From contig NC_015145.1 in NCBI RefSeq assembly GCF_000189535.1, forward strand, positions 1,302,001-1,366,000: 64,000 nucleotides of DNA. Direction: 5' to 3'. This document shows, in pieces, positions 1 through 64,000 of the stretch. The number at the start of each line of letters is the position of its first letter. Position 1 is the stretch's first letter. A program made the translations under genes and the position numbers. A model generated the notes under the pieces. It ran no database searches. It was not told the DNA's origin and worked only from the letters and a program-made list of their open reading frames with translations. Source of the DNA: Pseudarthrobacter phenanthrenivorans Sphe3. Its GTDB lineage: Bacteria; Actinomycetota; Actinomycetes; Actinomycetales; Micrococcaceae.

Positions 1-2123
1 ACAGTGCCGCGGAGCCGTGACGAGTAGGTCCTCGCGGTCTCGCTGGGGTCCGGTGGCAGGCCATAGTCGTTTCCCAGGTCCTGCAGCTCCAGCCAGGCCA
101 GCGGCACGGCGTTCGCGGTTTCCCTCGGCCGGAGGCGCCGCGCCCGGATGCCCGCGCGCACCAGGCGCGGAGCGGCCAGCAGGAGCGCGGTGCCAAGGAC
201 ACCGCCGGCGCCGAGCAGCACAGGCATCAGCTGCACGCCCGTGTCCGTGCTTCCACCGGTACCCGGGGCGGGCAGCGGCGTGGCGCTGGGAGCCGGAGCA
301 GGGGCCGGAGTGGCGTCAGGGATCACGTCCTGGTTGTTATCCAGCGCATCAGGGGCTGCGGACGCCGATGCTTCCGTGGCGTAATCCGGAACCACGCCGC
401 GCGACGGAGTAGGTTCGAAGGGCACCCAGCCCAGCCCCTGGAAGTACAGTTCGGGCCACGCGTGGGCATCACGGGCGTCCACTTCGTACTCCGGCAGTTC
501 CCCCTGGCCGGCCACAGAAACCGTTGCGCCGGTGAGCCTGCCCGGCGCATACCCCACCGCGATCCTGCTTGGAATCCCCTCCAGCCGTGCCATGACCGCC
601 ATCGCGGATGCGTAGTGGATGCAGTAGCCGCTCTTCTGTTCCAGGAAGTCTGCCAACACGGAGAGGCCGTTGCCGTCGTAGCCGCCTTGGACCGGTGACT
701 GCAGCGAATAGGTGAACTCCGCGGACCGCAGGTACTTCTGGATGGCCATCGCCTTCTGGTAGGGCGTGCCTTCACCCGCTACTGTGTCGGCGGTGGTGCG
801 GACTATTCCGGGAACGTTGCCGGGGATCCTGGTGAAGTCGTCCGGGATGCCCTGGACAGGGGCCGAGGACTGCGCCAGGAGCGCCGCTGTCAGTTTGGGT
901 GCCGACGATGTGACCAGGTACTCCTGCCGGCGGGAGGTGGTGGTATCGGAACCCTTGATGCTCAACGTGGCAGGGTCCCAGCTCCACTGCCCGCTGAGGC
1001 CCCGGACGGACTCCGGGGCGTAGGGCGCTGGAAGGTAGGGGCTGTTGAAGCTTCCTGCGTCAACGGCCGTGACCAGCCGCAGCTGCTCGTCCGCCAGGAC
1101 CGTGTACCCGGGATCAATCCGGCCGCCCATCGGCACCCGGGAGGCGTCCCGGTCGTCGGGGCCCCAGGATTCGCCGTCGAAGTGGTCCACTGTGACGGAG
1201 CGCAGGTACAACGGGGTGGGGGCATTGGTGGCATAGGTGATGCGCCCGCTTCCGTCAGGTGTCCGGAGGCTGTTGCCAAGGGTAATCATGGGGTTGAGGC
1301 CCGAGGATGTGCCCCACGGATTGAGCCGCGAACCCTGCGGGAACGTGCCCTGGTCGAACCCGGGAATGGCCAGGGGGAGCACCAGGGTGGCGGCCAGTGC
1401 AACAGATCCGGTGAGGACAGCACGCCTCGTCTGGCCCGGGCTGCGTGCTGAATCCGTTTGAAGCCGGGGATCGGGGACAAACCACTGGCTGCAGCCGAGG
1501 ATCATCAGGTAGCCGGCCACGGTGGCGGCGAATCCCCAGAAGCCCACGCTTTGCGGCTTAATCATGGCCGGGACAACCAGGATGGCCAGGAGGCCCACAC
1601 CAGTGGCGGCAGGCATGCCGAGCGGCAGGGCGAGTGCGTCCACCAGGATGACCGCCAGGCCAAGGACAGCGCAGACCACCATGACGATTCCCACGTTGGG
1701 CGCCACGGGGGCGGTTTCGGAAAGCACGGTTTCGCTCGCGCGCCGGATCAGGCGGTCAAGGTCGGCCAGGGTGCTGCCAGTGGGAATCACGCCCGCGATG
1801 CTGGATCCGCGGAAGAAGGTCAGGGTAAGGATGGCCCCCAGGGAAAGGAAACCGCCCGCCGTGACCAGGAGGGGCTGGGCGCGCAGGGCACGAAGGGCAG
1901 CCAGGGTGAAGCAGACCGCCAGGACGGTGGTCAAGACAGGCCAGTACCAGCCCCATCCCCGGAGCACGCCGTTCAGAGAAAGGGCGGCACCGGCGACAGC
2001 TACTGCTATGGAACCTGCCATGGCCCAGGGATAGACCCCGACCCGGGGCCGGACGGCCGATGGTTCCCCCTGTGTCCCGGGCTGCCGGCCGGTTTCCGGA
2101 TTCCGGGCCGGTGCCACGGTCAT
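1..2123 (-). CDS. TgpA-type membrane transglutaminase-like protein (3' end off window)
   Basis: This is a membrane-anchored member of the transglutaminase-like superfamily (TgpA/DUF3488 type). 707 residues are visible and the frame is still open at base 1. The N-terminal ~210 residues are a run of hydrophobic helices, followed by an extracytoplasmic region. The transglutaminase core has Cys at about residue 501 (in SGYCIHYASA) and His at about 554 (in DARDAHAWPEL), which fits a Cys-His-Asp site. A Pro/Ala-rich linker and another membrane helix (~625-645) follow. The ATG overlaps the stop of the upstream DUF58 gene (ATGA), indicating translational coupling. MoxR, DUF58 and transglutaminase-like genes commonly form one operon; the substrate is unknown. 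Confidence 0.9.
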   Translation of the reverse strand, partial: MTVAPARNPETGRQPGTQGEPSAVRPRVGVYPWAMAGSIAVAVAGAALSLNGVLRGWGWYWPVLTTVLAVCFTLAALRALRAQPLLVTAGGFLSLGAILTLTFFRGSSIAGVIPTGSTLADLDRLIRRASETVLSETAPVAPNVGIVMVVCAVLGLAVILVDALALPLGMPAATGVGLLAILVVPAMIKPQSVGFWGFAATVAGYLMILGCSQWFVPDPRLQTDSARSPGQTRRAVLTGSVALAATLVLPLAIPGFDQGTFPQGSRLNPWGTSSGLNPMITLGNSLRTPDGSGRITYATNAPTPLYLRSVTVDHFDGESWGPDDRDASRVPMGGRIDPGYTVLADEQLRLVTAVDAGSFNSPYLPAPYAPESVRGLSGQWSWDPATLSIKGSDTTTSRRQEYLVTSSAPKLTAALLAQSSAPVQGIPDDFTRIPGNVPGIVRTTADTVAGEGTPYQKAMAIQKYLRSAEFTYSLQSPVQGGYDGNGLSVLADFLEQKSGYCIHYASAMAVMARLEGIPSRIAVGYAPGRLTGATVSVAGQGELPEYEVDARDAHAWPELYFQGLGWVPFEPTPSRGVVPDYATEASASAAPDALDNNQDVIPDATPAPAPAPSATPLPAPGTGGSTDTGVQLMPVLLGAGGVLGTALLLAAPRLVRAGIRARRLRPRETANAVPLAWLELQDLGNDYGLPPDPSETARTYSSRLRGT

Positions 2124-3562
2124 CGCGCCACCCCCGCTCCGCGGCGGACCTCGGCTGTGGGCGGGGGTACGGCCACATCCTGGTCGAACTGGTTCCAGGC
2201 GGCGGGAACGGGAACCGACGGCGGGACGGCAACTGCCCGCCACCCTCCCTGCCGCAGCACCTCCAGGACCTCCGCGGAATCCTGCGGCCTGTCAACAACG
2301 ATGAGGGCGAAAGCATTGGTGCCATATCCAGCAGCCGGGGCGAGGGCGAGTGCCTCGGTGCGCGAGATGGTTCCCAGGACGGCGATCAGCGGTCCCCGCA
2401 TCCGGTGTGCGGACAGCTTGTCCATCAGCAGGTCATCAAACGCCTCGGCAGCGGGGTGGTGGGGGTGACGTTCCGTGGGCCCGGCAACCTTGGCGGCCAG
2501 GCCGCGAAGGGCAGTGTCCCGGTGGGCATGCTGTGCCCCGGTCAGCTGGATTGCGGCGAGGCTTTCACCGATGGACTGAAGTCCGCCGCTACCGCTGTAT
2601 TCCTCCATTTCCGGTTCCGGTGCCGACGGCGATTTCAGGAACGCCGGCCCACCGCCCGTATCCAACAGGCGCAGGGCGTAGTTGCGTTCGGCCAGGTGCG
2701 CGCTGATGGACATGACCGCCACCACCGACCATTCGAACGCTTCGCTGCTGGCCATCGGATGCCCGTCCGGTCCCGCCGGCACTTCATGTCCTGCCCCGCC
2801 CCCAGAGAATGCAGCGAGCCGGTGGTCCATGATGATCGTGGCCTCGGGCGTGGTGACAGACTCCTCCTGCCGCACCATAAGGTCGCCGTGCCGGGCGGTG
2901 GCAGCCCAGTGCACCCGCCGCATCGGGTCCCCGTGGCGGTATTCCCGGGTCATGACGTCGTCGTCGCTGGGATTGGCCCGGATCCTCGTCGCCGTGACCC
3001 CGTCGTTGCCGCGCGCGCCGGCCAGCCCGGTCAGGGGAAGAACGACGGCGGCAGGCGTCACGGTGAGGACGTCGCCGTCGTCTATTGCCTGCCGGTGGAG
3101 CGAGAGGCCAAAAGGGTCCGTGAATTCGGCTGTCACGGGACCGATGAGGAACTGTCCCCGCTGGACGGACCGCAGGCGGTATTCATACCGGCTGGTGCCG
3201 CCGGTGGCGGAGCGTGAGGGAAAGCGGAACGCGGGAGATTCACCGAAGCGGGACGGGAGCCGCTCCTCCATGGTGGCCCTGCCGCTGCCGTTTCCCGTCC
3301 TCGCCACAGCGAGCCGGACAGTGGTGGGCGCAGATGTCTCCACCGGGGACGGATTGAATTCGCGGTACACCTGGAACCTGGGCTTGACCAGACGGATGCC
3401 AGCCAGCGAAACGAGGGGGAGGACGATCAGCAGCACGCTCAGCGTCAGCAGGTCCCTGCGGCCCATGACGTGGGCGGCGCCGAGCGCGGCTCCGCCGGCG
3501 GCGATCATGCCCCAGCCCCGTTGGGTGAAGAGGTGCCGGGGCACCCTGTCCAGCAGTGCCAT
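2120..3562 (-). CDS. DUF58 domain protein
   Basis: A 480-residue protein that starts with two hydrophobic helices (roughly residues 13-50), followed by a soluble domain. The DUF58 signature is the stretch YRHGDPMRRVHWAATAR, close to the usual Y..GD..R.I.W pattern. DUF58 proteins have a von Willebrand A-like fold and are encoded beside MoxR ATPases; they are thought to be partners or clients of MoxR. The start is the ATG after the MoxR stop (10-bp gap); the frame is open further upstream, but that stretch lies inside moxR. The 3' end overlaps the transglutaminase start by 3 bases. The precise role is not known. Confidence 0.9.
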   Translation of the reverse strand: MALLDRVPRHLFTQRGWGMIAAGGAALGAAHVMGRRDLLTLSVLLIVLPLVSLAGIRLVKPRFQVYREFNPSPVETSAPTTVRLAVARTGNGSGRATMEERLPSRFGESPAFRFPSRSATGGTSRYEYRLRSVQRGQFLIGPVTAEFTDPFGLSLHRQAIDDGDVLTVTPAAVVLPLTGLAGARGNDGVTATRIRANPSDDDVMTREYRHGDPMRRVHWAATARHGDLMVRQEESVTTPEATIIMDHRLAAFSGGGAGHEVPAGPDGHPMASSEAFEWSVVAVMSISAHLAERNYALRLLDTGGGPAFLKSPSAPEPEMEEYSGSGGLQSIGESLAAIQLTGAQHAHRDTALRGLAAKVAGPTERHPHHPAAEAFDDLLMDKLSAHRMRGPLIAVLGTISRTEALALAPAAGYGTNAFALIVVDRPQDSAEVLEVLRQGGWRAVAVPPSVPVPAAWNQFDQDVAVPPPTAEVRRGAGVAR

Positions 3563-3572
3563 GGATGCCCGC

Positions 3573-4700
3573 CTAGTGGTTCCTGCCCAGTCCGGTGACC
3601 GGGGCTGCTGTCCTGGCAGCATGTGTCGAAGTCCTGTTCCCGGCACCCGCGGCTTCGGACACAACCGGCAGCCGTGACAGGATGCCCCGCAGGACGCTGT
3701 GCGGAGTTTCGCCGGCACCCGCGGCCTTGCGGTCAAGGATGATCCGGTGGGCAAGCACCGATTCGGAAACCTGCACCACATCGTCCGGCAGGACAAAGTC
3801 CCGTCCGTCCAAGGCGGCAGTGGCCTTTGCCGCGCGCAGCAACTGCAGCATGGACCGGGGGCTGGCCCCCAGGCGGAGGAGGGGGCTTTCCCGGGTGGCC
3901 CTGCCCACCGAGACGGTGTACTCCTTGACGGCCTGGGATACATACACCTGCTGGACGGTGGTGATCATGGCCGCAACATCGGCTGACGTAACCACAGCGG
4001 AGACCTTGGCCAGGGGTGACGTTGCCTGGTGTGTTTCCAGCATCTCGATTTCGGCGGCCTCGTCCGGGTAGCCCATGGAGATCCGGGCCATGAAGCGGTC
4101 CCGCTGGGCCTCGGGCAGCGGGTAGGTTCCTTCCATTTCGATGGGGTTCTGGGTGGCGACCACCATGAAGGGTTCGTCCAGGCGGTAGGAGGTGCCGTCC
4201 ACGGTCACCTGGTGTTCTTCCATGCATTCGAGCAGCGCTGACTGTGTCTTGGCGGAGGCGCGGTTGATTTCGTCCCCGATGACGATGTTGGCGAAAACCG
4301 CTCCCGGCCGGAACTCGAACAGCCGGGAGGCCTGGTTGTAGATGGACACGCCGGTCACATCGGACGGCAGCAGGTCAGGGGTGAACTGGATCCGGTTGAC
4401 GGTGCAGTCGATGGTCCTGGCAAGGGTCTTCGCGAGGAGGGTTTTTCCTACCCCGGGCACATCTTCAAGCAGCAGGTGCCCCTGGGCCAGCAGGACAGTC
4501 AGCGCCAGCTTCGCGGCATCCGATTTCCCGTCGATGACAGTATTAACGGAAGTGAGGATGCGCTGGGTTGCAGCATGGAAGGAAGCGGCGTCCATGGCGG
4601 CCGGCCGGTGCCCGTTCAGGCGGCTGACGGGATCGGTGATCCCCGCCAGGCCGCGGTTCGCAGCGCTCACATCGTTGGCAGTGCGTCGGTGGGGTTCCAT
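3573..4700 (-). CDS. MoxR-family AAA+ ATPase
   Basis: A 375-residue AAA+ ATPase of the MoxR class, proposed to act as a chaperone in maturation of protein complexes. Walker A is VPGVGKTLLAKT (around residue 84), Walker B is VIGDEINRA (around 142), and the sensor motif ATQNPIEMEGTYPLPEAQRDR follows, in shortened form ATQNPIE. The chosen ATG is preceded by AAAGG at a spacing of 6. The reading frame continues much further upstream, but that part is antisense to tatD and has no ribosome binding site. It is the first gene of the moxR-DUF58-transglutaminase operon and is divergent from tatD. Confidence 0.93.
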   Translation of the reverse strand: MEPHRRTANDVSAANRGLAGITDPVSRLNGHRPAAMDAASFHAATQRILTSVNTVIDGKSDAAKLALTVLLAQGHLLLEDVPGVGKTLLAKTLARTIDCTVNRIQFTPDLLPSDVTGVSIYNQASRLFEFRPGAVFANIVIGDEINRASAKTQSALLECMEEHQVTVDGTSYRLDEPFMVVATQNPIEMEGTYPLPEAQRDRFMARISMGYPDEAAEIEMLETHQATSPLAKVSAVVTSADVAAMITTVQQVYVSQAVKEYTVSVGRATRESPLLRLGASPRSMLQLLRAAKATAALDGRDFVLPDDVVQVSESVLAHRIILDRKAAGAGETPHSVLRGILSRLPVVSEAAGAGNRTSTHAARTAAPVTGLGRNH

Positions 4701-4862
4701 CGGCAACCTTTCAGCCCGGGGTGCACCTGGACGGGACAGCAAGCCTGCCTTCGCCCGTCGGTGGGCGTTCGCATGTGTTCGTACCAGACTACTAACACAA
4801 CTGCCGCGGCTGACAGAGAGTTCCAGCAAATATGGGGGAGCGTTCCCGGTTAGGGTGGTTGG

Positions 4863-5798
4863 ATGTCTTCTTCGCTTCCTCCCGCCGCCTACCGCACCAC
4901 CGCGACGGACCACACCCCTGATTCCGGAGACTCCCGGCAGAAGGGCTTTCCTCCCGCGCCCGAGCCCCTGCCTGTGCCGGTCATGGACAACCACACCCAT
5001 CTGGACTTCCCTGACGGCAAGGCCCCCGTGGGAGTAAAGGCGGCGCTGGATGCCGCGGAGGCCGTGGGCGTCCGAGGCGCAATCCAGGTGGGCTGCGATC
5101 TGGAGTCTTCCAGGTTCACCGTCCAGGCGGTTGACCTGGACGATCGGCTGCTCGGGGCAGTGGCGCTGCACCCCAACGACGCGCCCCGCTATGCGGCACG
5201 CGGCGAGCTTGAAGAGGCGCTCGCCGAGATTGAGCGGTTGGCGCTCCATCCGCGGGTCAGGGCAATTGGCGAGACGGGACTCGACTTCTTCCGGACGGAG
5301 GGGGAAGGCCTGGCGCATCAGCGGTACTCCTTCCGCCGCCACATCGACATCGCAAAACGGCTGGACCTTACGCTCCAGATCCACGACCGTGACGCGCACG
5401 ACGACGTAGTCCAGGTCCTGCGTGAAGAAGGGGCTCCGGAGCGGGTCGTTTTCCATTGCTTCTCGGGCGACGGGGAGCTCGCGAAGATCTGCAACCAGCA
5501 GGGCTGGCGGATGTCCTTTGCGGGGACGTTGACTTTCCGGAACGCAGGCAACCTTCGTGAGGCCCTTGCGGTTGCCGATCCCAGCCTGGTGCTGGTGGAG
5601 ACCGATGCGCCGTTCCTGACCCCGCATCCCCACCGGGGGAGGGCGAATGCAAGCTACATGATTCCCTACACAGTCCGCGCCATGGCCGAATTGACAGGAA
5701 CTGACCTGGCTGAGATGTGCTCCCGGATAGCCGGTAACACCGTGGCCGCATACGGGAGCTGGGACCAGGAGCCCGTCGCCGCACCGTTACCTCGATGA
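4863..5798 (+). CDS. TatD family metal-dependent hydrolase
   Basis: A 311-residue TatD-type TIM-barrel hydrolase; family members are metal-dependent nucleases. Metal ligands are visible in order: the HxH pair in MDNHTHLDF (~residues 41-47), the Glu in AIGETGLDFF, the His in LQIHDRDAHDD, the His in FHCFSGDGE and the Asp in VETDAPFLTPHP. The first ~40 residues are a Pro/Thr-rich extension without obvious structure; a shorter start at the internal Met before DNHTH is possible. It is divergent from moxR and directly upstream of rpf, an order common in actinobacteria. No terminator follows its stop codon immediately. Confidence 0.92.
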   Translation: MSSSLPPAAYRTTATDHTPDSGDSRQKGFPPAPEPLPVPVMDNHTHLDFPDGKAPVGVKAALDAAEAVGVRGAIQVGCDLESSRFTVQAVDLDDRLLGAVALHPNDAPRYAARGELEEALAEIERLALHPRVRAIGETGLDFFRTEGEGLAHQRYSFRRHIDIAKRLDLTLQIHDRDAHDDVVQVLREEGAPERVVFHCFSGDGELAKICNQQGWRMSFAGTLTFRNAGNLREALAVADPSLVLVETDAPFLTPHPHRGRANASYMIPYTVRAMAELTGTDLAEMCSRIAGNTVAAYGSWDQEPVAAPLPR

Positions 5799-5818
5799 AT
5801 ACCAGGTATGCAATTTTC

Positions 5819-5848
5819 TTGGTTGCTTTATAACGCTCCGGTTACAGT
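5819..5848 (+). promoter_or_regulatory. Possible promoter for rpf
   Basis: TTGGTT and TACAGT are separated by 18 bp just after the tatD stop. The second hexamer fits the TAnnnT pattern of actinobacterial -10 elements. It would give a leader of about 170 nt before rpf. No experimental support is possible from sequence alone. Confidence 0.3.
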
Positions 5849-5935
5849 GGACAACTATTAGCCGGGGTCGGGGAAGGCCATCGGATAATTTCACTTCAAT
5901 TTGCAGCTGGACTGCTGGGCTCTGCCCTGGCCTGA

Positions 5936-6003
5936 CCGTTGCGCGGAGTGTGGCGGCGCAACGGTGCCCGGACTGCCTTGACGGCGGTGCCGGGCATTTT
6001 ATT
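5936..6003 (+). terminator. Two hairpins in the rpf leader, the second terminator-like
   Basis: The first hairpin has a perfect 9-bp stem, CCGTTGCGC paired with GCGCAACGG across 11 nt (5936-5964). The second starts at 5965 with TGCCCGG pairing with CCGGGCA at 5990-5996, extended inside by CTGCC/GGCGG, and is followed at once by TTTTATT. It ends about 20 nt before the rpf ATG. This looks like an intrinsic terminator placed inside the leader, so it could either end tatD transcripts or act as an attenuator for rpf. Confidence 0.55.
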
Positions 6004-6023
6004 GCGCGATTCCCCGTGCCCGG

Positions 6024-7217
6024 ATGGTCCTAAAGTTACGGGCAATCGTGATCAAGTTCTTCACCTCGGACGGCAAGTTCAGCTTTATCAAGGTTGGCGC
6101 CCAACTGCTGGTGCTGTGCGCACTCGTAGTGGGCCTCGTAGCCTTCGTCGGCAATAACAAAACCATCACGCTCAACGTTGACGGCAAGGTCTCTTCGGTG
6201 CAGACCTTCGGCGGCACGGTGGGGCAGGTGGTCAAGAGTGCGAACCTCGAGCTAAACCCTGCCGACCGCATCTCGCCGGCGGTTGATGCATCAGTCCGGA
6301 ACGGTACGGTCATCAACGTCAACAAGGCCAAAGAAGTCAAGGTCAGCCTTGACGGTTCCGAAAAGGTTGTGAACACCACCGCCCAGGACGTCGCCGGACT
6401 GGTTACCGAACTCGGCGTGGCCAGCGCGTCCTCTGTTTCCGTCCCGAAGGACGCCCAGCTGTCCGTCGCCGGATCCTACGTCTCCATCTCCACACCTAAA
6501 TCCGTCAGCATCGTTGCCGACGGAAAGGTGGACACCGCCACCACGACGGCGGCCACGGTGGGCAAAGTCCTCGAAGACGCCGGCCTGACCCTCGGCGCGA
6601 ACGACCGCATGTCGCAGCCGGCCAACGCCCACGTGGTGAACAACATGGTTATCAAGGTGTCCCGCGTGGACAACACCCGGACCGACGTTACCTCCGAGGA
6701 CGTGCCCTTCGAGAGCGTCACAACGGAAAGCGCCGAACTCCTCAAGGGCGAAAAGGAAGTCACCCAGGCAGGCGTGGCGGGCAAGGTGGAGAAGACTTAC
6801 AAACTGGTTCTGGTTGACGGCCGCGAAGCCTCCCGCACCCTGGTCGCCGAAAACGTTGCCGTACAGCCCGTAACGGAGAAGATCACGGTTGGCACCAAGC
6901 CGAAGCCCATGGCCCAGGCCGCTCCCGCCGCCAGCGCCGGCACCAATACCGGCGCCGCTGCTCCGGCAATGATGAATGAAGCCATGTGGGACAAAATCGC
7001 CCAGTGTGAATCCGGCGGAAACTGGAGCATCAACACCGGCAATGGCTACTACGGCGGCCTCCAGTTCGATATCCAGACCTGGATTGGTGCCGGCGGCGGG
7101 GCTTACGCGCCCAACGCCAGCCTTGCCACCAAGGCCCAGCAAATCGATATCGCAAACCGCGTCTACGCCCAGCGCGGCCTGCAGCCGTGGGGCTGCGGAT
7201 GGGCTGCCACCAGCTGA
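6024..7217 (+). CDS. rpf: Resuscitation-promoting factor (DUF348-G5-Rpf domain)
   Basis: A secreted muralytic enzyme that cleaves peptidoglycan and stimulates regrowth of dormant cells. Order of parts: short basic N-terminus, hydrophobic export segment (~22-40), three DUF348 repeats (roughly 45-205), a G5 domain (~215-290), an Ala/Pro linker, and the lysozyme-like Rpf domain (~320-397). The catalytic Glu lies in AQCESGGNW (E329 from the ATG used here), and the paired Cys of the fold are in QCESG and PWGCGW. A GTG at 6048 giving MIKFFTSDGKF is an equally plausible start; neither start has a clear Shine-Dalgarno sequence. The leader contains a terminator-like hairpin. Confidence 0.93.
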   Translation: MVLKLRAIVIKFFTSDGKFSFIKVGAQLLVLCALVVGLVAFVGNNKTITLNVDGKVSSVQTFGGTVGQVVKSANLELNPADRISPAVDASVRNGTVINVNKAKEVKVSLDGSEKVVNTTAQDVAGLVTELGVASASSVSVPKDAQLSVAGSYVSISTPKSVSIVADGKVDTATTTAATVGKVLEDAGLTLGANDRMSQPANAHVVNNMVIKVSRVDNTRTDVTSEDVPFESVTTESAELLKGEKEVTQAGVAGKVEKTYKLVLVDGREASRTLVAENVAVQPVTEKITVGTKPKPMAQAAPAASAGTNTGAAAPAMMNEAMWDKIAQCESGGNWSINTGNGYYGGLQFDIQTWIGAGGGAYAPNASLATKAQQIDIANRVYAQRGLQPWGCGWAATS

Positions 7218-7328
7218 TCCCAGCATATTCGTGCCCGCCAGGGCGCGGCGGCCGGGCCCGGATCATCGGGCCCGGCCGCCGCCGTTAAAGGGGCAGGACG
7301 CACGCGGTGCGCGGGATAGGATACCTAG

Positions 7329-8201
7329 GTGACTGAACCAACCCCCGCCGCGCCCGCACCGTTGTTCGGTGCATCCGACATACGCCGGCTGGCGGAGGAG
7401 ATCGGCATCCGCCCCACCAAAACCCTGGGCCAGAATTTTGTGATTGACGGTAACACCATCCGCAGGATTGTGGCCGCGGCGGATATCGGACCGGACGAGA
7501 CAGTGCTTGAGGTGGGCCCGGGGCTGGGTTCCCTTACCCTTGGGCTGCTCGATGCAGCGGCGTCGGTGGTTGCTGTGGAAATCGATCCCGTCCTTGCGGC
7601 AAAGCTCCCGGAAACCGTCAAGGAATGGCGCCCGGGTGCTGCCGGCAACTTCCATCTGGTGCACGCGGACGCCATGAAGGTCACCGAATTGCCCGTGCAG
7701 CCCACCGCCCTTGTGGCCAACCTGCCGTACAACGTCGCCGTTCCCGTAGTGCTCCACCTGCTGCAGTATTTCCCCAGCCTTCGGCACGGCCTGGTGATGG
7801 TCCAGGACGAGGTGGCTGACCGGCTCGCCGCAGGCCCCGGATCAAAAACCTATGGCGTGCCCTCGGTGAAGGCCGCCTGGTACAGCCAGATGCGCAAGGC
7901 CGGCGTGATCGGGATGAACGTCTTCTGGCCGGCGCCGAAAATACATTCAGGCCTGGTGGCTTTCACGCGCCGTGAACCACCGGCCACCACCGCCACCAGG
8001 GAGCAGGTCTTCGCAGTGGTGGACGCCGCCTTCGCCCAGCGGCGCAAGACCCTCCGCGCAGCCCTGGCCGGCTGGGCCGGCGGCGCACCCGAAGCGGAGC
8101 GCTGCCTGGTGGCTGCCGGCGTCGACCCCACCGCCAGGGGTGAGGTCATAGACATTGGCGCTTTCGCCAAAATTGCAGAAGCCAAGCAGGCGCTGGCATG
8201 A
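7329..8201 (+). CDS. rsmA: 16S rRNA (adenine1518/1519-N6)-dimethyltransferase
   Basis: KsgA/RsmA dimethylates two adjacent adenosines near the 3' end of 16S rRNA late in small-subunit assembly, using S-adenosylmethionine. The 290-residue length is normal. Visible motifs are [13 protein letters not shown] near the N-terminus, the SAM site [14 protein letters not shown], and the catalytic [10 protein letters not shown]. The start is GTG with AGGAT upstream. The stop overlaps the ispE start as ATGA, so the two are translationally coupled; rpf-rsmA-ispE is a conserved actinobacterial order. Confidence 0.96.
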
Positions 8202-9160
8202 ACGCGCCGGCAGGACGTTTTGCTGCCAGGACTGTCCGCGTCAAGGCCCCGGGCAAAGTCAATGTGTCACTGGAAGTGGGGCCGCTCCGTCCGGACGGCT
8301 ACCACTCGGTGGCCAGCGTCTACCTTGCTGTGTCCTTGTACGAGGAAGTTGCGGCCACCAGCACCGACACCCCGGGCATCACCGTCAGCCTGAGTCCGGA
8401 GAGCACAGTTGACCTTGACGCTGCCGACATCCCCCTGGACGGAAGCAACCTTGCCTATAAGGCTGCGGCGATCATGGCGGACGTCTCCGAACGCTCCACG
8501 GGCGTCCACTTGGAAATCACCAAGCGCGTGCCGGTTGCCGGCGGCATGGGCGGCGGTTCGGCAGACGCCGCCGCCACCTTGCTGGCATGTGATGCGCTGT
8601 GGAACAGCGGCCTCTCGCGGGAAGAACTGGCACACCTTGCAGGCGAACTAGGCGCCGACGTTCCGTTTTCCCTGCTGGGAGGCGCGGCGGTGGGACTGGG
8701 CGTCGGCGACGAACTCTCTCCGGCGCTGGCGAAAGCACAGACCTACTGGGTCCTGGTCACGGCCGATTACGGTCTTCCCACTCCCGAGGTGTACCGGACC
8801 CTTGACCGCCTGCGGGAGGCCGGCGGCGTCCAGGCCGCTGAACCCGTCGGCGTGGATCCGCAGATCCTCACGGCCCTGCGCAGCGGAGACGCGGAAGCCC
8901 TCAGCCGCGTCCTGGTCAACGACCTCCAACGGGCATCCATCGAGCTGGCGCCTGCGCTGCGCGATACGCTGGGAATCGGAGAGTCCCATGGGGCCATTGC
9001 AGGGATAGTGTCCGGATCGGGGCCAACAGTGGCCCTGCTCGCCGATGACCCTGTGGCGGCCGAGAGCCTCGCAGAGGATCTGCGGCATTACGGCCTGACC
9101 GCACTCTCCGTCCACGGACCGGTTCCCGGGGCGCGCATCATTTCCGACACCCTCCTCTAA
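8198..9160 (+). CDS. ispE: 4-diphosphocytidyl-2-C-methyl-D-erythritol kinase
   Basis: IspE phosphorylates 4-diphosphocytidyl-methylerythritol with ATP in the non-mevalonate (MEP) route to isoprenoids. The protein is 320 residues, a GHMP kinase. The ATP loop is [18 protein letters not shown] (around residues 108-125), the N-terminal substrate region is [14 protein letters not shown], and the C-terminal GHMP motif is [11 protein letters not shown]. It overlaps the rsmA stop by four bases, so it is very probably cotranscribed and coupled with it. Confidence 0.95.
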
Positions 9161-9199
9161 CAACCTCCAGTCCCAACCTGAAGCAGAAAGCAGTTCCCT

Positions 9200-11029
9200 T
9201 TGGCACACCTTCTTGGCGGCGAGAACCTGACGGTCTCCTACGCAACCCGTACCGTCCTGGATGGCATCACCCTGGGTCTGGAGGAGGGCGACCGGATTGG
9301 CATGGTGGGGCGGAACGGCGACGGAAAGTCCACCCTGATGCGCCTGCTGGCGCTTCGCTCCACCCCTGACTCCGGCCGGGTCACCAAGCGCGGAGACGTG
9401 AACGTGGGGTACCTGGACCAGAGTGACGTGCTCGACGGCGACCTGACGGTGGGTGCCGCGATCGTGGGGGACCAGGCGGACTACGAATGGGCGCGCAACC
9501 CCCGCATCCGGGAAATCATGGGCGGGCTGGTGTCCGACGTCGACTGGCACGCCAATGTGCACGCCCTGTCCGGCGGCCAGAAGCGGCGCGTGGCGCTGGC
9601 CAAGCTCCTCATCGAAGACCACGACGTCATCATGCTGGACGAGCCCACCAACCACCTGGACGTCGAGGGTGTGGCCTGGCTGTCGCGCCATTTGAAGACG
9701 CGTTGGCGGGCCAACCAGGGCGCCTTCCTGGTGGTAACCCACGACCGTTGGTTCCTCGACGAGGTCTGCAATAAGACCTGGGAAGTCCACGACGGCATCG
9801 TGGATCCCTTCGAAGGCGGTTACGCCGCCTACGTGCTGGCCCGCGCCGAACGGGACCGGATGGCGTCCGTGGTTGAGGGCAAGCGCCAGCAGCTGGTCAA
9901 GAAGGAACTCGCCTGGCTCCGCCGGGGCGCACCCGCGCGGACCGCAAAGCCGAAGTTCAGGATCGAGGCCGCGAACGCCCTCATCGCCGATGTGCCTGAG
10001 CCGCGGGACTCCATGGCCCTCAGCAAGATGGCCACGGCACGCCAGGGCAAGGACGTCCTGGACCTGGAGAACGTCTCCCTCAACTTCCAGGGTGCCGACG
10101 ACGGACGGAAGCTCTTCGACAACATCACCTTGCGCCTTGCCCCCGGAGAACGCCTGGGACTGGTGGGCGTCAACGGCGCCGGCAAGACAACACTCCTCAA
10201 GCTGCTCAACGGAGAAATCCTTCCCGACGCCGGAAAGGTCAAGCGCGGCAAGACCGTGGTTACCGCTGTCCTGACGCAGGAGGTCAAGGAACTCGACGAC
10301 GTCAAGGACCTGCGCGTCATCGAAGTGATTGAGCGGGAAAAGCGGTCCTTCAACGTGGGCGGCAAGGAATTCAGTGCAGGCCAGCTGGTGGAGCAGCTTG
10401 GCTTCACCAACGAGAAGCAGTGGACCCCGGTCAAGGACCTGTCCGGTGGTGAACGCCGCCGGCTCCAGCTCCTCCGGCTGCTGGTCGGCGAACCCAACGT
10501 GCTGATGCTCGACGAACCCACCAACGACCTCGACACCGACACCCTTGCTGCGGTGGAGGACGTCCTGGACGGCTGGCCCGGCACCCTGGTGGTTGTAAGC
10601 CACGACCGGTACCTGCTGGAACGCGTCACGGACCACCAGATGGCGCTCCTGGGTGACGGCAAGATCCGCGGCCTGCCCGGCGGCGTGGACCAGTACCTTG
10701 AGCTCCGGGAAGCAGCGCTGGCAGGCTCCACCGTCACCGGCGGCGGCAACCCCGTCACCAGCGCCGGGGCAACGGGCCCGGCTGCGGCGTCCGGCGGTCC
10801 CTCGGAGGCCGACAAGCGCGACGCCCGCAAGGCGCTTAACCGGATCGAACGGCAGCTCAAGAAACTCGATCAGCAGGAAAAGAAACTCCACGACGACATG
10901 GTCAAGAGCACGGAAAAGTCCGACTTCGACGCCCTCGCCGAACAGAACAGCCAGCTCAAGGACCTGGCTGAGGAAAAGGACGCCCTGGAACTCGAATGGC
11001 TCGAGGCATCGGAGCTCCTGGGCGACTAA
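9200..11029 (+). CDS. ABC-F family ATP-binding protein (Uup-like)
   Basis: A 609-residue soluble protein with two ABC ATPase domains and no membrane segments, the pattern of ABC-F translation factors. Domain 1: Walker A GRNGDGKST (~37-45), signature LSGGQKRRVALAKLL, Walker B MLDEPTNHLD. Domain 2: Walker A GVNGAGKTT (~323), signature LSGGERRRLQLLRLL, Walker B MLDEPTNDLD. The last ~70 residues are charged and coiled-coil forming (LNRIERQLKKLDQQEKKL), as in Uup. The start is TTG, 39 bp after ispE, with only a weak ribosome site. ABC-F proteins act on ribosomes; Uup-type members are not usually resistance factors. Confidence 0.92.
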   Translation: MAHLLGGENLTVSYATRTVLDGITLGLEEGDRIGMVGRNGDGKSTLMRLLALRSTPDSGRVTKRGDVNVGYLDQSDVLDGDLTVGAAIVGDQADYEWARNPRIREIMGGLVSDVDWHANVHALSGGQKRRVALAKLLIEDHDVIMLDEPTNHLDVEGVAWLSRHLKTRWRANQGAFLVVTHDRWFLDEVCNKTWEVHDGIVDPFEGGYAAYVLARAERDRMASVVEGKRQQLVKKELAWLRRGAPARTAKPKFRIEAANALIADVPEPRDSMALSKMATARQGKDVLDLENVSLNFQGADDGRKLFDNITLRLAPGERLGLVGVNGAGKTTLLKLLNGEILPDAGKVKRGKTVVTAVLTQEVKELDDVKDLRVIEVIEREKRSFNVGGKEFSAGQLVEQLGFTNEKQWTPVKDLSGGERRRLQLLRLLVGEPNVLMLDEPTNDLDTDTLAAVEDVLDGWPGTLVVVSHDRYLLERVTDHQMALLGDGKIRGLPGGVDQYLELREAALAGSTVTGGGNPVTSAGATGPAAASGGPSEADKRDARKALNRIERQLKKLDQQEKKLHDDMVKSTEKSDFDALAEQNSQLKDLAEEKDALELEWLEASELLGD

Positions 11030-11060
11030 GGGCCACTGCGCCGCGGACCTAACCGCGCAG

Positions 11061-11687
11061 TCAACCCTCCGACTTCAGCTCCGGGTCCTTCTTCAGGCCC
11101 GTCAGCCCGTTCCAGGCGAGGTTGACCAGGTGCGCCGCGACTGTGTGCTTGTCGGGCTGGCGGCTGTCCTGCCACCACTGGCCGGTCATAGCCACCATGC
11201 CAACCAGCATCTGGGCATACATGGCACCGTCCTGGGCGCTGAAGCCCCGCCGGTCGAACTCGTCGGCGAGGATGTGCTCCACTTTGGCCGTGACGTGGGA
11301 GAGCAGGGTGGAGAAGGCGCCTTCGGGCTGGGACGGCGGTGCATCGCGCATCAGGATCCGGAATCCTTCGGTGCGGTCCTCGATGTAGGTCAACAGGGCA
11401 AGGGCGGCGCGCTCCACCAGGACGCGGGGCTTGGCCTCCTGGGTCAGGGCCTCGTTGATGGCGTCCAGGAGGAGCCGGAACTCGTGGTCCACCACCTGGG
11501 TGTACAGCCCTTCCTTGGACCCGAAGTGTTCATAAATGACGGGCTTGGACACCCCGGCGCAGGCAGCTATTTCCTCGATGGTGGTCCCGTCGAGGCCGCG
11601 GACGGCGAAAAGGCCGCGTCCGACGTCGATCAGCTGGTTCCGCCGCTGCAGGCCTGTCATCCGTGTGCGCGGAGGGTTGTTGCTCAC
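11061..11687 (-). CDS. TetR family transcriptional regulator
   Basis: A 208-residue regulator with an N-terminal TetR helix-turn-helix: residues ~12-58 include GLFAVRGLDGTTIEEIA and AGVSKPVIYEHFGSKEGLY. The C-terminal ligand domain is typical in length. The GTG start gives MSNNPPRTRMTG; a shorter start at the internal Met is possible. It is convergent with the ABC-F gene (31-bp gap) and transcribed away from the tRNA-Gln/glmU block. No adjacent minus-strand gene suggests its target, so it may be autoregulatory or act at a distance. Confidence 0.9.
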   Translation of the reverse strand: MSNNPPRTRMTGLQRRNQLIDVGRGLFAVRGLDGTTIEEIAACAGVSKPVIYEHFGSKEGLYTQVVDHEFRLLLDAINEALTQEAKPRVLVERAALALLTYIEDRTEGFRILMRDAPPSQPEGAFSTLLSHVTAKVEHILADEFDRRGFSAQDGAMYAQMLVGMVAMTGQWWQDSRQPDKHTVAAHLVNLAWNGLTGLKKDPELKSEG

Positions 11688-11832
11688 ATTTCCATCATGC
11701 CCTACCGCTTCCGGCCGGAATTGCAGCGGCTGGACGGCCCGGGGACAGGGGGAGGGGCGCCCCGTGTCGCGCGGTGCCCCGAACCCGTGGCAAAATAAGG
11801 ACTTGTGCCCGGGCCTCGCGCCTTCGGCATGG

Positions 11833-11904
11833 TCCGCTCTGGTGTAACGGCAGCACCCCGGCCTTTGGAGCCGTGGAGTATAGGTTCGAATCCTATGGGC
11901 GGAA
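11833..11904 (+). tRNA. tRNA-Gln (anticodon TTG)
   Basis: The cloverleaf can be drawn by hand: acceptor TCCGCTC pairs with GGGCGGA (one G-U), the anticodon loop is CTTTGGA with TTG at positions 34-36, and the T arm is ATAGG TTCGAAT CCTAT. The discriminator base is A. CCA is not encoded. It lies about 100 bp upstream of glmU. The anticodon reads the Gln codons CAA and, by wobble, CAG. Confidence 0.93.
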
Positions 11905-12004
11905 CTGCTGTGCATGGAGCGTTCAGCAGCAAGACATTCGGTGCCGCCTCCGATGTGGCCGGGCACTGTAAGCGCCAGCGTAACCAAGCAAGGAGAGCCA
12001 GTAC

Positions 12005-13483
12005 GTGATCCCCGAGAATACCGGTCCGGCCGCAGTCATCGTCCTGGCGGCAGGCGCCGGTACACGGATGAAATCGCGTACTCCCAAGATCCTTCATGAG
12101 ATTGGCGGCAGGTCCATGGTGGGCCACGCACTCCTGGCCGCACGGAGCATCAATCCACAGCAGCTGGCCATCGTGGTCCGCCACGAACGGGACCTGGTGG
12201 CACAGCATGTTGCGGCGCTGGATCCGGCCGCAGTCATCGTTGACCAGGATGATGTCCCGGGTACCGGCCGCGCCGTGGAAGTTGCGCTGCAGGCCCTGGA
12301 CGCCGGGCAGGAGCTCACCGGCACTGTTGTGGTGACCTACGGCGATGTGCCGTTGCTGTCGGGGGAACTGCTGGCCGAACTGGTCGCTACCCATGAGCGT
12401 GAAGCGAACGCCGTGACGGTCCTGACCGCCGTCCTGGATGATGCCACCGGGTACGGCCGGATCCTCCGCGGGGAGGACGGAACCGTTACCGGCATCCGTG
12501 AGCACAAGGACTCCTCCGACGCTGAACGGCTCATCCGGGAAGTGAATTCGGGCATCTACGCTTTTGACGCCGCCGTCCTGCGGGACGCACTGGCCCACGT
12601 CACCACCGACAACTCCCAGGGCGAGAAGTACCTGACTGATGTCCTTGGGCTGGCCCGCCAGGCGGGCGGCCGCGTTGCCGCCGTCGTCACCGCCGACCGC
12701 TGGCAGGTGGAAGGTGCCAATGACCGGGTCCAGCTTGCTGCCTTGGGAGCCGAGCTGAACCGCCGCATCGTCGAGGCGTGGATGCGCGCCGGCGTCACCG
12801 TGGTGGATCCCGCCACCACTTGGATCGACTCCTCAGTCACCCTGGACGAGGACGTCCGCATCCTTCCCAACACGCAGCTCCATGGCGCCACCACCGTGGC
12901 CAGGGACGCCGTCGTCGGCCCCGACACTACCCTGACGGATGTCACCATCGGTGAGGGCGCAAAAGTTACCCGCACGCACGGTTCCGGTGCCGCCATCGGT
13001 GCCGGCGCCGCCGTCGGGCCCTTCACCTACCTGCGGCCCGGCACGGTCCTGGGCGAGACCGGCAAGATCGGCGCGTTCTACGAGACAAAGAACGTGACCA
13101 TCGGCCGCGGCTCCAAGCTGTCCCACCTCGGCTACGCCGGCGACGCCGAAATCGGCGAGGACACCAACATCGGCTGCGGCAACATCACGGCAAACTACGA
13201 CGGCGAGATGAAGCACCGCACTGTCATCGGCTCCGGCGTCCGCACCGGTTCCAACACGGTCTTTGTTGCCCCGGTCACCGTGGGGGACGGTGCCTACAGC
13301 GGCGCCGGCGCGGTAATCCGCAAGGACGTGCCGGCCGGAGCGCTGGCGCTGACCGTAGCCGCCCAGCGCAACACCGAAGGCTGGGTTGCCGCCAACCGCC
13401 CGGGCACCCGCTCCGCCGAACTGGCCCAGGCAGCCACCACAGATTCCTCAAGTACCCCGGCATCTACAGAAGAGGGCAAGTAA
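12005..13483 (+). CDS. glmU: Bifunctional UDP-N-acetylglucosamine pyrophosphorylase / glucosamine-1-phosphate acetyltransferase
   Basis: GlmU acetylates glucosamine-1-phosphate and then transfers UMP to give UDP-GlcNAc, the precursor of peptidoglycan. The N-terminal uridylyltransferase domain carries LAAGAGTRMKSRTPKIL (~residues 12-28). From ~270 onward there are hexapeptide repeats of a left-handed beta-helix with the acetyltransferase region NIGCGNITANYDG. The C-terminal ~25 residues are a Ser/Thr/Ala tail. The start is GTG with AAGGAGAG nine bases upstream. prs begins one base after the stop; glmU-prs is a hallmark actinobacterial pair. Confidence 0.97.
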   Translation: MIPENTGPAAVIVLAAGAGTRMKSRTPKILHEIGGRSMVGHALLAARSINPQQLAIVVRHERDLVAQHVAALDPAAVIVDQDDVPGTGRAVEVALQALDAGQELTGTVVVTYGDVPLLSGELLAELVATHEREANAVTVLTAVLDDATGYGRILRGEDGTVTGIREHKDSSDAERLIREVNSGIYAFDAAVLRDALAHVTTDNSQGEKYLTDVLGLARQAGGRVAAVVTADRWQVEGANDRVQLAALGAELNRRIVEAWMRAGVTVVDPATTWIDSSVTLDEDVRILPNTQLHGATTVARDAVVGPDTTLTDVTIGEGAKVTRTHGSGAAIGAGAAVGPFTYLRPGTVLGETGKIGAFYETKNVTIGRGSKLSHLGYAGDAEIGEDTNIGCGNITANYDGEMKHRTVIGSGVRTGSNTVFVAPVTVGDGAYSGAGAVIRKDVPAGALALTVAAQRNTEGWVAANRPGTRSAELAQAATTDSSSTPASTEEGK

Positions 13484-13484
13484 C

Positions 13485-14465
13485 ATGAGCGAAATTACGG
13501 CGCGCGGCGAGAAGAAACTGGTGCTCGCCACCGGCCGGGCCCACCCCGAACTGGCCCGGGAGATCGCCAAGGAGCTCGGTACGGACCTGCTGCCCGTGGA
13601 TGCCTACGACTTCGCCAACGGTGAGATCTACGTCCGCGCCGGCGAGAGCGTGCGCGGAACGGACGCGTTTGTCATCCAGGCGCACCCGGCCCCGCTGAAC
13701 AACTGGCTCATGGAACAGCTGATCATGATCGATTCGCTCAAGCGGGCCTCGGCCAAGCGCATCACCGTTGTTTCGCCCTTCTACCCCTATGCCCGCCAGG
13801 ATAAGAAGGGCCGCGGCCGCGAACCCATTTCGGCCCGCCTGGTGGCGGACCTGTACAAGACGGCCGGCGCGGACCGCATCATGAGCGTGGACCTGCACAC
13901 GTCCCAGATCCAGGGCTTCTTTGACGGCCCCGTGGACCACCTCATGGCCATCCCGCTGCTCGCCGACTACATCCGGACCCGTGTGGACGCCGAGAACGTC
14001 ACGGTTGTCTCCCCGGATACCGGACGCGTCCGGGTCGCTGAGCAGTGGGCCGAACGCCTCGGCGGAGCCCCGCTAGCGTTCGTGCACAAGATGCGCGACC
14101 TGACGGTGCCCAACCAAGCGGTTTCCAAAACCGTGGTAGGCCAGATCGAGGGTCGCACCTGCGTCCTGATCGATGACATGATCGACACCGGCGGAACCAT
14201 CTCCGGGGCGGTCCAGGTGCTGAAGAACGCGGGTGCGAAGGACGTCATCATCGCGGCCACCCACGCGGTGTTCTCCGATCCCGCGGCCAAGCGCCTCTCA
14301 GAATCCGGGGCCCGTGAAGTGGTGGTCACCAACACGCTGCCGCTCACTTCCTCCCAGCGGTTCCCGCAGTTGACGGTGCTGTCCATCGCACCGCTGATCG
14401 CACGCGCCGTCCGTGAAGTGTTCGACGACGGCTCGGTCACCAGCCTTTTCGACGGCAACGCCTGA
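13485..14465 (+). CDS. prs: Ribose-phosphate pyrophosphokinase
   Basis: Prs makes PRPP from ribose-5-phosphate and ATP for purine, pyrimidine, His, Trp and NAD synthesis. It is 326 residues, the usual length. Visible motifs are VVSPFYPYARQDKKGRGREP (ATP-binding flexible region), SVDLHTSQIQGFF (metal site) and the PRPP loop VLIDDMIDTGGTIS (~227-240). The ATG used here matches the family start; the same frame is open upstream inside glmU but belongs to the shadow of that gene. It follows glmU by one base and ends at a strong terminator. Confidence 0.97.
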   Translation: MSEITARGEKKLVLATGRAHPELAREIAKELGTDLLPVDAYDFANGEIYVRAGESVRGTDAFVIQAHPAPLNNWLMEQLIMIDSLKRASAKRITVVSPFYPYARQDKKGRGREPISARLVADLYKTAGADRIMSVDLHTSQIQGFFDGPVDHLMAIPLLADYIRTRVDAENVTVVSPDTGRVRVAEQWAERLGGAPLAFVHKMRDLTVPNQAVSKTVVGQIEGRTCVLIDDMIDTGGTISGAVQVLKNAGAKDVIIAATHAVFSDPAAKRLSESGAREVVVTNTLPLTSSQRFPQLTVLSIAPLIARAVREVFDDGSVTSLFDGNA

Positions 14466-14475
14466 CCCTTTGACC

Positions 14476-14530
14476 ACGGGCCCTGCCCGGCGGCCAATCA
14501 CACGGCCGCCGGGAGCAGGGCCCGTTTTCT
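14476..14530 (+). terminator. Intrinsic terminator after prs
   Basis: A long hairpin: ACGGGCCCTG pairs perfectly with CAGGGCCCGT and, inside it, CCGGCGGCC pairs perfectly with GGCCGCCGG around a 7-8 nt loop. A TTTTC tract follows. It ends the glmU-prs unit and separates it from rplY. Confidence 0.88.
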
Positions 14531-14591
14531 GTTAACCCGCACGGCGCTGGTAAGCTGGTCAGCGATACCTTGGCGAGGGAGAGCATCGGAA

Positions 14592-14682
14592 TGCCGGTTT
14601 GTACCGGCAGGCCGCCGCAGGTCTCCGTTATCGACTGGGTCTGATCTGCCCTTCCACTGGAAGGGCTGCCTTCTTGAAGGGC
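14592..14682 (+). promoter_or_regulatory. Structured 5' leader of rplY with mutually exclusive stems
   Basis: About 230 bp separate the prs terminator from rplY. In it, TGCCGG pairs with CCGGCA (14592-14609). Further on, GCCCTTCC (14648-14655) pairs perfectly with GGAAGGGC (14659-14666) over a 3-nt loop, and CCTTC (14669-14673) can pair either back with GAAGG in 14660-14664 or forward with GAAGG at 14676-14680. The 1:2, 2:3 and 3:4 pairing options resemble an attenuator. No known riboswitch or L25 leader is recognised here. Confidence 0.45.
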
Positions 14683-14762
14683 CGCCTCCGGCCGCCCGGC
14701 GTTGAAGGTCGCAACAGACCTCCGCCCTTGCTGAACACCGTTTAGTATTCAAGGAGTTTTCC

Positions 14763-15383
14763 ATGTCTGAGCAGAAGCTCGCAGCAGAAGTACGCACCGA
14801 ATTCGGCAAGGGCTACGCCCGCCGCGCCCGGATGGCCAACCTGATCCCCGCCGTCATCTATGGCCATGGCGCGGACCCCATCCACGTCACCCTGCCGGCC
14901 AAGGCCACCACCTTGGCTGTCCGCACCGCCAACGCGCTGCTGTCCCTGGACATCAACGGCGAGGGCCACCTGGCCCTGGTGAAGGACGTCCAGCGCGACC
15001 CGATCAAGCAGATCATCGAGCACATCGACCTCCTGACCGTCCGCCAGGGCGAAAAGGTTACGGTTGACGTTCCGGTCCACGTCAGCGGCGAAACCGCCCC
15101 CGGCACCGTGCACAACCTGGAGCTGACCGTTGTGTCCCTCGAGGCCGAGGCAACCCACCTGCCCGAGTCCGTCGAGGTCAGCATCGAAGGCCGCGCCGCC
15201 GGCGAGCACATCCACGCTTCCGACCTGGTACTGCCCAAGGGCTCAGTCCTGCTGACCGACGCCGAGGCGCTCGTGATCAACATCTCCGAGGCCACCGTTA
15301 CGGAAGAAGAGGGCGCCACCGAAGGCGGCGAAGCTGTTTCCGGTGAAGCTTCTGAAGCTGCAGAGAAAGCTGCAGCCGAGTAA
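14763..15383 (+). CDS. rplY: 50S ribosomal protein L25 / general stress protein Ctc
   Basis: L25 binds 5S rRNA in the large subunit. This is the long (CTC/TL5) form of 206 residues: the N-terminal L25 beta-barrel (~1-95, with VRTEFGKGYARRARMANLIP and VIYGHG), a second beta domain (~96-185), and a Glu/Ala-rich acidic tail. The ATG has AAGGAG six bases upstream. It sits alone between two strong terminators with a long structured leader, so it appears to be its own transcription unit. Confidence 0.95.
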   Translation: MSEQKLAAEVRTEFGKGYARRARMANLIPAVIYGHGADPIHVTLPAKATTLAVRTANALLSLDINGEGHLALVKDVQRDPIKQIIEHIDLLTVRQGEKVTVDVPVHVSGETAPGTVHNLELTVVSLEAEATHLPESVEVSIEGRAAGEHIHASDLVLPKGSVLLTDAEALVINISEATVTEEEGATEGGEAVSGEASEAAEKAAAE

Positions 15384-15398
15384 GCTGCCCCCTTGTGT

Positions 15399-15442
15399 GC
15401 CAGTGGCCGGACTCCCATGGGGTCCGGCCACTGGCATGTTAA
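15399..15442 (+). terminator. Terminator after rplY
   Basis: A perfect 14-bp stem: GCCAGTGGCCGGAC at 15399-15412 pairs with GTCCGGCCACTGGC at 15422-15435. Only a weak T-rich tail (ATGTTAACT) follows, but the stem is very stable and lies 15 bp after the rplY stop. Confidence 0.75.
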
Positions 15443-15493
15443 CTGTCCGTTGCCGGCACCGGATCGCCGAGTGCCCCACCCTAGGATTGACTC

Positions 15494-16084
15494 ATGACTG
15501 ACACCTGGCTCATCGTTGGCCTCGGAAACCCCGGAGCTCAGTACCAAGGCAACAGGCACAACGTCGGGCAAATGGTCCTTGACGAGCTTGCGGCCCGGAT
15601 GGGCGCCGGTTTCAAGAGCCACAAGGCGCGTGCGCAGGTCCTCGAGGGACGCCTTGGCATCGGCGGGCCCCGTGTTGTGCTGGCCAAACCGATGACCTAT
15701 ATGAATGTTTCCGGCGGACCGGTGGCCGCGCTCGCCAACTTCTACGGCATCTCACCGGACCGTGTGGTTGCCGTCCACGACGAAATCGACATTCCCTTTA
15801 ATACAGTGAAACTGAAGCTCGGCGGCGGCGAAGGCGGCCACAACGGGCTGCGGGATATCTCCAAAACCCTGGCCACGAAGGATTACCTGCGGGTCCGGGT
15901 GGGGGTGGGGCGGCCGCCGGGACGCATGGACACAGCTGATTACGTCCTCCGGAACTTTGGTTCTGCAGAGTTGAAGGAACTGCCTTTCCTGCTGGATGAG
16001 GCTGCGGACGCAGTCGAAGTGCTGCTGCAGGACGGCCTGACGGCAGCGCAGCAAAAGTTCCATCCTGCAAAATCCGCGGGCTAG
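15494..16084 (+). CDS. pth: Peptidyl-tRNA hydrolase
   Basis: Pth releases peptides from tRNA dropped by stalled ribosomes. It is 196 residues. Diagnostic stretches are [19 protein letters not shown] at the N-terminus (with the catalytic His in RHNVG), [13 protein letters not shown] and VHDEIDIPF, with [13 protein letters not shown] further on. It follows rplY after a terminator; rplY-pth is a standard neighbour pair. Confidence 0.96.
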
Positions 16085-16206
16085 CAACATAGAAACTTTA
16101 AGGCCTTAGGCCCTGTTTCGTTGTCTCTACCGGAGGGTACGCTTCTTCCTATGCGGGGGAGCAATGGGGCCACACCCCGCTATCGCGGGATGTAGGGGAT
16201 AAGTTC

Positions 16207-18945
16207 ATGTCAATCGAGCCACTTAGCTGGGGACGTGGGTCAACACCTCACGACGTTGGGCCGAAGAAAGATACTTCCGGAACGCCGGAGGGGCAGCTGT
16301 GGTCTGCCCCTGCCCGGGGAGCGCACCTTGAATCCGTCCGCAGCGCCCTCACCAGGGAAGACTCCCTCGGGGTGGTCATCACGGGGGGCCGTGGGGTGGG
16401 AAAGTCCTCACTTGCCCGGGCGGCCGTCATGGACCTCGGACCGGATGTCTGGTCGCTGCAGTTGCGCAGCGGGCCGGCCGGCTCGAGCACTCCCTACGGC
16501 TGCCTTTCCTTCCTGCTTGCCCGGCTTCCCCAGGCCTACATGGGTTCGCCCACGGCCATTCTGCGGGGCATCACCTCGCTGATCCGCAGTGACGCCGGCG
16601 GCCGGCCCTGCGTCATCACCCTGGACACTTCCGGAAGCATCGACGACATGAGTGCCGGGGTGCTGCTGAACGTACTCTTGACGGGCACCGCAAAGATTGT
16701 CGCCGTCGCACCGAAAACCAGCGATCTTCCCGCGGACTTCCATTGGCTGCTGACGGACCGCCGCCTCACCGAAGTCCGGCTCAGCAACCTGAATGAGCTT
16801 CAGACCCGACAGGTCCTGTTGTCCCTCCTTGGGCACAGGGTGTCGGCATCCCTGGTCAGTACCTACCACCAGATGGTCGGCGGGAACCCGCTTCTGCTCA
16901 AGGCGCTCGTCACGGAGCAGCAGCTCTCCGGAAACCTCGTGCTTTCCGATTCGGTCTGGACCCTGCGGGACAAGGTGGTGCTGGAGGGCGCTGCCAGCCT
17001 TGACGACATTGTCCGGTCCCGCTGGTCCCGGGAGACGCCCGAAACGCGGGAAGTCATTGAGATGCTTTCCTGTGCCCGGCGGGTGGAACTGGCCAGGCTA
17101 ACCGCCATTTTCGGCGCGGAAGTGGTCGCCAACATGGAAGACGGCGGCCTGCTGGAGATCGACGCCTCCGACCATCGCTGGGTGTCGCTGCGCGAGAAGT
17201 ACATCGGCGACGTCGTGCGGACGTGGCTGAGCATTGCCCGCCGCAGGGAGTTGCGCAGCGTCCTCCTCGGCGGCGTGGAACCTGATCCTGCAGGCATGAG
17301 CGTCGATGAACTCATGGCTTTCGCGGCCTGGACCCACGAATGCGAGTCAGAGCTGAGCCCCGCACTGGCCCTCGCGGCCGCCGACGCCGCGGTCCAGCTG
17401 TTCGATCCCAAGTTTGCCCTGACATACGCGGAAATGCTCAAACGTACGGACCGCCAGTGGGTTGCGGGCCAGTGCCGGAAGGCCGCCGCGTACCTGCAGT
17501 TGGACCTGCCCGTACAGGCGATGGCAGCGCTTGACGACATTTCACAGCCGGAACTGGACAGCCTCGATGTCGAGGACTACGCCCACGTCGTCGCGGCCAA
17601 GTCGCAAGTAATGCTGTGGCTGCCGGACCAGGCCGGCAATGTCCCGGAGTTGCTGGGGGAGGCCCGGACAAGGCTGGAGGAAGCAGCAAGGTCTGCTGCC
17701 TGGCCTGAGCCGGCAGCAGCCGCAGCAAACAAGGTGGCCTTGAGCCAGTTCGAGTACCGCGCTTTCATCGGCGACTACGCGGGCATCATCCCCGCCCTCG
17801 AGGCGGCTGCTGATCCAGCGAGGAATCCAGATACCGGCTACCGGATGAATGCGGCCATCTTGCTGATGACCTCGCTGGCCATGACCGGACGCGAAATGGA
17901 CGCCTTGAGCATCATGCGGCAGCTGGGCGGCCAGATCAGCGATGCCTCCCATATTGTGGGGTTGCGGGAACGGTACACCAGGGAGGCCTACCTGGTCCTG
18001 CTGATGGCCGGACAATGGCGGCGCTGCATCGATCTCCTGGCACCCCAAGGCAGGGAGGAACCGCACAGCCTCCCTTTCCGCAGCGCTGCAACGGAACTCG
18101 CCGCCGGCATCGCCTACGTCTATTCCGGCAGGGGCGCGGCCGCCCTTGAGCCGCTTATCTCCGCTGCCGCCCAGCTGGAGCTCCAGCCCGTCCAGGCCGC
18201 ACTGCGCTGCGCTCATGCAGCCATCGCACTGGCCCATGCCCAGACAGGCAACGCTGCCCAGGCGCGGAAGTACCTCGCAAAACTGCAGCGGACCCCAGGG
18301 CAGACAGCCAGCTTCATCACTGAAAGCATCGTTGAGTTTTGTGCACAGGTGGCGGGCCGCTGGCTCGGGGACCCTGACGCAGTGGCCGGACTCAAACAGT
18401 CCGCCCGCCGGAACATGGAAGCAGGGCGGTTCACGCTGGCCGGAATCAACCTCCTCGCTGCCACCGTGAACGGCAGTGATGCCGACTTCCGCCTGCTGGA
18501 GGAGATTGCGGGCTACCGGCAGGGACCCCTGGCCGAGGTTTCGCGGCTCATAGCGGTGGGCAGCCGGACAAAGGATGCCAAGACCCTGCTGGCCGGTGGC
18601 GAACTGGCCGCCACGCTGGAACTGGACGCCGTGGAAGCGCGGTGCATGGCACTGGCCGTGGACTTCGCCCGGCAGGCCGGTGATCCGCTGACCGCCAGGA
18701 CTGCCCAGGCCCGCCTGGATATCCTGGCCGCCACCGTGTCGAATCTTCCCATCGTGCCCAGCAGCGGCAGCCCGCTGCTGACCAGCAGGGAGCGCCAGAT
18801 TGCCCGGCTGGCAGCCCGGGGGGCCTCCAACCGGGACATTGCCTTGGAAATGGGTGTGTCTGTGCGTACTGTGGAAGGCCACCTTTACCAGGTCTTCACC
18901 AAGCTCGGCGTAACTTCCAGGGGTGATCTGACTGGACTCGTCTAA
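16207..18945 (+). CDS. Large LuxR-type (LAL) regulator with degenerate Walker B
   Basis: A 912-residue protein of the LAL type: N-terminal P-loop NTPase, long helical middle with TPR-like character, and a C-terminal LuxR helix-turn-helix (SRERQIARLAARGASNRDI and VSVRTVEGHLYQVFTKLGV, residues ~860-908). Walker A is GGRGVGKSS (~60-68). The position that should be Walker B reads CVITLDTSGSIDDMSAG: the second acidic residue is Thr and the usual following His is absent, unlike the neighbouring paralogue (LIVDDAHHLDDASAG). ATP hydrolysis may therefore be lost. The start has TAGGGGA seven bases upstream, and a small CCCGC/GCGGG hairpin lies just before. Target genes and signal are unknown. Confidence 0.88.
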   Translation: MSIEPLSWGRGSTPHDVGPKKDTSGTPEGQLWSAPARGAHLESVRSALTREDSLGVVITGGRGVGKSSLARAAVMDLGPDVWSLQLRSGPAGSSTPYGCLSFLLARLPQAYMGSPTAILRGITSLIRSDAGGRPCVITLDTSGSIDDMSAGVLLNVLLTGTAKIVAVAPKTSDLPADFHWLLTDRRLTEVRLSNLNELQTRQVLLSLLGHRVSASLVSTYHQMVGGNPLLLKALVTEQQLSGNLVLSDSVWTLRDKVVLEGAASLDDIVRSRWSRETPETREVIEMLSCARRVELARLTAIFGAEVVANMEDGGLLEIDASDHRWVSLREKYIGDVVRTWLSIARRRELRSVLLGGVEPDPAGMSVDELMAFAAWTHECESELSPALALAAADAAVQLFDPKFALTYAEMLKRTDRQWVAGQCRKAAAYLQLDLPVQAMAALDDISQPELDSLDVEDYAHVVAAKSQVMLWLPDQAGNVPELLGEARTRLEEAARSAAWPEPAAAAANKVALSQFEYRAFIGDYAGIIPALEAAADPARNPDTGYRMNAAILLMTSLAMTGREMDALSIMRQLGGQISDASHIVGLRERYTREAYLVLLMAGQWRRCIDLLAPQGREEPHSLPFRSAATELAAGIAYVYSGRGAAALEPLISAAAQLELQPVQAALRCAHAAIALAHAQTGNAAQARKYLAKLQRTPGQTASFITESIVEFCAQVAGRWLGDPDAVAGLKQSARRNMEAGRFTLAGINLLAATVNGSDADFRLLEEIAGYRQGPLAEVSRLIAVGSRTKDAKTLLAGGELAATLELDAVEARCMALAVDFARQAGDPLTARTAQARLDILAATVSNLPIVPSSGSPLLTSRERQIARLAARGASNRDIALEMGVSVRTVEGHLYQVFTKLGVTSRGDLTGLV

Positions 18946-19051
18946 CGGCCACAAGCCGCCTACTGCACACCGTCTCCTCGCCGGACGGCGGGAACCCCTG
19001 GACCGGATCTGCAATATCGTCCGGAACCGCGCCAGCCAGGCGATTTTTATC

Positions 19052-21592
19052 ATGGCCGGGCCGGGCATTGGAAAATCCTCCCTCACGGAAGGCATCGCCG
19101 AGCGGCTTTCCGGGGAACTGAACGTGCTGCAGATCCATGGCAGCACCGCCCTCGCAGCCGTGCCTTTCGGGGTACTGACCCCTTACACCGGCGAACTGAC
19201 AGCGGAGGAATCGGTCTCGCCCGTCGCCGTCCTGCGGTCCATGTGGAGCTACTTTGAGAAGCTGAAGGCAGGCAACGGCGCACCTGTCCTCCTGATCGTG
19301 GATGACGCCCACCACCTCGATGATGCGTCCGCAGGCGTGGTTGCGGACCTGATCTCCGCCGGCTGGGCAACCGTGGTAGCGGGGGCAAGGCCCCGGCCAG
19401 GCCTGCCGCAACCACTGGACCAGTTGTGGTACGACGGCCTGGCCGAACGCGTGGACCTCCGCCCGTTGAACCGCGAACAGATCGAGGAAGTACTGGCCCA
19501 CGTCCTTGACGGGACGGTCCCGGACGCCACCGTGGACGCCGTCTGGAGCGCCTCGGGCGGCAATCCGCGCGTACTGGACGCCCTGCTGCATGATGCTGCC
19601 GAAGCTGGAATCCTTGCCAAGCGGAACGGCATCTGGGTCCTGCTGGGCCCGCTGCCCACCGACGGCGTCCGATTGACCGCCGTTGTGGCGAAGGACCACC
19701 TTCGACGGCCGCCGGAGGAACAGGAAGCGCTGAAACTCATTGCCCTGGCCGGACCGGTGGGCCGGAAAGTCATCGAAGACATCTGCGGCGCGCCGGTGGT
19801 CCGGTCCCTGCTGGACCAGCAGATGATCGTCGAGAATTCCGGGGTGCCGTCCGAACTTTCCGTGTGGAACGCACTGTTCTCGAACGCGATCAGAAACACC
19901 ATCTCGGTCTCACGCAGCCTCCAGCTGCTGGAAAAGATCCGGGCGCACCAGGACCCCGCGGCAGCTCGCGGGGAAGGCCGGCTGCGGTCCGTCGAGTGGG
20001 CTCTTGAGTGCGGACTGCGCGTACCGGACAGTGAGATGCTCGCGGCCTCACGCGAGGCGCTGGCCCGTTTCCGCAACGGCAGCGCGCGTGCCATAGCCGC
20101 CAAGGTGCATGACCCGGAACTCGTTCCCCTTGCCCGGGCCATCCAGGCGCGGGCCTTGTACAACGAGGGCGCCTACGCCGACGCCGCCGCACTGCTGGAC
20201 AGCTGCTGGCTGCAGCTGGCCGGCCACCCGGACGGCCCTTCGGTCCTTCTGCTGCGCTTATTCGCCCACCAGGCCACGGGGCAGCAGCTGGCGGCGCTGG
20301 CCGAGGACGTGCGCGGACGGCACCAGGACGCACCGGAGGCCGTCCGGGCATGGCAGGAGGAGCTGTTGGAGCTGCTCCAGTTCGGCGCCGACGTGGACGT
20401 GGAAGCGCTCAGAAGCCGCGCGGCCGGGATCAGGAACCGCAGCTCCACCGGGACAGGCGGGCAGCCCCTCAATGCGCTCGCGGAAGCCCTGTTGGCCCAC
20501 GCCCTCGCCGCTGCGGGCCGGCCCGCGGAGGGACTCGATGCGGCGCTCCTGGCCGCTTCGGAGCTTCGCGCCCTGGAAAATGAGCTGTTCTTCTTTTCTG
20601 AGTTTGTGCTGGGCCGGCTCGTCACCGACTACCTCGCGATGGGTGAGTGGGAGTCCGCGGAGCGTGAACTTGACAGTTATGCCGCAGCGCATGCACTGGC
20701 CGCCGCAACGTTCAACGGCAGCCTGCAGGTCCTGCGCGGCTATTCCATGCTTCGGCAGGGCCGCATGGAGCGCGCCTACCAGTTGCTGCTGCCCGCGGTG
20801 GAGGCCCTGCGGCTCAACGATCCGCTCCTGCTGTTCCGCTTCGGCTCCGCTTTGGGCTTTTATGCAGCAGCCAGGCTGGGGGACACGGCACAGGCCAAGC
20901 GGCTTGAACAGGACTACAAGGACGCGGTGGCAGGCGGCCCCGCCCACGACTTCCTGGCGGGCGCCTACGTTGCTGCCGCCGGGGAGTACCTGTCCCGGGA
21001 CGGCAAGGGCCTGGCCTCGCTGCACACGCTGGCCACCACTCCGGAGGCGAGCTCAAGAGCGGGGACACTCCTGGAACTCCTGGCCGTGTGCTGGGACCTG
21101 GGTGACCCCTCGGTGATCCCCATGGTGCAAAGCACAGCCAAGGGCGTGGAGGGTCGTTGGGCTGCGGCGATGCTGAAGCTGTCCGTCGATTGGGAGGCCG
21201 CAGACGGCGATACCCTGATGGACACGGCGGCCGCGCTGGAGGAATCCGGCTTCGTCAACCTCGCCCGCGAGGCCTACGCCCGGGCCAGCACAGTGCTTGA
21301 GCACGCAGGGGAGCGACGCCGGTCCAGGCAGGCCGTTGCCCAGCGCGAGAAGTGCGACCATGAACTGGGTGAACGCTTCCGGGAGGGCCGCTTCATCGCC
21401 GCAGCTCCCGCTGTCCACCTCACCCGCCGTGAACAGGACATCGTGGAGCTTGCTGTGCAGGGCCTCACTGACCGCGAGATCGCACAACGGCTCATGGTCT
21501 CTGTCCGGACAGTCGAGGGCCACCTGTACCGTACGTACGTCAAACTCGGCGTCCGCAGCCGGGATGAGCTGGACTCCGCACTTCCCAAATAG
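19052..21592 (+). CDS. Second large LuxR-type (LAL) regulator, start uncertain
   Basis: 846 residues from the first standard start codon. It has P-loop AGPGIGKSS, Walker B VLLIVDDAHHLDD, a long helical middle and a C-terminal LuxR helix-turn-helix (TRREQDIVELAVQGLTDRE and VSVRTVEGHLYRTYVKLGV). It is a tandem paralogue of the upstream gene. The ATG used here places Walker A at residue 2, leaving out the beta strand that normally precedes it. The same frame continues upstream as conserved-looking sequence (AGRREPLDRI, ASQAIFIM) to a TGA at 18929, with no ATG, GTG or TTG. A CTG at 18932 has AGGGG at a spacing of 8 and overlaps the end of the first gene, so the true protein may be about 40 residues longer. 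Confidence 0.85.
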   Translation: MAGPGIGKSSLTEGIAERLSGELNVLQIHGSTALAAVPFGVLTPYTGELTAEESVSPVAVLRSMWSYFEKLKAGNGAPVLLIVDDAHHLDDASAGVVADLISAGWATVVAGARPRPGLPQPLDQLWYDGLAERVDLRPLNREQIEEVLAHVLDGTVPDATVDAVWSASGGNPRVLDALLHDAAEAGILAKRNGIWVLLGPLPTDGVRLTAVVAKDHLRRPPEEQEALKLIALAGPVGRKVIEDICGAPVVRSLLDQQMIVENSGVPSELSVWNALFSNAIRNTISVSRSLQLLEKIRAHQDPAAARGEGRLRSVEWALECGLRVPDSEMLAASREALARFRNGSARAIAAKVHDPELVPLARAIQARALYNEGAYADAAALLDSCWLQLAGHPDGPSVLLLRLFAHQATGQQLAALAEDVRGRHQDAPEAVRAWQEELLELLQFGADVDVEALRSRAAGIRNRSSTGTGGQPLNALAEALLAHALAAAGRPAEGLDAALLAASELRALENELFFFSEFVLGRLVTDYLAMGEWESAERELDSYAAAHALAAATFNGSLQVLRGYSMLRQGRMERAYQLLLPAVEALRLNDPLLLFRFGSALGFYAAARLGDTAQAKRLEQDYKDAVAGGPAHDFLAGAYVAAAGEYLSRDGKGLASLHTLATTPEASSRAGTLLELLAVCWDLGDPSVIPMVQSTAKGVEGRWAAAMLKLSVDWEAADGDTLMDTAAALEESGFVNLAREAYARASTVLEHAGERRRSRQAVAQREKCDHELGERFREGRFIAAAPAVHLTRREQDIVELAVQGLTDREIAQRLMVSVRTVEGHLYRTYVKLGVRSRDELDSALPK

Positions 21593-21871
21593 TCCGAACC
21601 TCCACAGAGCAGGCCCAACAAGCTGTTGCCGTCCGCGGCTGCGGCCGGCCTTTGGCGTGCCCCTTGGAGCGGAGCCCGGAGCTTCCTGCCCGCCCTTCCG
21701 GTACAACACTCCCGGGTATCACCCGCCCATCCCGGTAGTCCCCGGTCGCCGAAATAGAGTACTGCCTACTCGTGTACCCCAGCGCTGAGCAGGATTTACT
21801 TAAGGAGTCGAAGCAAGCGGCAGGAAAACAGCCGCAATGCACGGCCCCAGCAGTACAAGGCCTCGCAAGTT

Positions 21872-22023
21872 TCCGGTCCAAGGGACCGGGTAAGACGGGG
21901 CCGGCGACGTCAGAGTCTTCTGAGACCGAGACTCTCCCCCCAGCCGTCGCCGGCCCTCCGCTCCGCGGGCTGAAGCCCGGAGCGGCTGTGGCGGCTGCCC
22001 CTCCAGGGCGGCCGCCACAGCCG
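21872..22023 (+). promoter_or_regulatory. Four consecutive hairpins upstream of sufS
   Basis: The 480-bp gap before sufS holds no gene I can support. Its second half is a run of strong inverted repeats: CCGGTCC/GGACCGG (21873-21889); GGCCGGCGACG/CGTCGCCGGCC (21899-21955) enclosing AGAGTCT/AGACTCT; CCGCTC/GAGCGG (21958-21985) enclosing CGGGC/GCCCG with a TGAA loop; and CGGCTGTGGCGGC/GCCGCCACAGCCG (21983-22023). The last two overlap by three bases. There is no T-tract after the last stem. An RNA leader, tandem terminators or a repeat element are all possible. Confidence 0.5.
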
Positions 22024-22072
22024 TGCTGTGGGACAATTGAGTGTCATTTGTTGGCATCTCAAGGAGTACATC

Positions 22073-23398
22073 TTGGCCGTAGTAACCACGCCTGCCACGC
22101 TGGAACGCGCTTTGCCGGCCATGGACGACGCCGAGGTCCTCCGCATCCGCAACGACTTCCCGGCCCTGAACCAGGAGGTCAACGGCCAGCCGCTGGTGTA
22201 CCTGGACTCGGGGGCGACCTCCCAAAACCCGCTGAGCGTGATCGAAGCCGAGCAGGAATTCTACGAACAGCGCAACGCAGCGGTGCACCGGGGTGCACAC
22301 CACCTTGCCGTGGAGGCCACGGAAGCCTTCGAGGACGCACGCCAAACGGTTGCGGACTTCGTCGGCGCGGACTATTCCGAGACCATCTGGACGTCCAACG
22401 CCACGGAAGGGATCAACCTCCTGGCCTACGCGCTGTCCAGCGCTGGGCTCTGGGCTGCCCAGGGCAGGGGCGATGCCCGGCTTAGGGAGCTTGCACTGAA
22501 CCCGGGTGACGAAATCGTGGTCACCGAGATGGAACACCACGCCAATCTCATCCCCTGGCAGGAATTGGCCTTCCGGACAGGGGCAACACTGCGCCATATC
22601 CCCGTCGACGACGCCGGACGCCTCCGGATGGACGCCGCCGGGGAGATCATCGGCAGCAGGACCCGGTTGGTCGCGTTCACCCACGCCTCGAACGTCCTGG
22701 GCACCATCAACCCCGTCGCCGACCTGGTAGGCCTGGCGCGGCGGTCGGGCGCCATGGTGGTTTTGGACGCCTGCCAGTCCGCCCCACACCTGCCGCTGGA
22801 CGTCAAGGAGTTGGACGTTGACTTCGCCGTTTTCTCCGGCCACAAGATGCTCGCCCCCACCGGAATCGGGGTGCTGTACGGCAAGCAGGAGATCCTGGAT
22901 GTCCTCCCGCCCTTCCTGACCGGCGGTTCGATGATCACCACCGTCACCATGGAACGCGCGGAATATCTGCCTGCACCCCAGCGCTTCGAAGCGGGAACCC
23001 AGCGGATTTCCCAAGCGGTAGCCCTTGCCGCAGCTGTGAACTACCTTACGGAGACCGGGCTAGACCGGATCCATCAGTGGGAAACCGCGCTTGGGCAGCG
23101 CATGGTGGCCGGCCTTGAGGCCATCCCCGGCATCCGCGTCCTTGGCCCCGCGGCGGGGGAGGAACGCATCGGGCTTGCCGCGTTCGACGTCGAAGGGGTG
23201 CACGCGCATGACGTCGGACAGTTCCTCGACTCGCGCGGAATTGCCGTGCGTGTTGGCCACCACTGCGCCCAGCCGCTGCACCGCCGGCTCGGCCTCACCG
23301 CCACCAGCCGGGCCAGCGCCTACCTCTACAACACGACGAACGACGTCGACCAATTCCTGGATGCCGTGGCCGGCGTGCGGGCCTATTTCCGCGCCTAG
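22073..23398 (+). CDS. sufS: Cysteine desulfurase SufS
   Basis: SufS is a PLP enzyme that takes sulfur from cysteine and passes it as persulfide for Fe-S assembly. It is 441 residues from a TTG start with AAGGAG six bases upstream. An ATG 45 bases earlier is in frame but lies before the ribosome site. The PLP lysine is in FSGHKMLAPTG (K258), the active-site Cys in VGHHCAQPL (C398). The N-terminus PALNQEVNGQPLVYLDSGAT is typical of group II desulfurases. sufU follows by 25 bp, so they act as a pair; other suf genes are not in the window. Confidence 0.95.
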   Translation: MAVVTTPATLERALPAMDDAEVLRIRNDFPALNQEVNGQPLVYLDSGATSQNPLSVIEAEQEFYEQRNAAVHRGAHHLAVEATEAFEDARQTVADFVGADYSETIWTSNATEGINLLAYALSSAGLWAAQGRGDARLRELALNPGDEIVVTEMEHHANLIPWQELAFRTGATLRHIPVDDAGRLRMDAAGEIIGSRTRLVAFTHASNVLGTINPVADLVGLARRSGAMVVLDACQSAPHLPLDVKELDVDFAVFSGHKMLAPTGIGVLYGKQEILDVLPPFLTGGSMITTVTMERAEYLPAPQRFEAGTQRISQAVALAAAVNYLTETGLDRIHQWETALGQRMVAGLEAIPGIRVLGPAAGEERIGLAAFDVEGVHAHDVGQFLDSRGIAVRVGHHCAQPLHRRLGLTATSRASAYLYNTTNDVDQFLDAVAGVRAYFRA

Positions 23399-23423
23399 CA
23401 CGAAGACGACCGAAGGTAACACC

Positions 23424-23873
23424 ATGAGTCTTGACAGCCTGTACCAGCAGATCATCCTGGACCATTCAAAGGCCCGGCACGGCAGTGGGCTCGCCGCAAC
23501 GGAGCCCCCGGCCGGCGCGTCCACCGGCCAGTCGCACCAGCTCAACCCCGTGTGCGGGGACGAGGTGACGCTGCGGCTTGCCGTGGAAAACGGGAAAGTG
23601 GCGCAGGTGTCCTGGGACGGGGCAGGCTGCTCCATCTCCATGGCGTCGGCTTCCGTGCTGAGTGAACTGGCAGAAGGAATGACGGTTGATGAGCTGCACC
23701 AGGCCATCGACAGTTTTCGCGAAGTCCTCCGTTCCCGGGGCAAGATCCACGCAGATCCCGAACTTTTGGGCGATGCTGCCGCGTTCGAGGGTGTGGCCCG
23801 GTACGCGGCACGCGTGAAGTGCGCCATGATTTCCTGGGTGGCCGCAGAGGACGCACTTAACCAGGCGGCGTAG
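23424..23873 (+). CDS. sufU: SufU-type sulfur-transfer / iron-sulfur assembly protein
   Basis: A 149-residue SufU. In Gram-positive bacteria SufU is a zinc protein that accepts persulfide sulfur from SufS and delivers it to the SufBCD scaffold. The three conserved cysteines are present: NPVCGD (C44), GAGCSIS (C69) and VKCAM (C133), with the Asp of CGD as the fourth ligand. The characteristic SufU insertion relative to IscU lies between the second and third Cys. It begins 25 bp after sufS and ends before a strong bidirectional terminator. Confidence 0.95.
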   Translation: MSLDSLYQQIILDHSKARHGSGLAATEPPAGASTGQSHQLNPVCGDEVTLRLAVENGKVAQVSWDGAGCSISMASASVLSELAEGMTVDELHQAIDSFREVLRSRGKIHADPELLGDAAAFEGVARYAARVKCAMISWVAAEDALNQAA

Positions 23874-23906
23874 CTTCCAGGGCTTCCCTGGTCACTACGG
23901 TTAGAA

Positions 23907-23945
23907 GCGAAAGGCCCTCGTCCCGATGGGAGGAGGGCCTTTCGC
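23907..23945. terminator. Bidirectional terminator between sufU and the SCO4848-family gene
   Basis: A 13-bp perfect stem, GCGAAAGGCCCTC with GAGGGCCTTTCGC, with an inner TCCC/GGGA. The A and T runs within the stem could serve both convergent genes. Confidence 0.8.
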
Positions 23946-23984
23946 GCAATTATGGAGCTGCCACATTTTGGAGCTGCCTCAGAG

Positions 23985-24206
23985 CTAGCCAACCAGCCCC
24001 ATCACGCCAATGACGGCCGTGGCCGCGCCCAGCACCATGGAGATGCTTACGAGCACCACATGGACGGTGAGGAATTTGGTCGCTTTGCCGGCCGAGTCAC
24101 GGGCACGCGGGTCCTTCATGACCCTGCGCAGGAACTGCGGCCAGACCACCAGGGACCACACGCCGGCGACGACCAGGACCAGGGCGGCGAAGAGGGGCAG
24201 TTCCAC
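23985..24206 (-). CDS. SCO4848-family small membrane protein
   Basis: A 73-residue protein with two hydrophobic helices (about 4-24 and 47-71) around a short charged loop, KDPRARDSAGKATKFLTVH. That loop matches the conserved centre of the actinobacterial SCO4848 family as I recall it. The function is unknown. It starts three bases after the stop of the DUF2505 gene and is probably cotranscribed with it. Confidence 0.85.
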   Translation of the reverse strand: MELPLFAALVLVVAGVWSLVVWPQFLRRVMKDPRARDSAGKATKFLTVHVVLVSISMVLGAATAVIGVMGLVG

Positions 24207-24209
24207 GGA

Positions 24210-24707
24210 CTAGTGGCTTTCCAGCCAGGCCTGGGCCTGCTGCGCCTGCAGGTTCAGGGCTTTGGCGACCATCGGCTCAGCGGCATCCGCGATCTTGCCG
24301 CCCAGGAACGGCACGGAGGACTTGACCTCGCCTTCGAGCTCAACGCGGGTTCCTGCAGCCTCTGCCACCAGCCGCTGGACAGCGGTGACGTCTACGGGAG
24401 CGCCGGCGATCTTGAGGGAGATGTTGCTCTGGCGGGAGCCGTCGGCGGCGGGTGCGTCCCAGCTTTCCACCTGGGTCACCTTCAAGTGCTCGCCCACGAA
24501 TTTCCGGGCGATTTCCGGGAGGCGCGTGGTGGGCAGGGTCCGGACGGACGTTGCGCTGAAGGCACCGGCAACGTCGCCGTCAACCGTGAAGGACTCCAGG
24601 GAGCCGCCCACCAGCTGGCTGACGTGGCGCTGGAAGTCCTCGTTCACCAGCACAGCGGCAACGCTGCTGACGGAATGGGGAAGGGTGGTAGTTGCGCTCA
24701 GCGCCAT
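24210..24707 (-). CDS. DUF2505 domain protein
   Basis: A 165-residue cytoplasmic protein. It begins MALSATTTLPHSVSSVAAVL and shows the START/SRPBCC-like alternation of the DUF2505 family (LPEIARKFVGEHLKVTQVE, VELEGEVKSSVPFLGGKI). The last ~40 residues form one long amphipathic helix (AEPMVAKALNLQAQQAQAW). No catalytic residues are obvious; a lipid- or hydrophobe-binding role would fit the fold but is inference. The start has an AGGAGGACAC stretch upstream. It is cotranscribed with the SCO4848-family gene. Confidence 0.88.
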   Translation of the reverse strand: MALSATTTLPHSVSSVAAVLVNEDFQRHVSQLVGGSLESFTVDGDVAGAFSATSVRTLPTTRLPEIARKFVGEHLKVTQVESWDAPAADGSRQSNISLKIAGAPVDVTAVQRLVAEAAGTRVELEGEVKSSVPFLGGKIADAAEPMVAKALNLQAQQAQAWLESH

Positions 24708-24750
24708 GTGTCCTCCTGGGACGTGGGGAACGGATTAGGCCTCAAACATC

Positions 24751-26256
24751 CTACGGGGTGATCGGGGCGGGCTCCGCATCGACCAGCTTCCGGGCAGCGC
24801 TGGTGATGTTCCGGGCCATGGCCGGAAAGATCAGGCTGTGGAACGGGAGGACGGCCAGCCAGTACAGCCGCCCGCTCAGGCCCTTGGGGAAAAAGATGGC
24901 CCGCTGCCGGTAACGGCTGCCGCTGCCGTCGGGTTCCACGGACAGTTCCAGCCAGGCGCGTCCGGGCGCCCGCATTTCTGCCCGGAGCCGCAGCAGCTTC
25001 CCCCGGTCGATCCGTTCCACCCGCCACCAGTCCACCACTTCACCGGCAGCCAGGGTGTGCGGGTGCCGGCGCCCCCGCAGGAGTCCGGCGCCGCCGGTCA
25101 GCTTGTCCAGCCAGCCGCGCACCTGCCACGCCAGCGGAAGGGAGTACCAGCCGTTCCGGCCGCCGATTCCCTCGATCACGGTCCAGACATGGGCAGGGTC
25201 AACGTCCCCGTGGAAAGTGCGCTCGTCGATGTACACCTTGTGGCCCGCCCAGTCTGGGTCGCTGGGCAGCGGGTCGGAGTCAACACCGGCGTTGGCCCAC
25301 GTGGTCTCCACCTGGCCGTCACGTTCCTTACCCAAAGCCAGGGCGACGGCCGTGCGGTAGTCGGTGAGGCCGCCGTCGGGCAGTGGGATGTACTGGTCAA
25401 TGTCATGTTCGTTGGACACGGCGTCGTGCTGCAGGGACTGGACCAGCGGCACCGCCATGGAGAGCGGGATGGGTGTTGTCAGTGCCACCCACAGGCCTGC
25501 GAGCTTTGGCGCCGGCACGGGCAGCGCCAGGACCACCCGGTACGGGAGGCCCGCTTCCGCGGCGTATTCCTTCATCATCCCTGCGTAGGTGAGCACCTGC
25601 CGCGAGCCGATGTCGAAGGTCCGGTTGATGCTGCCTTCCAGCGAGGCTGCCGAGACCAGGTAGTACAGGACGTCCCGCACTGCGATGGCCTCGATCCTGT
25701 TCCGTACCCAGCTGGGCGCGGGCATCAGCGGCAGCGTCTCGGAGAGGTGGCGGATCATTTCGAAGGAGGCCGAACCGGAACCGATGACCACGCCTGCCTG
25801 GAAGACGACCGCGTCCACCGGACCGTCAAGGAAGACCTTGCCCACGGCCTCCCGTGATCGCATGTGGGTGGAGAGCTCAACGTTCTAGGGGTGCAGGCCG
25901 CCCAGATAAATGATTCTGGCCACGCCCGCCGCCGCTGCTGCCTCCGCAGCGGTCTGCGCCATGGCTTTTTCCTTCGCCTCGAACCCCGTCCCGGCTGCCA
26001 TGGAATGCACCAGGTAGTAGAAAACGTCGACGCCGGCCAGCGCCTTTTGGAGGGCATCGCCGTCGTCGAGGCTGCTTTCCACTACCTCCACCTGGTCCCG
26101 CCACGGCACGCCGGCGATCTTGCCTGGGGACCGCACCAGGACCTTGACCGTGTGGCCGGCCTCCAGGAGCCTGGGCACCAGGCGGCCGCCGATATAGCCG
26201 GTGGCTCCGGTGACAAGGACTGTTTGGGGTGAACGCTGGGCATTGATTCCGGTCAT
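24751..26256 (-). pseudogene. SDR-family NAD(P)-binding protein with DUF2867, interrupted by in-frame TAG
   Basis: An intact reading frame of 502 codons apart from one stop. The N-terminal part (124 residues) starts at an ATG with AGGAG upstream and has the Rossmann motif VTGATGYIGGRLVPRLLEAG, then runs to IIYLGGLHP. There it meets TAG at 25885-25887. The same frame continues without a gap as NVELSTHMRSREAVGKVFLD and on through a DUF2867-type C-terminus. Homologues would be expected to carry a sense codon such as AAG or CAG here, so a single base change explains it. It could be a true pseudogene, a recent mutation, a sequencing error, or two separately translated parts (an ATG at 25863 is available). 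Confidence 0.8.
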
Positions 26257-26486
26257 GCGGGACTCCTGTTCGTCCTTAGCGGTTCGGAGCGGCGGGCTGC
26301 GGGGACGGCCGGAAACGGGGAGAACATTCCCCGGCCACGGCCTACCTGCCTGCCCTTCACCCACACTAGCCCCGTCCCGGCCCGCGTTGTCCGTGCTGCG
26401 CGGTAGGCTGGGTTTACCCGGGATTCGCAGCGAATTTCGGGTTTTCGCGTTGCCTGCTTTCCGCTGAAACCACAGGAGCTTCTGCC

Positions 26487-29400
26487 ATGAGCCTTCCCGG
26501 CCCGTCCCACCACGGCCCGTCGCTGGACGGTCTGCGCCGTGCACTCGCCGCAGACCAGACCTTCGCGCGCGTGCGCGCAGAGGCTGCCCGCGGGTTCGCG
26601 GTCCGGGGCCAGGACTACCAGATCAGCGCACCCGCCGGGCTGCGCGCGGTACTCCTCGCCGAAATGGCGGACGGGATAGCCGCTGCCTCCGCAGGGGAAG
26701 GGCCCGACGGCGGAGGGTCCGGCGTCGTGCTGGCCGTCACCGCCACGGGACGCGAGGCTGAGGACCTGGCCGCGGCATTGCGCGCCTACCTTCCCGCCGA
26801 CTGCGTTGCGGAGTTTCCCAGTTGGGAGACCCTGCCGCACGAGCGCCTCTCGCCCCGTTCGGATACCGTGGGCCGCCGCCTGTCGGTGCTGCGCCGGCTG
26901 GCGCACCCGGAAAGCTCCGCGGCGGGTCCCCTCCGTGTGGTGGTGGCTCCCGTCCGCGCCGTGGTCCAGCCGGTGGTGGCCGGCCTGGGCGAGCTGGTCC
27001 CGGTCACCCTGAAAGTGGGTCAGGAGAAACCTTTCGGCGACGTGGTCCGTAGCTTGGCCGACGCCGCATACGCCCGGGTGGACATGGTGACCCACCGCGG
27101 CGAGTTCGCAGTCCGCGGCGGCATCATCGACGTCTTCCCGCCTACGGAGGACCACCCCATCCGGGTCGAGTTCTTCGGCGATGAGGTGGACCAGATGCGC
27201 TGGTTCGCGGTAGCAGACCAGCGCTCGCTGTCCTCGCCCGGCCTTCACCATCCCACCGAACTGCATGCCCCGCCGTGCCGCGAGATCCTCATCACCCCGT
27301 CCGTGATGTCCCGCGCCGCCACGCTCAAGTCCCAACTTCCGGCCGCGGCTGACATGCTGGAGAAAATCGCCGGCGGCATCGCCGTGGAGGGCATGGAATC
27401 CCTGGCACCGGTGCTGGTGGACTCCATGGTCCCGTTCGTGGAACAGCTTCCTGCCGGGTCTATTTCCGTCATTATCGAGCCGGAGAAAGTCCGCACCCGG
27501 GCCCACGATCTCGCGGCCACCAACGAGGAGTTCCTTGAGGCGGCCTGGTCCACAGCTTCCGACGGCGGTGCGGCCCCGCTCGACCTGAGCTCGCAGGCAA
27601 CTGCCGCCCTCCACTCCGCCAGCTTCCGCTCCCTGACGGAGACCCGGACCTCCTCGCTGGAGCATGGCGTGTCCTGGTGGTCCATCACCTCCCTTGCCCA
27701 GGACGAGGAACTGCTGCCGGACATCGACGTCCTGAACCTGCACGCCCGCGAACCACGGGGCTACCAGGGTGACGTGGCGGAAATGATGGACTTCATTGGA
27801 TCCCATGTGCGGGACCAATGGCGGATCGTCGTCGCCACCGAAGGTCCCGGGCCGGCCCAGCGCCTGGCGGAGCTGTTTCACGAAAACGACATCCCGTGTG
27901 CCCGCGTGGACAGCCTGGACCACGAGCCCCAGGCGGGGATCATCGAGGTGACCACCGCCGTCGTCGGACGCGGTTTTGTCCTGGACGGGCTCAAACTGGG
28001 CCTGCTCACCGAAGCCGACCTGCTGGGCAGGACGTCCGCCGGGTCCACCAAGGACATGCGCCGCATGCCCTCCAAGCGGCGCAACGCGGTGGACCCGCTG
28101 CAGCTCGTGGCGGGCGACCATGTGGTCCACGAGCAGCACGGCATTGGAAAGTTCGTGGAGCTGATCCAGCGCAAGGTAGCCGGCGGCGGTGACGGCGTGC
28201 GTGAATACCTCGTCCTGGAGTACGCGCCGTCCAAGCGGGGCGCCCCGGGGGACAGGCTGTTCGTCCCCACGGACCAGCTGGACCAGGTGACCCGCTACGT
28301 CGGCGGGGATACCCCTGTGCTGAGCAAGATGGGCGGTGCGGACTGGGCCAGTACCAAGTCCAAGGCACGCAAGGCCGTCAAGGAGATCGCCGGCGAGCTG
28401 ATCCGCCTCTACTCGGCCCGGATGGCGTCCCGGGGGCATGCCTTTGGGCCGGACACGCCCTGGCAGCGGGAACTGGAGGAGGCCTTCCCGTACGTGGAGA
28501 CGCCGGACCAGCTGACCACCATCAACGAGGTCAAAGCCGACATGGAGCGGGAAATCCCCATGGACCGCCTGGTTTCCGGCGACGTGGGCTACGGCAAGAC
28601 CGAGATCGCGGTGCGGGCGGCGTTCAAGGCGGTCCAGGACGGCAAGCAGGTGGCTGTGCTGGTGCCCACCACCCTGCTCGCACAGCAGCACTACGAAACG
28701 TTCACCGAGCGGTTCTCCGGCTTCCCGCTGCGCGTGAAGCCGCTCTCCCGGTTCCAGGCGTCCAAGGAGGCGAAGGAAACGGCGGAGGGCGTCAAGAACG
28801 GCACCGTGGACGTGGTGATCGGCACCCACCGCCTGCTGTCCAAGGACTTCGAGTTCAAGGACCTGGGCCTGGTCATCGTGGACGAGGAGCAGCGCTTCGG
28901 GGTGGAGCACAAGGAAGCCTTGAAGAAAATGCGCACCAACGTGGACGTCCTCGCCATGAGCGCCACGCCCATTCCGCGCACCCTGGAGATGTCCCTGACC
29001 GGAATCCGGGAAACCTCCACCCTGGCCACGCCGCCGGAAGAACGCCACCCGGTCCTGACCTACGTGGGCCCGTACACGGATAAGCAGACCTCAGCCGCGA
29101 TCCGCCGCGAGCTCATGCGCGAAGGGCAGGTCTTCTTCGTCCACAACCGCGTGTCCACCATCGAACGCACGGCCGCCAAGATCCGCGAGCTGGTGCCCGA
29201 GGCACGGGTGGAGGTGGCGCACGGCAAAATGTCCGAGAGCCGCCTGGAGCAGATCATCGTGGACTTCTGGGAGAAGCGCTTTGACGTGCTGGTGTGCACC
29301 ACCATCATCGAAACCGGACTGGACATCTCCAACGCGAACACCCTGATCGTGGACGGTGCGGACAAATACGGCCTGTCCCAGCTGCACCAGCTCCGCGGAC

Positions 29401-30152
29401 GCGTGGGCCGCGGCCGGGAACGCGCCTACGCCTACTTCCTGTACCCGTCGGAAAAACCGCTGGGCGAGGTGGCGCTGGAGCGGCTCAAGGCCGTGGCCAC
29501 CCACAATGAGCTCGGTGCCGGCATGCAGCTGGCCATGAAGGACCTGGAGATCAGGGGTGCCGGCAACCTGCTCGGGGGCGAGCAGTCAGGGCACATCCAG
29601 GGTGTGGGCTTCGATTTGTACATCCGGCTGGTGGGCGAGGCAGTTGCTGACTACCGTGGTGAGGCCGAGGAGAAGGCCGCCGAGATGAAGATCGAGCTGC
29701 CGGTCAATGCGCACCTGCCGCATGACTACGTGCCGGGGGAGCGGCTGCGGCTGGAGGCCTACCGGAAGCTCGCCTCCGCCCTTACCAACGAGGCCATCGA
29801 CGAGGTGCTGGCCGAGCTGGTGGACCGCTACGGCGAGCCGCCGCTGCCCGCCCGCAACCTGGTGGACGTGGCGCGCTTCCGGGTGGGGGCTCGGGAAGCC
29901 GGCCTGTCCGACGTAGCGCTGCAGGGCAACTTCATCAAGTTCTCGCCCGCCCAGCTGCCGGAGTCCAAGATCATGCGGCTGACGCGGATGTACCCTGGTT
30001 CCCAGTCCAAGCCTGCCCTCGACGCAGTGCTGATTCCCAAGCCGAAGACGGCAAGGATCGGCGGGCGGGACCTGCAGGACGCGGAAATCCTGGAGTGGGC
30101 CAACGGCGTCATCCGGAACATTTTCTCGGACGCGCCATTGGCGGTGAGCTAG
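26487..30152 (+). CDS. mfd: Transcription-repair coupling factor
   Basis: Mfd is the ATP-driven translocase that removes RNA polymerase stalled at DNA damage and recruits UvrA. 1221 residues, normal for actinobacteria. The N-terminal UvrB-like region includes FPSWETLPHERLSPRSDTVG. The RNA-polymerase interaction region is around 480-570 (HVVHEQHGIGKFVELIQ). The helicase motor has Walker A SGDVGYGKTEIA (~697), the DEEQ box IVDEEQRFGVEHK (~797) and the RecG-like motif QLHQLRGRVGRGRERAYAY. The C-terminal TRCF domain is present. AGGAG precedes the ATG. The following gene begins within a few bases of the stop. Confidence 0.97.
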   Translation: MSLPGPSHHGPSLDGLRRALAADQTFARVRAEAARGFAVRGQDYQISAPAGLRAVLLAEMADGIAAASAGEGPDGGGSGVVLAVTATGREAEDLAAALRAYLPADCVAEFPSWETLPHERLSPRSDTVGRRLSVLRRLAHPESSAAGPLRVVVAPVRAVVQPVVAGLGELVPVTLKVGQEKPFGDVVRSLADAAYARVDMVTHRGEFAVRGGIIDVFPPTEDHPIRVEFFGDEVDQMRWFAVADQRSLSSPGLHHPTELHAPPCREILITPSVMSRAATLKSQLPAAADMLEKIAGGIAVEGMESLAPVLVDSMVPFVEQLPAGSISVIIEPEKVRTRAHDLAATNEEFLEAAWSTASDGGAAPLDLSSQATAALHSASFRSLTETRTSSLEHGVSWWSITSLAQDEELLPDIDVLNLHAREPRGYQGDVAEMMDFIGSHVRDQWRIVVATEGPGPAQRLAELFHENDIPCARVDSLDHEPQAGIIEVTTAVVGRGFVLDGLKLGLLTEADLLGRTSAGSTKDMRRMPSKRRNAVDPLQLVAGDHVVHEQHGIGKFVELIQRKVAGGGDGVREYLVLEYAPSKRGAPGDRLFVPTDQLDQVTRYVGGDTPVLSKMGGADWASTKSKARKAVKEIAGELIRLYSARMASRGHAFGPDTPWQRELEEAFPYVETPDQLTTINEVKADMEREIPMDRLVSGDVGYGKTEIAVRAAFKAVQDGKQVAVLVPTTLLAQQHYETFTERFSGFPLRVKPLSRFQASKEAKETAEGVKNGTVDVVIGTHRLLSKDFEFKDLGLVIVDEEQRFGVEHKEALKKMRTNVDVLAMSATPIPRTLEMSLTGIRETSTLATPPEERHPVLTYVGPYTDKQTSAAIRRELMREGQVFFVHNRVSTIERTAAKIRELVPEARVEVAHGKMSESRLEQIIVDFWEKRFDVLVCTTIIETGLDISNANTLIVDGADKYGLSQLHQLRGRVGRGRERAYAYFLYPSEKPLGEVALERLKAVATHNELGAGMQLAMKDLEIRGAGNLLGGEQSGHIQGVGFDLYIRLVGEAVADYRGEAEEKAAEMKIELPVNAHLPHDYVPGERLRLEAYRKLASALTNEAIDEVLAELVDRYGEPPLPARNLVDVARFRVGAREAGLSDVALQGNFIKFSPAQLPESKIMRLTRMYPGSQSKPALDAVLIPKPKTARIGGRDLQDAEILEWANGVIRNIFSDAPLAVS

Positions 30153-30155
30153 CAC

Positions 30156-30971
30156 TTGATGGGAGGACACCACGCCGCGTCGGGAGCCGCGGCGTGGGTA
30201 GCTATTGCCTCAACGGGCCCGTATACGCTCGGCTGGTACCCGCTGGATGCCACCGGGATCCTGATCGGCGGGATGGCGACGGCGGGAACGGCCCTGGTGT
30301 GCGACTGGGACCACCGGCACAGTACGGTGGCGAACTCCTTGCCGCCGCTGTCCAACGTGATCGCCGTCGGGATCGAGAACGCCAGCGGCGGGCACCGCCA
30401 GGGCACGCACTCGGTCCTCGGGGCGGCTTTCTTCGTGCTGTTGGCCACGCTGGCCGGGCAGGTCCAGCTGCAGACCGAGTGGGGGCTGCTGTCCGTAGGC
30501 GCGGGACTGTTGTGCATGTTCATGATCAACATCGCGGCCAAGGCCCTGAAACTGTTTCCCAAGGCAGGGTTCATCAGCAACTGGCTCTTTGCGCTGACCA
30601 TGGCGGGGCTGGTCACCTGGTTCGCGCCGGACCAGTGGACCTGGCTTCCGGTTTCCATGCTGACCGGCGTGGTGGTCCATATCGTGGGGGACCTCATCAC
30701 CACGGGCGGCGTGCCCCTGCTGTGGCCGTTGGTGGTGCGGCCGCCCAAGGCCCTGCGGCGGATGCCGCTGCTGCGCCAGGTCTGGCGGCCCAACGGCGCC
30801 TTGTCCCTGCCGCTGCTGGGCCGTGCCGGTTCGAAACGCGAGTGGCTTGTGCTGATCCCCGTCAGCGCCTACGCCATGGTGGGCATGTGCGTGGCTGCCT
30901 GGTCCATCGGCCACAGCCACTGGGGGCGTGCGGCAGAGGCCGCACTGGCCTGGGCCAGGCTCTGGCTGTAG
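30156..30971 (+). CDS. Membrane-bound metal-dependent hydrolase-like protein (YdjM type)
   Basis: A ~271-residue multi-pass membrane protein. It begins MMGGHHAASGAAAWVA, with the early His pair and the D-x-D-H centre (VCDWDHRHSTVAN) that mark YdjM-like membrane proteins called metal-dependent hydrolases. A later HIVGDLITTGGVPLLWP contributes further His/Asp residues. About five to six hydrophobic segments are visible. The start is either TTG at 30156 or ATG at 30159, three to six bases after the mfd stop, so it is likely translated by coupling to mfd. The real substrate is not known. Confidence 0.82.
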   Translation: MMGGHHAASGAAAWVAIASTGPYTLGWYPLDATGILIGGMATAGTALVCDWDHRHSTVANSLPPLSNVIAVGIENASGGHRQGTHSVLGAAFFVLLATLAGQVQLQTEWGLLSVGAGLLCMFMINIAAKALKLFPKAGFISNWLFALTMAGLVTWFAPDQWTWLPVSMLTGVVVHIVGDLITTGGVPLLWPLVVRPPKALRRMPLLRQVWRPNGALSLPLLGRAGSKREWLVLIPVSAYAMVGMCVAAWSIGHSHWGRAAEAALAWARLWL

Positions 30972-30996
30972 CCCTTACGTTCTGGCCGGACAAATG

Positions 30997-31029
30997 ACGG
31001 AACCCCCGGACAGTGTCCAGGGGTTCCGT
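30997..31029 (+). terminator. Hairpin after the mfd operon
   Basis: ACGGAACCCC pairs perfectly with GGGGTTCCGT, and an inner GGACA/TGTCC extends the stem around a single base. It lies 25 bp after the last gene of the mfd unit. There is no T-tract, so terminator function is likely rather than certain. Confidence 0.6.
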
Positions 31030-31041
31030 GATACCCAAGTG

Positions 31042-31091
31042 GGTAGCAGGAAGTGTCGTTTTGGAGCGTCAAAACGACACTTAGCGCTACC
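31042..31091. repeat. 50-bp near-perfect palindrome (REP-like)
   Basis: GGTAGC at 31042-31047 pairs with GCTACC at 31086-31091. Inside, AAGTGTCGTTTTG at 31051-31063 pairs perfectly with CAAAACGACACTT at 31070-31082 across a 6-nt loop. It lies between convergent genes, beside another hairpin. The form is that of a repetitive extragenic palindrome; only one copy is seen in this window. It would also serve as a terminator in both directions because of the T4/A4 runs. Confidence 0.65.
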
Positions 31092-31104
31092 TGGTTGGGG
31101 TGGC

Positions 31105-31368
31105 TTAGTGTTCGCCTGCGGAGTCGGAGCGTCCGAGGATGCTCTGCGGGATCCAGAACGCAAGGGCGAACAGCCCCAGGCACACCGCCATCGGCCAGGG
31201 GTTGTCCAGGGTGAGGAAGGACAGCGAGTAGATGGCTCCGAAGAACAGCGCGATCATGACAGCGAAAAGAACGATGCTCGTTCCGAGCTTGTTCTCGTTC
31301 TGCGGGGTCTGCACAAACCCTTCGTGGGACGTTGAGCCTTCGCTGGACCCGCTAATCTTGCTCGACAT
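31105..31368 (-). CDS. Small two-helix membrane protein
   Basis: An 87-residue protein with a polar N-terminal ~28 residues (SSKISGSSEGSTSHEG), then two hydrophobic segments (about 30-50 and 56-76) with LGTSIVLFAVMIALFFGAIY and PMAVCLGLFALAFWIP, and a short polar tail. AGGAGG lies just upstream of the ATG. I do not recognise a characterised family. It is 52 bp downstream of deoC on the same strand and could be cotranscribed with it. Confidence 0.75.
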   Translation of the reverse strand: MSSKISGSSEGSTSHEGFVQTPQNENKLGTSIVLFAVMIALFFGAIYSLSFLTLDNPWPMAVCLGLFALAFWIPQSILGRSDSAGEH

Positions 31369-31420
31369 TCGTTTCCTCCTCGCCCCGCGGGGCTCAATCT
31401 GTGGCGGCGTCCGGTTGCCG

Positions 31421-32146
31421 TCAGTAGGCGGATGAACCCTGTTCACCCTTGACGATTGCGATCCCGGAGCTGGCACCAATACGTGTTGCACCTGCTGCAA
31501 TCATAGCCTGCGCGTCCTCGAGGGAACGCACCCCGCCGGAGGCCTTGACGCCCAGGCCCGGGCCGACTGTCTTACGCATCAGGGCAATGTCCTCGACGGT
31601 TGCGCCGCCGCCGTTGAACCCCGTTGATGTCTTCACGAAGTCCGCGCCCGCCGCCACGGCTGCCTCGCAGGCCAGGACTTTCTGGCTGTCCGAGAGCAGG
31701 CCGGTTTCGATGATCACCTTCAGGATGGCCCCGCCCGCGTGTACTGCCTCGGCCACCGGGGTGATGTCGTCGATGAGCGCGCCTTTATCCCCGGCCCTGG
31801 CGGCGGCAATATTGATCACCATGTCCACCTCGTCGGCCCCGTCCAGCACGGCACCACGGGCCTCGAACGTCTTGACGTCCGTGGGCGTGGCGCCAAGGGG
31901 GAACCCCACCACGGAGCAGGTGAGGACGCCGGAGCCCTTGAGGGCGTTCTTCACCGTCTTGACCCAGATCGGGTTGACGCAGACCGACTTGAAGCCGTAC
32001 TCCGCCGCTTCGGCACAGACCTTCAGGACGTCCGCCTCACCGGCCTCCGGCTTCAGCAGGGTGTGGTCGATGAAGGATGCGATGCTGCCGGAACCGGCGG
32101 TGCCGGCGGCATCTGCCTGAACGGAAGGGGTGGCTTCGTTGCTCAT
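31421..32146 (-). CDS. deoC: Deoxyribose-phosphate aldolase
   Basis: DeoC cleaves 2-deoxyribose-5-phosphate to glyceraldehyde-3-phosphate and acetaldehyde in deoxynucleoside breakdown. It is 241 residues. The Schiff-base lysine lies in [16 protein letters not shown] (K172); a second conserved Lys is in [10 protein letters not shown], and the N-terminal [10 protein letters not shown] is diagnostic. GAGAGGA precedes the ATG. A purine nucleoside phosphorylase and a phosphohexomutase further along (38788-41469) belong to the same salvage theme, but they are not in the same operon. Confidence 0.95.
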
Positions 32147-32320
32147 GATGGTCCTCTCCAGGGGCCGGGGGGCCGGTGCGCTTGTGACGCCCGCGCGTTT
32201 CCGGAACCATCTTGCCACACGCCATGGCTACCAAAACCCACCCGGACTAACGGCAACGCGAGGTCACTTTCGGCCCTGTCCGAGGGGATCATTGGGCCGG
32301 GCGTGACCCCGCGTTGCTGT

Positions 32321-33151
32321 TCAGGCAGCCGTCAGCAGTTGGGTGGCGCAGGCGCCCGCAGCGGAAGCCGCGGCAACCAGCAGGCCCAGCCGGACGCCGT
32401 CGAACGCCGCAGCATCACCGATGGCCCAGATCCCCGGAACCGATGTGCGGAAGTCGTCGCTGATGACGATCCCTCCGTTGGCAGCGGTCCGCAGGCCGGC
32501 GCTTGCGGCGAGGCCGTCCCGGGAGACCCGCTCCTCCGCCAGGACCACAAGGTCGCCGTTCATGCTGCTGCCGTCCTCGAATATGACGGCGGACGCGGCG
32601 GGTGCGCCGGCGGAGAGTGAGGGCACGACGGCGGCCGGGCGGGCTGTGGTGCGGATGGGCCGTACCCCCCGGGCGCGCAGGACCGCTTCAGCCTGGCCCG
32701 CTGCGGCCCCCGTGCCCACCAGGATTCCCAGCGGACGCCGGCCCAGTTCCCGGGCCACCGCACTGACGGCTTCGCCGATGCGGGCGGCGTCGTCGATGGT
32801 GGAGTAGCTCAGGCACTGGGCCGCTCCTTTCACCGGAGCGGCAACCGGCGCCGAGCCGGTGGCAATGACCAGCTGGTCGTAGGCGAATTCCATGCCGTCC
32901 GCCGTGGCAACGGTCCGGTTGGCGGCGTCGATGTGGCTTGCCGGCTGGCCGAACCGGACGGAGACCTGGGGGAGCATCGCCAGCTCCAGCAGCGCCTCCG
33001 GGGTGTCGTCCCGGTTGCTCAGCACGGTGATGCTGCCGGTGAACCGGGCCCGGTCCAGCTGGCTGACAAGTGCCTGCGCGGCAGGACCGGCTCCGGCAAT
33101 GACGATGCGGGTGCCGGAAGTGGTGGACGTGGAGGGTGCCGGAGCGGACAT
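32321..33151 (-). CDS. Short FAD-dependent oxidoreductase
   Basis: A 276-residue protein related to the pyridine-nucleotide-disulfide oxidoreductase fold seen at the N-terminus of NirB. The FAD-binding Rossmann start is RIVIAGAGPAAQALVSQLD (~15-33) and the second FAD motif is VPGIWAIGDAAAFDGVRLG near the C-terminus. The middle NAD-binding motif is weak (GILVGTGAAAGQAEAVL), and the protein is about 100 residues shorter than usual members. It lies downstream of the HemD-type regulator in the nitrite cluster on the same strand, about 150 bp away. A role in nitrite assimilation is inferred only from position. Confidence 0.75.
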   Translation of the reverse strand: MSAPAPSTSTTSGTRIVIAGAGPAAQALVSQLDRARFTGSITVLSNRDDTPEALLELAMLPQVSVRFGQPASHIDAANRTVATADGMEFAYDQLVIATGSAPVAAPVKGAAQCLSYSTIDDAARIGEAVSAVARELGRRPLGILVGTGAAAGQAEAVLRARGVRPIRTTARPAAVVPSLSAGAPAASAVIFEDGSSMNGDLVVLAEERVSRDGLAASAGLRTAANGGIVISDDFRTSVPGIWAIGDAAAFDGVRLGLLVAAASAAGACATQLLTAA

Positions 33152-33300
33152 GTGCTGGCCCTTTCGCTGGCGGCCGGAAAGCGGCCGGAACTTCATGATG
33201 GAACCCAGCGTAGGCTCCCACTTTTTCCGGGGTGTTTCCCGCCCGTTGCAGGTTGAACGCAGGGCGTTCGCCAATGTTTACCAGCCAGTAATGCCGTGGG

Positions 33301-34449
33301 TCACACGCGGATCCGGTAGCCGCGCTTCACCACTGTCTCCACCAGCCGTCCGTCCGGGAGAGAGGACCGCAGCCGGCTGACGGTCATGTCCAGTGCGTGG
33401 ACGGAGCCGCGGAGTTCCAGCAGGTCGGACAGCGATTCGCGGGACAGGACCGCCCCGCCGGCGCCGAGGAGCGCGCGGAGCAGCAGCAGCGGGGCGGGTG
33501 CCAGTTCCACGGGCTGGCCGTCGATGCGCAGGCTGCGGCCGCGGAGCTCGATATTGCCTGACCTGGTATCCAGCCGCCGGACGTGGTTCAGGGCAAGGTG
33601 CTCGCACACCAGCCTGATCAATGCGCCCATGCGGAAGCGTTCCGGGATGAGCGGCGTCACCCCCGCGTCCAGGAGGGGCTGGGCCGTGACAGGTCCCACC
33701 ACGGCGGTGGTGACGCTGGTCTTGAGGGTGTCTATCAGCTGCTTGTAGACGCCCATCTCGTGCGCGGTGCTCCAGAGGGCGTCGACGGCGGGGGCACTGG
33801 TGAAGGTGAGGACGTCAAGGTTTCCGCTGCACACGGCTTCGATGAGGCGGGGGAGCTTGTCCTCGCCGTCAGGCTTGACCCAGCGGTAGGGGGTGACCGT
33901 GAGCACGGTGGCCCCGGACATGCGGAGGCGCTCAAGCTGCCTGACGTCGGTGTAGCCGTGCAGCTGCACGGCCACTGTCTTGCCCCGGACGCCCTCGGCC
34001 AGCAGCATGTCCACCAGTGTTGCGGTGGTCTCGTCGCTGCTGATTCCGACGTCGGCAAGGCCGGCCGCGCGCACGGCGCCGCGGGCTTTGGGTCCCCGGA
34101 CAAACATCCGGCAATTGCCCAGGACCTCCAGCAGCTGCTCACCGATGCCGAAGGAATCCGCGGCCTCGCACCAGCGGCGCATTCCGTAGGCGGTGGTGGC
34201 GATGCAGAGGTCCGGCCTGGCCTCGATGATGGCCCTCGTATCCTCGATGAGCCGCATGTCCTCCTGCACGGGGGCGATCTTCAGCGCGGGGGCGTGCAGT
34301 ACCTCGGCTCCACGCCGTTCCAGGGCCTCGATGAGGTCGCTGGAGCGGCGGTCGGAGGTGACGCCGATGCGGAAACCCTCCAAGGGCGATTCGGCAGTGT
34401 CCGGTACTTCTTCAACCCGCGGAGCGTCGGCAGGGGCAAGTGCAGTCAT
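33301..34449 (-). CDS. nnaR: Uroporphyrinogen-III synthase domain fused to a winged-helix DNA-binding domain (NnaR-type)
   Basis: A 382-residue two-domain protein. Residues ~25-270 are a HemD fold (FRIGVTSDRRSSDLIEALER, TTAYGMRRWCEA, TFTSAPAVDALW). Residues ~290-382 are an OmpR/PhoB-type winged helix (ELAPAPLLLLRALLGAGGAV, ending VDMTVSRLRS-like and VVKRGYRIRV). This architecture matches NnaR, which in Streptomyces and Mycobacterium controls nitrate/nitrite assimilation genes together with GlnR. The ATG has AAAGGA upstream. It lies between cobA and the short FAD protein. Whether the HemD domain is still catalytic is open. Confidence 0.85.
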   Translation of the reverse strand: MTALAPADAPRVEEVPDTAESPLEGFRIGVTSDRRSSDLIEALERRGAEVLHAPALKIAPVQEDMRLIEDTRAIIEARPDLCIATTAYGMRRWCEAADSFGIGEQLLEVLGNCRMFVRGPKARGAVRAAGLADVGISSDETTATLVDMLLAEGVRGKTVAVQLHGYTDVRQLERLRMSGATVLTVTPYRWVKPDGEDKLPRLIEAVCSGNLDVLTFTSAPAVDALWSTAHEMGVYKQLIDTLKTSVTTAVVGPVTAQPLLDAGVTPLIPERFRMGALIRLVCEHLALNHVRRLDTRSGNIELRGRSLRIDGQPVELAPAPLLLLRALLGAGGAVLSRESLSDLLELRGSVHALDMTVSRLRSSLPDGRLVETVVKRGYRIRV

Positions 34450-34463
34450 GGGGGTCAATCCTT

Positions 34464-35498
34464 TCACGAACCCAGCAGCGAGGCCGCCAGCCGGTCCAGG
34501 TCGGCGGCGGCCTCGGCATGACCGCGGTTGGCCTCAGCCACCCGAACCACCTCGCCGATGACCAGTACGGCAGGGTTGCTGCAGCCGGCAGCCGCCGAGG
34601 CGATGGTGCCCAGGTCGGCAATGGTGGTGCGCTGTCCGGGCCGGTATCCGCGCTCCACGACTGCCATGGGCATGTCGGGCCGCATCCCGGCCCGGCGCAG
34701 TCCTGCGGCGAGCTGGTGCAACGTGCCGATGCCCATCAGCACAACGATCGTGCCGCCCAGCCCGGCAAGGTGCTGGTGCTCCTTCTCGGTCAGTGGGGCG
34801 TGCCCGGAAACCACGGTGAACATGTGGCTGACTTCCCGGTGCGTGACCGGGATTCCTGCGGCGGCCGGAACCGAGATGGCGCTGGTGACCCCGGAGATGA
34901 CGCGGACTTTGACGCCGGCTGCCACACAGGCTGCAACTTCCTCGCCGCCCCGGCCGAAGACGTAGGGGTCTCCGCCCTTGAGCCGGACCACGTTGTTGCC
35001 GGCCAATGCGCTTTCCACCATGAGCTTTTCAATGTCGCACTGGCTGACCTTGTGGTGGCCCGGCTTCTTGCCAACGTCCACAAGCTCGGCCGAGGTCAGG
35101 GAAGGGAGCTCCTGGTACGGCGCCAGCCGGTCGTAGAACACCACGTCGGCGTCGCGAAGGGCCTTGATGGCGGCGATGGTGAGGAGTTCGGTGGTGCCGG
35201 GGCCGCCGCCCACCAGGGTCACCTGGCCGGGAGCACCCGCGGCGGGTTCGGCGGCAACGGGAATGCCGGCTGCGCGGCACCGGTCCAGGAGGTTCTCCCA
35301 GCCGGGCTGTCCGTCGTCCACCGCGGCCACCAGGAACGGGCGTTCGGGCAGCGGTCCGTCATGTCCTGCCCCCTGGGGGCTGCTCAGGCGGGAGACGACG
35401 GCGCCCGCGGCTTCGTAGCGGCGGACCGCCTGGCGGGCAGCGTGGTCCGAGCCGGTGACCAGGACTTCCCGGCCGGTCAGGTCAATGCTGAGCTGCAT
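34464..35498 (-). CDS. cobA: Uroporphyrinogen-III C-methyltransferase (SUMT), with short CysG-like N-terminal remnant
   Basis: SUMT methylates uroporphyrinogen III twice to give precorrin-2, the first committed step to siroheme, the NirB cofactor. 344 residues. The methyltransferase domain starts at about residue 90 (VTLVGGGPGTTELLTIAA), with VVRLKGGDPYVFGRGGEE and VSGVTSAISVPAAAGIPVTHR. The first ~90 residues resemble only a shortened precorrin-2 dehydrogenase/ferrochelatase domain (GREVLVTGSDHAARQAVRRY) and are too short for that activity. The start is two bases after the nirB stop, so it is cotranscribed. Confidence 0.93.
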   Translation of the reverse strand: MQLSIDLTGREVLVTGSDHAARQAVRRYEAAGAVVSRLSSPQGAGHDGPLPERPFLVAAVDDGQPGWENLLDRCRAAGIPVAAEPAAGAPGQVTLVGGGPGTTELLTIAAIKALRDADVVFYDRLAPYQELPSLTSAELVDVGKKPGHHKVSQCDIEKLMVESALAGNNVVRLKGGDPYVFGRGGEEVAACVAAGVKVRVISGVTSAISVPAAAGIPVTHREVSHMFTVVSGHAPLTEKEHQHLAGLGGTIVVLMGIGTLHQLAAGLRRAGMRPDMPMAVVERGYRPGQRTTIADLGTIASAAAGCSNPAVLVIGEVVRVAEANRGHAEAAADLDRLAASLLGS

Positions 35499-35500
35499 GC

Positions 35501-38131
35501 CTATACCTCGCTCTCGTTGCCGGTGCGTACGGGGATGGAGGCGCCGATGAGGACCTTGCCCTTCTCCTCGGGCGTGGCAGGGCGCATCTGGCCGCGCTCG
35601 TCGGGGACGAAGGTGATGGAATCGTCCTTCTGGTCAGGGGCGTTGACGAAGGAGCGGAACCGGCGAAGGCGCTCGGGGTCCTTCAGGGTGTCTGCCCATT
35701 CGTCGATGTAGGTGTCCACGTGCTTGGCCATGGCAGCTTCGAGGTCCGCGGCGATGCCCAGGGTGTCCTTCACGACGACGTCCTCGACGTGCTTGATGCC
35801 GCCGTCGAGCTCTTCCTGCCAGCGTGCGGTGCGCTGGAGCCGGTCCGCGGTGCGGATGTAGTACATGAAGTAGCGGTCGATGTACTTGATCAGCGTTTCG
35901 TCGTCGAGGTCCTTGGCCAGCAGCTGGGCGTGGGCCGGGGTGGCGCCGCCGTTGCCGCCGACGTACAGGTTCCAGCCGTCGGCGGTGGCGATGACGCCCA
36001 CGTCCTTGCCCCGGGCCTCGGCGCATTCGCGGGCACAGCCGGAGACGCCCATCTTGAGCTTGTGCGGGCTGCGGAGGCCGCGGTAACGCAGTTCCAGCTG
36101 GATGGCCATGGCTACCGAATCCTGGACGCCGAACCGGCACCAGGTGGAACCCACGCACGACTTCACGGTGCGCAGGCTCTTGCCGTAGGCCTGGCCGGAT
36201 TCGAAGCCGGCGTCCACCAGTTCCTTCCAGATTTCCGGCAGTTGCTCCAGCCGGGCGCCGAACATGTCGATCCGCTGCCCGCCGGTGATCTTGGTGTACA
36301 GGTTGTACTTTTCGGCGACGGCGGCGATCACGCCGAGCTTCTTGGGAGTGATTTCGCCGCCGGCAATGCGCGGGACAACCGAGTAGGTGCCGTCCTTCTG
36401 CATGTTGGCCAGGGCACGGTCGTTGGTGTCCTGCAGGGTGCCGCGGCCGGCGTCCAGAACGTAGGCGCTGTTCTGGCTGGCCAGGATGTTGGCGATGGTT
36501 GGCTTGCAGATGTCGCAGCCGGCGCCGGTGCCGTACTTGGCCATGATCTCCTCGAAGGAGGTCAGTTCCAGGACGCGGATGGCGTCGAACAGTTCCTGGC
36601 GGGACAGTTCGATGTGTTCGCAGAGGGCCTTGGAGACCTCGACGCCGGACTTGGTCAGTTCGGTTTCCAGCAGCTTCTTCAGCATGGGGACGCAGGAACC
36701 ACACTGGGTACCGGCACGGGTGCAGCCCTTGAGCTCGCCGAGTTCCTGGACGGGTGCGTTGCCTTCGCAGGCGCCGCAGCCGTTGATGGTGTCCCGGATG
36801 GTCCCGGCTGTGACGTTGTTGCAGGAGCAGAGGGTGGCGTCGTCGGGCAGTTCGGTCTCGGGGGCCTCGCCGCCGCCGGCGGCGCTGAGGAACGCGCCGG
36901 GCTCGGCGGGGAGTTCCCGGCCCAGCAGGGGGCGCAGGCTCATGTACGGTGAGGCGTCGCCGACGAAGATGCCGCCCAGGAGGGTCTTGGCGTCGTCCGT
37001 GGTGACGATCTTCTGGTACACGCCGCGGGCCGGGTCTGCGTAGACGATCTCGAGCGCGTGCTCGGTCTTGGCGAAGGCGTCCCCAAAGCTGGCAACGTCC
37101 ACGCCGGAGAGCTTCAGCTTGGTGGCGGTGTCGAAGCCGGGGAAGGTGGCGTCGCCGCCGTGAAGCCGGTCCGCGACGATTTCGGCCATGGTGTTGGCGG
37201 GGGCCACCAGGCCAAGGCACATGCCGCCGAAGTTGGCTACCTCGCCGATGGCCCAGATTCCGGGTACCTCGGTGGCGCAGAAGTCATTGATGACCACGCC
37301 GCCGCGCTGGCCCAGGCTGAACACCTGCTCTTCGCCTTCGGCGGCGCGGAAAAGCTCGTCCCGCGGCCGGACGCCGATGGCCACGATCACGATGTCCGCG
37401 TCGATGACCCGGCCGTCAGCCATGAGGACTCCGGTGACCTGGCCGTCGTCGTCGGAAATAACCTCGGACGGGAAGACGCCGCCGTGGACTTCAAAGCCCT
37501 TGGCCTTGATGAGGCGGCCCATCGCCTGGCCTGCGCCTTCGTCAAGCTGGGTGGCCATCAGCCACTGCGACCCGTCGATGACGATCGGGTTGGCGCCCAG
37601 CTGTTCGGTGCCGGCGGCCGATTCGAGCCCGAGCAGCCCGCCGCCGATGGTGACGGCGTTGACCTTGCGGCCCAGCTTTTCGCGCAGTTCCGCGATGGCC
37701 TTGTTGATGGCCCAGACATCCTCCAGGGTCCGGTAGACGTGCGTCTTGTCAGCGCCGGGGATGGGAAGGCGGGCGGCATTGGAACCGGTGGCCACCACCA
37801 GTTCGTCATAGTCGAAGACGTTGCCGGCAGCCGTTTCCACGCTCTTGGCCTCGGCGTTGATCTTAATGACCCGCTCGCCGGTTTTCAGTTCCAGGGACGG
37901 GTGGTCCCACATGGAGGCCGTGCCAAGGGTCAGGTCAACGTCCTTGTCAGTGAGGGCCTTGGACAATGCGACCCGGTCATAGGGAAGGTGGACCTCTTCG
38001 GTGAGCACCGTGACATGCCAGCCATCGAGGCCACGGGCGTGCATCGCGTCGGCAAAGCGGTGGGCTGCCGGGCCGCCACCGGCGACGACGATGCGGCGCG
38101 GAGTCTCTGTACGGGAAGTCTGTTCGGTCAC
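35501..38131 (-). CDS. nirB: Nitrite reductase [NAD(P)H] large subunit
   Basis: NirB reduces nitrite to ammonium in the cytoplasm using NAD(P)H, FAD, siroheme and Fe-S centres. 876 residues. The N-terminal FAD/NAD domains begin IVVAGGGPAAHRFADAMH. A BFD-like [2Fe-2S] domain with CSCNNVTAGTI (~433) and GTQCGSC follows. The sulfite/nitrite reductase half-domain binds siroheme and [4Fe-4S] through CVGSTWCRFG (~657-663) and GVSGCARECAEARG (~697-701). The start is GTG with AAAGG upstream. It heads a minus-strand nirB-cobA-nnaR unit, divergent from nirD. Confidence 0.96.
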   Translation of the reverse strand: MTEQTSRTETPRRIVVAGGGPAAHRFADAMHARGLDGWHVTVLTEEVHLPYDRVALSKALTDKDVDLTLGTASMWDHPSLELKTGERVIKINAEAKSVETAAGNVFDYDELVVATGSNAARLPIPGADKTHVYRTLEDVWAINKAIAELREKLGRKVNAVTIGGGLLGLESAAGTEQLGANPIVIDGSQWLMATQLDEGAGQAMGRLIKAKGFEVHGGVFPSEVISDDDGQVTGVLMADGRVIDADIVIVAIGVRPRDELFRAAEGEEQVFSLGQRGGVVINDFCATEVPGIWAIGEVANFGGMCLGLVAPANTMAEIVADRLHGGDATFPGFDTATKLKLSGVDVASFGDAFAKTEHALEIVYADPARGVYQKIVTTDDAKTLLGGIFVGDASPYMSLRPLLGRELPAEPGAFLSAAGGGEAPETELPDDATLCSCNNVTAGTIRDTINGCGACEGNAPVQELGELKGCTRAGTQCGSCVPMLKKLLETELTKSGVEVSKALCEHIELSRQELFDAIRVLELTSFEEIMAKYGTGAGCDICKPTIANILASQNSAYVLDAGRGTLQDTNDRALANMQKDGTYSVVPRIAGGEITPKKLGVIAAVAEKYNLYTKITGGQRIDMFGARLEQLPEIWKELVDAGFESGQAYGKSLRTVKSCVGSTWCRFGVQDSVAMAIQLELRYRGLRSPHKLKMGVSGCARECAEARGKDVGVIATADGWNLYVGGNGGATPAHAQLLAKDLDDETLIKYIDRYFMYYIRTADRLQRTARWQEELDGGIKHVEDVVVKDTLGIAADLEAAMAKHVDTYIDEWADTLKDPERLRRFRSFVNAPDQKDDSITFVPDERGQMRPATPEEKGKVLIGASIPVRTGNESEV

Positions 38132-38213
38132 TGATGGGCCTTTCGCATGGGCCGCAGGCAGTTTTCCCTGCAGCCTTCTCTGACGAGCTGTCCATCCAGA
38201 CTAGGAAGCCGCA

Positions 38214-38262
38214 GTTTCGCTTCAGTTTCCCGATTGTTTCGTCAACTTAACTTCTGCATCAC
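38214..38262. promoter_or_regulatory. GlnR-like operator array between nirB and nirD
   Basis: Five 5-mers lie exactly 11 bp apart on the plus strand: GTTTC (38214), GTTTC (38225), GTTTC (38236), TTAAC (38247) and ATCAC (38258). On the minus strand this reads GTGAT-n6-GTTAA-n6-GAAAC-n6-GAAAC-n6-GAAAC. The actinobacterial GlnR box is gTnAC-n6-GaAAC repeated with the same register. The position between divergent nirB and nirD fits control by GlnR and/or NnaR. Confidence 0.65.
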
Positions 38263-38406
38263 GAACGCATTTCCGGGGACGTGAGGTGTCTTTTACCCGC
38301 TGGACACATTGGCTGCATGCCTTTGAAACACCCGGAGCCTAGCGTGGAACACGGCCGCAGAAGGGGCCATGGAGAAGGACTATACGCACAGGGAGAGGGG
38401 CCGGAC

Positions 38407-38781
38407 ATGACGGCAACACTGGAACTTGGGGCACTTGAAGCCGGCCTGGACGAGGCCGCATCCGGCTGGCACAGCGTCTGCGCCGTGGACGACCTGGAAC
38501 CGGCCTGGGGTGAAGCCGCCCTGATCGCTGGACGCCAGGTTGCCCTGTTCCGTACGGGCGCCGCCCAGGTTTTCGCGGTGTCCCACGAGGACCCGGCGAC
38601 CGGAGCGCACGTCATGGCCCGGGGCATCCTGGGCTCGAAGGGCACCCGTCCCACCATCGCCTCGCCCCTGCACAAAGAGGTCTACGACCTGGAAACCGGT
38701 GAATGCTTCAGCACCCCGGGCCTGGGCCTGGCGACCTTCCGCACGCGGATCGTTGACGGCATCATCGAGGTCCAGCTGTAG
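38407..38781 (+). CDS. nirD: Nitrite reductase [NAD(P)H] small subunit
   Basis: A 124-residue Rieske-fold small subunit that partners NirB. It begins with a short variable stretch and then WHSVCAVDDLEPAWGEAALI, with the fold-typical SPLHKEVYDLETGEC. The Cys-His pairs that hold a Rieske cluster are not present (SHEDPATGAHV where C-x-H is expected), as is usual in NirD. GAGAGGGG lies upstream of the ATG. Unlike the common nirBD order, it is divergent from nirB across a 275-bp regulatory gap. It is convergent with the phosphohexomutase gene. Confidence 0.92.
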   Translation: MTATLELGALEAGLDEAASGWHSVCAVDDLEPAWGEAALIAGRQVALFRTGAAQVFAVSHEDPATGAHVMARGILGSKGTRPTIASPLHKEVYDLETGECFSTPGLGLATFRTRIVDGIIEVQL

Positions 38782-38787
38782 CTGGAC

Positions 38788-40554
38788 CTACAGTCCCAGG
38801 GCTTCGCTGACGTCCCGCAGCACCTCATCCAGTGCCGCCCGCACCGACTGCCGGGCCGCGGGCAGTTCCGCCGCCGAACCCACCTGGTGGATCACTTCCA
38901 GGTAGCACTTGAGCTTGGGCTCGGTGCCGCTGGGGCGGATGATCACCCGGGTCAGGTCGCGGGTGACGTACAGCAGGCCGTCGGTGGGAGGCAGCTGGTC
39001 CGTACCTTCGGCAAGGTCGGTGTAAACCTCCACTGAGGAGGACCCGAACGTCTCCGGCGGGGAAACACGAAGCCGGTTCATCATGGCGTCAAGGAGCCCC
39101 AGGTCCGCCACCCTGATACTCAGCTGGTCGCTGGCGTGCAGGCCGTGCTGGAGGTAGAGCTCGTCCAACGTGTCAAAAACGGTCTTGCCCTCGGCCTTGG
39201 CGGCAGCTGCGAGTTCCGCGATCAGCAGTGCGGCGGAGATGCCGTCCTTGTCCCGCACCAGGTCCGGGGCCACACAGTAACCCAGGGCTTCCTCGTAGCC
39301 GTACACCAGGCCGGGCACCCGGGAAATCCACTTGAACCCGGTCAGTGTTTCCTGGTGGGCGTACCCTGCTGCCGCCGCGATGCGGGCCAGCAGCCGCGAA
39401 GAAACGATTGAACTGGCGAACACTCCTGTAGCGCTTTCCTCCGCGCCGCCGTCGTCCGCCCCTCTGCCTGCCGCGCGACGTGCCGCCACATGCGCGCCCA
39501 GCAGCGCACCCACTTCATCCCCGCGCAGCATCCGCCACGCGCCGGTGTCCGGGTCCTTGGCGGCAACGGCTGCCCGGTCGGCGTCCGGATCGTTGGCAAT
39601 CACAATGTCCGCGGCGTGCTGCTCGGCAGCCTGGAGCGCCAGGTCAAGGGCGCCCGGTTCTTCCGGGTTCGGGAAGCTGACAGTGGGGAAATCGGGGTCC
39701 GGGTCGGCCTGCTCCGCCACCAGGGTGATGTCCTTGAAACCTGCGGCCTTGAGCACGCCCAGGGCAGTCTCGCCACCCACGCCGTGCAACGGGGTGAGGA
39801 CGATGCGCAGGTCGCGCGCGGGGAAGTGCTCCGGGAGGGCAAGCGCTGCGACGGCCGCCTCGTAGCCGGCAGCAAGGCTTCCATCCAGGACCGTCCAGCC
39901 GTCACGGGCCAGGCTGATCGTTTCAATGGGCCCTGCGGCGTTGATCCGGGCGGCGATATCGGCGTCGAAGGGGGTCACGATCTGGGCGCCGTTCCCGCTG
40001 TCCGGGACAGCGTGCCGGCCCAGGTACACCTTGTAGCCGTTGTCCTGCGGGGGGTTGTGGCTTGCGGTCACCATGACTCCGCCGTCACACTCCAGGGCCC
40101 GGACGGCGTAAGCCAGCACGGGAGTGGGAAGCGCCGACGGCATCAGGAAGGTCTCAATCCCGGCTGCCGTGAAGATGGCGGCGGTTTCCTGCGCGAAGAC
40201 GTCCGAGTTGTGCCGGGCATCGTAGCCGACGACGGCGCGGGGCCGGGTCCCGGGGGAGGCCTCGCCTACCGCCGAGCGCAGGAAGTCCGCAAGCCCCGCA
40301 GCTGCGCGGCGCACCACCACCCGGTTCATCCGGTTCGGTCCCGGGCCCAGGGCGGCACGGAGGCCGGCCGTGCCAAACTGCAGCGTGCCGCGGAAGCTGT
40401 CCTCCAGTTCCTGCCGGGCGGCCGGGGCGCCCTCCTCCACCAGCCGCACGAGCTCAAGGAGGGATGCCGAGGTCACGGGATCCGGGTCTTTGGCAGCCCA
40501 TTCGCGGGCTTCAGTGAGCAGGCGGAAATCGGCATCGGAAGACGTCATGGGCAT
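38788..40554 (-). CDS. Phospho-sugar mutase (phosphoglucomutase/phosphomannomutase family)
   Basis: A 588-residue alpha-D-phosphohexomutase. The four expected sites are visible: phosphoserine loop VMVTASHNPPQDNGYKVYLG, metal loop VIANDPDADRAAVAAKD, sugar-binding loop around GFKWISRVPGLVYGYEEALG, and the phosphate-binding C-terminus IIRPSGTEPKLKCYLEV. The length and sequence fit the PGM2-like group, which can include phosphopentomutase activity; next to a purine nucleoside phosphorylase this would make sense, but it is inference. Two candidate ATGs lie six bases apart at the start. Confidence 0.92.
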   Translation of the reverse strand: MPMTSSDADFRLLTEAREWAAKDPDPVTSASLLELVRLVEEGAPAARQELEDSFRGTLQFGTAGLRAALGPGPNRMNRVVVRRAAAGLADFLRSAVGEASPGTRPRAVVGYDARHNSDVFAQETAAIFTAAGIETFLMPSALPTPVLAYAVRALECDGGVMVTASHNPPQDNGYKVYLGRHAVPDSGNGAQIVTPFDADIAARINAAGPIETISLARDGWTVLDGSLAAGYEAAVAALALPEHFPARDLRIVLTPLHGVGGETALGVLKAAGFKDITLVAEQADPDPDFPTVSFPNPEEPGALDLALQAAEQHAADIVIANDPDADRAAVAAKDPDTGAWRMLRGDEVGALLGAHVAARRAAGRGADDGGAEESATGVFASSIVSSRLLARIAAAAGYAHQETLTGFKWISRVPGLVYGYEEALGYCVAPDLVRDKDGISAALLIAELAAAAKAEGKTVFDTLDELYLQHGLHASDQLSIRVADLGLLDAMMNRLRVSPPETFGSSSVEVYTDLAEGTDQLPPTDGLLYVTRDLTRVIIRPSGTEPKLKCYLEVIHQVGSAAELPAARQSVRAALDEVLRDVSEALGL

Positions 40555-40650
40555 AAACCTATCGTCATTGCTCCTTGAGTTCCTGCAACGCGGGGTCAGA
40601 TGATGCGCATGACGGGCCCCGGATGGGGCCGGAAACGACCCCGTGTCTTT

Positions 40651-41469
40651 TCAGAGCCGGGCAATGATTTCGGCCAGCAGCTTTGAAATCCGCGGACCCG
40701 CGGCCTCACCGGATTCGAGGACTTCCTGGTGGCTCAACGGCTGGGGGCTGATTCCGGCGGCAAGGTTGGTGACCAGGGAGATGCCGAACACCTCCATCCC
40801 GGCGTGCCGCCCGGCGATGGCCTCCAGCGCCGTTGACATGCCCACCAGGTCGGCACCGATGCGCTTGGCATACTGCACCTCGGCAGGCGTTTCGTAGTGC
40901 GGGCCGGGGAACTGTGCGTACACGCCCTCGTCCAGGGTGGCGTCAACTTCCCGGGCAAGTTCCCGGATGCGTGCGGAGTAGAGGTCCGTCAGGTCCACGA
41001 ACGTTGCACCCTCCAGCGGGGAAGCCGCGGTGAGGTTGATGTGGTCACTGATCAGCACCGGGGTGCCCGGGGACCACTTTTCCTGCAGCCCGCCGCAGCC
41101 GTTGGTGAGCACCAGGGTTTTGCAGCCTGCGGCCGCCGCTGCACGGATCCCGTGGACGACTGCCCGTACGCCCTTGCCCTCGTAATAGTGGGTCCGTGCG
41201 CCCAGGACCAGTGCCCTTTTGCCGCCCTTGGTCAGCACCGAGCGGAGGGTGCCCACGTGTCCTTCCACGGCAGGGGCGTGGAAGCCCGGAACCTCCTCGG
41301 CCGAGAGGGTGGCTGTGGTTTCGCCGATCAGCTCAGCTGCCTCGCCCCAGCCGGAGCCGAGCACCAGGGCGACGTCGTGGCTGTCCACGCCGGTTTCCTC
41401 GGCGATGTAGTCGGCAGCGGCGCGGGCGGCCGCGAAGGGATCGGTGTTCAGGAAGTCAGTTGTACTCAC
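40651..41469 (-). CDS. Purine-nucleoside phosphorylase
   Basis: A 272-residue trimeric-type (PNP/MTAP family) phosphorylase that splits purine nucleosides with phosphate in salvage. Family stretches include VALVLGSGWGEAAELIG (phosphate site), LGARTHYYEGKGVRAVVHGI, LTNGCGGLQEKWSPGTPVLI and GMSTALEAIAGRHAGMEV. The start is GTG with no strong ribosome site. It is upstream of the phosphohexomutase on the same strand (96-bp gap) and divergent from the LpdA-type gene. The neighbouring mutase and deoC at 31421 supply plausible later steps. Confidence 0.94.
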   Translation of the reverse strand: MSTTDFLNTDPFAAARAAADYIAEETGVDSHDVALVLGSGWGEAAELIGETTATLSAEEVPGFHAPAVEGHVGTLRSVLTKGGKRALVLGARTHYYEGKGVRAVVHGIRAAAAAGCKTLVLTNGCGGLQEKWSPGTPVLISDHINLTAASPLEGATFVDLTDLYSARIRELAREVDATLDEGVYAQFPGPHYETPAEVQYAKRIGADLVGMSTALEAIAGRHAGMEVFGISLVTNLAAGISPQPLSHQEVLESGEAAGPRISKLLAEIIARL

Positions 41470-41572
41470 CAGTACAAGCTATCCTGCCGCCCGTGATGGC
41501 GCCCACCCTGCGGTTTTCCTGAGAGAGCGTTTTCTTTGGCGGAGCGTGCAGGATGCAGGAGAATAGGGAATT

Positions 41573-42988
41573 GTGACTACGCATCCAGATTTCAGTTCCC
41601 CCCGGATCGCAATCCTGGGAGGTGGTCCGGGCGGATACGAAGCCGCCATGGTGGCCGCCTCGCTGGGTGCGCAGGTCACCATCATCGAACGGGCCGGCCT
41701 CGGCGGATCGGCCGTGCTGACGGATGTGGTGCCTTCCAAGACCCTCATCGCCACGGCGGACCTCATGACGCGCGTGGGCGAGGCAGGGGAGTTGGGCGTG
41801 AAGTTCGACGTCGACGGCGGCGACTTCGTACCGGTCATGCGGGCAGACCTCAAGCACATTAACCACAGGCTCCTAAACCTGGCCCGCAGCCAGTCAAAGG
41901 ACATCCACGACGGCCTGGAGCACCAGGGCGTGCGGATCCTGGCAGGATCCGGCCGGCTGCTGGATGACCACACCATCGAGGTGCTGACAGCGGAAGGCAC
42001 TGAAATCATAGAGGCGGACACCATTCTCCTTGCGGTGGGCGCCCACCCGCGCGAACTCGCCACGGCCCGCCCGGACGGCGAACGCATCCTCAACTGGACA
42101 CAGATTTACGACCTCGATGAGCTGCCCGAGGACCTGATCGTGGTGGGGTCCGGTGTTACCGGGGCAGAGTTCGCTTCCGCCTACAACGGCCTGGGTTCGA
42201 AGGTGACACTGATTTCCAGCCGCGACCGTGTGCTTCCCGGATCCGACGTGGACGCGGCGGTGGTGCTGGAAGAGGTCTTCGAGCGCCGCGGCGTCCGGGT
42301 CCTGTCCCGTTCCCGCGCGGAGACCGTGGAGCGCACGGACGACGGCGTGCTGGTCACCCTGAGCGACGGTTCCAAGGTGACGGGCAGCCACTGCCTGCTG
42401 TGCCTGGGGTCCATCCCGAACACGGCGGGGATCGGCCTCGAGGAGGCCGGCGTGGCGCTGAGCGAGAGCGGCCATATCAAGGTCGACGGCGTTTCACGCA
42501 CCTCAGCCCCGAACATCTACGCTGCAGGCGACTGCACCGGAGTGCTCCCGCTTGCTTCCGTGGCAGCAATGCAGGGACGCATTGCGGTGGCGCACTTCAT
42601 GGGCGACACGGTCACCCCGCTCAAGCTGCACCAGGTGGCCTCGAACATCTTCACCTCGCCGGAAATTGCCAATGTTGGCGTTTCCGAGGCCGAGATCGAC
42701 TCCGGCAAGTACCAGGGCGACGTCATCAAACTCTCCCTGCGCAGCAACGCCAGGGCCAAGATGCGCAACCACCGGGACGGCTTCGTCAAGATTTTCGCCC
42801 GCAAGGGCTCAGGCACCGTCATCGGCGGGGTGGTCGTGGGACCGAACGCTTCCGAACTGATCTTTCCGATCTCCATCGCCGTGAAGCAGAAGCTGCACGT
42901 CGACGACGTTGCCAGCACTTTCACCGTCTACCCCTCCCTGAGCGGTTCCATCTCGGAAGCGGCCCGGCGCCTGCACGTCCACCTGTAA
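41573..42988 (+). CDS. NAD(P)H-quinone dehydrogenase (LpdA type)
   Basis: A 471-residue flavoprotein of the lipoamide-dehydrogenase superfamily. FAD motif IAILGGGPGGYEAAMVAASL at the N-terminus, NAD motif LIVVGSGVTGAEFASAYNGLG, second FAD motif NIYAAGDCTGVLPLA, and the dimerisation domain at the C-terminus. The redox-active CxxxxC of true Lpd is replaced by GSAVLTDVVPSKT, with no cysteines. The C-terminal HPE-type His-Glu pair is also missing. This is the pattern of mycobacterial LpdA, a quinone reductase, so dihydrolipoamide activity is not expected. The start is GTG. Confidence 0.9.
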   Translation: MTTHPDFSSPRIAILGGGPGGYEAAMVAASLGAQVTIIERAGLGGSAVLTDVVPSKTLIATADLMTRVGEAGELGVKFDVDGGDFVPVMRADLKHINHRLLNLARSQSKDIHDGLEHQGVRILAGSGRLLDDHTIEVLTAEGTEIIEADTILLAVGAHPRELATARPDGERILNWTQIYDLDELPEDLIVVGSGVTGAEFASAYNGLGSKVTLISSRDRVLPGSDVDAAVVLEEVFERRGVRVLSRSRAETVERTDDGVLVTLSDGSKVTGSHCLLCLGSIPNTAGIGLEEAGVALSESGHIKVDGVSRTSAPNIYAAGDCTGVLPLASVAAMQGRIAVAHFMGDTVTPLKLHQVASNIFTSPEIANVGVSEAEIDSGKYQGDVIKLSLRSNARAKMRNHRDGFVKIFARKGSGTVIGGVVVGPNASELIFPISIAVKQKLHVDDVASTFTVYPSLSGSISEAARRLHVHL

Positions 42989-43037
42989 GGGCCGAAAGGC
43001 CCCCTGTAGAGCGGCACTGCCTTGTTACACTCTGCTC

Positions 43038-43796
43038 ATGATCGAGCTTCCCTTCGCGGGAAACGGGCCGGTGCATGCCGCCTTTCTCGGGCTGGGAATC
43101 CTTTCAGCCCTGCTGTTCTACGCCTATGAGAAGCGCCGCCGCGGGCTGTCCGATCCCAGACTTTGGCCGATTGCAGGATTCGCGGTGGCCTTCGGGGCCA
43201 TCGGCTCAAGGGTGCTCACGTGGGACTTTTCCCGCGGGGTTTCGTTGGCTGAGTGGTGGGGCAATGGTGACCGGAGTATCCTGGCGGGCCTTGTCGGGGC
43301 CTGGCTTGGCGTCCTCCTGGCGAAACGGCTGACGGGGTACCGGGAGAAGACCGGTGATCTCATCGCACCCGCGGTTGCCCTGGCGCTGATCATTGGGCGG
43401 GTGGGCTGCCTCCTCACCGAGTTGCCCGGGACTCCGACCGGCGGCGCGTGGGGGATTGTCCTCACCCCCGCGCAGGCTGCTCTGGTGAACGGATCCCCTG
43501 GCGTGGGGCTGCATCCGTCCTTTGCCTATGAGATTGCCTTCCATCTTGCGGCGTTCGGGGCAATGTGGCGTTTTCGGGACAGCCTGCCTCATCCTGGCGA
43601 CCTCTTCATCTGCTACGTGGCTTCCTACGCCCTGTTCCGCTTCGGCGTGGAGTTCGTCCGCGGCAATGAAGTGCTCTGGCTGGGGATGAGCCGGCCGCAA
43701 TGGTTCCTGTTGGCTGTCCTCCCTTTGCTGTTCTGGCGGATGCAGCGGGTGTTCGGGAAACCACTCCGCCCAACGATGGAAGGAACAGCGGCATGA
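43038..43796 (+). CDS. Prolipoprotein diacylglyceryl transferase-like membrane protein (divergent Lgt)
   Basis: A 252-residue protein with about seven hydrophobic segments, related to Lgt, which transfers diacylglyceryl from phosphatidylglycerol to lipoprotein cysteines. Retained features: GRVGCLLTELPGTPTGGAWG in place of the GR.GNF.N.E..G signature, then HPSFAYEIAF and FRFGVEFVRGNE. The Asn that follows GR.G in Lgt is Cys here, and the acidic residue is kept. It is therefore unlikely to be the housekeeping Lgt. Its stop overlaps the start of the next membrane gene (ATGA), and a radical SAM gene follows, suggesting one unit for lipid or lipoprotein modification. That role is inference. Confidence 0.82.
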   Translation: MIELPFAGNGPVHAAFLGLGILSALLFYAYEKRRRGLSDPRLWPIAGFAVAFGAIGSRVLTWDFSRGVSLAEWWGNGDRSILAGLVGAWLGVLLAKRLTGYREKTGDLIAPAVALALIIGRVGCLLTELPGTPTGGAWGIVLTPAQAALVNGSPGVGLHPSFAYEIAFHLAAFGAMWRFRDSLPHPGDLFICYVASYALFRFGVEFVRGNEVLWLGMSRPQWFLLAVLPLLFWRMQRVFGKPLRPTMEGTAA

Positions 43797-44119
43797 GCGA
43801 GGACAGCAGTCCGTCGGGCGAGGAGGAGCCCCCTGAACCGGCGGTCGGCTCCATGGGGCTCGGAATCCTCCTGGGGGCAGTGGCCCTCTACGGCCTCTAT
43901 CTCGTGGTGCCGGTTGTTTTCGGTGGACCATATGGCGTGCGCTTCCTGACCGGGCCGTCCACCTTCGTTCCAATCGCCGTCTACCTGGCGATAGCCATTG
44001 TGCTGGCGGTCAGGCCCCGCACGGCCCGGTGGGGTGCGGGGCTGCTGATTGGCCTGGGAATATTTACCCTGCTCGGTGGCGGCCTCTGTGTCTCATTCCT
44101 CGCTGGGGTGAGAGCCTGA
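43793..44119 (+). CDS. Small membrane protein, copy 1 of a duplicated pair
   Basis: 108 residues. A Glu/Pro-rich cytoplasmic-type N-terminus (MSEDSSPSGEEEPPEPAV) is followed by three hydrophobic segments: LGILLGAVALYGLYLVVPV (~23-42), FVPIAVYLAIAIVLAV (~60-76) and GAGLLIGLGIFTLLGGGLCV (~82-103). The last two segments and the Gly-rich end are nearly the same in copy 2. The ATG overlaps the stop of the Lgt-like gene as ATGA, indicating translational coupling. I do not recognise a characterised family. The pairing with Lgt-like and radical SAM genes suggests a membrane or scaffold function. Confidence 0.82.
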   Translation: MSEDSSPSGEEEPPEPAVGSMGLGILLGAVALYGLYLVVPVVFGGPYGVRFLTGPSTFVPIAVYLAIAIVLAVRPRTARWGAGLLIGLGIFTLLGGGLCVSFLAGVRA

Positions 44120-44120
44120 G

Positions 44121-44198
44121 ATGACCATGCTGTTCCGGCGGATGCATCGGGTCTTCGGGAAACCGGTCCGCCCCACGATGGAAGGAGCAGCGGCATGA
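44121..44198 (+). pseudogene. 25-codon remnant of the Lgt-like C-terminus
   Basis: A short open frame encodes MTMLFRRMHRVFGKPVRPTM followed by EGAAA and a stop. This matches the last residues of the Lgt-like protein (LLFWRMQRVFGKPLRPTMEG). It is left over from the tandem duplication. Its TGA overlaps the ATG of copy 2 just as in the parent arrangement, so it could still be translated to keep coupling to the downstream gene. Confidence 0.7.
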
Positions 44199-44554
44199 CT
44201 GAGGACACCCCCGACGTTCCCCGAAACCCGCCTCCAGCTGGCCCAGGACATGGTCCACAGCAGCCAGCCAGCGGCGGCTCGATAGGCGCGGGAGTCCTAC
44301 TTGGTGCCTTCGCGCTCTATGCCCTCTACGTGAGCGCGACGATGCCCGCCGGTGGACCCACGATGTGGCCCGCCAGCTACCTTGGGGGAGCAGTTGCCTT
44401 CGCACCGGTTGCCGCCTACCTGGCGATAGCCATTGTCCTTGCGGTAACGAAAAAGACATCGCGTTTCGGCGCGGGGATGCTTATCGGGCTCGGGATTTTC
44501 CTGCTGCTCGGAGGCGGACTCTGCATCGGATCCCTTGCTCAGTTGGGAATCTAG
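44195..44554 (+). CDS. Small membrane protein, copy 2 of a duplicated pair
   Basis: 119 residues. A Pro-rich polar N-terminus (TEDTPDVPRNPPPAGPGHG) precedes three hydrophobic segments: GAGVLLGAFALYALYVSAT, FAPVAAYLAIAIVLAV and GAGMLIGLGIFLLLGGGLCI. It clearly shares descent with copy 1; the N-terminal region has diverged most. AAGGAGCAG lies 6-12 bases upstream of the ATG, and the start overlaps the stop of the 25-codon remnant. The radical SAM gene begins two bases after its stop. Confidence 0.82.
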   Translation: MTEDTPDVPRNPPPAGPGHGPQQPASGGSIGAGVLLGAFALYALYVSATMPAGGPTMWPASYLGGAVAFAPVAAYLAIAIVLAVTKKTSRFGAGMLIGLGIFLLLGGGLCIGSLAQLGI

Positions 44555-44555
44555 G

Positions 44556-46160
44556 ATGGTTTCATCGCCTTTGCGTTCCGCACGCACACTGCCCGGCCCG
44601 GGCCAGCCGCTCCGCGGCGACCGGATCCACCGGTACGTCACAGCCTTCTGCCCGCACTGCCACGAGACAAACCCTCCGCTCGCGCAGGTACGGCGCCTCT
44701 CCGGGGTGCTGCTGGTCCGCGATGGCCGGGTGTGGCTGGAACGTGGTTGCCCGGACCACGGCCTTGTGAGCACCCTCTATGACGAATCTCCCGAGATCCT
44801 GCGCTACCTGGAGAAGTGGCAGGCGCCGACCAAGCAGCACGTCCCGGACCAGGCCGGCAATTACCGCCAGATCCCGGAGGCCTACGCCTACGGCCTGCCC
44901 GCCATGCAGACGCAGCACACGTGCATCCTCCTGCAGGACATCATTGAACACTGCAACCTGCGCTGCCCCACCTGCTTCACCGCCTCCGGCCCGCAGCTGC
45001 AGGGAGTCGCGCCGCTGAGCGAAGTGCTCGCGAACGTCGACACCCGCCTCTCCCGGGAGAACGGGCGCCTGGACGTGCTGATGCTCTCCGGCGGAGAGCC
45101 CACGCTGTATCCCCATCTGGCCGAACTTTTGGATGAGCTCGTGGCCCGGCCAATCGTCCGGATCATGGTGAACAGCAACGGGATGCTGATCGCCACCGAT
45201 GATGAATTGCTTTCGCTGCTGGCCAGGCACCGGGACCGGGTGGAGGTGTACCTCCAGTACGACGGCCCGTCCAAAGAAGCATCCATCCACCACCGAGGGG
45301 GAGACCTGACCCGTTTCAAGGACCTGGCCATTTCACGTCTGTCCGAAGCGGGCATTTTCACCACCCTGACCATGACGGCAGCCCTCGGCATCAACGACGG
45401 CGAGGTCGGCGCCGTCGTCATGCGGGCCCTGGAAACCCCGTTCGTGGGCGGGGTTGCGCTGCAGCCGGTGTTCGGGTCCGGGCGCGGCCACGGCATCGAT
45501 CCCACGGACCGGCTCACCCACACCGGTGTCCTTGACAGGCTCGCCGGGCAGACCGGCGGTGTGGTTTCCTGGCACGACCTGACTGCACTCCCGTGCTCCC
45601 ACCCGCACTGTGCATCGGTGGGGTACATGCTGAAGGACGATGCCGGAGTCTGGAGGTCACTCGCGGCGCTCATCGGGCATGATCAGCTGCTTGCCTGGCT
45701 GGAACTCAATCCTGACAGCATCGCCAACCGCATCGCCGATTCCGCGATCCCGCTTGAGCTGCGCAACCTCATGAAGTCCTCCCTGCTGGACCTGCTGAGC
45801 GAGCAATCCTCACTGTCCCATCCGCGGACCATGGACCTCTGGAAGAACATCTGCACCCAGTGCGACCTCGGCATCGGCACACTCACCACATTGGCTGCCG
45901 GCAAGCTGCCGGGCCAGCAGCAACGGCTGCGCCGGCTCCTCGCAGAGCGGGTCACCAGGATCATGGTGAAACCGTTCATGGATATTTCCACAATGATCGA
46001 GGAACGGCTCACCCAATGCTGCGTCCACGTGGGCACCAAGAGCGACGCCGGTGATCACCAGTGTGCTCCCTTCTGTGCTGTTCAGGCGTGGCCGGCATTG
46101 GCGCGTCAGCGAATGAGCACAGCCACGGGCCGGGAACTCCTCCCGGTCCGCCAGCTTTGA
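44556..46160 (+). CDS. Radical SAM protein, COG1964/MJ0619-like
   Basis: A 534-residue iron-sulfur enzyme. N-terminal Cys cluster: FCPHCHETNPP (C32, C35) and RGCPDHG. Radical SAM site CNLRCPTC (C133, C137, C140), followed by the SAM-binding LMLSGGEPTLYPHL. Extra C-terminal cysteines: NICTQCDLG (C433, C436), TQCCVHVG (C488, C489) and QCAPFC (C503, C507). The FMDISTM...CCVH...PFC arrangement is what I recall of the COG1964/MJ0619 group, which includes the archaeal tetraether lipid synthase and bacterial relatives linked to membrane-spanning lipids. It follows the Lgt-like and small membrane genes. A lipid substrate is therefore plausible but not shown. The start is the ATG two bases after the previous stop. 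Confidence 0.87.
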   Translation: MVSSPLRSARTLPGPGQPLRGDRIHRYVTAFCPHCHETNPPLAQVRRLSGVLLVRDGRVWLERGCPDHGLVSTLYDESPEILRYLEKWQAPTKQHVPDQAGNYRQIPEAYAYGLPAMQTQHTCILLQDIIEHCNLRCPTCFTASGPQLQGVAPLSEVLANVDTRLSRENGRLDVLMLSGGEPTLYPHLAELLDELVARPIVRIMVNSNGMLIATDDELLSLLARHRDRVEVYLQYDGPSKEASIHHRGGDLTRFKDLAISRLSEAGIFTTLTMTAALGINDGEVGAVVMRALETPFVGGVALQPVFGSGRGHGIDPTDRLTHTGVLDRLAGQTGGVVSWHDLTALPCSHPHCASVGYMLKDDAGVWRSLAALIGHDQLLAWLELNPDSIANRIADSAIPLELRNLMKSSLLDLLSEQSSLSHPRTMDLWKNICTQCDLGIGTLTTLAAGKLPGQQQRLRRLLAERVTRIMVKPFMDISTMIEERLTQCCVHVGTKSDAGDHQCAPFCAVQAWPALARQRMSTATGRELLPVRQL

Positions 46161-46180
46161 GCCAGTGACAGGGAGGAAAG

Positions 46181-46555
46181 ATGGGTTCCGCATCGGATGC
46201 CAGACGTATTGCAGCCGGGCCATTGCCGTCCCAGCTGATGCGCTCCAAGCATGCAGGCCGTCACGGACACAAGCCTGACCCTGAATCTGAACCGCAGTCC
46301 ACGGCTCCCTTCGATCCGCTGCGGCTGTGCATCTTCGCCACCATCGCCCTGCTCGGCTGGGTTGCCGGTCCGGCAGCACTCACGGTCTTCGCAGCCATCG
46401 GATTCGCAGGGTACTGGAAAGCGCGACGGAAGGGCCTGACCAGGTCGAAATGCTATCTCCGGGACACCAGGCTGGTGCTGACCTACCTGGGCATCCTGCT
46501 CGGCGCCGGGCTGTGGGGGCTGTATGTACTGGCGGCCCGATTACTGGGCCTGTGA
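46181..46555 (+). CDS. Two-to-three-helix membrane protein downstream of radical SAM gene
   Basis: 124 residues. The first ~45 are polar and basic (SKHAGRHGHKPDPESEPQST), then hydrophobic segments PLRLCIFATIALLGWVAGPA and ALTVFAAIGFAGYW, a basic loop (KARRKGLTRSKCYLRD) and a last helix LVLTYLGILLGAGLWGLYVL. GGGAGGAAAG lies just before the ATG. The gene starts 20 bp after the radical SAM stop and is very likely in the same transcript. I do not recognise the family. Confidence 0.78.
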   Translation: MGSASDARRIAAGPLPSQLMRSKHAGRHGHKPDPESEPQSTAPFDPLRLCIFATIALLGWVAGPAALTVFAAIGFAGYWKARRKGLTRSKCYLRDTRLVLTYLGILLGAGLWGLYVLAARLLGL

Positions 46556-46689
46556 GGTCTGGACCCGCCAAGTACTGCCTGCGTAGACTACGCGAAAAGA
46601 TCGTGCTGGACGCTTGCCTGGCACTGCAGGAAGCCGTCCGAGACTTCGGCTCCAATGGTTCAACCGGTACGGAAGGTTAGGTAGCAGCA

Positions 46690-46878
46690 ATGGCAACAAC
46701 TGCTCTTGTGAGGCCGCGCCGCGGCAAGATCATCGGCGGCGTCTGCGCCGCCCTGGCAGCCCGCTTCGGACTCCCGAAATTCCTGGTCCGGCTGGGGTTC
46801 GTCATCTTTGGGCTGGTAGGCGTCGGGGAGTTGGCCTACATCGTGCTGTGGATCATCATCCCCAAGGAACCAGTCTAG
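46690..46878 (+). CDS. PspC domain protein
   Basis: A 62-residue protein consisting almost only of a PspC domain: VRPRRGKIIGGVCAALAARF, then FLVRLGFVIFGLVGVGELAYI and the ending IVLWIIIPKEP. PspC domains are small membrane modules tied to envelope stress response. It is preceded by 134 bp in which I see no convincing gene. It lies downstream of the membrane-protein cluster, so cotranscription is possible. Confidence 0.88.
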   Translation: MATTALVRPRRGKIIGGVCAALAARFGLPKFLVRLGFVIFGLVGVGELAYIVLWIIIPKEPV

Positions 46879-47026
46879 CCATTCGGCGTTTCCCGAGGTT
46901 GGCCGCACCGGATGGAGCCAACCCGGGTAGTCAAGGTGCTGGCTAGGATGGATGCCTGGAGGTTCGGCGGCCGGACGGGGCCGTTGTGCCCTACCGGGTG
47001 CCTGCACGCCACAGGCACAGTGGAGC

Positions 47027-47629
47027 ATGGCTAAGATCTATATCGCTTACGGCAGCGTCGAGGGGCAAACGGCCCATATCGCGGACTACATTGCTGATGT
47101 CATCCGGGCCCACGGACACGAGGCAGAAACGGCGGACCTGAAGCATTCTCCAGGCACTATTCCGGACGGGCAGGACGGAGTCATAGTGGCGGCGTCCATT
47201 CACGTGGGCAAGCACGAGGGCTACGTTGCCGACTTTGTCCGGGACAACCGGGAGGACCTTGAGCGCCTGCCGTCCGCTCTGGTCTCGGTCAGCCTGTCCG
47301 CCCATAGTGATGAGGCCGGCGCCGAAAGTTATGTGGGCAAGTTCGAGGAGGAGACCGGCTGGCATCCCCGCCACGTGGCAATGTTCGGCGGAGCGCTGCT
47401 GTATACCCAGTACAACTTCCTGAAGCGCCAGTTGATGAAGAAGATCGTCAAGAGCCAGGGCTCCCAGGACCTGGATACGTCCCGCGACTACATCTACACC
47501 GAATGGGACGGCGTGAAGCACTTCACGGAGGAGTTCCTGGCTGCGGTCACGGCTCCGGCCGGCCGGAACCAGCCGAACCTGGCCACAACCACTGACACGT
47601 CAGGGTCTTCCCCCGGCTCCAGCGCGTGA
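47027..47629 (+). CDS. HemG-like flavodoxin-domain protein
   Basis: A 200-residue FMN-binding flavodoxin. The phosphate loop is near the N-terminus (YIAYGSVEGQTAHIADYIAD). The C-terminal half resembles E. coli HemG, the menaquinone-dependent protoporphyrinogen oxidase: FGGALLYTQYNFLKRQLMKK and RDYIYTEWDGVKHFTEEF. Actinobacteria usually use HemY in the coproporphyrin route, so the real substrate may differ. The start is the ATG giving MAKIYIAYGS; the frame is open further up without a ribosome site. It overlaps the start of the lipoprotein gene. Confidence 0.87.
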   Translation: MAKIYIAYGSVEGQTAHIADYIADVIRAHGHEAETADLKHSPGTIPDGQDGVIVAASIHVGKHEGYVADFVRDNREDLERLPSALVSVSLSAHSDEAGAESYVGKFEEETGWHPRHVAMFGGALLYTQYNFLKRQLMKKIVKSQGSQDLDTSRDYIYTEWDGVKHFTEEFLAAVTAPAGRNQPNLATTTDTSGSSPGSSA

Positions 47630-48288
47630 GCAGCACGTCATCTGCTGCCCCTGGCCGGGCTGGCACGCGGCCAGCTGCGTTGCTCCTGCCGGCGCTGCTG
47701 ATCATCGCCGCCTGTTCCCAGCCAGTCAGCGGCGGCGGGAAGGCCCCGGCGGCCGCGCCGTCCTCCGGCCGGAGCAGCCCGGCCTGTGACCTCATCACTC
47801 CGGAGATTGCCGCAAAAGCAGTACCGGGAGTTGTCGTCGGCGGCCAGGACAGCGCAGAGAAGCCGCGGGGCAGCAAGGCCTATACGTGCGTCTATACCAG
47901 CAAGTCGATGGACGGCGGACTGGCCGGACTCTCCGTAGCCCTTATATCTCCCGCTTCCGCCGAAGATATCGCCAAGGCGAAGTCGACGCCGGACTGCGCA
48001 CCCGTCAGCGGTATCGGGGACTTTGCCTGCCTGCAGTGGACGGGCTACTTCCAGGGTGAGACCGGCGGGGCCTCCGCCAACGCGGTCCTGGTTGCCGTCA
48101 AGGGCGGCGAGGTCCTGGAGATGCCCTACGTGGTGTCTCCACCCGTGGCCGGATCGCCGGCCCCCGACGGCAACGCGATGGCCGGCGCACTCGCGCAGGC
48201 AGCCGTGGAGGCTGGCTGGGGCAATGGGGCTACGCTCAGCGTGCCCGCTGCTCCTGCCCCGGTTCCAGCCGGTCCGGCCGCGCGCTAG
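47626..48288 (+). CDS. Lipoprotein, DUF3558-like
   Basis: A 220-residue exported lipoprotein. The signal peptide ends in the lipobox LLIIAAC (Cys 30), followed by an Ala/Pro/Ser-rich linker. The globular part has conserved cysteines (PACDLITPEIAAKAVPG, YTCVYTS, DCAPVSGIGDFACLQW) as in DUF3558 actinobacterial lipoproteins. The C-terminal tail is Pro/Ala-rich. The GTG start overlaps the flavodoxin stop (GTGA), so the two are coupled. Its stop abuts the stop of the convergent flavoprotein gene. The function is unknown. Confidence 0.8.
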   Translation: MSSTSSAAPGRAGTRPAALLLPALLIIAACSQPVSGGGKAPAAAPSSGRSSPACDLITPEIAAKAVPGVVVGGQDSAEKPRGSKAYTCVYTSKSMDGGLAGLSVALISPASAEDIAKAKSTPDCAPVSGIGDFACLQWTGYFQGETGGASANAVLVAVKGGEVLEMPYVVSPPVAGSPAPDGNAMAGALAQAAVEAGWGNGATLSVPAAPAPVPAGPAAR

Positions 48289-49851
48289 TCAGGCGGCTGA
48301 GACCGCCTGGAAGTGTTTTTCGATGAGCCCCTTAATATCCTCGTGGCAGCCGCCGCAGCCCGTGCCCGCCCTTGTAGCCTTGGATACCTCGGCCACGGTG
48401 GCGCAGCCTTCCTCTACGGCCCCCTGGATGGCGGCACCGCTGACACCGGCGCACCGGCATACGGTTTCCTGCGGGTCGGCAGGACCGGCGCCCGGCAGCT
48501 GGTCCGGTCCGTCGAGCCGAAGGAGCAGGGACCGGTCGGCAGGCAGTTCGGCGCCCCGTTCGAACAGGCCCACCAGCTCCGCCGCCGTCCGGGGCATGCC
48601 CACTGCCACCAGGCCCTCCAGGACACCGCCGCGGGTAGTCATCTTCACGTAGCGTCCGTGTTCGGGATCCGCCCACTGGGCTATCTGCAGCCGCGCACGT
48701 CCGTTGACCGCCCCTGCGGTGAGGAGTTCCTCGTCCCACGGCTCGGCAGCGTTGTCACCGGCCACCGCCATGTTCATGCCACGGGCCTTGAGGACGATGA
48801 CGCCGGCCTGCTCGACGGGCAGCTCAGGCAGGAGTCCAGCGTCTTCCGGTGCACCTGATGCCAGCTGGGCCAGGTATTCCGCCAGCCATTCCGCCTGGCG
48901 CCAGCCGGGTCCCACCAATCCAGACGGGCCTTTGGCGTTGCGGCACCGGGCACAGTCCGGGTCCGGGCAGCGGACCTCGGCGCAGTCACCGATGGCGAAG
49001 ATATGCGGTTCGTGATGGGCGCGGAGTTTATGATCCACCAGGATGCCGGCGGAAGTGGACAGCCCGCAGCCTTCGGCAAGTTCCGTGCGGGGACGGACGC
49101 CGCATGAGATGACCAGGAGGTCGCCGTCAATCGCTGAGCCGTCGTCAAGCAGCAATGCCGAGAACCCGCCGTCGGCCGCGTTGTGCTCCACTCCGGTGGA
49201 GCGGGCATTGCCCGCCATGCGGACACCGCAGCGGCGAAGGCTGGCCGCGAGCACGGCGCCGCCGCCGCGGTCGATGTTTCGCCCCAGCGGGTGCGGCCCG
49301 TTGTGCACCACTGTGACGGTGGCTCCCTCCTCGGCCGCGGCCAGGGCGGTTTCCAGGCCCAGCACGCCGCCGCCGAGCACCACCACCCGCTTGCCGCCCT
49401 CCACTGCCTGCCGCAGCACGTCCGCGTCGCGCAGGTCACGCAGTGCGGTGACGCCGGCCGGCAGGACCGGGTGGGTGGGGTCGGGGTTGATGCCGGTCAG
49501 GTTGGGGATGACCGGGCGTGACCCGGTGGCGAAGACCAGGCGGTCATAGTGGACAGCGGCATCATCGGACAGGAGGACCTGCTGCCGGGCCCGGTCCACC
49601 CGCCGCACGCGCAGGCCGAGGCGGACGTCAACGCCGTCGGCTGCCAGGGCCTCGGCGTCGGAGAGTGCCAAGGCGTCGGCAGTGGTCCGTCCTACCCCGA
49701 GGTCGGCCACCAGCACGCGGTTGTACGCCGCTTCAGCTTCCTCGCCCACCACAGTCAGGGCCACAAGGCCACTGCGGACGGCGGGCAGCAGCTCATCCAC
49801 CAGCCGGGCGGCCACCGGGCCGAATCCCACAATGACAATCTGCTCGCTCAT
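48289..49851 (-). CDS. FAD-dependent electron-transfer subunit for assimilatory nitrate reductase (NasB-like)
   Basis: A 520-residue flavoprotein. FAD motif IVIVGFGPVAARLVDELLPA, NAD motif RVVVLGGGVLGLETALAAAE, second FAD motif PHIFAIGDCAEVRC. A four-Cys segment CPDPDCARCRNAKG is inserted after it. The C-terminal ~60 residues are a BFD-like [2Fe-2S] domain (CRCAGVSGAAIQG and RAGTGCGGCHEDI). This matches the NADH-oxidising partner of cytoplasmic nitrate reductase. The ATG overlaps the nasA stop as ATGA. It is the last gene of the narK-nasA unit. Confidence 0.88.
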   Translation of the reverse strand: MSEQIVIVGFGPVAARLVDELLPAVRSGLVALTVVGEEAEAAYNRVLVADLGVGRTTADALALSDAEALAADGVDVRLGLRVRRVDRARQQVLLSDDAAVHYDRLVFATGSRPVIPNLTGINPDPTHPVLPAGVTALRDLRDADVLRQAVEGGKRVVVLGGGVLGLETALAAAEEGATVTVVHNGPHPLGRNIDRGGGAVLAASLRRCGVRMAGNARSTGVEHNAADGGFSALLLDDGSAIDGDLLVISCGVRPRTELAEGCGLSTSAGILVDHKLRAHHEPHIFAIGDCAEVRCPDPDCARCRNAKGPSGLVGPGWRQAEWLAEYLAQLASGAPEDAGLLPELPVEQAGVIVLKARGMNMAVAGDNAAEPWDEELLTAGAVNGRARLQIAQWADPEHGRYVKMTTRGGVLEGLVAVGMPRTAAELVGLFERGAELPADRSLLLRLDGPDQLPGAGPADPQETVCRCAGVSGAAIQGAVEEGCATVAEVSKATRAGTGCGGCHEDIKGLIEKHFQAVSAA

Positions 49852-52073
49852 GAGGCCTCCGTCGTTTGAAGCACGTTGGTGGACTGGGGGACGGCCGCGG
49901 GCCGCACCTGCACGGTGTTGAATTTGAATTCGGGCATCCCGGAGATGGGATCGGTTGCGGCCTCGGTGAGGCGGTTCGCGCTTTCAAGTTCAGGGAAGTG
50001 GAAGGGCAGGAACACCGTTTCGGGGCGGATGGCGGTGCTGAGCTCCGCCCGGCACACCACCTCGCCGCGTTCGTTGGCTATCGAGACCAATGCCCCTTCG
50101 GTGATGCCAAGGGAGGCCGCTGCCGCCGGGTGGATTTGCGCCTTCGCCTCCGGCTTTGAAGCCAGCAGTTCCGCCACTCGCCGGGTCTGTGCGCCGGACT
50201 GGTAGTGCTCCAGGAGGCGGCCGGTAATCAGCGTCATGGTTTTCGCGGCGGGGTCAGGGCTTGCGGCAGGAGTACGACGGCGGCGCGGCGCCACCGCGGT
50301 CATCACGGCTTTGCCGTCGGGATGGGCGAAGCGGTCCTGGAACAGCCGCGGTGTCCCGGTGCTGCCTGCGGGATAGGGCCAGTAGGCTGCTTCGCCGCGG
50401 TCCAGCATGGCGTAGTCGATGCCGGAGTAGTCAGCAAGCCCTCCCGCGGAGGCACGGCGGAGTTCTTCGAATACTGTCTCCGGGTCCTCGCTGTAGGAGG
50501 ACGGGGCGTCGAGGGCTTCAGCGAGGCGGGCCATGATCCACAACTCGCTCCGGGCGCCCGGCGGCGGGGTCAGTGCACGGCGCCGGCGCAGGACCCGGCC
50601 TTCGAGGTTGGTCAGGGTGCCTTCCTCCTCCGCCCACTGCAGGACCGGAAGGATGAGGTCCGCCTCGGCCGCAGTCTCGGACATGAAGAAATCGCAGACC
50701 ATCAGGAAGTCCAGGCTGCGGAGCCCCCGGATCACGGCGTTGGCGTCGGGGGAGGCCACGGCGATGTTGGATGCGTGGACGAAAAGGCAGCGGACGCCGT
50801 CGGGCTGTCCCAGCGACTGCAGCAGCTGGACGGCCGGCAGCCCGGGGCCGGGAATCAGCTCCTCGGGGACGCCCCAGACACCGGCAACATGGGCGCGTGC
50901 GGCGGGGTCGGTGATCTTGCGGTAGCCGGGGAGCTGGTCAGCCTTCTGGCCGTGCTCGCGGCCGCCCTGGCCGTTTCCTTGGCCGGTGAGGGTGCCATAG
51001 CCGCTGCGGGCGGAGCCGGGCAGGCCCAGCAGGAGGCTGAGGTTGATGGCCGCAGTGGCGGTATCGGTGCCGTCCACATGCTGTTCCACACCCCGGCCCG
51101 TGAGGATGTAGCTGCCGCCATCGCGGGCACCGCTGGCGAGCCGCCGTGCGGTTTCCCTGATGAGCTCGGCGGGCACGCCGGTGATGGACTGGACGCGTTC
51201 CGGCCAGAAGGAGTTCACACTGCGGGCGACGGCGCTGTAGCCCGTGGTGCGTTCTTTCAGGTAGTCGGCGTCCAGCAGGTTTTCGTGGATCACCACGTGG
51301 GAGATGCCCAGGAGGAGCGCGAGGTCGGTTCCGGGCAGGGGCTGGAGGTGGAGGCCTCCGCCGTCGGCCGTGAAAGCAGCCGTGGCTGAACGGCGGGGGT
51401 CGACGACAATCAGCCCGCCGGCGTCGCGCGTTCCCTTCAGGTGCTGGACGAAAGGCGGCATGGTTTCGGCGACATTCGAGCCCAGCATGAGGATGGTGCT
51501 GGCCGTGTCCAGGGCTTCGAGCGGGAACGGCAACCCGCGGTCAACGCCGAAGGCGCGCATTCCGGCGGCCGCGGCCGAGGACATGCAGAAGCGGCCGTTG
51601 TAGTCGATGCGGGAGGTGCCCAGGGCCAGCCGGGCGAACTTGCCCAGCATGTAGGCCTTCTCGTTGGTGAGCCCGCCGCCGCCGAACACCCCCACGGAAT
51701 CAGCGCCGTACCTGGCGCGGGCATCCCGCACAGCGGATGCGGCCAGGTTCAGGGCATGCTCCCAGCTGACCGGACGGTGGACCCCGTCGGGGCCTTTCAG
51801 CAGCGGTTCGGTGATCCGGCCTGGATGGTTCAGGAGGTTGGGGGACGTCCAGCCCTTGCGGCACAGCCCGCCCCGGTTGGTGGGGAAGTCCCGCCCCTGG
51901 ACGGTCAGCGGTACGTCAAGGGGTGCGTCTGGGACTGGCGTGCGGGATGCGGGGCCGGCGGGCCCGGGGACTGACCCCGGCTTGGAAGCCGGGGCCAGTG
52001 CCGTGGGAGACGTGAGCGTCATGGCGCACTGCAGGGCGCAGTAAGGGCAGTGCGTGTCGGCGCTTTTGGTCAT
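49848..52073 (-). CDS. nasA: Assimilatory nitrate reductase catalytic subunit (molybdopterin oxidoreductase)
   Basis: A 741-residue bis-MGD molybdoenzyme that reduces nitrate to nitrite in the cytoplasm. The N-terminal [4Fe-4S] ligands are CPYCALQC (C9, C12, C16) and LCRKGW (C71). The molybdopterin core shows GVFGGGGLTNEKAYMLGKFA and SRIDYNGRFCMSSAAAAGMR, and the C-terminal Mo-dinucleotide domain has TGRLLEHYQSGAQTRRVAEL. No Tat signal is present, which fits an assimilatory enzyme. The insertion PGSVPGPAGPASRTPVP near the N-terminus is low-complexity. It starts one base before narK ends. Confidence 0.93.
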   Translation of the reverse strand: MTKSADTHCPYCALQCAMTLTSPTALAPASKPGSVPGPAGPASRTPVPDAPLDVPLTVQGRDFPTNRGGLCRKGWTSPNLLNHPGRITEPLLKGPDGVHRPVSWEHALNLAASAVRDARARYGADSVGVFGGGGLTNEKAYMLGKFARLALGTSRIDYNGRFCMSSAAAAGMRAFGVDRGLPFPLEALDTASTILMLGSNVAETMPPFVQHLKGTRDAGGLIVVDPRRSATAAFTADGGGLHLQPLPGTDLALLLGISHVVIHENLLDADYLKERTTGYSAVARSVNSFWPERVQSITGVPAELIRETARRLASGARDGGSYILTGRGVEQHVDGTDTATAAINLSLLLGLPGSARSGYGTLTGQGNGQGGREHGQKADQLPGYRKITDPAARAHVAGVWGVPEELIPGPGLPAVQLLQSLGQPDGVRCLFVHASNIAVASPDANAVIRGLRSLDFLMVCDFFMSETAAEADLILPVLQWAEEEGTLTNLEGRVLRRRRALTPPPGARSELWIMARLAEALDAPSSYSEDPETVFEELRRASAGGLADYSGIDYAMLDRGEAAYWPYPAGSTGTPRLFQDRFAHPDGKAVMTAVAPRRRRTPAASPDPAAKTMTLITGRLLEHYQSGAQTRRVAELLASKPEAKAQIHPAAAASLGITEGALVSIANERGEVVCRAELSTAIRPETVFLPFHFPELESANRLTEAATDPISGMPEFKFNTVQVRPAAVPQSTNVLQTTEAS

Positions 52074-52074
52074 G

Positions 52075-53544
52075 TTAGACGTGTCCCATCGCATTTCGGT
52101 TGGCGTTGCGGATGTAGCAGGACCAGCACACAACCAGCATCAGGACGTACGCCCCGACGAAGCCGTAGAAAGCTGGGGTGTACGAGCCGCTGGCGGAGTT
52201 AGAGGCATTCAGCACCTGCGGGATCACGAACCCGCCGTAGGCGCCAATGGCCGAGATCAGGCCAAGGGCGGAGGAGGCAAGGCGCTGCGTGGCCACGGAG
52301 CTGGCACCGTTACGGGCGGCGCGGCTGTTGGTGGCGAAGATGATGGGGATCATCCGGTAGGTGGCGCCGTTTCCGAAGCCGCTGGCGGTGAAGAGCATCA
52401 GGAACAGGACCAGGAAGAGCCAGAAGTTCTTCAGGGGCAGTGTCCAGATCATGGTCAGGGTGATCACGGCCATGGAGGCGAATGCGGCCACGGTCATGCG
52501 GGCACCGCCCATCCGGTCAGCCATGCGGCCGCCGTACGGCCGGGCCAGGGAACCCACCAGCGGGCCGAGGAACGCCAGGGACAGCGCCACAGTGCCCACC
52601 CCGATGGAGGAAAACGCCGGGAAGTAGTCCTTGATCAGTTTGGGGAACACGCCGGCGAAGCCGATGAACGAACCGAAAGTGCCGATGTACAGCAGCGCCA
52701 TGACCCACAGGTGCGGTTCCTTCAGCGCTGCCACCGAACCGGCCACGTCCCCCTTGGCGCTGGTCAGGTTGTCCATGTACTTGAAGGCACCGAATGCGGC
52801 GAGCACGATGAACGGGACCCACATCCAGCCGGCCATGGGCAGGTTGACGGTGCCCGCGGCAAGGAGGGTGATGGCGATCGGCACGGCAAGCTGCGCGACG
52901 GCGGCGCCGAGGTTTCCGCCGGCGGCGTTCAGGCCCAGCGCCCAGCCCTTTTCCCGGGCAGGGTAGAAGAACGTGATGTTGGCCATGGAGCTGGCGAAGT
53001 TGCCGCCGCCGAAGCCGGCGAGAGCAGCGATGAGCAGCATGACGCCGAAGGGCGTTTCCGGGTTGGAGACGCACAGGGCGAGGCCGATGGAGGGGATCAG
53101 GAGCAGCAGGGCGGACACGATGGTCCAGTTGCGGCCGCCGAAGCGGGGAACCATGAAGGTGTAGGGAATGCGGAGGGTGGCGCCCACCAGGCTGGGCATG
53201 GAGATGAGCCAGAAGATCTCCGAGGTGGAGAAAGTGAAGCCTGCTGCCGGCAGCTGGACCACCACGATGGACCAGAGCTGCCAGACGACAAAGCCGAGGA
53301 ATTCGGCGAAGATGGACCAGTTGAGGTTGCGGCGGGCAATGGCACGGCCGGCGGTTTCCCACTGCTCCTTGTTCTCGGCGTCCCAGTTGGCAATCCAGCG
53401 GCCGGGGCGGAACTCAAGGGTGGGTGCGTCTGTGGTGCGGGTGGTGCCGGGCTGTGCGCTGGCGGATGCGGCGGTACCGGGCCCGGCCTCGTCGAGGTCA
53501 AGGGAATTGCCGGTGCCGGCATCAGCGGTGCGATCAACAGTCAC
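52075..53544 (-). CDS. narK: Nitrate/nitrite transporter NarK family
   Basis: A 489-residue MFS transporter of the nitrate/nitrite porter group with 12 hydrophobic segments. The nitrate signature is visible as GFGGGNFASSMANITFFYP. The N-terminal ~65 residues are polar. The start is GTG with AAGGAGG six bases upstream, an almost ideal site; the longer open frame upstream is not used. It heads the narK-nasA-nasB-like unit. The upstream region carries GlnR-like half-sites. Confidence 0.93.
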   Translation of the reverse strand: MTVDRTADAGTGNSLDLDEAGPGTAASASAQPGTTRTTDAPTLEFRPGRWIANWDAENKEQWETAGRAIARRNLNWSIFAEFLGFVVWQLWSIVVVQLPAAGFTFSTSEIFWLISMPSLVGATLRIPYTFMVPRFGGRNWTIVSALLLLIPSIGLALCVSNPETPFGVMLLIAALAGFGGGNFASSMANITFFYPAREKGWALGLNAAGGNLGAAVAQLAVPIAITLLAAGTVNLPMAGWMWVPFIVLAAFGAFKYMDNLTSAKGDVAGSVAALKEPHLWVMALLYIGTFGSFIGFAGVFPKLIKDYFPAFSSIGVGTVALSLAFLGPLVGSLARPYGGRMADRMGGARMTVAAFASMAVITLTMIWTLPLKNFWLFLVLFLMLFTASGFGNGATYRMIPIIFATNSRAARNGASSVATQRLASSALGLISAIGAYGGFVIPQVLNASNSASGSYTPAFYGFVGAYVLMLVVCWSCYIRNANRNAMGHV

Positions 53545-53592
53545 GGTGTACCTCCTTCGGGGGATGTTGTTCCTCCAAGGTAGGGAGGCCGC

Positions 53593-53630
53593 GTTTCGCG
53601 GACCGACGATCTTTGTTAACGCGCTGTGAC
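53593..53630. promoter_or_regulatory. Possible GlnR-like operator upstream of narK
   Basis: GTTTC (53593), GTTAA (53615) and GTGAC (53626) fall on the same 11-bp register, with CGACG in the remaining slot at 53604. On the minus strand this reads GTCAC-n6-TTAAC-n6-CGTCG-n6-GAAAC, so three of four slots resemble gTnAC or GaAAC. It lies about 50 bp upstream of the narK start. Confidence 0.45.
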
Positions 53631-53700
53631 ATTTGCCTATCGGACCCGGCGGAGGGGCGTGAGGCGGTGAAGAGCGGCCGGAAATGAGACAAACGGCACG

Positions 53701-53756
53701 TGTCCGGATACTGGACCTTTTGTCCATTGACTGGACTGCTGGAACTAATATTGGAC
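53701..53756 (+). promoter_or_regulatory. 20-bp-period operator-like repeats upstream of the MHS transporter
   Basis: TGTCC occurs at 53701 and 53721, and CTGGAC/CTGGAC/TTGGAC at 53711, 53731 and 53751, exactly 20 bp apart. The first two units each form the inverted repeat GTCC-n7-GGAC. A TAATAT hexamer at 53746 could be the -10 of the transporter promoter. The layout suggests cooperative binding of a dimeric regulator on one face of the helix. Confidence 0.5.
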
Positions 53757-53821
53757 TCTAACTATTTCGAGCCGGGGCAACGATCGCTGTCTCCGGACGG
53801 TTCTCACGAAAGCGTTTACCT

Positions 53822-55234
53822 ATGTCATCCACCGATACCTCCACGGTGCCCGGATCGCCGCAGCCGGTGAACTCCCGGGGCCGCGTGATCGTCGCCAGCC
53901 TGATCGGCACCACGGTCGAGTTTTACGACTTCTACGTCTATGCCACGGCGGCAGTGCTCGTCTTCCCGCAGCTGTTCTTCCCCAACCAGAACGAAACCAC
54001 CCAGCTCCTGAGCTCGTTCGCCGTGTTCGGCGTGGCCTTCATCGCCCGCCCCCTCGGCTCGATCGTCTTTGGCCACTTCGGCGACAAGTTCGGCCGCAAG
54101 GGCACCCTGGTGGCCTCCCTGCTGACCATGGGCATTGCCACGTTCCTGATTGGCTGCCTGCCCACCGCACTGGTTCCCGGCTGGGCGTTCTGGGCACCGG
54201 CCCTGCTGGTGGTCATGCGCTTCGCCCAGGGTCTGGCCTTGGGTGGTGAATGGAGCGGCGCCGCCCTCCTGGCCACGGAAAACGCCCCGGCCAACAAGCG
54301 CGCCATCTACGGGACCTTCCCGCAGCTGGGCGCCCCCATCGGCTTCATCATCGCCAACGTCATCTTCCTGGTGTTCAGCTACGCGCTCTCGCCGGCTGAC
54401 TTCCAGTCCTGGGGCTGGCGCGTGCCGTTCCTGCTCAGCGCCGTCATGGTGATCATCGGCCTGTACGTCCGCCTGAAACTGATCGAAACCCCTGCCTTCA
54501 CCAAGGTGCTCGAGTCCAACGAAGTGGCCAAGCTGCCGCTGGGCCGGGTCTTCAAGACCAGCTGGCGCCAGCTCATCCTGGGTACGTTCATCATGCTTGC
54601 CACATACGTGCTCTTCTACCTGATGACCACCTTCACCCTGACGTACGGCACCCGCCCGGCCAGCCTTGAGGCGGCCCGGGCAGCGGCGGAGAAGGCAGGA
54701 AAACCGATGACGGAAGCGGCCGCCGCCGCGTTCGTGCCCGGCCTGGGCTACACCCGCAACGACTTCCTCTGGATGCTGATTGCCGGCGTCGTCTTCTTCG
54801 GTATCTTCACCCTGGTCTCCGGCCCACTGGCCGAGAAGTACGGCCGCCGCAAGATGCTCCTCGCCGTCACCGGAGGCATTTTTGTCTTCGGCCTGCTCTT
54901 CGTCCCGCTGTTCAGTGGCGGCTTCGTTGGCACCATGGCGCTGCTGATCATCGGGTTCTCCCTGATGGGCCTCACCTTCGGGCCGATGGGTGCGCTGCTG
55001 CCGGAGCTGTTCCCCACCAACGTGCGGTACACCGGATCGGCCGTGAGCTACAACTTCTCGAGCATCCTGGGCGCTGCCGTGGCCCCGTTCATCGCCGTCG
55101 CCCTCTGGGAACTGGCGGACGGCAGCCCCGTGCTGGTGGGGATCTACCTGACCTCCATGGCCGTCCTGACCCTCATCGCCCTGTTCGTGAGCAAGGAAAC
55201 CCGGGATCTGGACTACGAAAACAACGTAGCCTGA
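53822..55234 (+). CDS. MFS transporter, metabolite:H+ symporter (MHS) family
   Basis: A 470-residue permease with 12 hydrophobic segments. The N-terminal GTTVEFYDFYVYATAAVLVF and the loop GHFGDKFGRKGTLVASLL are characteristic of the MHS group (shikimate, proline/betaine, alpha-ketoglutarate, phthalate transporters). FAQGLALGGEWSGAALLATE is also typical. The substrate cannot be read from sequence. The ATG is preceded by a weak GAAAGCG site. It is divergent from narK across 277 bp and ends before a strong terminator. Confidence 0.9.
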   Translation: MSSTDTSTVPGSPQPVNSRGRVIVASLIGTTVEFYDFYVYATAAVLVFPQLFFPNQNETTQLLSSFAVFGVAFIARPLGSIVFGHFGDKFGRKGTLVASLLTMGIATFLIGCLPTALVPGWAFWAPALLVVMRFAQGLALGGEWSGAALLATENAPANKRAIYGTFPQLGAPIGFIIANVIFLVFSYALSPADFQSWGWRVPFLLSAVMVIIGLYVRLKLIETPAFTKVLESNEVAKLPLGRVFKTSWRQLILGTFIMLATYVLFYLMTTFTLTYGTRPASLEAARAAAEKAGKPMTEAAAAAFVPGLGYTRNDFLWMLIAGVVFFGIFTLVSGPLAEKYGRRKMLLAVTGGIFVFGLLFVPLFSGGFVGTMALLIIGFSLMGLTFGPMGALLPELFPTNVRYTGSAVSYNFSSILGAAVAPFIAVALWELADGSPVLVGIYLTSMAVLTLIALFVSKETRDLDYENNVA

Positions 55235-55271
55235 CGGATCCTGTGCGTTCCAGCCCGGTTAGTGGCTGAAG

Positions 55272-55319
55272 TGCCCGGCATGATTCCCATCACTTCGGGG
55301 ATCATGCCGGGCATTTTTT
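55272..55319 (+). terminator. Intrinsic terminator after the MHS transporter
   Basis: TGCCCGGCATGAT (55272-55284) pairs perfectly with ATCATGCCGGGCA (55301-55313), with an inner CCC/GGG and a short loop, followed by a T6 run. A textbook rho-independent terminator. Confidence 0.93.
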
Positions 55320-55370
55320 GTGGGTGCGGGAGTAACCGGGCAGGAGCGCACGACGGCGGGCTGCCGCAGC

Positions 55371-56102
55371 TCAGCGGGCGTAGCGGGCCACAAAGTTGCG
55401 CAGAATTTTCATGGGTTCGGTGGCCGTGAACTGCCGGGCGTCCGCCATCAGCTGTTCGGCAGACTCGGGCGGGAAATAGCCGGCATGACGGTAGATGTCG
55501 ATACGGGTGCACAGGCCTTCGGCGTCCAGCTCCGGATGGAACTGCGTTGCGTAAAGGTTTTCCCGGATCCGGAACATGTGCACCGGGCAGGCCGCGGACC
55601 GGGCCAGCAGGACGGCATGCGGCGGCAGGACCGTGCACGCCTCCTTATGGCCGGTGAAAGCCGTAAACGTGGGGGAGAGTCCTGCCAGCAGCGGGTCCTC
55701 CAGCCCGGCCTCCGTCAGCTCGATCTCCACCCCGCCCAGGGGCTCGCCATAGGTCCGGTCGATCACGGCGCCCTGGTGCCTTCCCAGGGTGCCCACGCCG
55801 TAGCAGGCGCCCAGGAATGGGAAGTCCCGCGCCACCAACTCGTCCAGGAGGCCCGAGAGTTCGCGCTCCACGCGGTGCTGGACGGGCGATTTCTGTTCCG
55901 GCGGGTCGCTGGAGGTGAAGGGGCTGCCGCCCACGATCACGCCCGAATAGTTGGCAAGGTCCAGGTCCGGCAGCGGCGCAGCCTCCAGGCGTACCCTCCG
56001 CAGCTCATGCGGCTCGAGTCCCCCGTACCTCAGGTAGGCGGCGTACTCGTCCTCGGCGGCGGCATCCTCCGCCCGGGAGGCAAGGAGCAGGAAAGGCAGC
56101 AT
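55371..56102 (-). CDS. Glutamine amidotransferase class-I-like protein
   Basis: A 243-residue protein with a class-I glutamine amidotransferase fold. The nucleophile elbow reads FLGACYGVGTLG (Cys at about 100) and the His-Glu pair is in YATQFHPELDAEG. Such stand-alone GATase proteins include GMP-synthase-like members that work without a synthase partner; the nitrogen acceptor here is unknown. It is convergent with the MHS gene and downstream of the SnoaL-like gene on the same strand (46-bp gap). Confidence 0.87.
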   Translation of the reverse strand: MLPFLLLASRAEDAAAEDEYAAYLRYGGLEPHELRRVRLEAAPLPDLDLANYSGVIVGGSPFTSSDPPEQKSPVQHRVERELSGLLDELVARDFPFLGACYGVGTLGRHQGAVIDRTYGEPLGGVEIELTEAGLEDPLLAGLSPTFTAFTGHKEACTVLPPHAVLLARSAACPVHMFRIRENLYATQFHPELDAEGLCTRIDIYRHAGYFPPESAEQLMADARQFTATEPMKILRNFVARYAR

Positions 56103-56148
56103 CTGCTAAGTGTGCAGGTTTGCGGGCCGGCCTGCCAGCCGGCCCTGG

Positions 56149-56583
56149 CTAGCCGGCAGGCTGGGTCAGCGAGCGGCGCGACTGCGGGCGGGCGGCGGGA
56201 TCCGCGTGCCGGTGCACCAGCTTCCAGTAGCCTTCCTCGCGCCGGAATATGCTGGTCACCCGGAGCGCGAACTCCTCCACCGGGGCACCGTCCAGGCGAG
56301 CCCGGAAGTGTTCCGTCTCCACAAGGTAAGCGGTGTCCCGGGCTGTGTAGGACGAGATGGTGTCGAATCCGAGCATCTGGCCGTCCTGGAACTGCCGGGC
56401 AGCCTGGTCCAGCCGGGCCTCCACTTGCGCCCAGCCGCGGGCTATTCCGCCGAACGGGTTGGCCAGGGTGACGTCGTCGAGCTGCGAATAGAGCTCCTTG
56501 ATGGGCCCGGGGTTGCCCTGGGTGATTTCGGGGACAGCCAGGTGGTAGCGGTCCACTTCTTCCTGGAAGCTGGGTGCAAGCAT
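56149..56583 (-). CDS. SnoaL/NTF2-like domain protein
   Basis: A 144-residue protein with the small alpha+beta cone (SnoaL/NTF2) fold: helical start with ELYSQLDDVTLANPFGGIAR, then strands ending RVTSIFRREEGYWKLVHRHAD. The closing W-K-x-x-H-x-H pattern is common in this family (DUF4440/calcium-calmodulin kinase II association-like). No catalytic role can be assigned. It begins 15 bp after the carboxylase stop and is probably cotranscribed. Confidence 0.8.
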   Translation of the reverse strand: MLAPSFQEEVDRYHLAVPEITQGNPGPIKELYSQLDDVTLANPFGGIARGWAQVEARLDQAARQFQDGQMLGFDTISSYTARDTAYLVETEHFRARLDGAPVEEFALRVTSIFRREEGYWKLVHRHADPAARPQSRRSLTQPAG

Positions 56584-56598
56584 CGGTGTCTCCGCCGC

Positions 56599-58416
56599 CT
56601 AGTCTTCGATAATGGCGATGACGGCGCCGGCCGACACGGTTTCACCGGATGAGGCCTGGAGCCCGATGATGGTTCCGGAGCGGTGCGCGGTCAGCGGCTG
56701 CTCCATTTTCATCGCCTCCAGGACCACAATGAGGTCGCCCTCGGCCACCACGTCACCGTTGGTGACGGCCACCTTCACGATGGTGCCCTGCATGGGGGAC
56801 GTCAGGGCGTTGCCGGTGGCAGCGGCAGCAGGGCCGCCGGAGCGGGAACGCTTCTTGGACTTGGCGGGCTTGCCGGCCGCCGCCGCGCCGCCGGTTCCCA
56901 CGGACCCCAGCGATGCGGGCAGGACAACCTCGAGCCTCTTGCCGCCCACTTCCACCACCACGCGCTGGCGGTCCTCGGTAGCGGCTTCCAGATCAGCGGC
57001 GCCGTCGGGCGCCCAGGCCGGGAGGTTGTTGACGAACTCGGTTTCGATCCAGCGGGTGTGGACCTTGAAGGGTCCCTCGGCCGGGGCGAAAGCCGGATTC
57101 GAAACCACTGCGAGGTCGAACGGGATGACGGTGGGGATGCCCTCAACCACCATCTCCTCGAGCGCACGCCGGGAGCGCTGCAGTGCCTGGGTGCGGGTGG
57201 CGCCGGTGACGATCAGCTTGGAGAGCATGGAGTCGAAGTTGCCGCTGATCTCGTCGCCCTGTTCGACGCCCGAGTCGATCCGTACGCCGGGGCCCGTGGG
57301 GTTCTTCAGCACGCGGATGGTCCCGGGCGCGGGCATGAAGTTCCGGCCAGGGTCTTCACCCGTGATGCGGAATTCGAAGGAGTGGCCGCGGACCTCGGGG
57401 TCTCCGTAGCCGAGCTCTTCGCCCCGGGCCAGCCGGAACTGCTCGCGGACCAGGTCGATGCCGGTGACTTCCTCGGAGACGCAGTGCTCCACCTGCAGCC
57501 GGGTGTTGACCTCGAGGAAGGAAATGGTGCCGTCCTGGCCCACCAGGAATTCACAGGTGCCGGCGCCCAGGTAGCCCGCCTCCTTGAGGATGGCCTTGGA
57601 GGATTCGTAGAGGCGCCGGTTCTGCTCCTCCGTGAGGAACGGGGCAGGGGCTTCCTCCACCAGTTTCTGGTTGCGGCGCTGCAGTGAGCAGTCGCGGGTG
57701 GAGACGACCACGACGTTGCCGTGGGCGTCCGCCAGGCATTGGGTTTCAACGTGCCGGGGGGCGTCCAGGAAGCGCTCGATGAAGCACTCTCCGCGGCCGA
57801 AGGCGGCGGTGGCTTCGCGAACGGCGGATTCAAACAGTTCGGGGATTTCCTCGCGGGTGCGGGCAACCTTGATGCCGCGGCCGCCGCCGCCGAAGGCGGC
57901 CTTGATGGCCACGGGCAGGCCGTACTGGTCCACGAAGTGGAGGATTTCCTCGGCGGATTCCACCGGATCGGCGGTGCCGGGAACCTGGGGAGCGCCTACC
58001 TTCTCGGCGATGTGCCGGGCCTGCACCTTGTCGCCCAGTGCGGAGATGGCTTCCGGGGAGGGCCCGATCCACGTGATGCCGGCGTCGATGACGCGGGCAG
58101 CGAACTGCGCGTTTTCGGCTAGGAAGCCGTAGCCGGGATGGATGGCGTCGGCGCCGGACTGGCGGGCGGCGTCGATGATCTTGTCCATGACCAGGTAGGA
58201 CTCGGCGGCCGTGTTCCCGCCCAGGGCATAGGCCTCGTCAGCGAGGCGGACGTGCAGGGCATCGCGGTCCGGGTCCGCGTAGACCGCCACGGAGGCAATG
58301 CCTTCGTCGCGTGCGGCCCGGATGATGCGGACGGCAATTTCACCGCGGTTGGCGATCAGCACCTTTGTGAGGGTCGACTGCGTGGTTCCTGCGGACTGCT
58401 CCAAATTTGCTGACAA
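56599..58416 (-). CDS. Acyl-CoA carboxylase alpha subunit (biotin carboxylase + BCCP)
   Basis: A 605-residue fusion as in actinobacterial AccA3/AccBC. Biotin carboxylase: N-terminal [23 protein letters not shown]-grasp [15 protein letters not shown] and [21 protein letters not shown] linker of ~100 residues (rich in Ala/Gly/Lys, [18 protein letters not shown]) leads to the biotinyl domain with [10 protein letters not shown]; the biotinylated Lys is K570. It charges biotin with CO2 and pairs with a carboxyltransferase (accD), not in the window, to make malonyl- or methylmalonyl-CoA. The start is TTG with AAGGAG upstream. Confidence 0.95.
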
Positions 58417-58507
58417 GGCGTCTCCTTCTTTCCTTCAGGGAGCCTAGCGCGGTTTTGAGGGTTCCGCCGATATTACTTGCGGAATCCGCGTGTAAACGGG
58501 CCGAGCT

Positions 58508-58543
58508 TTGTAGGGAAGCTACAAGACGCTACGAAATGTAGCG
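58508..58543. promoter_or_regulatory. Two operator-like inverted repeats upstream of the carboxylase gene
   Basis: TTGTAG-n5-CTACAA (58508-58524) and CGCTAC-n5-GTAGCG (58527-58543), both with 6-bp perfect arms and 5-nt centres, start 19 bp apart in the 155-bp gap between the carboxylase and maf. They look like paired sites for one dimeric regulator. They could instead be short hairpins in the transcript. Confidence 0.45.
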
Positions 58544-58571
58544 GGATTTTGCGCCGGCGCCCCAAGACCGG

Positions 58572-59219
58572 TCAGGCGGACCAGAGCTCGGTGATGCGGA
58601 CGTTCGCCGAGGACAGCAGGTCCCGAAGCGTGGAGACGGAAAGCCCGACGACGGTGTGCGGGTCGCCGTCGACCTTCCTGATGAACGCCCCGCCCAGGCC
58701 GTCGATGGTGAAGGACCCGGCGCACTGCAGCGGCTCGCCGGTGGCGATGTACGCGTCAATCTCGGCCGGTTCCATCTCCAGGAAGGACACCGCGGCTGAG
58801 GCAACCGTACCCAAAGTGGCGCCGGAGCCCTGTTCCCCGCCGCCGTCGTCGTCCGGATCCGTGTCCCGGCAGTCCACCAGCCAGTGGCCGGTATGCAGCA
58901 CGCCTGTGTTGCCGCTCATGCGCAGCATCCGCTCCCGGGCCACCGCGGCGGTGTAGGGCTTCCCGTGGGCCTCGCCGTCGAACTCGAACACCGAGTCGCA
59001 GCCCAGGACCAGCGCGCCCTCCGCCTCCGGAAGCGCCGCCACAGCCTCAGCCTTCGCGCGGGCCAGGAGCAGGGCGGTGTCATGCGGATCCGTGACGCCG
59101 TACCGCGCCTGCACGGCGTCTTCATCCACGTCCGAGACCAGGACGGTGTGCCGGATGCCGGCCTCGGTGAGGAGCTTGGTGCGGGCGGGGGACTGGGAAG
59201 CAAGAATCAGGCGGACCAC
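58572..59219 (-). CDS. Maf family nucleotide pyrophosphatase
   Basis: A 215-residue Maf protein, a house-cleaning NTP pyrophosphatase that acts on modified or canonical nucleotides. Motifs: LILASQSPARTKLLTEAGI at the N-terminus, VLGCDSVFEFDG and GKPYTAAVARERMLRMSG, and the C-terminal AGSFTIDGLGGAFI. An acidic/Gly insertion (DTDPDDDGGGEQGSG) is present in the middle. The start is GTG, nine bases after the MMPL stop, so it is part of the TetR-MMPL-maf direction of transcription. Confidence 0.92.
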   Translation of the reverse strand: MVRLILASQSPARTKLLTEAGIRHTVLVSDVDEDAVQARYGVTDPHDTALLLARAKAEAVAALPEAEGALVLGCDSVFEFDGEAHGKPYTAAVARERMLRMSGNTGVLHTGHWLVDCRDTDPDDDGGGEQGSGATLGTVASAAVSFLEMEPAEIDAYIATGEPLQCAGSFTIDGLGGAFIRKVDGDPHTVVGLSVSTLRDLLSSANVRITELWSA

Positions 59220-59228
59220 GGTTCCAGC

Positions 59229-61763
59229 CTAATGGACCGGCTCGGCCGCTTTGGCGTGCCTGGCATGGCCGCTGTCCAGCTTCGCCAGCTGGGCACCCTC
59301 CACGTCCACGTCCGGCAGGATCCGGTCCAGCCAGCGGGGGAGCCACCAGGACTTTTTGCCCAGCAGGTACATGACGGCGGGCACAATCGTCATGCGGACC
59401 ACGAAGGCGTCCAGGAGCACGCCGAATGCCATGGCGAAGCCCAGCGGCCGGACCATGGTGAGGTGGCTGAAGATGAAGCCGGCAAAGACGCTGACCATGA
59501 TGATCGCTGCGGCAGTCACCACGGCGGCGGCGTGGCTGAATCCCACCCGCACTGCTTCCTTGGCCGCGGACCCGTGCATGTAGGCCTCGCGCATGCCGGA
59601 GGCAATGAACACCTGGTAGTCCATGGCAAGGCCGAACAGCACACCGATCAGGATGATCGGCAGGAAGCTGAGGACGGCGCCGGGGTTGGCGACGTCGAAC
59701 ACGTTGCCCAGCCAGCCCCACTGGTACACGGCCACCACGGCGCCGAACGCGGCAGCCAGGGAGAGCAGGAACCCGCCGGTGGCGAGCAGGGGCACCACGA
59801 TGGAGCGGAACACCAGCAGCAGGAGGATCAGGGAAAGGCCGACGACGATGGCCAGGTAGGGCGGCAGGGCGTCACCGAGCTTGGTGGAGACATCAATGTT
59901 TCCGGCGGTCTGCCCCGTCAGTCCCATCGCCACCCCGTACTCGGACTGGATTTCGTCGTTCAGGCCGCGAAGCTCAGAAACCACCTGGACGGTGCTGGCG
60001 CTGGCCGGGCCCTCCCGGGGGATGACTTGGAAGACGGCAGTCCGGCGGTCCTCGCTCAGGGCAACCGGCACGGCGGCCACCACGTTGTCCACGGCGCGGA
60101 GCTTGTCGGCAACGTCGTACTGCAGGGTTTGGGCCTGGGCCTCGTCCAGCCCGGCGGGGAACTCGCCCACCGCCACGACGGGGCCGGTGACGCCTTCGCC
60201 GAAGCTGCGTGCAGTCAGGTCGTACGCCTGGTAGGCCTCGGAGTCCACCGGTTCGGACCCGCCGTCCGGCAGTGCAAGCTGCAGCTGGGTGGCAGGCAGC
60301 GCGAGGGTGCCCAGCAGGAGCACGCCGGCAAGGAGTGCCAGGATGGGGTGCCGGGTGACCAGGCCGCCCCAGCCGTGGGTGCTGCGCTCGCGGTCCTTGG
60401 CTGCATCGGCTGCTTCGTGGCCCGGTTCGGCGTTGTGGGCATCAGCCTTGGCCCAGGCGCGGCGCGAAATGATGCGGCGGCCGATCAGCGACAGCATGGC
60501 CGGTGTCAGGGTGATGGCCACCAGGACCGCCACGGCCACGGTTCCGGCGGCGGCCAGGCCCATGACGGTCAGGAACGGCAGCCCGGGGACCACCAGGGCG
60601 GCCAGGGCGATGATTACGGTCAGGCCGGCGAACACCACTGCGTTGCCGGACGTGCCGGTGGCCCGGGCAACGGATTGCTCCGGATCCATTCCGGCCAGCA
60701 GCTGCGTCCGGTGCCGGTTCACAATGAAGAGGGAGTAGTCGATGCCCACGGCCAGGCCGAGCATCAGGGCCAGCATGGGGGAGATGGAGCTCATGTCGAA
60801 CAAGCCGGACAGCGCGAAGGTGATGCCGACGCCGACGCCCACTCCTACTATGGCCATCAACAGCGGCAGCCCTGCTGCGATGAGGGTTCCCAGCATGATG
60901 ATCAGGACCAGGGCCGCGACGGCGATGCCGATGATTTCCGCGGCGCCGAAGAGTTCCGAGATGTCCTCGGTGATCTCCTTGCTGGCGTAGGCGGTGACGC
61001 CGGCAGCGGAGGTTTCGTGGGCGATGTCCTGGACCTGCTGGCGCACCTCCGTGCTCAAACCGTTGATCGACGTGTTGAACTGCACCTGCGCCACGGCGGC
61101 CCGGCCATCTTCGGACACGAAGCGGATGGCCGAGGAGGCCTCTGCCTGCCGTTTGCCCAGTTCGAGCTTTGCTTTGTTGGCTTCAAGTTCCAGCGCTCCG
61201 GCGTCGAGCTTCGCCTGCCCCTCAGCCAGGGCGGCTTTCTGCTGCCCCAGCTGTGCCTCCACGAGGGCGGCAGGGGCACCGGCGGCCGCGAGCTGCTGTT
61301 CCGCTGCGTCCAGCTGTGCCTTGCCGGCTTCAAGCTGGGCCCGGGAGGCATCCAGCTGTGCCTGGCCTGCGGCAAGCTGCTGCTCGCCGTCGGTAATTGC
61401 CTGTTCGGCCTGGTCCACCTGCGCCTGCGTGGCAAAGGGGTCTACGGTGCCGCGGACATCGGGGACGGTCTCGAGCTTCTCCAGCGCGTCAGTGACGGCC
61501 GCCCGGCTCTCCGCCGTGAATCCGCCGTCGGGGGCCTCAAAGACGATGGTCGCGGTGCCTCCGGATGCTGAAGGAAGCTCTTCCTTGAGCTTGTCCGCGA
61601 TCCGCTGGGTCTCCGTGCCCGGGATCTGGAAGTTGTTGGACAGGGTGCCGTGGAAGGCGGCTGCTGCGCCACCGACGGCCAGGAGGGCGGCAAGCCACAG
61701 CGAGATCACCAGCCAGCGGCGGCGGTAGGAGAACTTGCCCAGGCGGTAAAGGAACAGTGCCAT
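59229..61763 (-). CDS. MMPL/RND family transporter
   Basis: An 844-residue membrane protein with 12 predicted helices in two MMPL halves, each with an extracytoplasmic domain. The first extracytoplasmic region contains a long Gln/Ala/Leu-rich helical hairpin (~residues 120-215) with repeated ALE.QL/A.LDA segments such as QLDASRAQLEAGKAQLDAA, typical of actinobacterial MMPL proteins. The Asp-containing transmembrane motif is MLGLAVGIDYSLFIVNRHR, repeated as LFGLAMDYQVFIASGMR. It exports lipids or drugs by proton motive force; the substrate is unknown. A TetR gene lies 17 bp upstream and probably regulates it. Confidence 0.92.
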   Translation of the reverse strand: MALFLYRLGKFSYRRRWLVISLWLAALLAVGGAAAAFHGTLSNNFQIPGTETQRIADKLKEELPSASGGTATIVFEAPDGGFTAESRAAVTDALEKLETVPDVRGTVDPFATQAQVDQAEQAITDGEQQLAAGQAQLDASRAQLEAGKAQLDAAEQQLAAAGAPAALVEAQLGQQKAALAEGQAKLDAGALELEANKAKLELGKRQAEASSAIRFVSEDGRAAVAQVQFNTSINGLSTEVRQQVQDIAHETSAAGVTAYASKEITEDISELFGAAEIIGIAVAALVLIIMLGTLIAAGLPLLMAIVGVGVGVGITFALSGLFDMSSISPMLALMLGLAVGIDYSLFIVNRHRTQLLAGMDPEQSVARATGTSGNAVVFAGLTVIIALAALVVPGLPFLTVMGLAAAGTVAVAVLVAITLTPAMLSLIGRRIISRRAWAKADAHNAEPGHEAADAAKDRERSTHGWGGLVTRHPILALLAGVLLLGTLALPATQLQLALPDGGSEPVDSEAYQAYDLTARSFGEGVTGPVVAVGEFPAGLDEAQAQTLQYDVADKLRAVDNVVAAVPVALSEDRRTAVFQVIPREGPASASTVQVVSELRGLNDEIQSEYGVAMGLTGQTAGNIDVSTKLGDALPPYLAIVVGLSLILLLLVFRSIVVPLLATGGFLLSLAAAFGAVVAVYQWGWLGNVFDVANPGAVLSFLPIILIGVLFGLAMDYQVFIASGMREAYMHGSAAKEAVRVGFSHAAAVVTAAAIIMVSVFAGFIFSHLTMVRPLGFAMAFGVLLDAFVVRMTIVPAVMYLLGKKSWWLPRWLDRILPDVDVEGAQLAKLDSGHARHAKAAEPVH

Positions 61764-61780
61764 GCGGGGAACCGATCTGA

Positions 61781-62482
61781 TCAGGAGGAACGGGAGTGTG
61801 AAGGTGAGGGGGCCAGGTTGCCTGGCGTGAAGCCGGAGCCGAGCAGCGCCATGGCGTCGATGAGCAGTTGCCTGAGCTCGGCCAGGGATCCGGGTGAGAG
61901 GTCTGCGCCGCGGCGGCTGAACCAGACCTCCATGGCTGCCTTGCCGCAGGACATGACGGAGCCGGCCAGGGCATGGACGTACAGTTCGTCCTTTCCGCCA
62001 GGCGTTCCGGCCACGCGTTCCCGTGCCACAGCAAAAACCTGCTCCCGGCAGTGGTCCCAGGCCTGGAGTTCCGTATTCGCCATGAGCGGGCTGTTTTGGG
62101 TCAGTGTGAACAGCTCCGCCAGTGGGGACACCGCTTCGGGATCCGCAAGGGACATCAGGGCGGCCTGGGCGGAGTCCAGGACAGGCTCCTCAGCCGGCCG
62201 CAGCCTCAGTTGTTGGATGGCGTTGTCCAGGAACGCGTGGACGATGGAGGCCAGCGCTGCATCCGTACTGCTGAAGTAGTTGAAGAATGTCCTGCGCGAG
62301 ATTCCCGCGGCATCGGCGATGTCCTCAACCGTGAAGTTGCCCGGTCCTTTGCTCCGCAGGAGGTCCAGCGCCGCGTCCGTGATGGCCTGGCGCGTGGCGG
62401 CTTTGTTCAGCTCCCGGCGGGACGGCGGGACAGCCGGGGCGGGGGACGCCCCCGACGGTGCGGAGTCAGCAGATACGGTCAC
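61781..62482 (-). CDS. TetR family regulator of the MMPL transporter
   Basis: A 233-residue repressor-type regulator. After a Pro/Ala-rich N-terminus of ~25 residues the helix-turn-helix is AALDLLRSKGPGNFTVEDIA followed by AAGISRRTFFNYFSSTDAAL (~residues 35-80). The start is GTG. It is cotranscribed with the MMPL gene (17-bp gap), and a near-perfect inverted repeat lies 14 bp upstream of its start, consistent with autoregulation of a tetR-mmpL-maf unit. Confidence 0.92.
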   Translation of the reverse strand: MTVSADSAPSGASPAPAVPPSRRELNKAATRQAITDAALDLLRSKGPGNFTVEDIADAAGISRRTFFNYFSSTDAALASIVHAFLDNAIQQLRLRPAEEPVLDSAQAALMSLADPEAVSPLAELFTLTQNSPLMANTELQAWDHCREQVFAVARERVAGTPGGKDELYVHALAGSVMSCGKAAMEVWFSRRGADLSPGSLAELRQLLIDAMALLGSGFTPGNLAPSPSHSRSS

Positions 62483-62495
62483 GCATTTACACTAT

Positions 62496-62509
62496 GTGCA
62501 ACTTTGCAC
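62496..62509. promoter_or_regulatory. Probable TetR operator upstream of tetR-mmpL
   Basis: GTGCAA-CT-TTGCAC is a perfect 6-bp inverted repeat with a 2-bp centre, and a related partial repeat (TTGC-n5-GCGCAA) overlaps its right side. The spot, just before the GTG start of the TetR gene and between it and the divergent secreted-protein gene, is where such operators usually lie. Confidence 0.55.
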
Positions 62510-62646
62510 TCTGCGCAACTTGCCTTCACAGGAGAATGAAAGGTTGCGAACAGCCTGCTTAGAACTTGCCGGCCGATGCTGGGAGGGTCCCGAGATGGAC
62601 GATTCATCAGCAGCCGTCACCGACGGCGGATCCAGGAGACAGAACA

Positions 62647-63207
62647 ATGTCACGCACAAAGAAAATGACCCTCGGCCTGTCAGCCACCGCGCTGGCCCTT
62701 GGTGCCGGAATCGGAGTTGCCGGTATGGCCTCCGCAACCACCACGCCCTCTCCCGCCCCAAGCGTTAGCTCCAGTGCCTCGGCCGAAGGCAGCACTGCGG
62801 CGCCCGGCGGCATGGGCAAGCACGGCGGCCGCGGCGGCGAGCGGGGCGTTGCCCAGGCTTCCGCGCTTGCGGAGAAGCTCGGCGTGGATGAAGCGAAGGT
62901 GACGGAGGCGCTTCAGGCCTTCCATGAGGCCAACCGGCCCACCTCGCGCCCGGCGGAGGGCGGGAAGCCGGATGCAGCCACCCGCGACGCGGCCGTGGCC
63001 AAGTCACTGGCCGAATCGCTCGGCGTCGAGGAGGCCAAGGTCACGGCCGCCCTGGAGGAGCTCCGGAGCGAAAGGCAGGCAGAGAAGGCCGCAGCCCTGA
63101 AGACACGGCTGGACCAGGCGGTGACGGACGGAAAGCTGACACAGGCCGAGGCTGACGCGGTCACCAAGGCAGTGGAGAACGGCGTCATTGGTGGCGGCGG
63201 GCACTGA
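62647..63207 (+). CDS. Secreted protein with repeated helical segments
   Basis: A 186-residue exported protein. A signal peptide (MSRTKKMTLGLSATALALGA...) probably ends after ASA at about residue 30. A Ser/Pro/Ala linker and a Gly/His/Arg patch (GKHGGRGGERG) follow. Two copies of a segment come next: LAEKLGVDEAKVTEAL and LAESLGVEEAKVTAAL, about 50 residues apart, then RLDQAVTDGKLTQAEADAV. These helical segments recall those of small exported Gram-positive proteins of unknown role (YckD-like). AGGAG precedes the ATG. It is divergent from the TetR gene. Confidence 0.82.
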   Translation: MSRTKKMTLGLSATALALGAGIGVAGMASATTTPSPAPSVSSSASAEGSTAAPGGMGKHGGRGGERGVAQASALAEKLGVDEAKVTEALQAFHEANRPTSRPAEGGKPDAATRDAAVAKSLAESLGVEEAKVTAALEELRSERQAEKAAALKTRLDQAVTDGKLTQAEADAVTKAVENGVIGGGGH

Positions 63208-63245
63208 CCTGGGCTGTTGCTCGCACTGACCTGGCCCGTAACGGC

Positions 63246-63279
63246 AAGAAGTCCCCGGGAATTTTCCCGGGGACTTCTT
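63246..63279. terminator. Bidirectional terminator between the secreted-protein gene and the symporter
   Basis: A perfect 16-bp stem, AAGAAGTCCCCGGGAA with TTCCCGGGGACTTCTT, around a 2-nt loop. It sits between two convergent genes and can end transcription from both. Confidence 0.85.
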
Positions 63280-63302
63280 CATCGTGCAGGGTGAGCAGGA
63301 CC

Positions 63303-64000
63303 TTAGGCCTTTGCATCCTCCAGCTGACGCGACGTGGTGTCCGTGGAGGTTCCGTCGGTGGGGCCGGCTGCCGCCTCGCTGTCGTCCACGAACGGGGTGC
63401 CGTTGCGCGGAGCGTTGTACAGCGCCTCGTCCAGGATGCCCTGGCGCTTGGCCACGATCGTGGGGACCAATGCCTGGCCGGCCACGTTCACCGCGGTGCG
63501 TCCCATGTCCAGGATGGGATCGATCGCCAGGAGGAGTCCGACGCCGGCCAGCGGAAGTCCCAGCGTGGAGAGCGTCAGCGTAAGCATCACCACGGCGCCC
63601 GTGGTGCCGGCGGTTGCCGCGGAGCCGAGGACCGAGACCAGGGCGATCAGCAGGTACTGGGTGAAGTCCAGCTGGATGCCGAAGAACTGGGCCACGAAGA
63701 TTGCCGAGATTGCCGGGTAGATCGCGGCGCAGCCGTCCATCTTGGTGGTGGCGCCCAGCGGCACGGCGAAGGAAGCGTAGGCGCGGGGGACGCCCAGGCT
63801 GCGTTCGGTGACGCGCTGGGTCAGGGGCAGCGTGCCTACGGAGGAGCGGGAGACGAACGCAAGCTGCACTGCCGGCCAGACACCGGAGAAGTACTGCTTG
63901 ATGGACAGGCCGTGGGCGCGGACCAGGATGGGGTAGACCGCGAAGATCACCAGGGCCAGGCCTACGTAGATGGCGAAGGTGAACTTGCCCAGCGACCCGA
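63303..64000 (-). CDS. Dicarboxylate/amino acid:cation symporter, C-terminal part (5' end off window)
   Basis: The C-terminal ~231 residues of a DAACS (GltP/DctA-type) symporter; the frame is open at base 64000. Diagnostic stretches are FVSRSSVGTLPLTQRVTE (the Ser-rich hairpin), LGATTKMDGCAAIYPAISAI, GTTGAVVMLTLTLSTLGLPL and LLAIDPILDMGRTAVNVAGQ, which carries the substrate- and Na+/H+-binding Asp/Arg/Asn residues. The tail is acidic and polar. It imports C4-dicarboxylates or acidic amino acids with cations; which one cannot be told from this part. Confidence 0.93.
   Translation of the reverse strand, partial: GSLGKFTFAIYVGLALVIFAVYPILVRAHGLSIKQYFSGVWPAVQLAFVSRSSVGTLPLTQRVTERSLGVPRAYASFAVPLGATTKMDGCAAIYPAISAIFVAQFFGIQLDFTQYLLIALVSVLGSAATAGTTGAVVMLTLTLSTLGLPLAGVGLLLAIDPILDMGRTAVNVAGQALVPTIVAKRQGILDEALYNAPRNGTPFVDDSEAAAGPTDGTSTDTTSRQLEDAKA

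Follow-up and report, generated by a model that had tools for sequence, protein, structure and literature searches.

Diacylglyceryl transfer to lipoproteins is performed by Lgt, and the E. coli enzyme in which Asn146 is changed to alanine is inactive (PMC13251419). An Asn-to-Cys change at the same position has been reported in a Leptospira Lgt and in MSMEG_5408, the second Lgt of M. smegmatis, for which that 2026 paper presumes a low Lgt activity (PMC13251419). On the side of radical chemistry, the enzyme Tes, which acts on archaeal lipid tails, is built of a zinc ribbon, a radical SAM core and a C-terminal Cys domain (7tol, 7tom; PMC8941075), and TrsS is given in a table without a function (PMC13188914). 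Finally, the sorting signals of the MYXO-CTERM/myxosortase type carry an invariant Cys next to a C-terminal helix, and an Lgt-like lipidation step has been proposed, as yet unproven, for Cys-based C-terminal sorting (PMC11980579). The licence-limited literature that was searched yielded no description of such a cassette and no paper on COG1964, and the available portions of PMC8939145 and PMC7641849 describe no such system. Our comparison suggests that the cassette is an undescribed way of lipidating the tail end of a membrane protein.

Layout and distribution of the cassette

Within the window, that is, the whole 64,000-nucleotide stretch that was analysed, five nearly touching genes occupy positions 43038..46555 of the plus strand, all of them at the place and on the strand given in the first-pass annotation. 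The first encodes LgtL (43038..43796, 252 aa), a paralogue of lipoprotein diacylglyceryl transferase. Its end is overlapped by 4 bases (ATGA) by the start of TM3a (43793..44119, 108 aa), a small three-helix protein, and 75 bases separate TM3a from TM3b (44195..44554, 119 aa), a paralogue with 54% identity, so that the pairing previously noticed is real. A GGAAGGA box lies upstream of TM3b, similar to that of TM3a. After a single base, the radical SAM enzyme, rSAM (44556..46160, 534 aa), starts with ATG at 44556, and 20 bases further on follows TMD (46181..46555, 124 aa), a small membrane protein of family A3 assigned to the cassette by its recurrence in cassette genomes. A scan for promoter sites (0 found, 0.6 expected) and terminator-like sites (2 found, 2.3 expected) was uninformative.

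Co-occurrence of the families, the first test suggested with the earlier description, gave a clear answer. In a sample of 148 genomes from the class, 15 encode a close rSAM (at E 1e-226 or better) and exactly the same 15 a close LgtL (at E 1e-41 or better); they span six families and eight genera. In each of them the two genes lie on one contig and one strand, the matches being 29 to 766 bases apart. The pair is also found in a Gemmatimonas and in Verrucomicrobia. LgtL precedes rSAM in many actinomycetes and in locus L078, and follows it in Microbacterium, in part of the window's family and in the other Verrucomicrobia; since gene order varies, the linkage outlasts rearrangement. The cassette is thus a real, patchily distributed unit, beyond chance. 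Strong matches to TMD (E about 1e-31 or better) were obtained in 12 of the 148 genomes, all among the 15 with the cassette, with no match in three class-sample cassettes of one genus and none found in the verrucomicrobial ones. A sub-threshold match to the fatty acid desaturase family (PF00487, 22.9 against a cut-off of 29.7) appeared in 1 of 14 TMD family members; we take it as chance and reject that assignment.

We also grouped the neighbours in 40 chosen loci (at E 1e-8 with 40% overlap, a setting that very divergent families would escape). The other families that recurred in at least four of them were antisense or out-of-frame shadows of cassette genes, further frames of LgtL, TM3 and TMD, and one cluster of large open reading frames near the cassette in four loci (L020, L022, L023, L031), and one of its members presumably is an MFS transporter. 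At this threshold and in these loci we found no lipid-synthesis gene and no protease, peptidase or leader-binding family, and the lack of a recurrent protease family sets the cassette apart from the MYXO-CTERM/myxosortase arrangement. The flavodoxin resembling HemG and the lipoprotein that had been suggested as an electron donor and a substrate do not belong to the unit: a flavodoxin match lies near rSAM in only 3 of 52 loci (L010, L011, L013) and a close lipoprotein match in only 3 of 52 (L011, L013, L018; the match in L028 reaches only 23%), and these few loci are all from Arthrobacter or Pseudarthrobacter. With regard to anti-phage defence, the PADLOC models gave only partial matches of rSAM to viperin (E 5e-9 and 6e-5) and none for LgtL, TM3a, TM3b and TMD.

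The Lgt paralogue and the radical SAM enzyme

LgtL passes the Pfam LGT family (PF01790, 86.1 bits against a cut-off of 24.9, E 3e-24) and stays below the NCBIfam lgt equivalog (TIGR00544, 40.5 against 118.9). In a profile alignment to E. coli Lgt (5azb), Cys124 of its GRVGC motif (codon 43407..43409) aligns with Asn146, which bears out the Asn-to-Cys replacement first seen by eye. Cys occupies this position in 18 of 18 rows of the LgtL alignment, so that the essential Asn is not kept, and the window protein further differs from the E. coli enzyme by His at Tyr26 and Leu at His103. The equivalents of Arg143, Tyr235, Arg239, Glu243 and Arg246 are retained, those of the essential Arg143 and Arg239 (Arg121 and Arg201 in LgtL) being invariant in the 18 rows. 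The retention of this catalytic set makes a lipid-transfer context likely; given the inactivity of the N146A enzyme, the change to Cys could mean a weak or altered activity.

The Cys does not by itself mark LgtL, since Lgts outside the cassette also have it: two of the Verrucomicrobia with the cassette have GRxGC in their other Lgt (L132, L141), and the Gemmatimonas genome encodes two more Lgt-family proteins with this motif (L143, L148). These proteins, like those reported in PMC13251419, are what could be expected if LgtL were a spare housekeeping Lgt that had drifted beside an unrelated radical SAM gene. We regard this explanation as very improbable, as it is contradicted by linkage in 15 of 15 cases among 148 genomes, by the recurrence of the cassette in Verrucomicrobia and a Gemmatimonas, and by the tree, in which the 20 cassette LgtL rows group in one clade (support 97/99, recovered in 96% of bootstrap trees), separate from the 21 PF01790 proteins that such genomes encode besides LgtL, one of which (L139) is mis-framed. 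All 18 cassette genomes that were examined have an additional Lgt-family protein; a PDB search with the one from the window's genome returned no match. MSMEG_5408 combines Y26H with N146C, as does the window protein with His13 and Cys124 (PMC13251419), and from this likeness it is probably a cassette LgtL, although the available portion of that paper ties it to no radical SAM gene and to no special substrate.

In Pfam, rSAM consists of a Radical_SAM domain and an HMPTM zinc ribbon, the latter N-terminal, an arrangement that with its C-terminal Cys recalls that of Tes (PMC8941075). Thirteen Cys are invariant in a 16-row alignment of cassette enzymes (in a 25-row alignment with some rows trimmed, 10 are invariant and two nearly so); nine of the 13 are also present in the one Tes row aligned (L049), and the other four (123, 347, 433 and 489) are extra. 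The best full-length structural match found by Foldseek is Tes itself (7tom, E 3e-23), obtained with a low-confidence model (pLDDT 65) of which only the overall fold match was used, and the next is the RiPP maturase SkfB (E 3e-8). The first-pass annotation had placed the enzyme in the MJ0619/COG1964 group, which includes Tes, and had itself named a position outside the MJ0619/Tes clade as evidence against its reading. The fold is closest to that of Tes, and by sequence the enzyme lies outside the Tes clade: rSAM scores 136.9 bits against the Tes model NF045702 (cut-off 450) and 178.2 bits against its best NCBIfam match, TrsS (NF045646, E 2e-52, cut-off 490), and in a tree of 31 rows a 23-row cassette clade (support 99/98) stands apart from the two rows that pass the Tes cut-off, in which long branches and odd composition were flagged. 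We therefore reject membership in either Tes or TrsS, and regard rSAM as a relative of both.

These results bear on the possibility that the cassette makes a lipid, with rSAM linking or changing acyl chains in a free membrane lipid and LgtL passing a diacylglyceryl group to an acceptor that is a lipid or a sugar; TM3 and TMD would then be structural subunits. The fold nearest to Tes and the retention in LgtL of residues placed by a crystal paper at the phosphatidylglycerol site speak for it; nevertheless we consider it unlikely, as rSAM is outside the Tes clade, no lipid-synthesis gene is among the families recurring in at least four of the 40 loci, and both the tail Cys described below and a distal TM3 copy would be left unexplained. 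Of the original proposal that the cassette makes or attaches an unusual lipid, the co-occurrence and the lipid-transfer context have stood, and Tes membership, the flavodoxin and the lipoprotein have fallen away.

Small membrane proteins with a cysteine in the tail

TM3a and TM3b had been seen as accessories; the comparative evidence makes them likely substrates. No Pfam family matches TM3a. Four columns are invariant in an 11-row TM3 alignment, Pro7, Gly24, Gly83 and Cys99, of which Cys99, where the final helix ends on the outer side, is proposed as the acceptor (codon 44087..44089 in TM3a); in TM3b the aligned Cys (codon 44522..44524) is the tenth residue from the C-terminus. Across phyla the small proteins of the cassette share little beyond this tail signature. 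In 67 distinct tails, 40 of them from loci that are not Arthrobacter-like, the Cys lies 19 to 30 residues (median 20) after the last Lys or Arg and about nine before the C-terminus, with Gly at position -2 in 58. Of 72 rule-picked cassette neighbours, a set that keeps identical or nearly identical pairs (L028 and L065, L030 and L088, L037 and L093, L102 and L103) and many Arthrobacter rows, 68 have a Cys either in the tail or in the outer half of the final helix, against 1 of 27 in the background. The four without it are upstream genes, judged from their sequences to be unrelated to TM3. No tail-Cys protein was found beside the cassette in L030 (genome shared with L088), L031, L033, L037 (genome shared with L093), L044, L054 and L089; L051 sits at a contig start.

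TM3 copy number varies between cassettes, and the window's genome encodes a third Cys-bearing TM3 1.94 Mb away, as expected of a substrate; a fourth, weak match lies at C1:1265312-1265551 (E 1e-4). Of ten TM3-like matches in genomes without the cassette, five were read. Those read in three genomes of one genus that have no close rSAM or LgtL are without the Cys, and extra copies without Cys occur in the cassette loci L100, L102 and L103. In another genome without close rSAM or LgtL, a weak TM3-like match (L128) has a Cys 10 residues from its C-terminus; this Cys follows the last Arg by only 10 residues, a shorter spacing than in any of the cassette tails.

The segment before the last helix of TM3 has a net charge of +2.4 and the tail one of +0.3, so that the tail is predicted, from hydropathy and charge only, to be outside. 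TM3 is not a canonical lipoprotein with [LVI][ASTVI][GAS]C after an N-terminal signal peptide, as its Cys is C-terminal and even a widened box matches only 7 of the 67 tails; a non-canonical tail box would also fit a dedicated enzyme. Nor is it a sorting signal of the MYXO-CTERM type, in which the Cys is followed by the helix and an Arg cluster inside (PMC11980579), whereas in TM3 a basic loop and the helix come before the Cys and a little-charged tail predicted outside.

Two further explanations turn on these Cys residues. Small, fast-changing, multi-copy genes next to a radical SAM enzyme are usual for peptide precursors, and TM3 genes fit this description; TM3 could be a membrane-bound, RiPP-like precursor on which rSAM, before insertion or in the course of it, forms a bond or an epimer at the tail Cys or close to it, LgtL then lipidating or binding the product. 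The fold match to SkfB and the conservation within a group of the residues after the Cys (FCTGVNP..LY and close variants) are in keeping with this, but the match is far weaker than that to Tes, a tail predicted to end up outside would be out of reach of an enzyme that, like rSAM, should be cytosolic, and peptidase or leader-binding families, unless very divergent, do not recur nearby, so that we hold it to be improbable. Less probable still would be a membrane redox or metal complex, a single assembly in which LgtL, TM3 and TMD use their Cys for a disulfide relay or for metal binding and no lipid is transferred. Cys is indeed conserved in all three, and the Leptospira Lgt may, according to PMC13251419, gain a stabilising disulfide through its N146C; against it, TMD was not found in some cassettes, TM3 copy number is not constant, and LgtL keeps the Lgt catalytic set.

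A possible pathway of C-terminal lipidation

For the reading that we prefer, and to which we give an even chance, the cassette would be a dedicated post-translational lipidation system in which TM3 proteins are the substrates, LgtL lipidates the tail Cys and rSAM modifies the lipid or the tail. TM3a and TM3b would be inserted so that the N-terminus stays inside and the C-terminus lies outside, and their last helix would mimic a lipoprotein signal peptide placed at the opposite terminus, with a basic stretch followed by some 20 largely hydrophobic residues, then G-x-Cys and roughly nine further residues as a tail. The active site of LgtL, being of the Lgt type, should face outward, and the enzyme would move a diacylglyceryl group from phosphatidylglycerol to this Cys, presumably forming a diacylglyceryl thioether. 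rSAM, taken as cytosolic, would act in this pathway through a radical reaction whose target is most likely the lipid, by comparison with Tes, and less likely the peptide tail, and TMD would probably dock rSAM or a substrate at the membrane. Going further, and as a tentative idea that we rather doubt, the products may be small polytopic lipoproteins in which the dedicated Lgt lipidates a Cys where the last helix ends on the extracytoplasmic side, after the lipid, or the tail, has been remodelled by the Tes-like enzyme, for instance into a macrocyclic or membrane-spanning diacylglyceryl anchor.

If the proposed pathway is true, lipoprotein biogenesis would be extended from N-terminal lipoboxes to C-terminal membrane tails. 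A Tes-like radical enzyme would gain a testable partner in cultivable bacteria, Arthrobacter and its kin, which grow aerobically; Arthrobacter pascens DSM 20545 (L004) is one cultivable species that carries the cassette. The cassette would also name a candidate substrate for Lgt paralogues of the Cys type, including MSMEG_5408 of M. smegmatis (PMC13251419), and offer a model for Cys-based C-terminal sorting (PMC11980579).

The cassette and its distribution

Five plus-strand genes lie nearly contiguously at 43038-46555 of the window, in a genome of 4.5 Mb, and code for an Lgt paralogue (LgtL), two paired three-helix proteins (TM3a and TM3b), a radical SAM enzyme (rSAM), whose nearest named relatives come from Arthrobacter, and a small membrane protein (TMD). 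LgtL matches PF01790 (E 3e-24), rSAM matches the Pfam Radical_SAM domain and HMPTM zinc ribbon, TMD gives a sub-threshold Pfam match only, and no Pfam match was found for TM3a or TM3b; gene coordinates and domain matches thus bear out the same-strand, five-gene arrangement described in the first-pass annotation. A short plus-strand ORF between TMD and the flavodoxin gene (46690-46878) contains what we take to be a PspC-like sequence, and similar ORFs lie 3' of the cassette at three other loci (L003, L011 and L013).

Co-occurrence of these families, a check suggested at first reading, was confirmed in the class sample of 148 genomes. With a threshold of E 1e-40, rSAM matches turned up in 18 genomes: 15 reach E 1e-226 or better and count as close, whereas the other 3, from 2e-50 to 2e-44, are distant. 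An LgtL search at E 1e-10 also returned 18, 15 close (E 1e-41 or better) and 3 weak only (about 1e-11). The close matches fall in the same 15 genomes, from 6 families and 8 genera, and in all 15 the two genes are 29 to 766 bases apart on one contig and one strand. The cassette is a unit. TMD matches (E about 1e-31 or better) occur in 12 of the 148 genomes, all among these 15; the three cassette genomes without TMD belong to one genus, that of [Mycobacterium] fortunisiensis (locus L028), whose LgtL is identical to that of genome G131. In a varied set of 40 loci, picked because they hold both rSAM and LgtL, no additional neighbour family of clear relevance recurred.

Distribution of the cassette is patchy: counting the window's genome in each, 10 of 120 genomes were positive in its own family and the phylum sample had 6 positives among 296, and the Verrucomicrobiota sample gave 2 of 194, the centre genome itself and one divergent relative. 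One scan of GTDB contigs yielded 52 loci. The LgtL-rSAM pair is also found together in Verrucomicrobia (about 30% identity), mostly with altered gene order, and in one Gemmatimonas.

Small membrane proteins with a tail Cys

At 83 loci, of which 11 were not full cassettes, leaving 72, neighbouring candidates were selected on position, size, a minimum of two helices and shortness of the tail, whatever their Cys content. A candidate was present in 58 of these 72 loci, with a Cys-bearing one in 57, and 68 of 72 candidates had Cys in the tail or in the final helix, on its outer half; when a 400-kb part of the window's genome was put through the same filter minus position, 1 of the 27 proteins that passed had such a Cys. 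The four Cys-less candidates, upstream of the first gene in L021, L024, L028 and L044, look unrelated by sequence. Among the 14 loci without a rule-based candidate, five have a tail-Cys protein by eye (L020, L022, L036, L039 and L090; the proteins of L036 and L090 are single-helix ones), and L051 is situated at a contig start; neither rule nor eye found one beside the cassette in L030 (copy L088), L031, L033, L037 (copy L093), L054 and L089. A tail-Cys protein adjoins the cassette in 15/15 cassette genomes of the class sample, 11 of which the TM3 profile alone recovers.

We compared 67 distinct tails, of which 40 came from loci outside the Arthrobacter-like group. Gly stands at -2 relative to Cys in 58, the last basic residue precedes Cys by a median of 20 residues (range 19 to 30), and the tail has a median length of 9 (range 5 to 17). 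Across 11 aligned actinomycete TM3s only P7, G24, G83 and C99 are invariant.

Distant from the cassette, at C1:3284853-3285188, the window's genome carries another TM3 copy, its third, whose tail is of the same type. The TM3 profile also matches, on the whole more weakly, 10 class genomes without close rSAM and LgtL. Among TM3-like proteins inspected in five of these, none has Cys at the cassette spacing: three, all from one genus, lack Cys, L128 has it 10 residues from the end, only 10 residues past the last Arg, and L127 has a terminal Cys but a different build. A near-tail Cys can thus occur without the cassette. Three loci in small genomes (2.2-2.3 Mb) from one genus of the window's family carry, after one Cys-bearing copy, one to three extra TM3-like genes without tail Cys (L100 7719-8081, L102 7970-9149, L103 8227-9406), perhaps former substrates or partners; none was seen in a fourth genome, L101.

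The radical SAM enzyme

Against NCBIfam models, rSAM scores 178 bits for TrsS (cut-off 490) and 137 for tetraether lipid synthase, Tes (cut-off 450), and the two rows exceeding the Tes cut-off, L049 and L052, stand apart from a 23-row cassette clade (support 99/98); in this tree rSAM falls outside the Tes clade, an outcome named at first reading as counting against the proposal. Thirteen Cys are invariant in 16/16 rows, nine of them present also in the single Tes row aligned. The predicted structure is poor (pLDDT 65), and its best PDB matches are two Tes entries (E 3e-23 and 7e-23), then SkfB (3e-8). rSAM is thus built along the lines of a Tes-type enzyme, yet we do not class it as a Tes.

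A divergent verrucomicrobial cassette, L078 (G242, 5115-7656), has LgtL and a tail-Cys protein; its radical SAM enzyme, outside the 23-row clade, scores 319 bits for TrsS and 277 for Tes, much nearer both than the window rSAM, and is a possible link between radical SAM groups. Another COG1964-type group in actinomycetes, about 30% identical and without a close LgtL, was seen in L076, L077 and L075 (genomes G050, G059 and G007). Immediately upstream in L076, a gene codes for a small, presumably MauE-like membrane protein that contains the motif NCGCFG, and a reading frame downstream in L077 has an FKACCAAAY motif.

Proposed mechanism and known systems

The last TM3 helix begins with basic residues, continues as a hydrophobic stretch and then has small residues and the Cys; it resembles a lipoprotein signal placed C-terminally and in a shifted register, G-x-C instead of x-G-C. 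With the tail predicted to be outside, the Cys would lie where the active site of an Lgt operates. A role for TM3 as substrate fits better than one as subunit, because copy number varies and tandem and distal copies occur. The radical step is the least certain part of the mechanism: rSAM might act on the peptide, and lipid is favoured as its target since the enzyme is built like Tes and has an Lgt as its partner.

Other Lgt-family proteins, L132 and L141 (Verrucomicrobia, where a second Cys makes a GCC pair) and L143 and L148 (Gemmatimonas), also read GRxGC, and Cys-type Lgts therefore extend beyond the cassette. In the part of the literature covered by our search, we found no account of an Lgt partnered by a radical SAM enzyme. 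In the portions consulted, an Lgt paralogue with Cys in place of E. coli Asn146 is published for M. smegmatis and Leptospira, without radical SAM context there (PMC13251419), and Lgt-like lipidation of a C-terminal Cys is proposed for MYXO-CTERM proteins, whose orientation is opposite to that of the cassette tails (PMC11980579). We read the cassette as a candidate system of lipoprotein modification, in a form that would differ from those described.
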